From assembly GCA_937936355.1 (NCBI GenBank), contig CALDDM010000026.1:1-39149 (forward strand): DNA of 39,149 nucleotides, given 5' to 3'. This DNA comes from Minisyncoccota bacterium. GTDB lineage: Bacteria; Patescibacteriota; Minisyncoccia; Moranbacterales; GCA-2747515. This document shows, piece after piece, positions 1 to 39,149 of this stretch (its first letter is position 1; every line of letters starts with the position of its first letter). Both the position numbers and the translations under genes were made by a program. The notes beneath the pieces were generated by a model. The model ran no database searches, had not been told where the DNA came from, and was given only the letters and a program-made list of their open reading frames with translations.

Positions 1-74
1 AGACGCAGACTTTGGCTTTGTAAAGGAAGAAGAAAAAGAAAAAGAAGGTCTCGTCAAAACAGGAACCAACATGC
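1..74. repeat. 74-bp terminal direct repeat, left copy
   Basis: Bases 1-74 are identical to bases 39076-39149, the last 74 of the window. The repeat lies inside the coding tail of a surface protein (DADFGFV to GTNM). Identical ends can mean a closed circle of 39,075 bp, or a contig whose two ends stop in the same repeated gene tail. Confidence 0.97.
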
Positions 75-163
75 CACTCTATGCACTCGGCACGCTACTC
101 CTCCTTGGAGGATATGGAGCGTATCGGATGCGCAGGAGAACAAGAGGAGACAGTGCACTGTAG
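2..163 (+). CDS. C-terminal end of a sortase-type surface protein (partial)
   Basis: The window opens inside a reading frame that gives 53 residues before a TAG stop. It starts with DADFGFV, the usual last strand of an SdrD_B/Cna_B-type repeat domain. An acidic-lysine spacer (KEEEKEKEG) follows, then LVKTG, a hydrophobic segment (about residues 25-41) and an Arg-rich end (RMRRRTRG). This order of LPXTG-like motif, membrane helix and positive tail is the standard cell-wall sorting signal. LVKTG is a variant closest to the LAXTG class read by class E sortases. The upstream part of the protein is not in the window, unless the 39,011-39,149 end is joined to it. The tail type is fairly certain; the protein's role (adhesion or cell-envelope structure) is an inference from the domain. 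Confidence 0.75.
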   Translation, partial: DADFGFVKEEEKEKEGLVKTGTNMPLYALGTLLLLGGYGAYRMRRRTRGDSAL

Positions 164-182
164 TCACAAAAAAGAACAGCAA

Positions 183-209
183 AAAAAACACCCTGCGGGG
201 TGTTTTTTT
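183..209 (+). terminator. Intrinsic terminator after the surface-protein tail
   Basis: An 11-bp perfect stem (183-193 with 198-208, CACCC/GGGTG core flanked by A/T pairs) closes a TGCG loop and runs into seven T. It lies 20 bases after the TAG stop. The A-rich left arm would also let it work in the opposite direction. Confidence 0.9.
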
Positions 210-274
210 GTGAGATGGGTGGGGTGTGAAAGTAATAGAACAAAAAATGATGTATTTAGATGATGGAAAAGTTC

Positions 275-283
275 TGCTATAAT
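275..283 (+). promoter_or_regulatory. Extended -10 promoter of korA
   Basis: TGC-TATAAT is a perfect -10 hexamer with the extended TGn element. The -35 region (about 255-260, TTTAGA) is weak. Transcription would begin near 290, giving a leader of about 29 bases to the korA ATG. No clear Shine-Dalgarno sequence is present in that leader. Confidence 0.7.
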
Positions 284-318
284 AGTTACATAAAAGTGAA
301 AGAAAAATCAAAATACAA

Positions 319-2052
319 ATGAGTAGAAAACTTTCCAAAGATTTTACGATCGTTGTTGCTGGTCAGGCTGGCCAGGGCATAGAGAGTGTTGCAAGTGTAT
401 TAGCGCACGTTCTCAAGAAGCAAGGTTTCCATACGTACGTAGCAAAAGACGTCATGAGTCGTGTTCGTGGTGGCATGAATGCAATCACCATGCGTATTTC
501 AAATGATCGTGCAGATGCATATAAAGAAAAGATTGATCTTTTTGTGCCACTTGACCCGCGTGCATACGCACGCTATGAAAAACGCTTTACAAAAAAGACA
601 ATTTTCATGGGGGTTGATGATCCTATGAATGCAAGTGTGTCACCACACTCGAAAACAGCTTCGCGACGACCAGTCATGGCAATTAATTTTATCCAATCTG
701 CTCATGAAGTTGGAAATAGGCTTTTTGCAAATACAATTGCAGCAGGTGCAATCCTCGGATTACTAGATGTAAGCAAAGAGATTGGCATACATTACTTACG
801 AAATTTTTTCCGGCGCAAGGGACAAGAGATCGTTGATGGAAACATTGAAGCCTTTGAAAAAGGATTTACTTTTGGGTCTCACGTAGCATATCAAGAAGAC
901 ATCACTGTAACTTTAAAGCCCAAAGACGATGTTGAGGACTATATCTTCCTCTCAGGAGCCGAAGCAGTTGGTCTAGGAGCGTTAGGTGGTGGATGCAATT
1001 TCATCTCCTCCTATCCAATGTCACCAGCGACAGGCATCCTGACCTTTCTTGCGCAAAATGGCAAAGAATGTGGTGTCCTTGTAGAGCAAGCAACCGATGA
1101 GATTGGTGCAATCAACATGACTCTGGGGGCTTCTTATGCAGGTGCACGAGGAATTGTTACAACATCAGGTGGGGGATTTGATCTGATGACAGAAACAATC
1201 TCCCTGAGTGCGATGACAGAAACGCCAATTGTGGTTCATATAGCACAAAGACCAGGTCCAGCAACAGGTTTGCCAACGCGCACCGCACAGGAAGATTTAG
1301 CAATCGCACGGCATGCAGGTCATGGTGAGTACATGCGCGCCATATACACACCAGGAACACCAGATCAAATGTATGATCTAACAGCTCACGCGCTGGATGT
1401 AGCAGATAAGTATCAAATTCCAGCCTTTGTTTTGACAGACCAGATGATGATGGATAGTCTCTACTGTGCACCAGAGTCATCATTTAGATCACGTCCTATC
1501 ACGCACTACGTTACAAAGACAAAAGAGGACTACAAGAGATACGAACTAACGAAAGATGGATTGTCACCACGCGGAATTCCAGGGCATGGTGAAGGGTTCA
1601 TACACGCTGACAGTGATGAGCACGATGAAGAAGGTCGTATAACAGAGGATATGGATGGATTGCGGATGGAGATGACAAGAAAAAGACTCTTCAAAAGAAA
1701 AGAGCTTTTGGTAGACGCGGCACTTGCTCCAGACGTCATAAAGGCGAAAAAAAGTGACACACTCATCATTTGTTGGGGGTCTACCAAAAATGTTGTAGAA
1801 GAAGCTATTGAGAATGCGGCGCTTGACCATGTAACAGTTGCACACTTTAGACAAGTTTACCCTCTACATAAATCAGTTGCTGAGTTGATGAGCACTCACA
1901 GAAAAGTGGTGGTGCTTGAGGGGAATGCCACAGGTCAATTTGCAGACATTCTAGAGGTGGAAACCGGAGAGGTTGTTCATGAGCGAATTGGAAAGTGGAA
2001 TGGAGAGCCATTCAGCGTTGAAGAGTTAACGCAGAAATTTAAAAGAATATAG
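319..2052 (+). CDS. korA: 2-oxoacid:ferredoxin oxidoreductase, fused gamma-alpha subunit
   Basis: This 577-residue protein is the large subunit of a KorAB-type 2-oxoacid:ferredoxin oxidoreductase. The complex oxidatively decarboxylates a 2-oxoacid (2-oxoglutarate, pyruvate or a branched-chain oxoacid) to an acyl-CoA while reducing ferredoxin in the cytoplasm. Residues 1-190 form the gamma domain, with GQAGQGIES near the N-terminus and the KDVMSRVRGGMN stretch. Residues about 205-570 form the alpha (pyrimidine-binding) domain, with the SYPMSPATG motif, EQATDEIGAINM and TSGGGFDLM. The length fits fused KorA proteins. KorB follows after 39 bases, so the two are one operon. No separate ferredoxin-like delta subunit is encoded nearby, as usual for the two-subunit type. 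The actual oxoacid cannot be told from sequence. Confidence 0.93.
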   Translation: MSRKLSKDFTIVVAGQAGQGIESVASVLAHVLKKQGFHTYVAKDVMSRVRGGMNAITMRISNDRADAYKEKIDLFVPLDPRAYARYEKRFTKKTIFMGVDDPMNASVSPHSKTASRRPVMAINFIQSAHEVGNRLFANTIAAGAILGLLDVSKEIGIHYLRNFFRRKGQEIVDGNIEAFEKGFTFGSHVAYQEDITVTLKPKDDVEDYIFLSGAEAVGLGALGGGCNFISSYPMSPATGILTFLAQNGKECGVLVEQATDEIGAINMTLGASYAGARGIVTTSGGGFDLMTETISLSAMTETPIVVHIAQRPGPATGLPTRTAQEDLAIARHAGHGEYMRAIYTPGTPDQMYDLTAHALDVADKYQIPAFVLTDQMMMDSLYCAPESSFRSRPITHYVTKTKEDYKRYELTKDGLSPRGIPGHGEGFIHADSDEHDEEGRITEDMDGLRMEMTRKRLFKRKELLVDAALAPDVIKAKKSDTLIICWGSTKNVVEEAIENAALDHVTVAHFRQVYPLHKSVAELMSTHRKVVVLEGNATGQFADILEVETGEVVHERIGKWNGEPFSVEELTQKFKRI

Positions 2053-2091
2053 AAGTTGGTGGGATCTTACAAAAAAACTTAGAGAGACGCT

Positions 2092-2982
2092 ATGATTGCA
2101 GCAGCACAAAAAGAAAAAGAAGAAGCAAAGAAATTTGACGTTGGCCCAGAAGTGGAAAACCAATGGTGTCCTGGTTGTGGAAACTTCCCAATCCTCGCAA
2201 CCGTAAAAAAAGCACTGGTACAAGCTGAATTTAAACCAGAAGAAACAGTTTTTGTGAGTGGCATTGGACAAGCTGCAAAGCTACCGCAGTACATGAGGTC
2301 ACACTATTTTAATGGATTGCATGGACGAGCCTTGCCAGTAGCAACGGGTATTAAGGCGGCAAACCCTTCACTGAATGTAGTTGTTTCAAGTGGTGATGGT
2401 GATATATATGGTGAAGGTGGAAATCACTTGATCCATACTGTACGGAGAAATCCAAACATTACTGTCATTGTGCATGACAACATGATTTACGGACTAACAA
2501 AGGGACAAGCAGCTCCAACGACGAGAAAGGGAATGGTCACACCAACACAGCCTCGGGGTGTCTATGACGAGCCTATTAACCCAATGACATTTGCAATTGG
2601 ACTCGGAGCATCATTTGTCGCGCGGGCTAATGCTGGAGATCCAGTGCAAGCTCAAGAAATTATAGAGAAGGCAATGCGACATAAAGGATTCGCACTTGTA
2701 GACATTTTTCAGCCATGCGTTGTGTTCAATAAAAAAAACACATACCAATGGTTTAAGGAAAATTCATACACACTTGGACCAGATCATGATCCATCAGACC
2801 GTAATCAGGCATTTGCGCGAGCATCTGAGGAGGAGAGTTTTCCACTGGGAATTCTGTACGAAAATCAAAAGAGGGAGGTTTTCGAGGAGATGGTTGGTCT
2901 TTATGATGACGATAAGCGACCCCTATATAAAAGAGAGGTACCGAGACACGTAATCGATGCACTGCTAGAAACCAGGAAATAG
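2092..2982 (+). CDS. korB: 2-oxoacid:ferredoxin oxidoreductase, beta subunit
   Basis: This 296-residue protein is the thiamine-diphosphate-binding beta subunit that works with KorA. The N-terminal WCPGCG supplies two of the cysteines for the [4Fe-4S] cluster, and QPCVVFN near residue 210 supplies another typical one. The ThDP/Mg motif is seen as GDGDIYGEGGNH, followed by NMIYGLTKGQ and the PTTRKG stretch, all standard for KorB. The protein is full length. It follows korA by 39 bases, with a weak purine-rich site (GAGAGA) 5 bases before the ATG, so it is very likely co-transcribed with korA. Confidence 0.93.
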   Translation: MIAAAQKEKEEAKKFDVGPEVENQWCPGCGNFPILATVKKALVQAEFKPEETVFVSGIGQAAKLPQYMRSHYFNGLHGRALPVATGIKAANPSLNVVVSSGDGDIYGEGGNHLIHTVRRNPNITVIVHDNMIYGLTKGQAAPTTRKGMVTPTQPRGVYDEPINPMTFAIGLGASFVARANAGDPVQAQEIIEKAMRHKGFALVDIFQPCVVFNKKNTYQWFKENSYTLGPDHDPSDRNQAFARASEEESFPLGILYENQKREVFEEMVGLYDDDKRPLYKREVPRHVIDALLETRK

Positions 2983-3009
2983 TTGCTGATTTGTTCTAAT
3001 CCTGCAGCT

Positions 3010-3038
3010 TTGACTTCTAGATGTAGATTTGATATAGT
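3010..3038 (+). promoter_or_regulatory. Promoter of secG
   Basis: TTGACT and TATAGT are separated by exactly 17 bases, and TGA precedes the -10 as an extended element. The expected start near 3045 leaves a leader of about 24 bases to the secG ATG at 3069. Confidence 0.75.
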
Positions 3039-3068
3039 CCAAAGTACTACTAATTACACACTCAAAAT

Positions 3069-3287
3069 ATGCGTTCTATACTTATATTACAGGCGGCGAT
3101 AAGTGTTCTGTTGATCGTCAGCATACTACTACAAAGCAGAGGAGAAGGCTTGGGTGTGCTAGGAGCGGATCTTGGAGGTTCTTATCACACGAAGCGCGGT
3201 TTTGAGAAATTTATCTTTTACGCATCAATCGCTCTTGGTGCCGCATTTATTATCGTCGCACTTATTTCCGTTAAGTTGAGTGCATAA
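3069..3287 (+). CDS. secG: Preprotein translocase subunit SecG
   Basis: This 72-residue protein has the SecG layout: a first membrane helix (about residues 3-20), the conserved cytoplasmic stretch ILLQSRGEGLG, a Gly-rich loop, and a second helix (about 48-68). SecG joins SecY and SecE in the protein-export channel and speeds translocation by SecA. The size and the QSRGEG motif make the call firm. It has its own promoter and is followed after 80 bases by the solute-binding protein gene. Confidence 0.9.
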   Translation: MRSILILQAAISVLLIVSILLQSRGEGLGVLGADLGGSYHTKRGFEKFIFYASIALGAAFIIVALISVKLSA

Positions 3288-3367
3288 ATTGTAAAAGGGG
3301 GTTTATCAAGAATTTTTCTTTAAGACAATTTTTTTCGCCAGCAAGCTGGTTTCGTATAGCTAAAACC

Positions 3368-5053
3368 ATGACTTTTCGAGATAAGGTAATTATCACGTTG
3401 CTGGTTATTGCGATCATACTGACGACTCTCTGGTGGTTCGGAGCGCTGTATGAAAAATTTACTGCCTTGGGACCAGCAAGGGGAGGACAGTATATAGAGG
3501 CTGCTGTTGGGCAGCCAACCGCAATTAATCCATTGCTTGCTCCTGGATCGCAAGCAACATCTGACAGGCTACTGACAAAGCTTACTTTTAGCGGATTATA
3601 TGCATATGACAACAAAGGTCAACTACAAACTGATATTGCAAGTAATCTAGTAAAGAGTGATGATGGTTTGGAGTACACAGTAACGATTAAAGAAAACATC
3701 ACATTCCACGATGGAGAATCACTCACAGCTGATGATGTTATTTTCACATACAACATAGCAAAAGATCCATCGTACGATGCAGTTGTCTCTGGGTTACAAA
3801 TTGCATGGAGAGATATTGAAATTGAGAAGAAAGATGAGCTTACAATTAAGTTTAGGCTAGAGAAAAAGCGAGGTGACTTCCTGCATTTGCTAACACTTGG
3901 TATATTGCCGCAGCACGTATGGAAAGAAATCACGCCAGTACAATTTCGTCTGGCAGAATTTAATCAAAAACCAATTGGTGCAGGCCCTTACGAATACGCA
4001 AGCAATAACGTTAGCTCACAAGGACAAACAACATCATACACACTGCGCAGCTTCCAAAATTATCACCATGGAGAGCCACTTATTACGAAATTTGTAATGC
4101 AGATTTATCCCGATCAAGTGTCAGCGATAGACGCGTTTAATGGTGGTACGGTTAGTGGGGTAACAGCAGGATCACGTGATCTCATCAATCAACTCGTCGC
4201 AACACAAAAATCACAGGTGATTTTGCGACGACCATCATACTTTGGAATATTTTTTAACCAAACAAAAAGCTTTGCTCTAGCATCAGCTGAAGTACGAGAG
4301 GCATTACTGCATAGTATTGATCGGACAGCATTAGTAGATGAAGTCTTCGGGGTAAGTGCATTTCCTCTAAGGTCGGCACTCCTTAAAGGAATGGAGGGGT
4401 ATGTGGAGAGTGAGCAACAACCAGAACACAACCTTGATGAAGCCAATAGAATTCTCGACGAAAAGAAGTGGGTGCGCGCTGAGGATGGTGTACGAGTCCT
4501 GAATACGGGAGAGGAGAAACAGCGACTCGCATTTACTATTTCAGTAAGTGCAGATCGTGAGCAGATCGTCCAAACCGCTGAAATTCTTGCGCAGCAGTGG
4601 GCAAGAATAGGCGCAGAAGTCACGGTTGACAAGAGGGGGCAAGACGATCTCGACACAAATATCGTACGCGAAAGAGAGTATGATTCTCTCATTACATTTC
4701 ATCCGATGCGATGGGATCAACCCAACCTCTTTGCATTGTGGCACTCAAAAGAGAAGGATCATCCTGGATTAAATTACAGCGGTCTACGAGACGGACCGAT
4801 GGATAATGCTCTAGAGGCACTCCAAACAGAGAGTGATCCCGAGAGACGGAGGATAATCTATGAAAACATCCAGAGCAGAATCAAGATTCAAGATCCAGCG
4901 GCATTTCTTTTCGCAACAGGATTCCTGTTTGCATATGACAGTGAGTTGCGCGGTATTAATCTAGAGAATGTGAATGCTCCACAAGACAGATTCACAGATA
5001 TCCATAAGTGGTACATTAAGCAAAAAAGACAACTCAAGAAAAAGAGCGATTAA
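3368..5053 (+). CDS. Peptide/oligosaccharide-type ABC solute-binding protein (SBP_bac_5)
   Basis: The 561 residues match the family 5 extracellular solute-binding proteins (DppA/OppA type), which bind peptides or similar ligands outside the membrane. Visible family features are the early QPTAINPLLAPG stretch, the ITFHDGESLTADDVIFTY motif at about residues 110-130, and PIGAGPYEY. An uncleaved membrane helix (about residues 8-25) rather than a lipoprotein Cys anchors it. No permease or ATPase gene is adjacent. The ATG used here lacks a good ribosome site. The same frame stays open upstream to about 3302 and encodes a basic, plausible N-terminus ending SPASWFRIAKT. An AGGGGG lies just before an ATC at 3305, so the true start may be upstream and non-canonical. 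Confidence 0.85.
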   Translation: MTFRDKVIITLLVIAIILTTLWWFGALYEKFTALGPARGGQYIEAAVGQPTAINPLLAPGSQATSDRLLTKLTFSGLYAYDNKGQLQTDIASNLVKSDDGLEYTVTIKENITFHDGESLTADDVIFTYNIAKDPSYDAVVSGLQIAWRDIEIEKKDELTIKFRLEKKRGDFLHLLTLGILPQHVWKEITPVQFRLAEFNQKPIGAGPYEYASNNVSSQGQTTSYTLRSFQNYHHGEPLITKFVMQIYPDQVSAIDAFNGGTVSGVTAGSRDLINQLVATQKSQVILRRPSYFGIFFNQTKSFALASAEVREALLHSIDRTALVDEVFGVSAFPLRSALLKGMEGYVESEQQPEHNLDEANRILDEKKWVRAEDGVRVLNTGEEKQRLAFTISVSADREQIVQTAEILAQQWARIGAEVTVDKRGQDDLDTNIVREREYDSLITFHPMRWDQPNLFALWHSKEKDHPGLNYSGLRDGPMDNALEALQTESDPERRRIIYENIQSRIKIQDPAAFLFATGFLFAYDSELRGINLENVNAPQDRFTDIHKWYIKQKRQLKKKSD

Positions 5054-5088
5054 GGTTCAACGCAGACGAAGAAGGATGACGTGGGAAG

Positions 5089-5109
5089 GTGTAAAAGATT
5101 TCTTTACAC
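5089..5109 (+). other. Hairpin in the gap after the solute-binding protein
   Basis: GTGTAAA (5089-5095) and TTTACAC (5103-5109) form a 7-bp perfect stem without a U-tract. GATGACGTG occurs on both sides, about 42 bases apart. The 5054-5288 gap otherwise holds only the promoter at 5213. Function is unknown; it may protect the 3' end of the upstream message or be an operator. Confidence 0.4.
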
Positions 5110-5212
5110 ACCAATAGATGACGTGATAGATGAGCTCCGGAAATGCAGTAAAGTAGGCAGTCTAAGTGAGGTACAAGTGTTTGCATACGGAAAAAAGTTA
5201 CCTCAAAAAATA

Positions 5213-5241
5213 TTGACAAATTATAAAAATAGTGATATAAT
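5213..5241 (+). promoter_or_regulatory. Full-consensus promoter of the GT39 gene
   Basis: TTGACA and TATAAT are both perfect and 17 bases apart, with an extended TGA before the -10. The expected start near 5248 gives a leader of about 40 bases. AGGAGA lies 6 bases before the ATG at 5289. By match to consensus this is the strongest promoter in the window. Confidence 0.85.
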
Positions 5242-5288
5242 TTCTTTAGACACATAATCGAGCCCACAGCATAATGTAGGAGATTTTT

Positions 5289-7928
5289 ATGATAAAACGT
5301 AGGACATTATCGACACTTCTTTTTATAACAGCGCTCTTGATTGCGGCTAGTTTTCATGGATTTGGCATGTTTCAATATCCATATTTTGAAAGTGACGAAG
5401 GAACATACATCTCACAGGCATGGTCTGTGGTAGAAGAGGGTGCGCTATCGCCATACACATACTGGTATGATCATCCGCCAGGAGGATGGATCTTTATTGC
5501 TGCATGGACGTATCTTTTTTCAGATGGCTTTTTTGCATTTGGATCCTCGATTGAAACAGGGAGGGCGTTTATGTGGGTAATTCACATCATGAGTGCTGCA
5601 TTTATATACGGCATTGTACGATATGTGACAGGACGTTCTCTGCCAGCCTTTGCTGCTGCAGTTCTCTTCTCAATATCACCCTTGGCAATCTATTTCCAGC
5701 GTCGCGTACTCATTGATAGTTTGATGATATTCTGGGTTTTAGCTGCAATGGTAGTGCTGTGCCAAAGATTTGCACATTTGCGTTTACGGCATTACATATT
5801 GAGCGGTGTCTTTTTTGCATTTGCGTGTCTTACCAAGCTAACAGCGGTCTTTTTTGGACCAGCATTTCTTTATTTTCTGTGGACGCACCACACACCGGTA
5901 CAAAGGTATTTTCGTATACCAATATGGATGATGATTTCAGGCATGTTTGTCTCAAGCTTCTTTCTCTTTGCAGCACTCTCTGGGGAACTTTTCAAGTCAG
6001 AAAGCGGTGAAAGTGTGAGTTTCATGGGAGCTGTCGAATTTCAGGCTTCACGATATGGTGGGGTATTTTGGGATCCAGAAAGTGCATTTGCAAGTGCGAT
6101 ACAGGACTGGGCAGAAAAAGACTTCCTTTTTACGCTGATGACGCTGACAATCCTTGTCGCTTCATTTTTTATGATTCCACTCTTTCGTAATGTGCGCTTT
6201 TTGCTGATCAGTATGATTCCGTATGTGTTCTTTTTGACAAGCGGAGGAGTAAACTTTAATTTTTACATTTTGCCACTGATCCCAGTTGTTGCAATGATTT
6301 GGGCGATTTACATACATAACATTTTGAGCTCGCTGGGAACAAAGATGTACACAACTGCCTTTGTATTTGTCATTGCCATCACCGGGCTTTATTATGGGAT
6401 TTATGGAACAAAGGATCATTTTGTACGTGACGAAACATCAAATCAAAAAGAGAGTACAATATGGATTAAGGAAAATTTAGACAATGAAGATGTGATACTG
6501 ATTGATAACTTTGCCTATGTGGATCTGCATGATCCAAGATACATCAATGAGAAGACGTTCCCAAACGCAGATTGGTATTACAAGGTATCTCGTGATATTG
6601 AAGTTGGCGAGCAAAAGTATGATCTTGATTGGCGCAACTTTGACTTCTTGAGTGTAACGCATGAGATGATGAAGCAAATTCAGGAGGGACAAGATCCAAT
6701 CATTCGAACTGCCTACGAGTATGGATATCCGTACAAAAAATGGACCAAGGATGCGACAGCCTTCATTGATTTGCCAAAAATGATCAGCACAAATGGTGAT
6801 TGGACAATGCTTTATCGCATCGCTCCCTCACCTCGCGAGACACTTTTTGACGCATGGAAAAAGTACAGAAGCCGCTCACTCTATAGCTACGGTCAAATGG
6901 TTGACTTGCAATCAAAGCAAACAACATCATCAGGTCAGGCTCAGGCGATGCTTCAAGCAGTAATGGTCAATGATCAAGATGGATTTAAGGGTATATGGTC
7001 GTGGACAAAAAACCAATTACAATGGCGAGTGCAGGATAGACTTTTTGCAAGTAGTTGGGTAAATGGGACAATTGGTAACGATGACAATACAACATCAGCA
7101 GATAGTGATATAGCAATGGCCTTGCTTCTCGCGGCACATACATGGGAGACGCCAGAGTATGCTGAGGCTGCGCAGGAGATCATAAAGAGTCTCTGGGAAG
7201 GGAGTGTGGTGACGATAAACGACCGATACTACATGCTGCCTCACAATAAAATATCAGCACAGCGGTATGAGAATAAGTATTTATTGAACCCCTCATATTT
7301 CTCACCAGCATGGTATAGAATTTTTGCAGAGGCAGATCCCCAAAATGACTGGAGCACGCTTGCAGATGATACATACAAAACATTAGAAGATATTTCACGC
7401 TTTTCTACAGCGAAAGATGGGCTACCGCCAAACTGGCTAGCAGTAGATGAGGCGACTGGAAGGTTGTCGAGCGCCAGTGTATATTTCTCTGACCCCCGGA
7501 TTGCTGATCAGTTTGGCAAGGATGCAGTACAAACTCTGTGGCGTATTTCTGTGGATGCAAAGTGGTTTAGGTCTGAAGATGCAGGCACATACTTAAAAAA
7601 GATCGTAGAAAGTCTCGACCGAAGACAGGAAGCATCACTACCTACAATTGTGGATAATGCTGGGCGAACGCAGAGTGTTGAACCTTCCTATGTCAACGAG
7701 GCTGGATATGCAAATGCATTAGCAGTGTTTGATACTATTGCAAATCAAGCATCACCAGAGGGCGAATCTCGAGCTGATCAATATTACGCAAAGACATTGG
7801 CGCAAGCATTTGACGATACGTACTCAAGACTGGGGCGGACACCGGCTGCACAAGAAGCTAACTGGGCGTGGCTCGGCTATGCTCTTTACAATGACGTATT
7901 TCGCAATGTTTTGCTCGACGAGTACTAG
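5289..7928 (+). CDS. GT39-type membrane glycosyltransferase fused to a GH8-like domain
   Basis: 879 residues in two parts. The N-terminal part (about 1-400) is a multi-spanning GT-C glycosyltransferase of the PMT/ArnT kind. It has the acidic ESDEGTY motif (D36, E37) in the first outer loop and YDHPPGG at 60-66. Such enzymes move a sugar from a polyprenyl-phosphate donor to an outside acceptor. Residues about 520-879 resemble GH8 endoglucanases (BcsZ/CelA fold): SSGQAQAM at 547-554, NDQDGFKGIWSWT, ADSDIAMALLLA at 604-615, LNPSYFSPAW and FGKDAVQ at 742-748. The family's proton donor, the Glu of SEGQ, is Ser548 here. The Asp of the GYDA-type motif is kept (D745). The domain may therefore bind glucan rather than cut it. 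The pgi-manC-manA sugar-nucleotide genes follow. Confidence 0.78.
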   Translation: MIKRRTLSTLLFITALLIAASFHGFGMFQYPYFESDEGTYISQAWSVVEEGALSPYTYWYDHPPGGWIFIAAWTYLFSDGFFAFGSSIETGRAFMWVIHIMSAAFIYGIVRYVTGRSLPAFAAAVLFSISPLAIYFQRRVLIDSLMIFWVLAAMVVLCQRFAHLRLRHYILSGVFFAFACLTKLTAVFFGPAFLYFLWTHHTPVQRYFRIPIWMMISGMFVSSFFLFAALSGELFKSESGESVSFMGAVEFQASRYGGVFWDPESAFASAIQDWAEKDFLFTLMTLTILVASFFMIPLFRNVRFLLISMIPYVFFLTSGGVNFNFYILPLIPVVAMIWAIYIHNILSSLGTKMYTTAFVFVIAITGLYYGIYGTKDHFVRDETSNQKESTIWIKENLDNEDVILIDNFAYVDLHDPRYINEKTFPNADWYYKVSRDIEVGEQKYDLDWRNFDFLSVTHEMMKQIQEGQDPIIRTAYEYGYPYKKWTKDATAFIDLPKMISTNGDWTMLYRIAPSPRETLFDAWKKYRSRSLYSYGQMVDLQSKQTTSSGQAQAMLQAVMVNDQDGFKGIWSWTKNQLQWRVQDRLFASSWVNGTIGNDDNTTSADSDIAMALLLAAHTWETPEYAEAAQEIIKSLWEGSVVTINDRYYMLPHNKISAQRYENKYLLNPSYFSPAWYRIFAEADPQNDWSTLADDTYKTLEDISRFSTAKDGLPPNWLAVDEATGRLSSASVYFSDPRIADQFGKDAVQTLWRISVDAKWFRSEDAGTYLKKIVESLDRRQEASLPTIVDNAGRTQSVEPSYVNEAGYANALAVFDTIANQASPEGESRADQYYAKTLAQAFDDTYSRLGRTPAAQEANWAWLGYALYNDVFRNVLLDEY

Positions 7929-7982
7929 AGCCAAATAACGAAGTTTCTAGGCGCAGGATAAAAAGATGGAGTACACATGAAA

Positions 7983-8011
7983 TTGTATGGACAGGCAATA
8001 TTAGCTATACT
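7983..8011 (+). promoter_or_regulatory. Promoter of pgi
   Basis: TTGTAT and TATACT are 17 bases apart. The predicted start near 8018 gives an 84-base leader, which contains the 8037-8090 hairpin. Confidence 0.6.
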
Positions 8012-8036
8012 TGATGTGGGATAAAATGATCACAAT

Positions 8037-8090
8037 CACCTTGATAAGTTCCACAAGGGGGTAGCAGGTTTTTTGTCTGTTATCAAGGTG
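8037..8090 (+). promoter_or_regulatory. Leader hairpin that covers the pgi ribosome site
   Basis: CACCTTGATAA (8037-8047) pairs perfectly with TTATCAAGGTG (8080-8090) around a 32-base loop. The right arm includes AAGGTG, the only Shine-Dalgarno-like sequence before the pgi ATG, 11 bases upstream. Folding would hide the ribosome site, so this could be a translational switch. No known riboswitch class is recognised. Confidence 0.55.
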
Positions 8091-8101
8091 TCAAAGTAAA
8101 A

Positions 8102-9382
8102 ATGAATAAAAAAATACTGAGCATAACCATGTGGGAAGTGCCTGAGTCAAGCAATGAAATGATTGGCAGGGTACAAGACGCAGCACAGAAACTCGAAAGT
8201 GGGGTTGGTGAGGGTGCGCATTACAGGGGATGGCTAGATCTCCCAACAAATCATGATCGTGGAGAATATCACCGTATAAAGGAGGTGGCAAAAAGTGTGC
8301 GAGAAGATGCTGACATTGTAATTATAATAGGCATTGGAGGGTCATATCTCGGGACCCGAGCAATAAAGGATGCTCTCACAAAACCATTGAGTCAGACGGG
8401 TATGGGAGAGCCAGAAGTGATTTATGCTGGACATCATCTAAGCACTTCTTACCTGCAAAGCTTGCGCGCATATTGTAAAAATAAGAGTGTCTACATAAAC
8501 GTTATTTCCAAATCTGGCACAACACTCGAACCCGCGCTTGCCTTCAGGATCCTTAGAAAAGATCTGGAAGAGGTGTACGGAGAGCAGGAAGCATCGAGGC
8601 GTATCATTGCGACTACTGATGTCAAGAAGGGCGCACTGAAAAAGCTTGCTCAGCAAAAAGGGTATGAAACATTCATAGTGCCAAATGATATAGGCGGCCG
8701 GTACAGCGTCTTAACAGCAGTGGGCTTGCTTCCATTGGCCATAGCTGGTGTAGATATTGATGCATTGATGGATGGCGCAAAAGATGCGCAGGATGTCTAT
8801 GGGACACAGTATGAAGAAAATGCATGCTATCAGTATGTTGCAGCACGAAATAACTTATACGAAAGAGGGAAAAAGATCGAAATCTTGATGAGTTATGAGC
8901 CAAAATTACAATATATCAATGAATGGTGGAAACAGCTCTTTGGTGAATCTGAGGGTAAGGATGGCAAAGGCCTCTATCCATCATCAATGATTTTTACCAC
9001 AGACTTGCACTCATTAGGTCAGTATATACAGGAAGGAGAGCGTAGTATGTTTGAAACTGGGATCATTTTTAACGATTCTGCAGACGAATTAATAATACCT
9101 GAGGATCAAGATGATTATGATGGTCTCAACGATCTTGCGGGGAAAAGCGTGCAAGAGGTGTGTGTTGCAGCTCGTGAGGGAACGAGGGCAGCACATAGTG
9201 AAGGCGGTGTGCCACAAATCTTTCTTGAAATCTCGCAACTGGACGCATATCACATAGGACATCTCATCTACTTCTTTGAGAAGTCCTGTGCAGTAAGCGG
9301 CTATGTGTTGGGTATCAATCCATTTAATCAGCCAGGTGTTGAGGCATATAAAAAGGAGATGTACGAGTTACTAGGGAGGTAG
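8102..9382 (+). CDS. pgi: Glucose-6-phosphate isomerase
   Basis: This 426-residue enzyme interconverts glucose-6-phosphate and fructose-6-phosphate in the cytoplasm. The SIS-fold phosphate site is seen as IGIGGSYLGTRA and SKSGTTLEP. Both family signatures are present: DIGGRYSVLTAVGLLP in the middle and GINPFNQPGVEAYK at the C-terminus. The length matches the short bacterial PGI form (about 430-450 residues). It stands upstream of manC and manA, so it supplies the fructose-6-phosphate that ManA turns into mannose-6-phosphate. Its leader hairpin suggests translational control. Confidence 0.95.
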   Translation: MNKKILSITMWEVPESSNEMIGRVQDAAQKLESGVGEGAHYRGWLDLPTNHDRGEYHRIKEVAKSVREDADIVIIIGIGGSYLGTRAIKDALTKPLSQTGMGEPEVIYAGHHLSTSYLQSLRAYCKNKSVYINVISKSGTTLEPALAFRILRKDLEEVYGEQEASRRIIATTDVKKGALKKLAQQKGYETFIVPNDIGGRYSVLTAVGLLPLAIAGVDIDALMDGAKDAQDVYGTQYEENACYQYVAARNNLYERGKKIEILMSYEPKLQYINEWWKQLFGESEGKDGKGLYPSSMIFTTDLHSLGQYIQEGERSMFETGIIFNDSADELIIPEDQDDYDGLNDLAGKSVQEVCVAAREGTRAAHSEGGVPQIFLEISQLDAYHIGHLIYFFEKSCAVSGYVLGINPFNQPGVEAYKKEMYELLGR

Positions 9383-9456
9383 TACAATAGGATGGATTGA
9401 CAAAAAAGATAATAGTGACAAAATATAATTAGCATCAAAAAAGTGAAATATTCCAT

Positions 9457-10542
9457 ATGAAAAAAATGAAAGTTGTCATTATGGCTGGTGGGAACGGAAC
9501 AAGACTCTGGCCAATGAGCACGAGGAGTAAGCCAAAACAATTTCAGGCTTTAGCCTCAGACCAGACAATGCTACAAGACACATATAGTCGCATGAGTACA
9601 AAGTATGACCATGAAGATTTGTTTGTTGCAACCAGTAAGGGTTACGCAGGGCTAGTGGCAGAACAATTGCCTGAAATACCAAGGGAAAATATTATCCTTG
9701 AAACGTCGCTGCGAGACACGGCAAGTGCGATCGCTTTAATCGCAGGACTCATCGCAAAGAAAGATCCAGAGGCAACAGTTGCAATCTTCCCATCTGACCA
9801 TGTGATTGAAAATAGCGAAGTGTTGTTGAATGCTTTAGATGCGGCACATAAATACATAGATGAAAATGCAAAGAGTATCGTTACATTCGGTATCTTGCCA
9901 ACACACCCAGATTCAGGGTATGGCTACATAAAAAAAGGTGAGGCAGTGGCAGGGATGGGGGATGACACTGTATTCACAACGGAGCGATTTGTGGAAAAGC
10001 CTGACATTGAAACAGCAAGTAAATACCTTGATGAGGGGGGATATTATTGGAATGCTGGAATGTTTGTTTTCAGAGCTGACGAGATGCTGAAAAAATACAA
10101 AACATTTGTACCTGATACGCATAACAGAGTTATGGCAATACAAGAGGCAGTTGGCACAGATGAATTTGAAGCAATTCTTACAGAACAGTACGCAGGTATG
10201 GACAAAATCAGTGTTGATTATGCAATTATGGAAAATGCAACGACAGATATCAGGTTAATTCCACTAGCACTCTCATGGAGTGATGTTGGGGACTGGGCGC
10301 GACTTAAAGAGACAGTGATCCCTGAATCTGATGGGCATATGTCAAAAGGTGAACACATTGACTTTAATTCGCGAAATACAATTGTATTTGCCAATCAAAA
10401 GCCCGTGGTAACAGTAGGGCTTGAAGATATGGTTGTGGTAGATACGCCAGAGGCTCTTCTTGTGTGCACACAAAGTGAGGCTGCTAATCTTTCGAAGTAC
10501 GTCAAAGAGATGGGCGCAGGAAAATATGAACATTTACTTTAA
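9457..10542 (+). CDS. manC: Mannose-1-phosphate guanylyltransferase
   Basis: This 361-residue nucleotidyltransferase makes GDP-mannose from mannose-1-phosphate and GTP. The N-terminal signature AGGNGTRLWPMSTRSKPKQF covers the nucleotide loop and catalytic Arg/Lys. FPSDHVI (metal-binding Asp), FVEKPD and YYWNAGMFVF follow in the usual order. It lacks the C-terminal isomerase (cupin) domain of bifunctional ManC/AlgA proteins; that activity is encoded by the next gene, 6 bases downstream. The upstream region has TATAAT at 9424-9429 but its only -35-like TTGACA is 21 bases away, so the promoter is uncertain. Confidence 0.93.
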   Translation: MKKMKVVIMAGGNGTRLWPMSTRSKPKQFQALASDQTMLQDTYSRMSTKYDHEDLFVATSKGYAGLVAEQLPEIPRENIILETSLRDTASAIALIAGLIAKKDPEATVAIFPSDHVIENSEVLLNALDAAHKYIDENAKSIVTFGILPTHPDSGYGYIKKGEAVAGMGDDTVFTTERFVEKPDIETASKYLDEGGYYWNAGMFVFRADEMLKKYKTFVPDTHNRVMAIQEAVGTDEFEAILTEQYAGMDKISVDYAIMENATTDIRLIPLALSWSDVGDWARLKETVIPESDGHMSKGEHIDFNSRNTIVFANQKPVVTVGLEDMVVVDTPEALLVCTQSEAANLSKYVKEMGAGKYEHLL

Positions 10543-10548
10543 AGAATT

Positions 10549-11640
10549 ATGAAAAATCTTGTAGAAATCGACCTTGACCAACATGAGATCTATCAACCAA
10601 AAGTCTGGGGTAACACTGAGCAAATCGCACAAGCCGTGGGACGTGATGTGTCAAAGTTTGGCGAAGAAACAATCGGTGAAGTTTTTGTGGCATCTAACCA
10701 CAGAGATGGAAAAAGTCATTTTAAAGATGGGAGAGATTTTGACACAGCAATTGAATCCGATCAAGCTATATTTGGTAGTGCTGTAGGAAGCAAGAAGTCC
10801 TTCCCCATACTTTTGAAGATTCTCAGTGCAAATCAACCACTCTCAATTCAGACGCATTACAAAAACAAGATAGAAGCCTGGGTTACTTTGAGTGAGGGAG
10901 AGATTTTTTATGGCCTCACACCAAGAGGTGAGGAAGTAGTTCAGACACAAGAGGGTCGCGATGCTTTTTTTGACATTTTGAGCACCAGTAGTGACAAGAA
11001 GGAGTTGGCGCAGTACTTTAATCATGTGAAATTTTCCGCAGATGAAGCATTTATCGTTCATGCGGGGGTAGCGCACGCATTGTTAGGTGGGACTGTTTTT
11101 GAACCACAAAAAAATGCAAATCTCACAATGCGGGCAGGTGATTGGGGGCGCAATATGCCAAATCGACCACTACACAAAGAAGATTTTTTTGCATCACTTT
11201 ATCCATTTGCATCAGATCCAAAGCCGATTGAGAAAATGTATAAGATCAAAGAGGATGGTGTGTCACATGCATGTAGATTTGTTTTGAAAGATGTGGCATT
11301 GGATGAGATTATAGTCGATGGGGGATCGAGGACGATCGAAACATTTGACGATAGGTTCTTTATCGGATTTATCATGGATGGTGAAATCGAATTAACAAGC
11401 GCTGATGAGACGCGAGAGTTCAGTAAAGGTCAGGCATTTGTGATGTGCGCACGTCCCGCACAATGGACCTTTTCAGGGAAAGGTCGCGTATTTCTTACAT
11501 ACGTACCACACATTACCAAGGGTATTATTGAGCCGCTGTATGCACACGGATATTCATATGAACAAATCGCAAGGATTGGAGGCAATATCCTCAAAGAGAA
11601 CGATGTGTATGTTCAGATGCTTGAAGAGGGAATACTCTAG
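10549..11640 (+). CDS. manA: Mannose-6-phosphate isomerase, class I
   Basis: This 363-residue cupin-type metalloenzyme interconverts mannose-6-phosphate and fructose-6-phosphate. The family pattern is visible: PKVWG at the N-terminus, PILLKILSANQPLSIQTH (the QxH metal ligands), a Glu in KIEAWVTL, and HAGVAHALLGG (metal-binding His region). The C-terminal domain is a second cupin. The usual NHKPE motif is not obvious, so it belongs to a divergent branch. It starts 6 bases after manC and ends at a terminator, so manC-manA form one transcript, perhaps with pgi. Confidence 0.88.
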   Translation: MKNLVEIDLDQHEIYQPKVWGNTEQIAQAVGRDVSKFGEETIGEVFVASNHRDGKSHFKDGRDFDTAIESDQAIFGSAVGSKKSFPILLKILSANQPLSIQTHYKNKIEAWVTLSEGEIFYGLTPRGEEVVQTQEGRDAFFDILSTSSDKKELAQYFNHVKFSADEAFIVHAGVAHALLGGTVFEPQKNANLTMRAGDWGRNMPNRPLHKEDFFASLYPFASDPKPIEKMYKIKEDGVSHACRFVLKDVALDEIIVDGGSRTIETFDDRFFIGFIMDGEIELTSADETREFSKGQAFVMCARPAQWTFSGKGRVFLTYVPHITKGIIEPLYAHGYSYEQIARIGGNILKENDVYVQMLEEGIL

Positions 11641-11660
11641 TAAAGAGAAATAGTTTCAAG

Positions 11661-11688
11661 AAAAAGCACCTTATATGAGGTGTTTTTT
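11661..11688 (+). terminator. Intrinsic terminator after manA
   Basis: AAAAAGCACCT pairs with AGGTGTTTTTT around TATATG, with one G-U pair, and ends in six T. Confidence 0.88.
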
Positions 11689-11690
11689 CG

Positions 11691-11699
11691 TGGTAGAAT
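11691..11699 (+). promoter_or_regulatory. Extended -10 promoter of the first GH5-like gene
   Basis: TGG-TAGAAT ends only 9 bases before the ATG at 11709. Transcription would start about 3 bases before that ATG, giving a nearly leaderless message. AAGGA overlaps this interval but would lie mostly outside the transcript. Confidence 0.5.
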
Positions 11700-11708
11700 A
11701 AGGACTCT

Positions 11709-12911
11709 ATGACACAGCTACATAAAGTAATAATTATTGCCTTTAGCTATGCAACATTGATGCTTGCTGGGGTTTTCGTCGCAGCTTTTGTACATCGGGA
11801 TGCATTTGATGTGCGAGAAGGCGCGCGCGTCGTTGAGGTCAACATCACAGAGGGTCCTCAAATGGAGACAGTGTGGATTCAAGCAGATGATGCCCATCAA
11901 CAACGCATGCTCGAAGAGCTACGCGAAATTGTGGAGTGGGCAGGACAAAATGATTTGTTTATAAGTGAAATGGGTGTACCAAGCAATGTCGACACGCTAC
12001 AATATCGATCACTCTTAGCAAAGTTTTTTGAGGCGGCAAACATTGCAGAGATGGACGTTACATCATGGGCAGTTGGCGAGAGTTGGGGTGATTATCCAAT
12101 AGCGCCTCATGTTGCTACGACGCTAGATGATAATGCTCTGTCAGATATATTTACAAAAAACCTAACAACGTCAGAATATTTTCGAGGTGTCAATCTTGCA
12201 GGTGCTGAGTTTGGTCTCAATCCAGATGCGAGAGGTGACATTGGTGAGATTGGAGGAAATCACACATATCACCAAGAAAGCCTGCTATGGCAAAAAATTG
12301 CAGACAAGGGGTATACACATGTCCGCTATCCATTCCGATTAGAGAGACTTTTTAACCCAGATACAGGTGAGGTGGAGTTTGCTGACAGCACAGTATTCTT
12401 GCAAGCGCTTGAAAAGGCGAGGGCAGCAGGCCTAAAAGTTATTCTCGACCCACACAACTACGGGGCTCTACAAGTAGATGGGCGAACGCATATCCTTGGA
12501 AGGGGTGCATTTCAACTGGAAAAATACGAAAAAATGATGACAAATATCGCAACGCTTATAGTAGGCTACGAAGACGTTGTGAGCATGATAGGTCTCATGA
12601 ACGAACCAAAAAACGTGAGACCACAAACATGGGAAACATACGCGCAAGCTGGATTAGACGCTCTACGATCTGCTGGATGGAAGGGCCAGATAGAGGTACC
12701 TACGGGAAAATGGCAGGGAGCAAAAGACGTGGCAAAGATTCACCCTAAGCCATGGATTATCGATCCACAAGACAACTTTACCTATGGCGTGCATCAATAC
12801 TATGACTCTCTTGAAGAAGGCTCTTACAAAGAGACATACGAGAACGACGAAAAAGAGATAAGAAGAAAGTATGAGCCTAGTAGCGTAGGCTTTGAGAGGG
12901 AAGTGCGATAA
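11709..12911 (+). CDS. Membrane-anchored GH5-like protein with circularly permuted barrel (1)
   Basis: 400 residues. A membrane helix (about 7-28) anchors an outside domain that carries all the near-invariant GH5 (clan GH-A) residues, in an unusual order. Nucleophile strand first: FISEMG with E87. Then the last-strand Trp (W120, SWAVGESWGDY). Then strand one RGVNLAGAEFG (159-169), Arg206 (VRYPFR), His249/Asn250 (DPHNY), the acid/base MNEP (N298, E299) and HQYYD (H362, Y364). The protein stops soon after, where a normal GH5 would continue to its nucleophile strand. This implies strands 7-8 were moved to the front. GH5 enzymes hydrolyse beta-1,4-glucans, mannans and related polymers; the substrate here is unknown. 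The next gene encodes a close paralogue with the same order. Confidence 0.75.
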   Translation: MTQLHKVIIIAFSYATLMLAGVFVAAFVHRDAFDVREGARVVEVNITEGPQMETVWIQADDAHQQRMLEELREIVEWAGQNDLFISEMGVPSNVDTLQYRSLLAKFFEAANIAEMDVTSWAVGESWGDYPIAPHVATTLDDNALSDIFTKNLTTSEYFRGVNLAGAEFGLNPDARGDIGEIGGNHTYHQESLLWQKIADKGYTHVRYPFRLERLFNPDTGEVEFADSTVFLQALEKARAAGLKVILDPHNYGALQVDGRTHILGRGAFQLEKYEKMMTNIATLIVGYEDVVSMIGLMNEPKNVRPQTWETYAQAGLDALRSAGWKGQIEVPTGKWQGAKDVAKIHPKPWIIDPQDNFTYGVHQYYDSLEEGSYKETYENDEKEIRRKYEPSSVGFEREVR

Positions 12912-13055
12912 CAAAAAGCAGGAAGTGTAATCTCCCATAACGGCATTGCTCCGAGTGAGTAAATGCACAAGTTCAAAAGAAGATTAAGCGCAAGGAATAC
13001 ACTAAGGATGTTATCGGTACATAAAAAAGAGAGGTCATACCAGTGATGAGAACTG

Positions 13056-13064
13056 TGGTAATAT
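13056..13064 (+). promoter_or_regulatory. Extended -10 promoter of the second GH5-like gene
   Basis: TGG-TAATAT ends 7 bases before the ATG at 13072, so transcription should start at or next to the ATG (leaderless message). The 160-base gap before it shows no terminator that I can support. Confidence 0.5.
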
Positions 13065-13071
13065 AGATACA

Positions 13072-14850
13072 ATGAAACAAAAAGCGGAAATAATTTTATC
13101 AAGTTTTGTGGTTCTAACCGTCGTTGGTTTTCTTGCGGCGTTGTGGTTTGGACGTGATAGTGAGCCACGTACAGTGAGGGTCGTCACTGAAGATGGCATG
13201 CTTACGGCACGCTCAGATGAATTTGTCACATCACGCATAGGCGAAGTTCGAGAGGTGAACATTTCCGATAAATTTTCAGATGAATTTGATCGACCAGTGA
13301 AGGAGGAGGAAGGTGAAGTTGTCACTGAAGATGATGACCAAGCGGATGATTCTGTACAAATAGCTCATGGCACGCAAAGTGATGTTGAAAAAGGATTTGG
13401 AATAGAGACGTTTATAGCTAAATGGCGTGCACAGGCAGAAAAGGATAAAAAAGATAAAGATAAGGAAGATAAAAATGAAGATAAGGAGGATGAAAGTGAG
13501 GTCAACAATAAAAAGCTGTATGTTGGCCGTGTAATTGGAACTGGTCGAACAGAGCCTTTCTACCCACGTGATGAAGATGACACGGTAAATCGTGAAGCGC
13601 GATCACTGCTTATACAAACGGTAGCTAATGCTGCGCGCAGCGGTTCATTTGGTCAGATCCAAATACCTGTGGCTGGAAGTGATGTCCCAACTGTCCCACC
13701 GCAACAAGTAACGATTACCGCAGACGACGCACACCAGAAACGAATGCTCGATGAAATGAAATCTCTGCAGATTTGGGGTGGAAATCACAAATTCATTTTC
13801 AGTGAGATGGGTGTGACAAACAATGACGATGATAGGCGGTACACAAATCTTGCACGTAAATTCTTCGAGGCTGCAAATGTAATGGGGTATAGCTCCATGG
13901 CATGGGCAACGGGTGATTGGTGGGGGAGCTACGGGGGATCACTCTCCAGCAATGGCACGATCCCCTCATCTGGGGTAGGGGCACCTTTTGTGCAAAACCA
14001 GTCCACAGACCTTTACGTAAGAGGCGTCAATCTTGCGGGTGGAGAATTTGGCATGAATCCTGATGCAGTGGGACGCATAGGCGCACTCGATGACACCTAT
14101 ACATATCACATCGGCTCTAAGCTCTGGAAGGCTATGAAAGATCGTGGCTTCACACATGCGAGGTTCCCATTTCGTTTCGAACGACTATTTAATGCCGATG
14201 GCTCATTTAACGCGGCAGATAAAGCGCTCTTTATGCGTGCAATTGCAGAAGCGCGCAACAATGACATCAAGCTCCTCCTAGATCCTCATAATTATGCTGC
14301 GATGCAGATAAATGGCCGTAAGGAAGTTTTAGGAGAAGGCGCTTTTACAGTAAGTCTCTTCAATAAAATGATGCGTAATCTTGGTCAGCTTGGTGCACAA
14401 AATGCAGACGTGATCGATATGATCGGACTCATGAATGAGCCCAAAAATCTCGCTCCATCAAAATGGGAGGATTACGCCCAGAGCTCACTGAGCGCAGTCC
14501 GAGCTGGTGGGTTTAAGGGTGTGATCGAAGTGCCAACCGGGAATTGGCAAGGTATTCAAGATGTACCGAGGATTCACCCAGGTGGTCCATGGATTAACGA
14601 CCCACTCGATAACTTTATGTACGGCGTGCATCAGTATTACGATGTGAATCACAGTGGGCACTATCAGTCATCGTATAGTGCAGATGAGGCTGAGCTTCGC
14701 AAAGATTATACGCCAGGAACTGTGACAGTGTGGAAGTACGGCAACGCCTCAAATGGTGCAACATACGAAGACTATCCATGTCCTCCAGAGTCAGACCACG
14801 ACGGCGACGGATGGGGCTGGGACGGCCAAAAAGGCTGCCGTGTGAACTAG
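13072..14850 (+). CDS. Membrane-anchored GH5-like protein with circularly permuted barrel (2)
   Basis: 592 residues. A membrane helix (about 7-26) is followed by a charged linker (about 60-160) rich in Asp, Glu and Lys that would hold the catalytic domain away from the membrane. The catalytic part repeats the order of the preceding gene: FSEMG (E245), MAWATGDWWG (W278), RGVNLAGGEFG (317-327), RFPFR (R364), DPHNY (H406, N407), MNEP (N455, E456), HQYYD (H520, Y522). After it comes a short C-terminal SDHDGDGWGWDGQKGC element. This is a DxDGDGWGWD-type calcium-binding loop closed by cysteines, common at ends of secreted carbohydrate enzymes. The two genes are clear duplicates; this one gained the linker and tail. 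Beta-glycanase activity is likely but the substrate is unknown. Confidence 0.75.
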   Translation: MKQKAEIILSSFVVLTVVGFLAALWFGRDSEPRTVRVVTEDGMLTARSDEFVTSRIGEVREVNISDKFSDEFDRPVKEEEGEVVTEDDDQADDSVQIAHGTQSDVEKGFGIETFIAKWRAQAEKDKKDKDKEDKNEDKEDESEVNNKKLYVGRVIGTGRTEPFYPRDEDDTVNREARSLLIQTVANAARSGSFGQIQIPVAGSDVPTVPPQQVTITADDAHQKRMLDEMKSLQIWGGNHKFIFSEMGVTNNDDDRRYTNLARKFFEAANVMGYSSMAWATGDWWGSYGGSLSSNGTIPSSGVGAPFVQNQSTDLYVRGVNLAGGEFGMNPDAVGRIGALDDTYTYHIGSKLWKAMKDRGFTHARFPFRFERLFNADGSFNAADKALFMRAIAEARNNDIKLLLDPHNYAAMQINGRKEVLGEGAFTVSLFNKMMRNLGQLGAQNADVIDMIGLMNEPKNLAPSKWEDYAQSSLSAVRAGGFKGVIEVPTGNWQGIQDVPRIHPGGPWINDPLDNFMYGVHQYYDVNHSGHYQSSYSADEAELRKDYTPGTVTVWKYGNASNGATYEDYPCPPESDHDGDGWGWDGQKGCRVN

Positions 14851-14907
14851 TGGTTAAATTCACACAATACAAAGGCACGCTCCCGATTTCGATCACGCCT
14901 ACAATAT

Positions 14908-14936
14908 TTGACACAGATTTATATCTGTGTTATTTT
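14908..14936 (+). promoter_or_regulatory. Promoter with a perfect palindrome in its spacer
   Basis: TTGACA and TATTTT are 17 bases apart with an extended TGT. ACACAGAT-TTAT-ATCTGTGT (14911-14930) fills the spacer as an 8+8 palindrome. A repressor dimer could sit there and block RNA polymerase. The same hairpin followed by T-rich sequence could also end the upstream GH5-like transcript. Confidence 0.65.
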
Positions 14937-14966
14937 GTTTTTACATTCACAGAGTAGGTAGTTGAC

Positions 14967-15275
14967 ATGGCAAAGGGTAACAGTAAAGAGGCTCTTCTTG
15001 AGCAAATGATAGAGAGTCTAAAAGGAGATGAGAGCCTTCAAACGACGCTGTTGATGGGGAGTCATGTAGTGGAGGATGCTCCCACGTGGAGTTCTGGGGC
15101 CAATGTGTCCAGGATGTATTCCCTAAACTTTTCCAACGGCGAGTTCGCTAGTGTGTATGTGAAGGATGCCGACGCGAGCCACTGGCTACGTGCATGTGCA
15201 CGGTGGACACGTGTAAATTTATACGGTAAAGTGATCTATTGCTACTATGAGCGCAACCAAGAAGCAGGCTGGTAG
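14967..15275 (+). CDS. Small protein of unknown function (102 aa)
   Basis: I do not recognise this family. The protein is soluble, with a helical N-terminus (KEALLEQMIESLKGDESLQTT) and a C-terminal half rich in Trp, Tyr and Cys (ASHWLRACARWTRVNLYGKV, then CYYERNQ). It has no signal peptide or membrane helix. It is a single-gene unit between the palindromic promoter at 14908 and the terminator at 15295, which suggests separate and specific control. GTAGGTAG about 9 bases before the ATG is at best a weak ribosome site. Confidence 0.6.
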   Translation: MAKGNSKEALLEQMIESLKGDESLQTTLLMGSHVVEDAPTWSSGANVSRMYSLNFSNGEFASVYVKDADASHWLRACARWTRVNLYGKVIYCYYERNQEAGW

Positions 15276-15294
15276 GCGCAAAGAAGATAATATA

Positions 15295-15328
15295 GGGAGG
15301 TCACATTTTAGTGGTCTCCATTTTTTAT
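15295..15328 (+). terminator. Intrinsic terminator after the 102-aa gene
   Basis: GGAGGTCAC pairs with GTGGTCTCC (two G-U pairs) around ATTTTA, followed by ATTTTTT. Confidence 0.8.
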
Positions 15329-15411
15329 ACATAAAATTGCACAGAACACATCAGTTTTAAGTTTCGAACACTGTCCACTAAGTCGAACAAGGCACTGAGG
15401 TGAGTTGTAAA

Positions 15412-15424
15412 AAAAGGGGGGGGG
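15412..15424 (+). repeat. Poly-A/poly-G homopolymer tract
   Basis: A run of A is followed by nine G (15416-15424), ending one base before the -35 hexamer of the promoter at 15426. Such G tracts can change length during replication. Confidence 0.85.
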
Positions 15425-15425
15425 A

Positions 15426-15454
15426 TTGACTTTTGTTGTGAGAGCTGCTATAAT
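15426..15454 (+). promoter_or_regulatory. Strong promoter of a candidate small RNA
   Basis: TTGACT and TATAAT are 17 bases apart, with an extended TGC. The expected start is near 15461. No start codon with a reading frame of useful length follows for over 300 bases. Confidence 0.85.
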
Positions 15455-15460
15455 GGTTTT

Positions 15461-15568
15461 ATTGAAGTAAAGAAACGGGTGTCAATGCTTTTTGGGGAAA
15501 GCATGTACAACAATCTCGCGATTGCAGTTGCATCCATATCCAATGAGCATTACAGTGCTCGTTTTTTT
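15461..15568 (+). ncRNA. Candidate small RNA or attenuated leader (about 108 nt)
   Basis: A strong promoter at 15426-15454 and a terminator at 15543-15568 (ATGAGCA pairing with TGCTCGT, then seven T) bracket a non-coding stretch. Inside are two more hairpins. ATGCTTT pairs with AAAGCAT around TTGGGG (15485-15504). CAATC pairs with GATTG around TCGC (15511-15524), extended by CAA/TTG with a bulge. No known family is recognised. It could be a free small RNA, or a leader whose terminator controls the secreted-protein gene at 15782. The terminator is strong enough that read-through would need a switch. Confidence 0.55.
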
Positions 15569-15781
15569 ATATTCAAAAAAGCTGATTGCAGATCATCTAT
15601 AAAGATCTGTAGAGGTTAAAGTCTCTGAAGTACACTGTCTCAATTCTTTACGAATGATGGTCGATAAATGTAAAGAGTCCAAGAGGAGGTCGTGATTGGG
15701 GAGGTAATCCGACAATGGGGGATTCGCACATGACACTGTATTTCAGCGGATGATCGTCTGCTAAAAAACAAAACAAAACAC
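15569..15781 (+). other. Leader before the secreted-protein gene
   Basis: This 213-base stretch has no supported gene. It contains a CAGATC/GATCTG stem (15589-15609), several G-rich patches, and an unstructured CAAAACAAAAC run directly before the ATG at 15782. I find no convincing promoter, so the gene may depend on read-through from 15426. Confidence 0.4.
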
Positions 15782-16549
15782 ATGAAACTTAAACCACAAA
15801 ATGAGTACAACAAAAAGTACAGTGGATCACGACGCGTAGCGTATTTTGCCGCTGCAGCAGTGCTCTTTGTTGGGGCACCAGTCCTCGCATCGATCCTTGT
15901 ACAGAACTTTACACAGTTCGATACGGTTGTTGCAGATCCACCAGTCACCAAGCTGCAGGGAGCAGACGCTGACTACGATGGAGATGGAGATGACTCTACG
16001 GGATATCTTCAAGTAAACCTTGGTACAACAATTAGCAATGATGATGACACGTTGGGTACGCCAGGTGCAGACGCTACACAGATATCACACGAAGAAATAT
16101 CATTTACATGTTTCAGGGGTGACCGTACGTACTACACAGATGTCATGCAGCTCAACAATACAACAGCAGCAGAGGCATGGGATGTTTCATTGCTGGTAGA
16201 GCCTGACTTGGCTGGAAATCCTGCAGTTGAGGATACTTTCACAGCAGGTGATGCTGATATTTGGCTCTTCACATCTGCTATTGATAGTTCAGGCGGTGTA
16301 ATTACGGAAATTCCAAATCCGGGCAATTATGGATCACTTACAGAGTGGCAAAATGCAGCAGCACCGAATGGAGCGATCCAAATGGAGGTTGTTGGTGGGA
16401 CAATGAGCGTTGCACAGGGTGTCACTGGACCATTCACCTTGCCAGCCGGAGAGCAACGTCAAATAGGTCTTGTTGTAGACTGTGGTGCAGCCATGGTAAA
16501 TGGAGAAACAGGTACGTTTCGTATGACAGTTTCTGCAACACCAAACTAG
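15782..16549 (+). CDS. Secreted beta-rich protein of unknown function
   Basis: 255 residues. A basic N-terminus and hydrophobic segment (about residues 19-37, ending VLASILVQ) form a signal peptide or anchor. The mature part is acidic and Thr/Asn-rich, as expected of a beta-sandwich envelope protein. An acidic loop DADYDGDGDDS near residue 61 could bind calcium. Only two Cys are obvious in the mature part (FTCFRGD and VVDCGA) and could form a disulfide. I do not recognise the family; the general look recalls secreted fibre or camelysin/TasA-type proteins, but no defining motif is visible. It lies just before the giant surface protein and may be exported to the same place. No Shine-Dalgarno sequence precedes it; an A/C-rich run does. 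Confidence 0.7.
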   Translation: MKLKPQNEYNKKYSGSRRVAYFAAAAVLFVGAPVLASILVQNFTQFDTVVADPPVTKLQGADADYDGDGDDSTGYLQVNLGTTISNDDDTLGTPGADATQISHEEISFTCFRGDRTYYTDVMQLNNTTAAEAWDVSLLVEPDLAGNPAVEDTFTAGDADIWLFTSAIDSSGGVITEIPNPGNYGSLTEWQNAAAPNGAIQMEVVGGTMSVAQGVTGPFTLPAGEQRQIGLVVDCGAAMVNGETGTFRMTVSATPN

Positions 16550-16619
16550 GTTGCATAGATAGATAGTAGGTTAGTTTGATGAATGAGAGACTACAAGGAG
16601 GAGTACAAAAGAGAGATCA

Positions 16620-16878
16620 TACGACACTTCTGCAGGCAACAGTAATGTGTGCTTATGCACATAGGGCGCCTTATGAGAAGTCAGGTATGCGAATCACAAA
16701 AGTCCGCGGTCAGGTGTGACGGCCATAAATTGTCACACAAATGTATTAAGCGTACAAATCTTCACACTTTCCCCAAAAATGAGTGTGCAAAGAATCAAAA
16801 ACGCTTACGGGTGAATGATCAGCAATGTTGAGATGCTAGGGAGCACAACAAGCTAATCATTCACCCTTTCTTTTTTTT
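16620..16878 (+). ncRNA. Hairpin-rich non-coding stretch ending in a terminator
   Basis: Four hairpins follow each other. One is 16646-16663 (7 bp, TTAT loop), enclosed by CTTCT/AGAAG. The next is GTGTGAC/GTCACAC at 16714-16738. The third is TAAGCGT/ACGCTTA (16747-16753 with 16801-16807), enclosing CACACT/AGTGTG. The last is GGGTGAATGAT/ATCATTCACCC (16809-16819 with 16856-16866), with an inner TGTTG/CAACA and TGCT/AGCA arm and a following T-rich tract. It could be a structured 3' end of the 15782 message or a separate RNA. No promoter is convincing and no known RNA family fits. Confidence 0.45.
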
Positions 16879-16887
16879 GGCCTGCAT

Positions 16888-16923
16888 TCTCTTTTGATCG
16901 TCACCCACGACAACCAAAAGAGA
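16888..16923 (+). other. Perfect 9-bp inverted repeat
   Basis: TCTCTTTTG pairs with CAAAAGAGA, and an inner CGT/ACG extends the structure. It lies in the non-coding stretch between the terminator at 16866 and the one at 17076. Confidence 0.6.
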
Positions 16924-17075
16924 AACAAGAACAAAAAAGACAAGTCAAAGCAAGGTCACCCGCGACCAAGCAGCGAATTGTTAAAAAAGAGAAAAATGAT
17001 TCCCCAGATCATCACAAAAAACTTTGCGAGCAAAGCGTCTCATGACGCAGTTCCATGCAGTACAAAGAAGAAAAA

Positions 17076-17100
17076 GGCGACGAAAGAGTCGCCATTTTTT
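17076..17100 (+). terminator. Intrinsic terminator before the giant surface-protein gene
   Basis: GGCGAC-GAAAGA-GTCGCC is a perfect 6-bp GC-rich stem followed by ATTTTTT. Its position argues that codons upstream of 17155 are not translated. Confidence 0.75.
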
Positions 17101-17154
17101 GGTGTGAAAATTGTGCCATATGCTGGGAATATTTGTGAGGTTGTGGGAGGAAAA

Positions 17155-20100
17155 ATGCGCTCAAACAAAATCATTAACAATAGCCTGCAGGTTGTAGGCA
17201 TCTTCTCTCCCGAGGTGATGCCATGGGAAATACATTATTGTAACCTGGAGAAAGTGCAAAAAACCTGGGGTGCACATGCTTATGCGCAGATGCACAAGAA
17301 AAAAATGGTCTATACAGATCGGTGGGGGTCTGAATGTGGCGACAGGGACGCATCAAATAATCCTTACTATGGAGGAGGTAAGAGTGCTGCGGACATTATA
17401 AGGCATGCGAAGAAGGAGGTGTCGTACACAAAAAGAGGTGGTGCTCCTAAAATGCATGCATCACGGAGGGTAGGGAGTATTATAGCGCGCATGCATCAAG
17501 TTACAGCGAAAAAAAAGGACAAGAAAGAGGTAGGTGCGCAAGAAGGTGGACTGCAGAATATCCAACATCAAGAAATTGATACGAAGAAAGATAATGCTGT
17601 AAAAATCATCATCCCGCACACATTGCAACATCCAGATGCTGACGTTATTGTGTATGGGCAAATAGCTGATCGCATAGAGGAAATCGATCAGGGTAGTGAT
17701 AAAAATGATGAAGATAGTGTGCAAAGCTCACAAGATGAGCGGACTTTTGATGGTGTGGCAGATAAAACAAGTGAAGATAGACAAGGTCAGGGTAAGGGGC
17801 AGAAGCGCGTGTGGGTACGTGATGTCTTGCCACGCGCTGTGGGGGCGCCTGGTGTAGCATTACTTCTCCTCCTTACCATGGTCTTGTCTGTAGATATGAT
17901 GATTCCGTTTCTTGATGCCGAGGTACGCGTTGGTAACTACACACAAGAGCGAACACAGGTAGCAGAAGGTCTCACATTACTTGCTTATGAAAACAAAACA
18001 CAAGACACACTGACGTCAGTGACAGACTTTAACAGTGGGGAATATACACAAGATCAATTTGTTGTAGGGCAAGACGATGTGAGCACGCTAGCAGTAGGTG
18101 AGATCACATTAAGTCATTACGGTGACACGCCACCAGATTTAAGTGAAATTGATTGGTGGGATGACGATAGCGATCCAGCGACACTGTATAACTGGCAGTA
18201 CAGACGATGCTTTGAGATTGATAACACTGGCAGCAGTGATGACCTCGATCAGTATCAAGTATATCTCGACGTAGATACACAGACCGTGATCGGAGATGCT
18301 AAAATGCAAGCCAATGGAGCAGATATACGATTCATTGGTGAGGGTGGTGATATACTGCCACATTTTATTGCTGATGACATAAACACTGCAACAACAAAAA
18401 TATGGGTACAAATCGACGATATTACTGCGGGTGATACAGAGTCTCTTTGTATGTACTATGGAAATCCAGGTGCTTCAGATAGTGCAAGTCGGGAAGATGT
18501 TTTTACATATGATAACCCAAGAGAGATATATCATGTCGTTGCTGATACAGCATCAGGCAGTACAACAGATTTTACAAGCTATAGTGATAACAATGAAATC
18601 TCAGTAGCAGCCTATAGTGACACACTCGATGCGACTGATTTTGTCTCGTATCCAACGGGTGTCTCGGGGTTATTGACTGAAACATCATCGGTAGCAACGA
18701 CACATCCGATTAATGCATCATACAGAGCGAATGGCGTAGACAATATTGTGCCAGTATCAGCGGCAGACACGCAATTTGCTTATGCAACAGAGCGACTCAC
18801 TAATGATTTTTCGATCATATCACCATGGTGCAATGCATCGTTAACATTTGAAAATGGATTCGGAAACAATATTCTCGATACGACATCAAACACGCTATCA
18901 CCTTTTTCAATTCCATCAGGTGGTTCATTGACAATCACGACCAATGACACAGCAGCCAATGGTATAGCAAATGGATCTATGGTGATTATCGAAGAAGTGG
19001 GTGATGATTGTCCAGTACTGATCACGCACCATGGGAGTGCAGGTGGTGACAGCATGACATTGTTTGGCGCAGATGCGCAGTGGTATGGAGTGGGATCAGG
19101 AAGTATGCATGTCGGCATTCTCGAGGACACAACAAGTGTGACAGTCTACAAGAGCAACGGAACAACTGTCGGTCCTACGGTCTATGGTCGTGGTGATGAT
19201 TTCACAATCAACGACACGGGATCACAAGGATCAGAAGTGGCACATCGCGTTGTTGCAGACAAGCCAGTTGGCGTGCATTCACGCGGTGACGGCGATGGTG
19301 GTGATAGTGTGACATTTCTCCCATCTGCTGAGTTAGGATACAAATATTACATTGCAGATACATCACAATACATTGCAATTGCAACACTTGCTGGTGTCAC
19401 AACAAAGGTTGAGCTTTATCACAATGGCACAAGCTGTGGCACAGGAACACCAGATGACACAGATACAGTAACAGCAATAGGTGATGCACCTGGGAAAGCA
19501 TATTTTGGTCTCACAACTGGAGGTGACCATATACCAGCTGGCGCATGTATCGTAGCTGACCAGCCAATTTTTGCATACAGCGAGTACAATGGCGCAGGTG
19601 ATGAGCATAACATCTGGAACGAGAAACAAAACCGACAGTCTATTTCTCCTGCACCAACATATACAGTAGGTACTGAGGAGATTGGCTTATGGAGTATTGA
19701 TGGGACAAGTAATTGGTTAAGGCGTGTGCCAGTAACGATAGCAAATAACGCATCTGCAGCAATTGATGAGTATCAGATATCAATAGATCTAGGAGCTGAT
19801 ATAGAAACGCTCTTTGGAAAGACGCAAGAGAATGGAGGGGACATTCGCGTAGCGGGACCTCTAGGTAATGGTACGGACAATGTGCAGTATGCACTGGATT
19901 CTTTCGATCATGTGAGTGCCAATGGTACACTATGGATCAAAACGCCTGCTGTGTCAGCTGCAAGCAGTGTGACAGTGTATGTTTATTACAGTCCAATTGG
20001 TATGGATATTCAGGGAATGAATCCATTGTTGTGGCTTGATGCGGCGGATAGTGGATCGATAACCCATACGCTAGGAGCGGTTAATGCATGGAATGATAAA

Positions 20101-22767
20101 TCCGGTAATGCAAACCACGTGACACAAAATCTCGCAACAGATCAGCCAACTGTGATAAGTGATGGGACGCAACAAGTGATCGCATTCAATGGGCAATACA
20201 TGACAGATCCAGATGGCATCTGGGGCAGCATCACACATAATGACTCGTACATATTTACAGCCTATAAAAACCTCCTTCTACCAGAAAGTGGAACTTTGTT
20301 GAGTGAGCGTATCCAAGCAGGGCAATACGAAATAAAGGCTCCAGATGGTGTGAATGTTTCGTATCAACCCAATAGAAATTCTCAGGGAAGTATCAGTGGC
20401 TTGTATGGTGGAGACATAACAGATTATCACACTATGCGCTTTGATGCGCATGCTGGAGGATCGAGAAATATAACAAGGGACAATCTCGTCACACTCGCAT
20501 CCGATAATGGAGGAGAGGCATTCAGAGGGCAAAACCGCGCTTTAAGCATTGGAGCAGAGTCAAGTGGATCTAATCCACAAAGCATGAATATGGGAGAGGT
20601 AATTGCATTTTCTGGGACCTTAACAAGTGCCGAAGTGGAGGATATAGAGAATTATCTGGCACAGAAGTGGGTAACCGGTCCAACGACAACACTCACGACA
20701 ACTGGAGACTACAGCGGAATCTGGCAAACAACGGTATCAAAACCAAATTACTACATCGTAGACTCGCGAGGTGCGGACATTGGGTCGACATTTGTGATAT
20801 CTGCTGCGGATGGCAATTCTGTGGTGGCTGGTGGAACATCGACAACAATTGATGAAGGACAAATGACCACAATTCCTCCAGGTATCGGCATTGAGCAAAC
20901 AGATAGCTATAGTGTTACTGGGCCTCTGAGCATAGGATTTGATGCAGACACAACAGACGCTGCACTGCCCATAAGCTATGCAGGCACTGAATTTCTGATG
21001 CGCGTGGGGCGCAATACAGACATTTTTAGTTTTCACGCGCCATTTTCAGCTGCAAGCATTGAGATTCAAGAGAGCTCTGCAACTGGATTTACAACGCTGC
21101 AAACAGTTGTGATCGCAAGTGGAGCGACAGTGACTGTCCCACAAAACATCACAAACAATAGAGTGTTCAAAATCATATCCGACGAACCAGTGTTGGCGTT
21201 TCACAGAAATAGTACAAACGATTCCAAAATTCTGTATCCTGCAGATCAAGCCTTTGTGCAGTCATCCGATCAGTACGAGTTGTATGGAGTTGGATCAGGT
21301 GCTGTGCAGCTTGCAGCTGGAACAAGTACAACAGCAACGATTTACAGAAGCAATGGAACCAACACAACCGTGACACTAGATGCTGCGTCAAACTTTGGTT
21401 ACTCAGAATCTGGGGCAGGCTCTCAAGGTGCTGCATATGGCTATCGCATTGTCTCAGATGATCCTATAGCGGCAAGTTCCTACGCAGATGCTGATGGTGG
21501 TGAGACCGTCGTCTTTGTTGGGCAAAAAGAATTTTCACAAGAATACATTATCCCAAATCCTACGCAGTATATGAGTATAGTCACACGCGACGCAGGCACC
21601 GAATGTCGCGTATATGATGTATCTGGTGCAGCAATGACAGCAGGGCCGGCAACGATGGATAACATTCCACCACAAACAGCAGGGGTGCAAACGCTGCCAT
21701 ACCCAAATCGCATTCATATCGGTGGTGATGATACAGGTGATGGTGCATTTTTTGCGGCGGGGTATCGGCTTGAGTGTGATGATCCTGTTTATGCCTACTA
21801 CGAACATCACCTAGGTGGATTAGTGACAGATGAAACATCATGGCTTACATGGCCACAAGCACGATCACGCAATCACGTAGAGCCAAAAATAGGCGATATA
21901 AACACTGCAGCAGAGGAAGGCTTATACGTTGAGAGTGGATTTAACGGGAGTGCGCCAGAGGCTACTGCAACGTATATATTTGATACATCATCACAGACAC
22001 ATGGTGAGCATACGTACTGGCAAGACGTCACATGGGACGAGCAAATAACAGATCGCGGAGCACTTGGTAGTGTGCAACAGATAAAGATCGAGACTGCATA
22101 TGCAGATGGACCAAATTGCACATCGGCAACATACTCATCATACACACAGGCGACAGGCACCCAGACACTTGCAACATCAAGTAGTGCACAGCCACATCAC
22201 GATATCATTAGCAACAAAAAGAAAGCATTGATCAGTGAAGAGGCAAGTGATCACGATTGTCTTGCAGTGCGTATTACGCTGGCGACAGGCGATCCAGCAC
22301 TGACACCGAAACTGGAGGCGTTTACAGTTGGATACTACACCCCAGACATCTTGGCCGATCAGCTTAGTACGCCAAATATAAACGTACCCGGTACTGTTGG
22401 GTCAGAGAATGTACGAAAGCGTATAGTAAAGGCATTGACAAGCGATGCAGATCTTGCTGGATCACAAGCGAATCTGTCATTTACAGGTGTAAGTGACAGC
22501 GCACCGTTCTCGACCGCAGATTTAGAGCTTTATGAGATAGCAACAAGCACAACTAATCCACAGTTTACATTTCCTACATTTCCTTCTGGGGAGTTAACTG
22601 CGGGTACAAGTTCAGTACTGGATGCAAGTAACGATATTGCAATCTACTACACCGGACAAAGAAGCGCGGGAAATGACGAGCAAATTGATCTCCGATTTAA
22701 CCTCGACATCATCGGCGCCGGAGGGCCTGCAATCACCCGAGATTTCACGCTTAACATCGAAGGCTAG
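17155..22767 (+). CDS. Giant surface protein with DUF2341 and LamG-like domains
   Basis: About 1,870 residues. I chose ATG 17155 because GGGAGG lies 4 bases upstream and a terminator at 17076 precedes it; the frame stays open back to a TTG at 16894. A long basic, Lys-rich section comes first, then one membrane helix (near 17860-17910) and a long outside part. DUF2341 domains occur near 18180-18500 (WQYRRCFEIDN to ESLCMYYGNPG) and again near 19710-19990. The second runs into a concanavalin-like LamG region (LLWLDAADSGS, AWNDKSGNANH). Two copies of a unit marked by YGVGSG, SNGT and ADKPV/SDDPI flank it (about 18800-19600 and 21000-21800). The long outside region suggests adhesion or glycan binding. 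No sorting motif is seen at the C-terminus. A start further down, just before the helix, is also possible. Confidence 0.72.
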   Translation: MRSNKIINNSLQVVGIFSPEVMPWEIHYCNLEKVQKTWGAHAYAQMHKKKMVYTDRWGSECGDRDASNNPYYGGGKSAADIIRHAKKEVSYTKRGGAPKMHASRRVGSIIARMHQVTAKKKDKKEVGAQEGGLQNIQHQEIDTKKDNAVKIIIPHTLQHPDADVIVYGQIADRIEEIDQGSDKNDEDSVQSSQDERTFDGVADKTSEDRQGQGKGQKRVWVRDVLPRAVGAPGVALLLLLTMVLSVDMMIPFLDAEVRVGNYTQERTQVAEGLTLLAYENKTQDTLTSVTDFNSGEYTQDQFVVGQDDVSTLAVGEITLSHYGDTPPDLSEIDWWDDDSDPATLYNWQYRRCFEIDNTGSSDDLDQYQVYLDVDTQTVIGDAKMQANGADIRFIGEGGDILPHFIADDINTATTKIWVQIDDITAGDTESLCMYYGNPGASDSASREDVFTYDNPREIYHVVADTASGSTTDFTSYSDNNEISVAAYSDTLDATDFVSYPTGVSGLLTETSSVATTHPINASYRANGVDNIVPVSAADTQFAYATERLTNDFSIISPWCNASLTFENGFGNNILDTTSNTLSPFSIPSGGSLTITTNDTAANGIANGSMVIIEEVGDDCPVLITHHGSAGGDSMTLFGADAQWYGVGSGSMHVGILEDTTSVTVYKSNGTTVGPTVYGRGDDFTINDTGSQGSEVAHRVVADKPVGVHSRGDGDGGDSVTFLPSAELGYKYYIADTSQYIAIATLAGVTTKVELYHNGTSCGTGTPDDTDTVTAIGDAPGKAYFGLTTGGDHIPAGACIVADQPIFAYSEYNGAGDEHNIWNEKQNRQSISPAPTYTVGTEEIGLWSIDGTSNWLRRVPVTIANNASAAIDEYQISIDLGADIETLFGKTQENGGDIRVAGPLGNGTDNVQYALDSFDHVSANGTLWIKTPAVSAASSVTVYVYYSPIGMDIQGMNPLLWLDAADSGSITHTLGAVNAWNDKSGNANHVTQNLATDQPTVISDGTQQVIAFNGQYMTDPDGIWGSITHNDSYIFTAYKNLLLPESGTLLSERIQAGQYEIKAPDGVNVSYQPNRNSQGSISGLYGGDITDYHTMRFDAHAGGSRNITRDNLVTLASDNGGEAFRGQNRALSIGAESSGSNPQSMNMGEVIAFSGTLTSAEVEDIENYLAQKWVTGPTTTLTTTGDYSGIWQTTVSKPNYYIVDSRGADIGSTFVISAADGNSVVAGGTSTTIDEGQMTTIPPGIGIEQTDSYSVTGPLSIGFDADTTDAALPISYAGTEFLMRVGRNTDIFSFHAPFSAASIEIQESSATGFTTLQTVVIASGATVTVPQNITNNRVFKIISDEPVLAFHRNSTNDSKILYPADQAFVQSSDQYELYGVGSGAVQLAAGTSTTATIYRSNGTNTTVTLDAASNFGYSESGAGSQGAAYGYRIVSDDPIAASSYADADGGETVVFVGQKEFSQEYIIPNPTQYMSIVTRDAGTECRVYDVSGAAMTAGPATMDNIPPQTAGVQTLPYPNRIHIGGDDTGDGAFFAAGYRLECDDPVYAYYEHHLGGLVTDETSWLTWPQARSRNHVEPKIGDINTAAEEGLYVESGFNGSAPEATATYIFDTSSQTHGEHTYWQDVTWDEQITDRGALGSVQQIKIETAYADGPNCTSATYSSYTQATGTQTLATSSSAQPHHDIISNKKKALISEEASDHDCLAVRITLATGDPALTPKLEAFTVGYYTPDILADQLSTPNINVPGTVGSENVRKRIVKALTSDADLAGSQANLSFTGVSDSAPFSTADLELYEIATSTTNPQFTFPTFPSGELTAGTSSVLDASNDIAIYYTGQRSAGNDEQIDLRFNLDIIGAGGPAITRDFTLNIEG

Positions 22768-22897
22768 AGAAATGATTCTGAAAAAATAATCCCAACATCT
22801 TGCACACCTGGATTCAAGGCTACCAGAACAGAAAGTTGTGCTGACAGGTGTGCATTGCTGTGATATATTGATGTCATCAAACGAACGGAGAGAGAAA

Positions 22898-23119
22898 ATG
22901 TCAGAGAGTACGAAAGTAATCAGAATTATGCCAAAAAGCGCAGCGCTGATGGCTGCAGTAAGACTAGTTTTGGGAAAGGACTGCACGATCGATCAGTCAC
23001 ATGAGGAATACTTTGATGTTAAGACTGATGAAGATTATGTTGATTTAATGGATCTTGTTCAGGAAGCTACAAGTGAAAAAGGTGGGGAGTCTTTTGACTG
23101 GGAATTAGTTCCTGAGTAA
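22898..23119 (+). CDS. Small acidic protein of unknown function (73 aa)
   Basis: I do not recognise it. The start was chosen at ATG 22898 because GGAG lies 8 bases before it; the frame continues upstream to a GTG at 22838 without a ribosome site. The protein has a basic first half (VIRIMPKSAALMAAVRLVLGKDC) and an acidic second half (YFDVKTDEDYVDLMDLVQEA). This could be a compact alpha/beta fold or a small regulator. No membrane segment. A terminator follows at 23151. Confidence 0.55.
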   Translation: MSESTKVIRIMPKSAALMAAVRLVLGKDCTIDQSHEEYFDVKTDEDYVDLMDLVQEATSEKGGESFDWELVPE

Positions 23120-23150
23120 GGCACGAGGCTAAGCATAGGAGGTAAGAAGG

Positions 23151-23179
23151 CCGGCAGCGTAGCATTTGCTGTCGGTTTT
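23151..23179 (+). terminator. Intrinsic terminator after the 73-aa gene
   Basis: CCGGCAGC pairs with GCTGTCGG (one G-U) around a 9-base loop, followed by TTTT. Confidence 0.75.
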
Positions 23180-23204
23180 AAAATATCATTTAAAGAGGCC
23201 TATT

Positions 23205-23231
23205 TTGATTCGGAGTGGTTTGCGGTACACT
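23205..23231 (+). promoter_or_regulatory. Probable promoter of the four-helix membrane protein gene
   Basis: TTGATT and TACACT are 15 bases apart, shorter than ideal. The -10 ends 6 bases before the ATG at 23238, which again suggests a leaderless message. Confidence 0.4.
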
Positions 23232-23237
23232 AGAGAG

Positions 23238-23807
23238 ATGAGAAGAAATATGAGAAGCGATCAATATCTTACACAAAAGAATATGCGACGTGACGAGATG
23301 ATCGAACAAGTACAAGGAAAAGAAGTGTTTTCACCTGATAAGCTGTTATTAAATCTCGTGCGGGTAAGTGTTTACTTGCTACTGTTTCGGATATTCTACA
23401 CATTCCTTTTTGCCTCTCTAATGGGGCAGGACTGGCATATACGCTACATGTGGGACGTTATCCCAATTATTGCATTTAGTAGTGATCCTCTCGTTTTTGC
23501 AACGCTTAATGCATATGCTGTTCTTGCAATTGCTGCGACAGATTTCCTCGTTTTCCTCATAGTGCTCTTGCGCAAAAAACGCTACACGATTTACCCATTT
23601 TGGGCATGGTATCTAGGCATACTCATGACAGGTATTCAGTATGCGACACTTCTTTTTCTCAATCGCAGACTGAATTTTGGCATTGATGAGGGTGTGTGGC
23701 TGCCACTAACTGCGATAGCTATAGCCGCAACACTCATTGTTTTTGTTGTAAAAAAAAGCAAGTACAGAAGATTTGCAGGACACGAAAGTGAGATGAGAGA
23801 GCTATAG
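23238..23807 (+). CDS. Four-helix membrane protein of unknown function
   Basis: 189 residues. Start chosen at ATG 23238; a TTG at 23166 in the same frame lies inside the terminator hairpin and cannot be the real start. A basic N-terminal tail of about 40 residues precedes four predicted membrane helices (about residues 42-62, 84-112, 124-143, 155-172), ending in a basic and acidic cytoplasmic tail. Trp and Tyr sit at the helix ends. I do not recognise a family or catalytic motif. It has its own likely promoter and is followed after about 90 bases by fba. Confidence 0.65.
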   Translation: MRRNMRSDQYLTQKNMRRDEMIEQVQGKEVFSPDKLLLNLVRVSVYLLLFRIFYTFLFASLMGQDWHIRYMWDVIPIIAFSSDPLVFATLNAYAVLAIAATDFLVFLIVLLRKKRYTIYPFWAWYLGILMTGIQYATLLFLNRRLNFGIDEGVWLPLTAIAIAATLIVFVVKKSKYRRFAGHESEMREL

Positions 23808-23895
23808 GATTCTATGCTAAACTTTCTGTGGCAACGAGAGTACTTCATCCAAATCAATGGCAAATAATGATAACATTTAAATTTAAAGTAAGAAT

Positions 23896-24936
23896 ATGTC
23901 TCTCATAACACTACGACAACTCCTTGATCATGCAGCTGAGCATGAATACGCAATGCCAGCATTCAATATAAACAACATGGAGCAGGCACAGGCTGTCATG
24001 GAAGCTGCGCATGAGACCGGTGCGCCAGCACTGCTCTGCGCATCAGCAAAAGCACGGACATATGCGGGTGATGACTTCCTCTATAGCGTAATGCAGGCGG
24101 CGATCAAGACATATCCACACATTCCTGTGTGTTTGCATCAAGATCATGGTCTTTCACCTGAGATGTGTAAAAGTGGTATCGATCTAGGATTCTCATCTGC
24201 AATGATGGACGGATCGCTATTGCCTGACCACAAAACCCCATCAGACAACGAGTATAATGTGCGCGTCACCAAAGAGGTAACAGACTACGCGCATGAGCGT
24301 GGTGCAAGCACCGAAGGCGAAATTGGTGTACTTGGATCTCTTGAGACGCTAGTAGCAGGAAAAGAGGATGGTGTGGGTGCAGAAGGTGATTTAACGGAAG
24401 ATATGCTTCTAACGAGTGTAGAAGAGGCAGTAGACTTTGCAAATGCAACTGGTGTTGATGCGCTTGCAATTGCTATTGGGACATCACATGGAGCGTACAA
24501 ATTCACTAAGCCGCCAACGGGCAAGGTATTACGTATAGACCGGTTGATCGAAATAAACAAAGCGCTACCAGATACACACCTCGTTATGCATGGATCGTCA
24601 AGCGTGCCACAAGACATACTTGCACAGATCAATAAATATGGTGGTCAGATGCCTCAAACATACGGAGTGCCGATAGAAGAGATACAAGAAGGCATAAAAA
24701 ACGGTGTACGGAAAGTAAATGTTGATACAGATCTACGTATGGCTTCAACAGGGGCAATACGTAAATATTTTATTGAAAATCCAGAGCAATTTGACCCCCG
24801 CAAGTATTTAGTACAGGCAAAAGATGCAATGAAAAAAGTTTGCATCAGTCGTAATGAGTCTTTTGGGGCAGCGGGCCAAGCATCGAAAATTGACTCAGTA
24901 AGAACACTCGACGAAATGCGGGTATATTATAAGTAA
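23896..24936 (+). CDS. fba: Class II fructose-bisphosphate aldolase
   Basis: This 346-residue zinc enzyme reversibly splits fructose-1,6-bisphosphate into glyceraldehyde-3-phosphate and dihydroxyacetone phosphate. The family order is complete: [10 protein letters not shown] near the N-terminus, HQDHG (zinc-binding His, catalytic Asp), STEGEIG (metal-binding Glu), GTSHGAYKF (zinc His), MHGSSSVP (zinc His) and [11 protein letters not shown] (phosphate binding). Some relatives act on tagatose or other bisphosphates, but glycolysis/gluconeogenesis is the likely role beside pgi and manA in this window. A small membrane protein gene follows after 24 bases. Confidence 0.93.
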
Positions 24937-24960
24937 AGAGTCCAAATTCAAGATCTGATT

Positions 24961-25176
24961 ATGAATGAAAACGACGCAAACAAAATGAGGGAGCAGCTTG
25001 AGATTCAAAGTAAGGCACTCTCACATCTACAAAAAGACATGGCGCACATCAAAAACTATTTTAAGTGGATGCTTATTGGCACGGTGGTGACATTTGTTGT
25101 GCCATTGATTGCAGCAATAATCATCGCGCCAATCATAATCGGCAAGTACATGAAAAACCTAGAGGGGCTCTTCTAG
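24961..25176 (+). CDS. Small coiled-coil membrane protein (71 aa)
   Basis: Residues 1-34 form a charged helix with heptad-like spacing (MREQLEIQSKALSHLQKDMAHIK), probably a coiled coil. Residues 38-61 form one membrane helix, and a short basic end follows. The family and role are unknown. The gene follows fba by 24 bases and is closed by a terminator, so it is probably the last gene of the fba transcript. Confidence 0.6.
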   Translation: MNENDANKMREQLEIQSKALSHLQKDMAHIKNYFKWMLIGTVVTFVVPLIAAIIIAPIIIGKYMKNLEGLF

Positions 25177-25205
25177 GAAAATTGTGATAGGAAAAAAGAA
25201 AAAGT

Positions 25206-25238
25206 CCACAGAACACCAAATCGTTCTGTGGTTTTTTT
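25206..25238 (+). terminator. Intrinsic terminator of the fba unit
   Basis: CCACAGAAC pairs perfectly with GTTCTGTGG (9 bp) around ACCAAATC, followed by seven T. Confidence 0.93.
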
Positions 25239-25349
25239 GAGGAAGCGGCAAAAAAAGTTATCCAGTGTAGCCAAGGAAGCAAGTCTGCTTTACAATGGTA
25301 AGCATAGGAAAAAACCTATAAAAACGGATCATAGCATCGCATCTCCAAG

Positions 25350-27317
25350 ATGCAAAATCCAAAAAAAGAAAAAGTGAAAACGAACACGACAAAAAAACAA
25401 TTTCGTGGTCTTGGTGTTTCTGCAATCCGTAGTGGCATCTATAGTTTTGTGCAGGACACTTCAAATCCTGGGGATACTTTTATTATCCAAAAATCGGCTG
25501 ATGGTCGATCTTTTGCGTTAAAAGACGTGGATGCACGTATTAGCAGTATCAATCTTCCACTCGATACAATTGAGTCATGCAGTAATTTTGCACTGGCTGA
25601 GCATGATGAGTATTATTACCTAACATATAAAACGAAAAAGAATGGCATAGCGCAGCTTGTGTTGGCGCAATCAAGTGACATGGTTGCGTGGGAAAAGATG
25701 GCAGTTGTGACAGCTGGAAATCAGGACGAGCATATAAGCGGGTGTGTTGTATCGAACTATACACACAAAGATCATCTCATGCTCTATGCTGGCGGTAGCC
25801 ATCTGTCACTTCATGGAAGCAACAATCTCATAGATTGGTATGCAGAGGCACCAGATTTACTCGGTGATCGCGTATCAGATGGAGAGGACATTACCATCGC
25901 GAGTATCGATGTATTGAATGAAGGTATACTAGTTGCATATTACACGCATACACGTCAAAAAAAAGGTGCAGAGATATCCGATACAAACGGAAGCACATTA
26001 AATCCACAAGATTATCGTCTACGCGCAGCTCTTTTTGATAAGGAAAATCCTGCAAAGTTATTGTGGCATAGCGAAGAATCTCTGCAGACAGTAGACCGGA
26101 ACACGCAAGACACCAAGGACCTAGGATCGCCCTTTGGTCTCGTGCTGCGTGATGATGCATTTATCTCATATTGGCAGGGAGTATCGGGAAGGCTTTATCT
26201 TTTCTACCATGTAGTATCCGGATCGGTACTTGATGAGGCTAAAGACGGAGATCGTGAGCTATGGAGTAGAGAAGAGTTGCCACAACTCGAACGCGTACCA
26301 GAAAATCCCATCATGGCACCCAAAGCAGAACACGCGTGGGAGTCAAAGGCGGCATTCAATCCAGCTGCGATATTTGTCGATGGAGCATTTCATATTATCT
26401 ACAGAGCAATTGGAGAAAATGATGTATCTGTTCTAGGTTATGCGAGAAGTGAAGATGGCATCAATATTTCATATCGTGATGAGCACCCTGCATATGTGCC
26501 ACGTGAGATTTTTGAAGGAGCACTGCAGCCACTAAATAAGGTCGACCACAAAAACTGGTCGCCCTACATGTCTGGCGGTGGTGCATGGGGAGGGTGCGAA
26601 GACCCACGACTCAACAGAATCGACGATCGTATTTACCTGACATATGTCGCCTATAATGGATGGCAGCCACCACGCCTCGCAATGGCATGGATCACCATAG
26701 AAAACTTTTTAAAGAGAGATTGGAAGTGGTCTAAGCCGGTCCTGATTTCACCGCCAGGTGTTGTATCCAAGAGTGGGTCAATGTTGCCAGAAAAAATTGA
26801 TGGGCATTATGTCTTTTTTCATCGTGTATTCCCTGACATCCACATAGACTTCATTGACGACCTTAATCGTTTTGATGGAAGGACATTTTTCCTTAAATGC
26901 CGCAGTAGTATTAAAGTTCGTGAAGATCATTGGGATGCTGGGAAGTTTTCTATGGGTGCGCCACCAATGAAAACGCGTGATGGATGGCTTGTTATTTACA
27001 GTGCAGTGTCTGGCCGGCAGGAGTGGGAGGGTAGTGATTTACGCTATAAAATTGGCGCTATGTTGCTAGACCTGAAAGACCCAACAAAAGTCATCTACAG
27101 ATCACATGACGCAATCCTTAAGCCAGAAGTACACTATGAGAATGATGGGGCAAAATATGGCATCATTTATCCATGTGGAGCAGTAATCAAAGGTGAGAAG
27201 TTATTTGTGTACTATGGAGGGTCAGATGAGTTCACATGTGTCGGTACGGCAAATCTGGATAATTTTCTTTCAAAGCTAAAAACAACGGGCAAAATAGAGG
27301 AGAGTCTAACGATATAG
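25350..27317 (+). CDS. GH130-family beta-mannoside phosphorylase/hydrolase with extra propeller
   Basis: 655 residues, no signal peptide, so probably cytoplasmic. The C-terminal half (about 312-640) is a GH130 five-bladed beta-propeller. NPIMAPK opens it, GCEDPR carries the likely catalytic Asp (D418), and VFFHRV (H491, R492) matches the phosphate-binding pair of the phosphorylase group. The last blade has YPCGAVIKG and VYYGGSDE. The N-terminal half (about 20-300) looks like a second propeller but has no GCEDPR motif, so it may serve binding or assembly. GH130 phosphorylases cleave beta-mannosides with phosphate to release mannose-1-phosphate, which could feed ManC. The next gene encodes another GH130 protein 29 bases later. 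Confidence 0.85.
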   Translation: MQNPKKEKVKTNTTKKQFRGLGVSAIRSGIYSFVQDTSNPGDTFIIQKSADGRSFALKDVDARISSINLPLDTIESCSNFALAEHDEYYYLTYKTKKNGIAQLVLAQSSDMVAWEKMAVVTAGNQDEHISGCVVSNYTHKDHLMLYAGGSHLSLHGSNNLIDWYAEAPDLLGDRVSDGEDITIASIDVLNEGILVAYYTHTRQKKGAEISDTNGSTLNPQDYRLRAALFDKENPAKLLWHSEESLQTVDRNTQDTKDLGSPFGLVLRDDAFISYWQGVSGRLYLFYHVVSGSVLDEAKDGDRELWSREELPQLERVPENPIMAPKAEHAWESKAAFNPAAIFVDGAFHIIYRAIGENDVSVLGYARSEDGINISYRDEHPAYVPREIFEGALQPLNKVDHKNWSPYMSGGGAWGGCEDPRLNRIDDRIYLTYVAYNGWQPPRLAMAWITIENFLKRDWKWSKPVLISPPGVVSKSGSMLPEKIDGHYVFFHRVFPDIHIDFIDDLNRFDGRTFFLKCRSSIKVREDHWDAGKFSMGAPPMKTRDGWLVIYSAVSGRQEWEGSDLRYKIGAMLLDLKDPTKVIYRSHDAILKPEVHYENDGAKYGIIYPCGAVIKGEKLFVYYGGSDEFTCVGTANLDNFLSKLKTTGKIEESLTI

Positions 27318-27346
27318 AATGGTTTAGTCAAAAATAAATCAAAAAT

Positions 27347-29314
27347 ATGAGAATAAAACGATTTCCCAATAACCCAATCCTAGGACCTGATCGAGATCTC
27401 GACTGGGAAGCACAGGCTGTGTTTAATGGTTGCCCAGTCAAGAGCGATGATGGCACCTACCACATGGCCTATCGTGCGCACTCATACGAACAAGAGCACG
27501 AAGGTGTTTTGATGGAACTTTCAACAATTGGCTACACAAAGAGCAAGAGTCCATATGAGTTTAATGGAGAGCGAACACAGCTCATTTACCCAGAGAAAGA
27601 ATGGGAGAAGTTTGGGTGTGAAGACCCGCGCGTAACAAAGATTGACGATACGTACTATATTATCTATACAGCGTTGTCAGATTATCCACACTCACCTGAT
27701 GGTATAAAACTCGGCGTAGCACTTACCAAAGATTTCAAGACAATCGAAGCAAAACACCAGGTCACACACTTCAACTCAAAGGCGATGGCCCTTTTCCCAG
27801 AGAAAATTGACGGCAAATACTGGGCAATTCTTACTATGAACACAGACAGGCCGCCTGTGCGCATAGCAGTAGCAAGCTTTGATCGCATAGAGCAAATGTG
27901 GGATAAGGCATATTGGGACCAGTGGCTTACAGAGCTTGATAAGCACACTGTTCACCTACAAAGAAAATTAGAAGATCACATCGAAATTGGTGCGCCACCT
28001 GTAAAGACCGGCGATGGGTGGTTGTTGCTCTACTCATATATTCGCGGTTATCGCACTGATCACCCAGTATTTGGTGTGGACGCAGCACTTCTGCGACCAG
28101 ACAAACCACGTCGTGTCATCGGACGTACGGCACACCCATTGCTTACACCACAAGAAACCTACGAGATGCATGGAATGATCCCAAACATTGCATTTCCTTC
28201 TGGTGCGCTCATAGAGGGTGATACTTTGCACTTTTACTATGGTGCAGCAGATAACGCAGTCGCAATTGCAGACATGTCTGTGTCAGAGGTAATTGACCAA
28301 GTACGACACAAGAAGTGTGAAGACTTTGTGGGGGAGGGGGCGATGCCAGTACAGCTCGAAAGGTTTGAAGGAAATCCAATTATCGAGCCAAACGCAGACA
28401 ATCCATTTGAGTCAAAGTACACACTTAATCCAACAGCAATACGCGATGAAGATACAACGTACATTCTCTATCGCGCACAAGATGAAGATGATACATCATA
28501 TGTAGGATTTGCTGCTGGACCAGATGGATTCCATATCGAAGAAAAGCTTGATCATCCAATCTATGTGCCGCGTGTTCCTGAGGAGGTGCGTGACGAACCG
28601 GGATTCTCAGGATGTGAAGATGCGCGTATCACACGTATGGGGGACAAGTTCTATATGTGTTACACGGCTTACAATGGCTATGATCATGCACGCGTTGCTT
28701 TTACATCAATCGATGTGCAAGACTTTCGTGATCGCAAGTGGGACAAGTGGGCACTACCACAAATCATTTCTCAGCCAGATGAATTTGACAAAAATAGTTG
28801 TCTCGTCGAAGAAAAGGTCGAAGGCAAATACATGTTCTTTCACCGCCTCCATAACGATATATGGATCGATACAGTAGATTCACTCACCTTCAATGAAGGT
28901 CAGTACATAAAAGGAAAGGTGCTCATGAGTCCACGTCCGGAGACGTGGGACAGTATTCGCATCGGAATCGCTGGGCCACCAATTAAAGTCCCAGGACAAG
29001 GGGAGGGTGGCAACGAATGGGTGCTCATCTACCACGCAATCTCTGCGCATGACGGCATGTACCGTTTGGGTGCAGCGCTGCTCGATCTCGGTAAGCAAGA
29101 AGTCCTCAGTCGACTTGACTATCCGATCTTGACACCGGAAGCTGACTACGAGAACAATGGCCTCAGGCCTGGAACGGTATTCTCGTGTGGACAGATTGTG
29201 CTTGATGACATTCTGTACGTCTACTATGGGGGTGCTGATCAAGTAACGTGCGCTGCAAGTATGGATTTCCAGTGCCTCATCGACGCCCTCAATGAGAAAA
29301 AAGAACAAGGCTAA
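27347..29314 (+). CDS. Tandem GH130-GH130 protein
   Basis: 655 residues, cytoplasmic, with two complete GH130 propellers. The first (about 1-325) has RFPNNPILGP, GCEDPR with D93, and AFPSGALIEG. Where phosphorylases have an FHR-type phosphate motif it reads KYWAILTMNTDRP. That resembles the GH130 branches that lost phosphate binding and act as hydrolases. The second (about 333-645) has RFEGNPIIEP, GCEDAR with D425 (Pro to Ala) and MFFHRL, so phosphate binding is kept. The two halves may therefore differ in reaction type. It is in one operon with the preceding GH130 gene (29-base gap), and a strong terminator follows. Confidence 0.87.
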   Translation: MRIKRFPNNPILGPDRDLDWEAQAVFNGCPVKSDDGTYHMAYRAHSYEQEHEGVLMELSTIGYTKSKSPYEFNGERTQLIYPEKEWEKFGCEDPRVTKIDDTYYIIYTALSDYPHSPDGIKLGVALTKDFKTIEAKHQVTHFNSKAMALFPEKIDGKYWAILTMNTDRPPVRIAVASFDRIEQMWDKAYWDQWLTELDKHTVHLQRKLEDHIEIGAPPVKTGDGWLLLYSYIRGYRTDHPVFGVDAALLRPDKPRRVIGRTAHPLLTPQETYEMHGMIPNIAFPSGALIEGDTLHFYYGAADNAVAIADMSVSEVIDQVRHKKCEDFVGEGAMPVQLERFEGNPIIEPNADNPFESKYTLNPTAIRDEDTTYILYRAQDEDDTSYVGFAAGPDGFHIEEKLDHPIYVPRVPEEVRDEPGFSGCEDARITRMGDKFYMCYTAYNGYDHARVAFTSIDVQDFRDRKWDKWALPQIISQPDEFDKNSCLVEEKVEGKYMFFHRLHNDIWIDTVDSLTFNEGQYIKGKVLMSPRPETWDSIRIGIAGPPIKVPGQGEGGNEWVLIYHAISAHDGMYRLGAALLDLGKQEVLSRLDYPILTPEADYENNGLRPGTVFSCGQIVLDDILYVYYGGADQVTCAASMDFQCLIDALNEKKEQG

Positions 29315-29351
29315 GAGAGGAAAAAAGATGAAACGATGTCAGCCAGAAAAT

Positions 29352-29378
29352 AAAAAGCTCACTCTATGTGAGCTTTTT
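29352..29378 (+). terminator. Intrinsic terminator of the GH130 operon
   Basis: AAAAAGCTCAC pairs perfectly with GTGAGCTTTTT (11 bp) around TCTAT. The A/T-symmetric arms could also stop transcription from the other side. Confidence 0.93.
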
Positions 29379-29466
29379 GCGTCAATGAAATTATAATGAC
29401 TTCTCGTCAGGAATACTAAGGATTGTAGTGTAGCAAGAAGTATTATCTGCATTTCTGCTAAGGCTA

Positions 29467-29495
29467 TTGACACAGAGACGAGAGTGTGATATTTT
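29467..29495 (+). promoter_or_regulatory. Promoter of the three-hairpin RNA
   Basis: A perfect TTGACA and TATTTT are 17 bases apart, with an extended TGA. It has the same hexamers and spacing as the promoter at 14908. The expected start is near 29502. Confidence 0.8.
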
Positions 29496-29501
29496 GCTCT
29501 T

Positions 29502-29636
29502 ATAACCGCCAGTGGAGTGAACCACAAAAACTCAGCAGAGTGAACTGCTCAAAAAACACAAGGCCAGCAGAGTGAACTGCTCAAAAAAACACGCGACACC
29601 CAATTCCCCCGTCATCTGAGATGACAGGGGTTTTTT
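29502..29636 (+). ncRNA. Candidate small RNA with three AGTGAA-loop hairpins
   Basis: A promoter at 29467 and a terminator at 29606-29636 (CCCC, then GTCATC/GATGAC, GGGG and six T) bracket about 135 non-coding bases. Three short hairpins share the loop AGTGAA: GTGG/CCAC at 29512-29525, AGCAG/CTGCT at 29534-29549 and AGCAG/CTGCT at 29566-29581. A-rich linkers separate them. The stem of the first differs from the other two but still pairs, while the loop stays the same. That favours an RNA structure under selection. The layout recalls protein-titrating RNAs such as CsrB/RsmZ, but the loop is not the CsrA GGA type in two of three hairpins. The family is unknown. Confidence 0.65.
29533..29592 (+). 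repeat. Tandem 27/28-bp direct repeat inside the candidate RNA
   Basis: Copies at 29533-29559 and 29565-29592 share CAGCAGAGTGAACTGCTC followed by an A run and CAC. They differ only by one A in the run. Confidence 0.92.
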
Positions 29637-29886
29637 AATGGCATGATGGTATATTGCACGAGGGTTAGTGGGTGGTAACGTAGGTGGTAGTGTCATCGCA
29701 GTAGCCATACCCAATGGCGCTTTTTAATTCAAACAAGAAGAATGTAGGAAGATAACAATTTTTTAATAAGGCTTTATGTGTATAAGCTTTACAAAAAGAT
29801 CGCTGTCCGCTAAGATGAGTGTAAAGATAGAGACGAAACGCTGCGTCGGTGGCGTTTTTTCTATCGGTGCAATAGCTTTTATATTA
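29637..29886 (+). other. Non-coding stretch with two further terminator-like hairpins
   Basis: No supported gene. TGG-TATATT (29647-29655) could be an extended -10. GCCAT/ATGGC at 29704-29718, followed by GCTTTTT, would end a transcript of roughly 65 bases. A second unit may start near 29790. It contains a TTTACA/TGTAAA pair and ends at AAACGC/GCGTTT (29836-29857) with T to 29860. Both could be small RNAs, or simply terminators clearing the way for typA. Confidence 0.4.
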
Positions 29887-29917
29887 ATGACCAAAAGGCA
29901 GTCCCCATACTGGTCAT
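29887..29917 (+). promoter_or_regulatory. Inverted repeat upstream of typA
   Basis: ATGACCA (29887-29893) and TGGTCAT (29911-29917) form a 7-bp perfect stem 27 bases before the typA ATG. TATATT at 29880-29885 may be the -10, placing the hairpin in the leader. It could be an operator or a leader structure. Confidence 0.45.
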
Positions 29918-29944
29918 CCAGGTGGCAAGCTGACAAGATATATT

Positions 29945-31717
29945 ATGGAAATACGAAACGTCGCGATCATAGCCCATGTAGACCATGGCAAAACGACGAT
30001 CACTGATGCGATCATGAAGCAAACAGGCGCAGCATCAGAGGAGGTGTCAATGGATTCCAATGACCTAGAGAAAGAGCGTGGGATCACAATCTACGCAAAG
30101 AACACATCCGTACGCTACAAAGAAACAAAGATCAACATTGTAGACACACCAGGTCACGCAGACTTTGGCTCAGAGGTAGAGCGCGTATTACGTTCAATTG
30201 ACAGCGTTGTTCTTGTGGTAGATGCACAGGAAGGGCCAATGCCACAAACAAGGTTTGTGCTAGGAAAATCACTTGAGCTGGGACACAAGCCAATGGTTGT
30301 CATCAACAAGATCGACAAGCCTGCAGCAAGGCTTGGTGAGGTAGAAGAAGAAATTTACGAGTTATTTTTGGACCTTGGTGCTGATGATAATCAGCTTGAC
30401 TTTCCGACAATCTACGCAATTGGTCGCGATGGTGTAGCAAAAGTAAAGCCAGAAGATGAGGGTGACGATATGACGCCAATGCTTGATATGATTCTGGACC
30501 ATGTTGAACCGGCAAAAAACGATACAGAGGCGCCGTTGCGACTACAGCCCTTCTCCCTTGCTTACGACAACTTTCTCGGACGGCTCGCAGTTGCACGCGT
30601 TTATGAAGGCAAGATGACAGAGGGACAAGTCTTTGTCAAAAGTGAGAACAAAGAATCGCGAAGTGCAAAAATCATAAAGATCTTCACATTTGAGGGCGTA
30701 CAAAGAACTGAGACCAAGGAGGCAGTTGCGGGAGACATCGTGATGTTTGCAGGGATCGACGATATAGATATCGGTGAAACAGTCGCAGCAAACGAAGATG
30801 CAGAAGTCTTGCCGGCAATCACTGTTGATGAGCCAACAATCTCCCTCACATTCCTGGTAAATGACTCACCATTTGCAGGAAAAGAAGGAAAATTTGTTAC
30901 CAGGGAGCAAATCAAAGAACGCTTACAGAAGGAGCTTGAGGTAAACGTTGGTTTGAGAGTGGATTTTGATACGTTTACAGTATACGGTCGAGGGGAAATG
31001 CACATCGCAGTGCTCTTGGAGAACATGCGACGTGAAGGATTTGAGCTTGCAGTATCGCAACCACGCGTCATCATCAAAGACGTAGACGGAGTAAAAAGCG
31101 AGCCTTTTGAGGAGCTCACGATCACGGTCCCAGAAGAGTACTCTGGAGCAATTATTGAAAAACTTGGAAAGCGCAAGGGTGTTATGAGTGATATGAAACA
31201 CGGCGCTGATGGGGTGCGTATGCTTTTTGAAATTCCAACACGAGGCGCGCTTGGTTACAGGAGTGAGTTCATCGTCGATACAAAAGGAGAGGGAATTCTC
31301 TCAAGCCGTTTTATTGAGTTTCGACCACATGCTGGTGAGATCAAGAAGCGTGCAGTTGGATCGATGATCTCAGGAGAGACTGGTAAGGCGTTAGCATTTT
31401 CTCTGGCAAACTTGCAGCAGCGAGGATCACTTTATATCGGAGCATCAGTTGAGGTGTATGAGGGTCAAGTGATTGGTAACACGGCAAAGGGTGAAGAGAT
31501 GACAGTTAACCCGATCAAGGGAAAGCAGTTGACAAACATGCGTGCAAGTGGAAGTGACGATACGATATCACTGACGCCACCAGTGGAAATGACGATTGAA
31601 AAAGGGATGGAGATTATGGTAGATGATGAGTATTTGGAAATTACACCAGAAAGTGTGCGTTTGCGAAAACAGTTCCTCAAGGAGATGGATCGCACCAAGG
31701 CAAATCGCAATAAGTAG
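29945..31717 (+). CDS. typA: Ribosome-associated GTPase TypA/BipA
   Basis: This 590-residue translational GTPase helps ribosome assembly and growth under stress, notably cold. The GTPase motifs are complete: AHVDHGKTT (P-loop), [13 protein letters not shown] (switch I), DTPGHADFG (switch II) and NKIDKP (G4). EF-G-like domains follow, and the C-terminal part has the TypA-specific [19 protein letters not shown] and [18 protein letters not shown] stretches. The length is slightly under the usual 600-615 because the segment between P-loop and switch I is short. It precedes rpmG and rpmB, a translation-related cluster, but has its own terminator. Confidence 0.95.
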
Positions 31718-31725
31718 GCCTGCAC

Positions 31726-31753
31726 AAAGAACTTCTCATAGAGGTTCTTTTGC
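31726..31753 (+). terminator. Intrinsic terminator after typA
   Basis: AAAGAAC pairs with GTTCTTT across an 11-base loop, followed by a short T/G run. The stem is weaker than others in this window. Confidence 0.65.
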
Positions 31754-31804
31754 TATATGCAGAAAGTTCAGTCACGCAGAAGAATCTGCGAGTAAGCGGG
31801 GGTC

Positions 31805-31833
31805 TTGCAAAAATAACCAATGTAGGCTATACT
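31805..31833 (+). promoter_or_regulatory. Promoter of rpmG-rpmB
   Basis: TTGCAA and TATACT are 17 bases apart. The predicted start near 31840 leaves a leader of about 22 bases to the rpmG ATG. Confidence 0.7.
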
Positions 31834-31861
31834 AGCCCTTACAAAGAACTATATTACTTTT

Positions 31862-32041
31862 ATGGCACAAGACAATCTCATTAGACTTGTTTCGCAGGGA
31901 GACGAAGAGGGAAATGGCAAAGGTCACACGATCTACGCACACAAAAACACCAAGAAGCTCCGTGGACACAAGATCGAGCTCAAGAAATTCAATCCAATCG
32001 TCAAAAAACACACAGTCTACAAAGAAAAGCCAAAGAAGTAA
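31862..32041 (+). CDS. rpmG: Large-subunit ribosomal protein bL33
   Basis: 59 residues, short enough to be missed by length filters. NLIRLVSQG at the N-terminus, the central YAHKNTKKL and the C-terminal KIELKKFNPIVKKHTVYKE follow the bL33 pattern. None of the four zinc-ribbon cysteines is present, so this is the zinc-independent (C-minus) form. A longer acidic-Gly insert (GDEEGNGKGH) replaces the usual first turn. It shares a promoter with rpmB, which begins 49 bases later. The protein binds near the E-site of the large subunit. Confidence 0.9.
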   Translation: MAQDNLIRLVSQGDEEGNGKGHTIYAHKNTKKLRGHKIELKKFNPIVKKHTVYKEKPKK

Positions 32042-32090
32042 GTGCTGATCGCAGAGATTGATACTAAAACGTTATTATTATTGCAAAAAG

Positions 32091-32330
32091 ATGTCTCGAA
32101 CATGCAAAATTACAGGAAAAGGTACGATTGCTGGACATAATGTTTCACATTCCCAGACCAAGACAAAGCGCACTTTTCGTGCAAACATCCAGAACAAGCG
32201 TCTCATGAATCCTGCGACAGGTACGATGATGCGAGTGAAGTTGTCAACTGCAGGACTGCGAACACTCAAGAAGTGGCAAAGTGAAGGTAAGAAATACGAC
32301 TTACGTAAACTCACCAAAGACAATGCCTAA
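32091..32330 (+). CDS. rpmB: Large-subunit ribosomal protein bL28
   Basis: 79 residues. The N-terminal SRTCKITGKGTIAGHNVSHSQTKTKRTF is the bL28 signature (Cys, TGK, GN/HN-SH, TKR-F), and the basic C-terminal part is typical. The start was set at ATG 32091; an upstream in-frame ATT/ATG-like extension from 32058 (MILKRYYYCKK) does not fit the family. rpmG lies 49 bases upstream and a strong terminator follows. Confidence 0.93.
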   Translation: MSRTCKITGKGTIAGHNVSHSQTKTKRTFRANIQNKRLMNPATGTMMRVKLSTAGLRTLKKWQSEGKKYDLRKLTKDNA

Positions 32331-32350
32331 GTACGCGATCTAGGCAGGGT

Positions 32351-32378
32351 AAAAACCACCAAATGAGGGTGGTTTTTT
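32351..32378 (+). terminator. Intrinsic terminator after rpmB
   Basis: AAAAACCACC pairs with GGTGGTTTTT around a 7-base loop and ends in six T. Confidence 0.9.
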
Positions 32379-32401
32379 GTTCTCCTCAAAAGAGTTGGTG
32401 A

Positions 32402-32430
32402 TTGACGAGGGAGGTTTCAAGTGCTAGAGT
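32402..32430 (+). promoter_or_regulatory. Promoter of the DUF5011/DUF5648 protein gene
   Basis: TTGACG and TAGAGT are 17 bases apart, with an extended TGC. The expected start near 32437 gives a leader of about 26 bases. Confidence 0.7.
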
Positions 32431-32462
32431 TTATAGTACATAATCCTTAGAAATTAAAGAGT

Positions 32463-34103
32463 ATGAAACGTATACTCCTTTTATTGGTACTTACATTTAT
32501 TGCTGCTTCACCGCAGTTTATATACGCAGCTCCAGATCTCAAACATATCACGACCGAAATAATATCTACACAGCCATATTTAAGTGGAAATGATGTACAC
32601 ATAACTCACACTCTTAATAATAGTGATGAGGGTGATCCGGTGACAATACATTTTCAAATCCATGACAAAGATGGTATACATCTAGAAGAGTATGATTACA
32701 TAATCGAAAACACAATCATCGAGCAGGACACATCACAATTTTTTGATGCATCTTTTCAAATGCCGATAGGTGAATACGTCCTCAATATTGCAGTCACATC
32801 ACCTGATTTGATTACTGATTATCTAATGGTGCCAGATGCCGCTAGCTTTGAAGTTGTAGCACGCTCTCCAGTGGCTGAAGATCCAGAAATTGAAATTGCT
32901 AAAGAGGTAGATACAATCAGGCCAGTGATCAAACTTATTGAGTCTGCACAGGTACTCGTTGAGTATGGCGATACTTTCACAGATCCTTTTGTGGAGGCGG
33001 TAGATGACAGGGATGGTGATATTACTGACGATGTAGTGACAATTGGTACGATAGATACAAGTAAGAGTGGAAAGCAAATCATATCATACTTTGTTGAAGA
33101 CGCAGCGGGAAATGGTGCTATTCCGGTGATACGTACAGTCTATGTTTCAAATCAGCCAGTAAAGGAGGTGACAGTGGTTAAAGAGGAAACAGTCCCGCAG
33201 ATAGCTGTAATTGATTCATTGGTACCCCAAGATAGTCTTGAACTAGAAAATGTAGTGGAGGGCGAAGTTGATGGAGGTTTTGAAATCGAGGCAGAGTTTG
33301 AGCCTGCTACTCTGAAGGTGGGAGATGTGGGAGAGATAGAGATCGAGGTCGAAAACAAGGATGCTATAGCAAAAGACTATGTATTGTATATGTTCCTCGA
33401 AGATGAGGACAAGAATTTCATCAGTAATGACAATTACTTCGTAGACCAAAGTATAAGTGCAAGTGGAGAAAAAGAGTATGCATTTACATGGCTCAACAAT
33501 GAAAAGCCGGGAATCTATAGCATGTGGGCAGAGATAAAAAACAGTGATTGGTCAGGAGATCCTGAAAATGCTGGGTGCACATGTCTACACAAACAGATGG
33601 TTGGACAGATTACAGTAGAAGAGGGTGGGCCAGAGGAAACAGGGAATTCACTGTATAGATTCTGGAGTGAGAGTTTTCGTGGGCATTTTTTCACAACTTC
33701 ACTCAATGAAGCTGAGGGGTTAAAAAATAATCCTAACTGGACATATGAGGGCACATTATCACAAAAAACAGTAAACAAAAGTCTTCTGACAGACGAACAG
33801 ATCCGTGAATTGGATGTAAAGCCTGTATATCGCTTCTGGAGCGCACAGTTTAAGCATCATTTCTACACAATTTCAGAAACAGAAAAAAACACTCTCATTC
33901 AAAATAGCTCAGACTGGGCATATGAATCAGTTGCGTACTACGCGTTTGCACAGCGACAAATGGACACCACAGCAGTGCATAGATTCTGGAGTCCAAGTTA
34001 TAAGGGTCATTTCTTTACAACGTCTGAAACCGAGAAAGATTCTCTGATTGAAAACGATCCAAATTGGGTATACGAAGGCATAGCATGGTACATGCAAAAA
34101 TAA
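32463..34103 (+). CDS. Secreted multi-domain protein (DUF5011 plus three DUF5648-type repeats)
   Basis: 546 residues with a cleavable-type signal peptide (residues 1-22, ending FIYAAP). A beta-sandwich domain follows, then a DUF5011 Ig-like domain at about 155-230 (YGDTFTDPFVEAVDDRDGDIT, SKSGKQIISYFVEDAAGN). A second Ig-like region lies at about 270-385. The C-terminus holds three repeats of about 50 residues starting near 396, 455 and 506. Each has a YRFWS/HRFWS opening, HFFTTS or HFYTIS, and an NWxYEG ending, the DUF5648 pattern. DUF5648-type repeats are known from secreted hydrolases and surface proteins and are thought to bind something, but the ligand is not established. No anchor is seen, so it is probably released or held non-covalently. 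Single-gene unit. Confidence 0.82.
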   Translation: MKRILLLLVLTFIAASPQFIYAAPDLKHITTEIISTQPYLSGNDVHITHTLNNSDEGDPVTIHFQIHDKDGIHLEEYDYIIENTIIEQDTSQFFDASFQMPIGEYVLNIAVTSPDLITDYLMVPDAASFEVVARSPVAEDPEIEIAKEVDTIRPVIKLIESAQVLVEYGDTFTDPFVEAVDDRDGDITDDVVTIGTIDTSKSGKQIISYFVEDAAGNGAIPVIRTVYVSNQPVKEVTVVKEETVPQIAVIDSLVPQDSLELENVVEGEVDGGFEIEAEFEPATLKVGDVGEIEIEVENKDAIAKDYVLYMFLEDEDKNFISNDNYFVDQSISASGEKEYAFTWLNNEKPGIYSMWAEIKNSDWSGDPENAGCTCLHKQMVGQITVEEGGPEETGNSLYRFWSESFRGHFFTTSLNEAEGLKNNPNWTYEGTLSQKTVNKSLLTDEQIRELDVKPVYRFWSAQFKHHFYTISETEKNTLIQNSSDWAYESVAYYAFAQRQMDTTAVHRFWSPSYKGHFFTTSETEKDSLIENDPNWVYEGIAWYMQK

Positions 34104-34109
34104 AGAATA

Positions 34110-34134
34110 AAAAGAGGCGCAAGCCTCTTTTTTT
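34110..34134 (+). terminator. Intrinsic terminator with GCAA tetraloop
   Basis: GAGGC and GCCTC, extended by A/T pairs, close a GCAA loop and run into seven or more T. Confidence 0.9.
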
Positions 34135-34158
34135 ATAATACAAATTGATAGTAAAAAA

Positions 34159-34187
34159 TTGACAAAACAGTGATGATCCTATATCGT
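34159..34187 (+). promoter_or_regulatory. Promoter of the MFP-RND operon
   Basis: TTGACA is perfect. The -10 is ambiguous: TATATC with a 15-base spacer or TATCGT with 17. The leader would be about 50 bases. Confidence 0.5.
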
Positions 34188-34242
34188 CAACAGTATTATG
34201 ACGTGCTAACTACAGCTTTCAAGTATAAATCAATACAGAAAT

Positions 34243-35451
34243 ATGCGTAAATTGGCAAAAATGATCGGAAGATTCCCAGTGGTCGCATTTGTGATTGGTT
34301 TGGCTATAATTTTTGCAGCAGTGTATGGGGGCCAGATGATGCGCGCGCAAGAGGTGAGCGAAGGTGACAAACAAGTAAAAGCAAGGACAGTAGAAACATT
34401 CGCAGTAGGAGAAAGTAGAGAAATAGTGGTCCAGGGAGAGGTGGAGCGTGCAGACACAATCACACTCGTTGCGACGACAAGTGGGATAGTTAGGAGGACA
34501 TTGGCAGAGGGTAATTATGTCGTAAAAGGGCAGCAAGTTGTCCTGCTTGGAGATTCATACACAGGAGAATCCGCTGCACAAGTTGCACTAGAGCAGACGC
34601 AGATCAGCTTCGACTACCAGAAAGAGGTATTCGAACTACAGGAGGATATTTATGACACGCAGGAAGATGGTATTAACAAAACTGGGAGCGATGAGTCAAG
34701 GATTGCGCAAAAACAAATTGATCTTCAAGAGAGGGCAAATGAGTTTGCGCTGGATAACGCAAAGCTTGCACACGAAAGCGCACACGCACAAGTCGCTCGA
34801 TATACCATAGGTGCCCCATTTACAGGCACACTAGAGTCACAGTTTGTACGTATTGGAGATCAGGTATCTGCAGGAACTCCCTTGGGCGTGTTGCGCGCAC
34901 AAAATACTCATGACGCTTTAATTGTAGCCTACGTAAGTAAGGCGCGTGCGGCAAATATCGATCTCACAGGAGAGACATATGCAATGGTTGGTAGTAAAAA
35001 AGCACCGCTGCAAATCACACACATAGCAAAAGCGCCAACACGTGTCGGGGCATATGCTGTAACATTCAGTGTATCGCCCGCAGATACCGAGTTATTTACA
35101 GATGGTGGATTTATTGAAATCCACTTACAGTTAGCAGGCGAGGTTGGTACACAATTTGTGCCGCTAGATAGCGTTCGTTATAGTGCGGAGGGTCCAGAGA
35201 TATATATAGTCAAAGATGGAAAAGCTCATGCAATCCCAGTAGAATTGGGGGAGGTGGTTGGTTCATCTGTAATAGTAGTCAGTGGGATTAAAGGCGACGA
35301 CGAGGTTATATTGGATCGCGCTGTGTCAGATGGGGAGATAGTGACGCGCATCTCAAAAGAAGGGAGTGCTCCACAAAACTCAAAAATACAAGAAGTAGAG
35401 CGGTTAAATGATGAGCTTTTAGAAGTAGATATAAACGAAGAATCATTATAA
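34243..35451 (+). CDS. Membrane fusion protein (HlyD/AcrA-like)
   Basis: 402 residues. An N-terminal membrane helix (about 11-30) anchors the protein. A barrel-sandwich (lipoyl-like) half-motif follows at about 65-105 (VATTSGIVRRTLAEGNYVVKGQQVVLLGD). A helical hairpin spans about 110-185 (QISFDYQKEVFELQEDIY ... LAHESAHAQVARY). The second lipoyl half is at about 190-215 (IGAPFTGTLESQFVRIGDQVSAGTPLG), followed by beta-barrel and membrane-proximal domains. It would link the RND pump encoded next to the outside; no outer-membrane channel gene is seen, as expected for a cell without a classical outer membrane. The hairpin is short for a TolC-docking protein. Confidence 0.87.
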   Translation: MRKLAKMIGRFPVVAFVIGLAIIFAAVYGGQMMRAQEVSEGDKQVKARTVETFAVGESREIVVQGEVERADTITLVATTSGIVRRTLAEGNYVVKGQQVVLLGDSYTGESAAQVALEQTQISFDYQKEVFELQEDIYDTQEDGINKTGSDESRIAQKQIDLQERANEFALDNAKLAHESAHAQVARYTIGAPFTGTLESQFVRIGDQVSAGTPLGVLRAQNTHDALIVAYVSKARAANIDLTGETYAMVGSKKAPLQITHIAKAPTRVGAYAVTFSVSPADTELFTDGGFIEIHLQLAGEVGTQFVPLDSVRYSAEGPEIYIVKDGKAHAIPVELGEVVGSSVIVVSGIKGDDEVILDRAVSDGEIVTRISKEGSAPQNSKIQEVERLNDELLEVDINEESL

Positions 35452-35465
35452 TCTTTTTTGGTCTG

Positions 35466-35495
35466 TCTTGCGTGAGGGGTAAGTGGCGCGCAAGA
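35466..35495 (+). other. Intergenic hairpin between the MFP and RND genes
   Basis: TCTTGCG (35466-35472) and CGCAAGA (35489-35495) pair perfectly without a U-tract. It may adjust expression of the pump gene relative to the fusion protein. Confidence 0.5.
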
Positions 35496-35575
35496 TATCC
35501 AAATGAGAGGAGTACACAAAGATAAAAGATATTGCGCGTGGGTGTGATGTGCTAAATTGCAAGGAGAAAAAAACC

Positions 35576-38500
35576 GTGAACGATTATTTACAGAAAATCA
35601 CATGGAAAAAAGAGGATATCTCCCCATTTGTTTTTGGCTACTTAAAAAACATGCGTATTATAGTGTTGCTTGCTGTAGCGTTAATGATCGCAGGATTTGC
35701 GTCATACAAGACTCTGCCGCAAACAGTAGCGCCAGAAATTAACATTACAATAATGGTTGTGAGCGCTGCCCTACCAGGTGCAACGCCAGAAGATGTAGAA
35801 CAGCTACTTACCATACCGCTAGAGGAGGAGTTGGGTGCAATCGACGGCATTGATCAGGTAACGGCTACTGCAGGAGAGGGATTCACATCAATCGTGATGA
35901 CCTTTGTGCGTGGTGTCGATAAAAATCGTGCGCAGTCGGATGTTGAATCAGCGCTAGGTCGGGTTAGTGAGCTCCCAGAAGATGCAACAGAGCCACGAGT
36001 CGAGGCTGTAGATTTTGAAGATGCGCCAGTTGTGCAGTGGACATTTGCTTACAGCAGTGATGCTGCAACATCATTGAGTGCAAAGATGCAAAAATTAGCA
36101 GATGAGTTGGAAACAAATCGACAGATAGATCGTGTTGTGACAGGTGGCTTAGCTACACAAGAGGTCCAGATTCTCATTGCGCCAGAGAGTTTTGAGTCAT
36201 ATGGACTGAGTATTGCGCAGATACGCCAAGCAGTTACTACAGGGATTATGGCATTACCAAGTGGAAAAGTACGTGGTCAAGATGTCGAGCGATCAATCAC
36301 AATTGGTGCAAATGTTGAGAGTGTGGATGATTTGCGTGAAGTACCAATTATCTTGGAGACAGGTGAAATCATCACACTGGGAGATGTTGCAACAATTGTA
36401 GAGCGACCAGAACCAGGGGCAAGTAGAGCATTTTTTCACGATGGTAGTAGTGCGCAGCAGGCAGTAACGCTTGATGTGTACAGGTCAGATGGCGTCGATA
36501 TTTCTAATGCTGTAGCAAGTGCAGTAGAAACTGCTGAAAAATTTCTAGAAAACGACGGCGACGGATTGACACGTTACGAAGTTTATAATGCAGACAAGGA
36601 GCTATCAGATCAGTTTAATGACTTGATGCGGAATCTTGCCACAACAGTCGTGCTTGTATTTATAACATTGACGCTCTTCGTTGGCCGCAGGCAGGCCTTC
36701 TTAGCTGCTCTATCAATACCGTTGATCTATGCGGTGGCATTTGTGGCGATGCAGATTACAGGGATTAGTGTGAATTTTCTTTCACTATTTTCACTCATGC
36801 TCTCACTAGGTCTTCTTGTTGATGTAACAATCGTTATTGTAAGTGCGATGACGACGTACATGCGAGAAGGAAATTTTACACCCCACCAAACAGGCGGACT
36901 CGTCTTTCGTGATTTTTTCTTTACACTCGTCATGACAACTCTCACAACTGTGTGGGCATTTGTTCCTTTGCTTTTGGCGGGTGGTATCATCGGTGAATAC
37001 ATCAAACCAATTCCTGTAGTCGTGAGCTCTGTGCTGCTCGCATCTGTTCTTGTGGGATTTTTCATTATACTACCGCTGATGATATGGCTATTCGATTTTT
37101 CGCTCTCTAGGCGTGTGCGGGTATTTCTTTATATTCTTGGCTTCATAGCTCTTACGATGATTGCTGCAGGGGCTCTACAACTACAAATTCCACTTGCGAT
37201 AGTTGTAGCACTTGGAATTTCTCTGGTCCTTATTTCGACCAAAAGCCTCATTGCAAAAACAGAGTTTTCACAAAAGCGGAAAAAAGAAAAGATGGGAGAT
37301 CGAAAGCATGCTTCAAGTGCAAAAGATGTACCCCGCACAGTTATTGATCTGACACATCTGCAGGCTCGATACAGAAGCGTTCTCGAGAAAGTGATCGCGA
37401 CATCAGGTGCACGGTGGAAAACGATTGCAATGGTGGTGACATTCTTTATTTTTGCATCAGGCCTTGTGGGCTTTGGCTTTGTGAAAAGCGAATTTTTTCC
37501 AGGTGATGATAACGATATATTGTATGTAGCCCTAGAATTGCCTAGTGGTATGACAGCAGAAAAAACACAAGCAGCGACAATCGAGGTACTCTCACAGCTA
37601 CAAGCTATAGACGGCGTTGACTATGTCACAATGCAAGGAGGATTCACATCAAATGGAGAAGGTAGTAGTCAAGCAAGTGACAATAACGTGCTCTTTACGC
37701 TGAAAACACCGTACAAGGCAGATGGTGGAAGGGGATCGCAAAGCGTTGCGCGTGATTTGCGGGATGCTCCTGTGATCACAGACTTTGATGCTGGCAAAGC
37801 CACTGTGGTTGAGGTTGCAGGTGGGCCACCAGCTGGTGCAGACATTACAATTACATTTATCGGTACAAGATTAGAAACGCTTAGGAGTCTTGCACAAGAG
37901 CTAGAGGAAAAGGTGCAGGGATTTACGATAGAGAACATTGCAATCTCGCCAGGAGAGGCTGCAGCAATTGTATCGTATCAGCCAGATTTATACTTGTTAT
38001 CACGTGAAGGAGTTGCGCAGTCACAGATTTCGGAGATACTGCGTCTTACAACTACCGGAATTACAATCGCAGATAATGTCGAGTTCACAGGTCTTGAGGA
38101 TAAACGTGATGTTGTGATGCGTGCAACAAGTCAAGGTGCGATGATAGATGAAATCGGCAAGCTGTCAGTGCAAGGTGAAAGTGGGCGCATACCCATCGAC
38201 GTTCTGGGAAAGAGTATACTCACAAGAAACATCACAGAAATCGAACGAGTCGACTTTGAAAGAACTGTAACACTTACAGCAGCTGTAAAGCCTGGAGGAA
38301 ATGCTGCTCAAATCAATGCTGAAATAGCAGAGGTCATAGATAGTGAGATGGACTTGCCATCTGGATACACATGGAAAACTGGCGGTGCAAATGAAGAGAA
38401 TAACGAGTCAGTCGCAGCAATCATCCAAGGCATGGGCCTTGCTGCTGCATTGATTTTCTTGACTCTCATCATTCACTTGCGATCGTACCGCAAAGCGGCC

Positions 38501-38908
38501 ATTGTCTTGATGACAATTCCACTTGGAATTAGTGGTGTATTTATTATGTTTGGAATCTTTGGTATTCCACTATCATTCCCATCACTTATTGGCATACTTG
38601 CGCTCTTTGGTATCGTCGTCAACAACGCGATTATTATTATCTCACAGATCAATGCCAACAGGGATGTTGGACTATCATTTAAAGAGTCTGTTCTTTCAGG
38701 TGCTTCTAGTCGCCTTGAGCCAATTTTACTTTCATCACTCACAACGATCATTGGATTAATGCCCATCACAATTAGTGATCCAATTTGGCGCGGTTTGGGA
38801 GGTGCGATCATAGCCGGGCTTTCTTTTTCAGGTATTATCATGCTCTTCTTCATTCCGACGCTCTATTATACGATGATGTCTGACGAAGATCCTGAGCGCA
38901 TAGCATAG
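35576..38908 (+). CDS. RND-family efflux transporter
   Basis: About 1,110 residues. I chose GTG 35576 because AAGGAG lies 9 bases before it; an upstream in-frame GTG at 35549 has no ribosome site. The family layout is clear: first helix with MRIIVLLAVALMIAG, PEINITIMVVSAALPGATPEDVEQLLTIPLEEEL, two large outside loops and two sets of membrane helices. In helix 4 the proton-relay pair reads VDVTIV: the first Asp (D416) is kept and the second is Val. Helix 10 has GIVVNNAIII, with Asn in place of Lys. Two extra helices (about 519-560) and a basic loop lie between the halves. It forms an operon with the preceding fusion protein. The pump should be driven by an ion gradient, but the substrate is unknown. 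Confidence 0.9.
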   Translation: MNDYLQKITWKKEDISPFVFGYLKNMRIIVLLAVALMIAGFASYKTLPQTVAPEINITIMVVSAALPGATPEDVEQLLTIPLEEELGAIDGIDQVTATAGEGFTSIVMTFVRGVDKNRAQSDVESALGRVSELPEDATEPRVEAVDFEDAPVVQWTFAYSSDAATSLSAKMQKLADELETNRQIDRVVTGGLATQEVQILIAPESFESYGLSIAQIRQAVTTGIMALPSGKVRGQDVERSITIGANVESVDDLREVPIILETGEIITLGDVATIVERPEPGASRAFFHDGSSAQQAVTLDVYRSDGVDISNAVASAVETAEKFLENDGDGLTRYEVYNADKELSDQFNDLMRNLATTVVLVFITLTLFVGRRQAFLAALSIPLIYAVAFVAMQITGISVNFLSLFSLMLSLGLLVDVTIVIVSAMTTYMREGNFTPHQTGGLVFRDFFFTLVMTTLTTVWAFVPLLLAGGIIGEYIKPIPVVVSSVLLASVLVGFFIILPLMIWLFDFSLSRRVRVFLYILGFIALTMIAAGALQLQIPLAIVVALGISLVLISTKSLIAKTEFSQKRKKEKMGDRKHASSAKDVPRTVIDLTHLQARYRSVLEKVIATSGARWKTIAMVVTFFIFASGLVGFGFVKSEFFPGDDNDILYVALELPSGMTAEKTQAATIEVLSQLQAIDGVDYVTMQGGFTSNGEGSSQASDNNVLFTLKTPYKADGGRGSQSVARDLRDAPVITDFDAGKATVVEVAGGPPAGADITITFIGTRLETLRSLAQELEEKVQGFTIENIAISPGEAAAIVSYQPDLYLLSREGVAQSQISEILRLTTTGITIADNVEFTGLEDKRDVVMRATSQGAMIDEIGKLSVQGESGRIPIDVLGKSILTRNITEIERVDFERTVTLTAAVKPGGNAAQINAEIAEVIDSEMDLPSGYTWKTGGANEENNESVAAIIQGMGLAAALIFLTLIIHLRSYRKAAIVLMTIPLGISGVFIMFGIFGIPLSFPSLIGILALFGIVVNNAIIIISQINANRDVGLSFKESVLSGASSRLEPILLSSLTTIIGLMPITISDPIWRGLGGAIIAGLSFSGIIMLFFIPTLYYTMMSDEDPERIA

Positions 38909-38973
38909 AGACCTGAGTGCCTTGATGCCTGACAGAAAAATACATAGAAACGTATATGCATAAGCTATAAGAT

Positions 38974-39000
38974 AAAAAGTGACTAAGTGAGTCGCTTTTT
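38974..39000 (+). terminator. Intrinsic terminator of the MFP-RND operon
   Basis: AAAAAGTGACT pairs with AGTCGCTTTTT (one G-U) around AAGTG. Confidence 0.85.
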
Positions 39001-39010
39001 ATGCTATAGA

Positions 39011-39149
39011 AAAAACAATCAAAACCGCGCAAATGGCATCCACCAACTTGTCTTAGAGGCTGGTGAAAACTACAAAGACGCAGACTTTGGCTTTGTAAAG
39101 GAAGAAGAAAAAGAAAAAGAAGGTCTCGTCAAAACAGGAACCAACATGC
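39011..39149 (+). pseudogene. Fragment of a surface-protein repeat domain, cut at both ends
   Basis: The frame reads KNNQNRANGIHQLVLEAGEN and then YKDADFGFV, the last strands of an SdrD_B-type domain, followed by the acidic spacer and LVKTG. No start codon exists: the frame is closed by a TAA at 38984 inside the terminator. It is either the remnant of a truncated gene or, if the contig is misjoined near 39009, the end of a gene whose true upstream part lies elsewhere. It continues into base 75 onward if the ends are joined. Confidence 0.6.
39076..39149. repeat. 74-bp terminal direct repeat, right copy
   Basis: Identical to bases 1-74. Homology to the surface-protein tail starts about 65 bases before this copy, near 39011. 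Confidence 0.97.

Follow-up and report, generated by a model that had tools for sequence, protein, structure and literature searches.

Two adjacent genes of a Minisyncoccota bacterium encode GH5_5-like proteins with a circularly permuted barrel

Introduction

GH5 is among the largest and best-studied cellulase families, and the order of its motifs serves for its recognition. Two adjacent genes in a 39,149-nucleotide stretch of DNA from a Minisyncoccota bacterium (GCA_937936355.1, contig CALDDM010000026.1; the whole stretch is hereafter called the window) encode proteins in which the GH5 motifs stand in a rotated order, which raises the question of whether they represent a natural circular permutation of the GH5 barrel or a truncated enzyme behind unrelated sequence.

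Both open reading frames (ORFs) lie on the + strand directly after a phosphomannose isomerase gene, with 160 bases between them. The first, cpGH5-a (P1, 400 aa, 11709..12911), begins with an N-terminal membrane helix or signal anchor, followed by the permuted barrel. The second, cpGH5-b (P2, 592 aa, 13072..14850), consists of a membrane helix, a charged Lys/Glu/Asp-rich linker (13438-13500, +), the permuted barrel, and a Cys-flanked DGDGWGW tail; AlphaFold models were obtained for both. The stretch after the P2 barrel at 14794-14820 (Cys-flanked DHDGDGWGW) is possibly a calcium-binding or surface-attachment motif.

Rotated order of the GH5 motifs

The chains of P1 and P2 run alpha6-beta7(Glu)-alpha7-beta8(Trp)-alpha8, then beta1 to beta6, and end. 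A residue check found the motif positions of the initial annotation exact in P1 (E87, W120, RGVN at 159, N298-E299, and H362-Y364) and in P2 (E245, W278, RGVN at 317, N455-E456, and H520-Y522), and the rotated order it proposed for both proteins was confirmed by swapped phmmer domains, a profile, a doubled-sequence test, two AlphaFold models, and two further homologues. In P1, the alpha6-beta7-alpha7-beta8-alpha8 segment occupies 11892..12158 (+; phmmer, profile search, AlphaFold, and doubled-sequence test), with E87, the predicted catalytic nucleophile, at 11967..11969 and W120, the conserved beta8 Trp seen in the alignments, at 12066..12068. The beta1 to beta6 part follows at 12177..12806 (+; RGVN, R206, H249-N250, N298-E299, and H362-x-Y364; Pfam, phmmer, AlphaFold, and Foldseek) and contains the predicted acid/base E299 at 12603..12605. 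The corresponding P2 segments lie at 13729..13995 (+; profile search, AlphaFold, and doubled-sequence test) and 14014..14643 (+; Pfam, phmmer, AlphaFold, and Foldseek), the former including the predicted nucleophile E245 (13804..13806; phmmer and alignment) and the latter the predicted acid/base E456 (14437-14439).

The swap is directly visible in the phmmer alignment with RBcel1 (4ee9), of which residues 5-215 matched P1 159-378 and a second domain, 231-288, carrying the nucleophile and the Trp, matched P1 75-132. E87, E299, and Y364 of P1 were thereby paired with Glu245, Glu135, and Tyr201 of RBcel1. In RBcel1, Glu245 acts as the nucleophile, and the discussion of its -1 subsite also covers Glu135 and Tyr201 (PMC8900817).

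The Pfam Cellulase profile (PF00150, curated cut-off 23.5 bits) matched P1 with 94.9 bits (7.6e-27) and P2 with 84.0 bits (1.6e-23), covering only profile positions 23-212 and 25-206 of 272, respectively, and the match of a third gene of the same genome ended at position 202. The match stopped at 202-213 in 3/3 own-genome copies, and strong matches from other Patescibacteria (>50 bits) extended to 266-272. That Pfam sees only the beta1-beta6 part is what would be expected if the proteins were not permuted at all and a truncated GH5 domain had been joined to an unrelated N-terminal domain with a chance ExG and W, or if the assembly were at fault. However, the profile end absent from the Pfam matches of P1 and P2 sits at their N-terminus instead, where significant beta7-beta8 homology was found by phmmer, by a dedicated HMM, and by the doubled-sequence test.

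The HMM of the beta7-beta8 part was built from 39 canonical homologues and searched against 977 ORFs drawn from the window and from two related loci. Its top four matches were P1 (1e-4), L003 (4e-4), P2 (0.01), and L005 (0.12), the values of P2 and L005 being weak alone; each protein was matched once, at the N-terminus, and no C-terminal match was found in the four permuted proteins. For the doubled-sequence test, each permuted protein was aligned to 21 canonical sequences, each written twice in tandem. The score rose in 20-21 of 21 cases per permuted protein with a mean gain of 24-34, indicating that the permuted chain is collinear with the canonical chain across the junction. Forty shuffles of the N-terminal parts gave mean gains of only 1.6-1.9 and a maximum of 11, so that the mean gain of each permuted protein exceeded the maximum of its 40 shuffles, the result taken here to mark a natural circular permutant. 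The part labelled nt preceded the part labelled ct in 4/4 permuted proteins, and ct preceded nt in the canonical homologues in which both parts were detected.

The canonical GH5 order, in which the nucleophile follows the acid/base, is replaced here by beta7-beta8-beta1...beta6, and P1 and P2 therefore belong to GH5 by homology, as a permuted variant. The proposed complete residue set was likewise borne out: all eight GH5 active-site residues (R206, H249, N298, E299, H362, Y364, E87, and W120 in P1) do not vary among the four permuted proteins. The evidence supports a natural circular permutation of the GH5 barrel with new ends in the beta6-alpha6 loop; the cut was located in this loop in both proteins, in agreement with the placement after beta6 suggested at the outset.

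Predicted structures of P1 and P2

Structure prediction, which the initial annotation had proposed as a check, returned eight strands in rotated order for both proteins (AlphaFold, pTM 0.81 for P1 and 0.85 for P2); the alignment behind the models included canonical fragments. The first part of the P1 model comprises a new strand (52-58), alpha6 (62-78), beta7 (82-88, with E87), alpha7 (96-112), beta8 (116-120, ending at W120), and alpha8 (143-150). It continues with beta1 (159-162), beta2 (204-209), beta3 (243-248), beta4 (291-295), beta5 (327-331), and beta6 (357-363), and ends with a helix (377-384) and another new strand (392-398). The P2 model shows the same order of elements. A Glu taking over the nucleophile position at the C-terminus would have argued against the rotation, but none is seen, since beta6 is followed by just a short helix and a single strand, with no beta7-beta8 match. 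The rotated strands in both models add to the N-terminal homology and to the order common to four genes from two assemblies, and the non-permuted explanation is already refuted by these homology, strand, and four-gene tests unless the homology is spurious, leaving it an extremely slim chance.

In Foldseek searches, GH5_5 structures were among the top matches over about 220 columns, the best RBcel1 chains giving 2.1-2.6 A rmsd with a target TM-score of about 0.6. As Foldseek depends on sequence order, the columns correspond to the part still collinear, and a match of this extent is expected if 6/8 barrel units are collinear.

By homology, a closed active site is predicted in which E87 would face E299 within one barrel. 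A permuted chain could also be domain-swapped: its N-terminal beta7-beta8 would then complete the barrel of an adjacent chain and make the active enzyme an oligomer. The P1 linker between beta8, alpha8, and beta1 (121-158) is of low confidence and leaves the in-chain placement unproven; loops 121-180 of P1, adjoining the active site, have a block pLDDT of 43-67. Nevertheless, the confident strands and pTM values of the two monomer models speak against the swap, as do the alpha8-like helix (143-150) and the short linker into beta1, which are what a simple join needs. Oligomerization by swapping is thus considered quite improbable, and the single-chain barrel is preferred.

Distribution and phylogeny

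Four permuted GH5 genes were found in two metagenome-assembled genomes (MAGs), three of them in this genome, where they account for all GH5 matches, and one in another MAG of the genus (1/2 other genomes), in which the gene also follows a phosphomannose isomerase gene. The arrangement had been described as stable rather than an assembly error, and its recurrence in the third own-genome gene and in another MAG agrees with this; an order common to four genes in two MAGs rules out an assembly error or a frameshift. Searches of the remaining order and of samples of the class revealed no permuted GH5, and the sample of the phylum contained only two matching GH5 genes, both canonical. Judged by match position in the ORF, the permuted signature occurred in 0/29 GH5 loci of other Patescibacteria. 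In about 40 GH5_5-type relatives from Alphaproteobacteria, Melainabacteria, Roseateles, and others, the order was canonical in every case that allowed both parts to be located.

No relative was found in viral contigs, and phages and plasmids gave beta1-beta6 matches only. A phage-labelled, unannotated contig from human faeces (MT835628.1, 9535-10185) carries a GH5-like beta1-beta6 match to P1 with 30% identity.

A tree built from the beta1-beta6 part placed the four permuted proteins in a single clade (100/100) at the end of a long branch, with P1 and the gene from the second MAG as a pair; identity to P1 fell to 38%. A single permuted clade implies, most simply, that the permutation is older than the duplications in the genus.

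Predicted catalysis and proposed origin

The products of both genes are very probably beta-1,4-glucan hydrolases that are exported or anchored at the surface and that arose through a single circular permutation of a bacterial GH5_5-type endoglucanase. The chain would start at alpha6, pass through beta7 with the nucleophile Glu, beta8 with the Trp, and alpha8, enter beta1 through a short linker, and end after beta6, while still folding into the usual (beta/alpha)8 barrel. Two-step retaining cleavage is envisaged, in which E299/E456 would protonate the leaving group and E87/E245 would form the glycosyl-enzyme. The eight active-site residues are kept in proteins down to 38% identity, which makes ordinary retaining beta-1,4-glucan hydrolysis most likely, and the permuted proteins are accordingly predicted to be retaining endo-beta-1,4-glucanases.

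The long branches in the tree and the extra charged and Cys-flanked segments of P2 would also fit a rotated barrel whose catalytic function was lost and which now acts as a surface protein, either structural or for glycan binding, and the activity is so far predicted from sequence. Yet the same eight residues stayed invariant in all four proteins despite this divergence, which makes the loss improbable and leaves a working hydrolase as the favoured reading.

For the origin, an in-frame tandem duplication followed by loss of the outer parts is plausible. No remnant of a second copy was found around the P1 and P2 genes, and no duplicated intermediate was seen. A weak match at 31885-32058 was rejected as such a remnant, being a chance frame over apparent small ribosomal protein genes.

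New ends and the membrane anchor

In RBcel1, Glu204, Asp205, and Arg226 of the beta6-alpha6 stretch touch the sugar at the plus subsites (PMC8900817), and RBcel1 216-230 has no counterpart in P1 in the phmmer alignment. The permuted proteins share a conserved A-x-D-A-H-Q-x-R start and a D-E-x-E-x-R end, and a predicted strand flanks each new end, both strands being absent from canonical relatives in the alignment. In P1, the N-terminal strand (residues 52-58, 11862..11882, +) is predicted with a block pLDDT of 95; a similar segment is present in 4/4 permuted proteins, and canonical GH5_5 sequences lack a counterpart. The C-terminal strand of P1 comprises residues 392-398 (12882..12902, +), and the P2 strands comprise residues 211-217 (13702..13722, +) and 549-555 (14716..14736, +), all from AlphaFold. 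The two P1 strands possibly pair with each other, and such new flanking strands may clasp the new ends.

With both new ends in the beta6-alpha6 loop of the catalytic face, the hydrophobic N-terminal helix would be attached on this face, placing the anchor beside the plus subsites rather than at the barrel bottom. A more far-reaching and rather doubtful proposal is that this is the first natural GH5 circular permutant, fixed with three paralogues in one Patescibacteria genus, and that chain ends on the catalytic face re-attach the anchor beside the acceptor subsites and add a terminal clasp, altering contact with surface or nascent glycans.

Comparison with known permuted and canonical enzymes

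The leading PDB matches of P1 and P2 by sequence and fold include RBcel1, a GH5_5 enzyme (PMC8900817), and its relatives, and the two proteins are closest to characterised GH5_5 members as judged by PDB matches. The beta1-beta6 part shares 25-28% identity with the endo-1,4-beta-glucanases RBcel1 (4ee9, 5ljf), Pseudomonas stutzeri Cel5A (4lx4, 6r2j), and XacCel5A (4w7u). Common to both groups are the RGVNLAGAEF-type beta1, the HN, NEP, and HQY motifs, the nucleophile and Trp segments, and the predicted fold, whereas P1 and P2 differ in their rotated chain ending in the beta6-alpha6 loop, the extra terminal strands, and the anchor at that loop. L049, a GH5_5-like gene from another patescibacterium, is of the same phylum and sequence type, but it ends with beta7-beta8 in canonical order and does not fall near the permuted clade in the tree, its own placement being unsure.

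Permuted barrels are already known from the GH70 glucansucrases, whose barrel is circularly permuted relative to GH13 and for which a permutation-per-duplication model exists (PMC4919382). The same route is proposed here for the permuted GH5 proteins, although GH70 belongs to another family and clan and is cut before alpha3 instead of alpha6; furthermore, the permuted GH5 lacks bulky inserted domains and is confined to one genus among the genomes searched. MalS of GH13_19 is another glycoside hydrolase with rotated domains (PMC10223318), but its permutation moves the C domain around the barrel and not the strand order in the barrel core. The absence of a described natural GH5 permutant, as initially surmised, held in the open-access literature searched, within which the GH5 case is apparently unreported.

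This natural rotation indicates that the GH5 barrel tolerates new ends in a plus-subsite loop, adds to GH70 a second permuted barrel in which the emergence of such proteins can be studied, and provides a ready starting point for engineering. In addition, a Pfam match cut short in a tiny genome may point to a permuted rather than a broken enzyme.

Genomic neighbourhood

The products of genes neighbouring P1 and P2 include phosphoglucose isomerase, mannose-1-phosphate guanylyltransferase, phosphomannose isomerase, an aldolase, and the GH130 and PMT_2-GH8 proteins described below, which together point to glucan and mannose metabolism. P1 and P2 may serve the nutrition of the cell or the trimming of its own polysaccharide. 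A role in cellulose synthesis through a cellulose synthase in the genome was rejected, only weak general matches below the cut-off being found.

Two adjacent 655-aa proteins (25350-27317 and 27347-29314) each apparently contain two GH130 domains; their closest models are beta-1,2-mannobiose phosphorylases, with scores below the cut-offs of those models, and together with the nearby mannose genes they may form a beta-mannan cycle. An 879-aa protein (5289-7928) represents an unusual transferase-hydrolase fusion of an N-terminal PMT_2 (mannosyltransferase-like) membrane domain and a C-terminal GH8 domain closest to BcsZ. Finally, a 1957-aa ORF (16894-22767) with two DUF2341 matches follows a small protein that looks exported and lacks any Pfam match.
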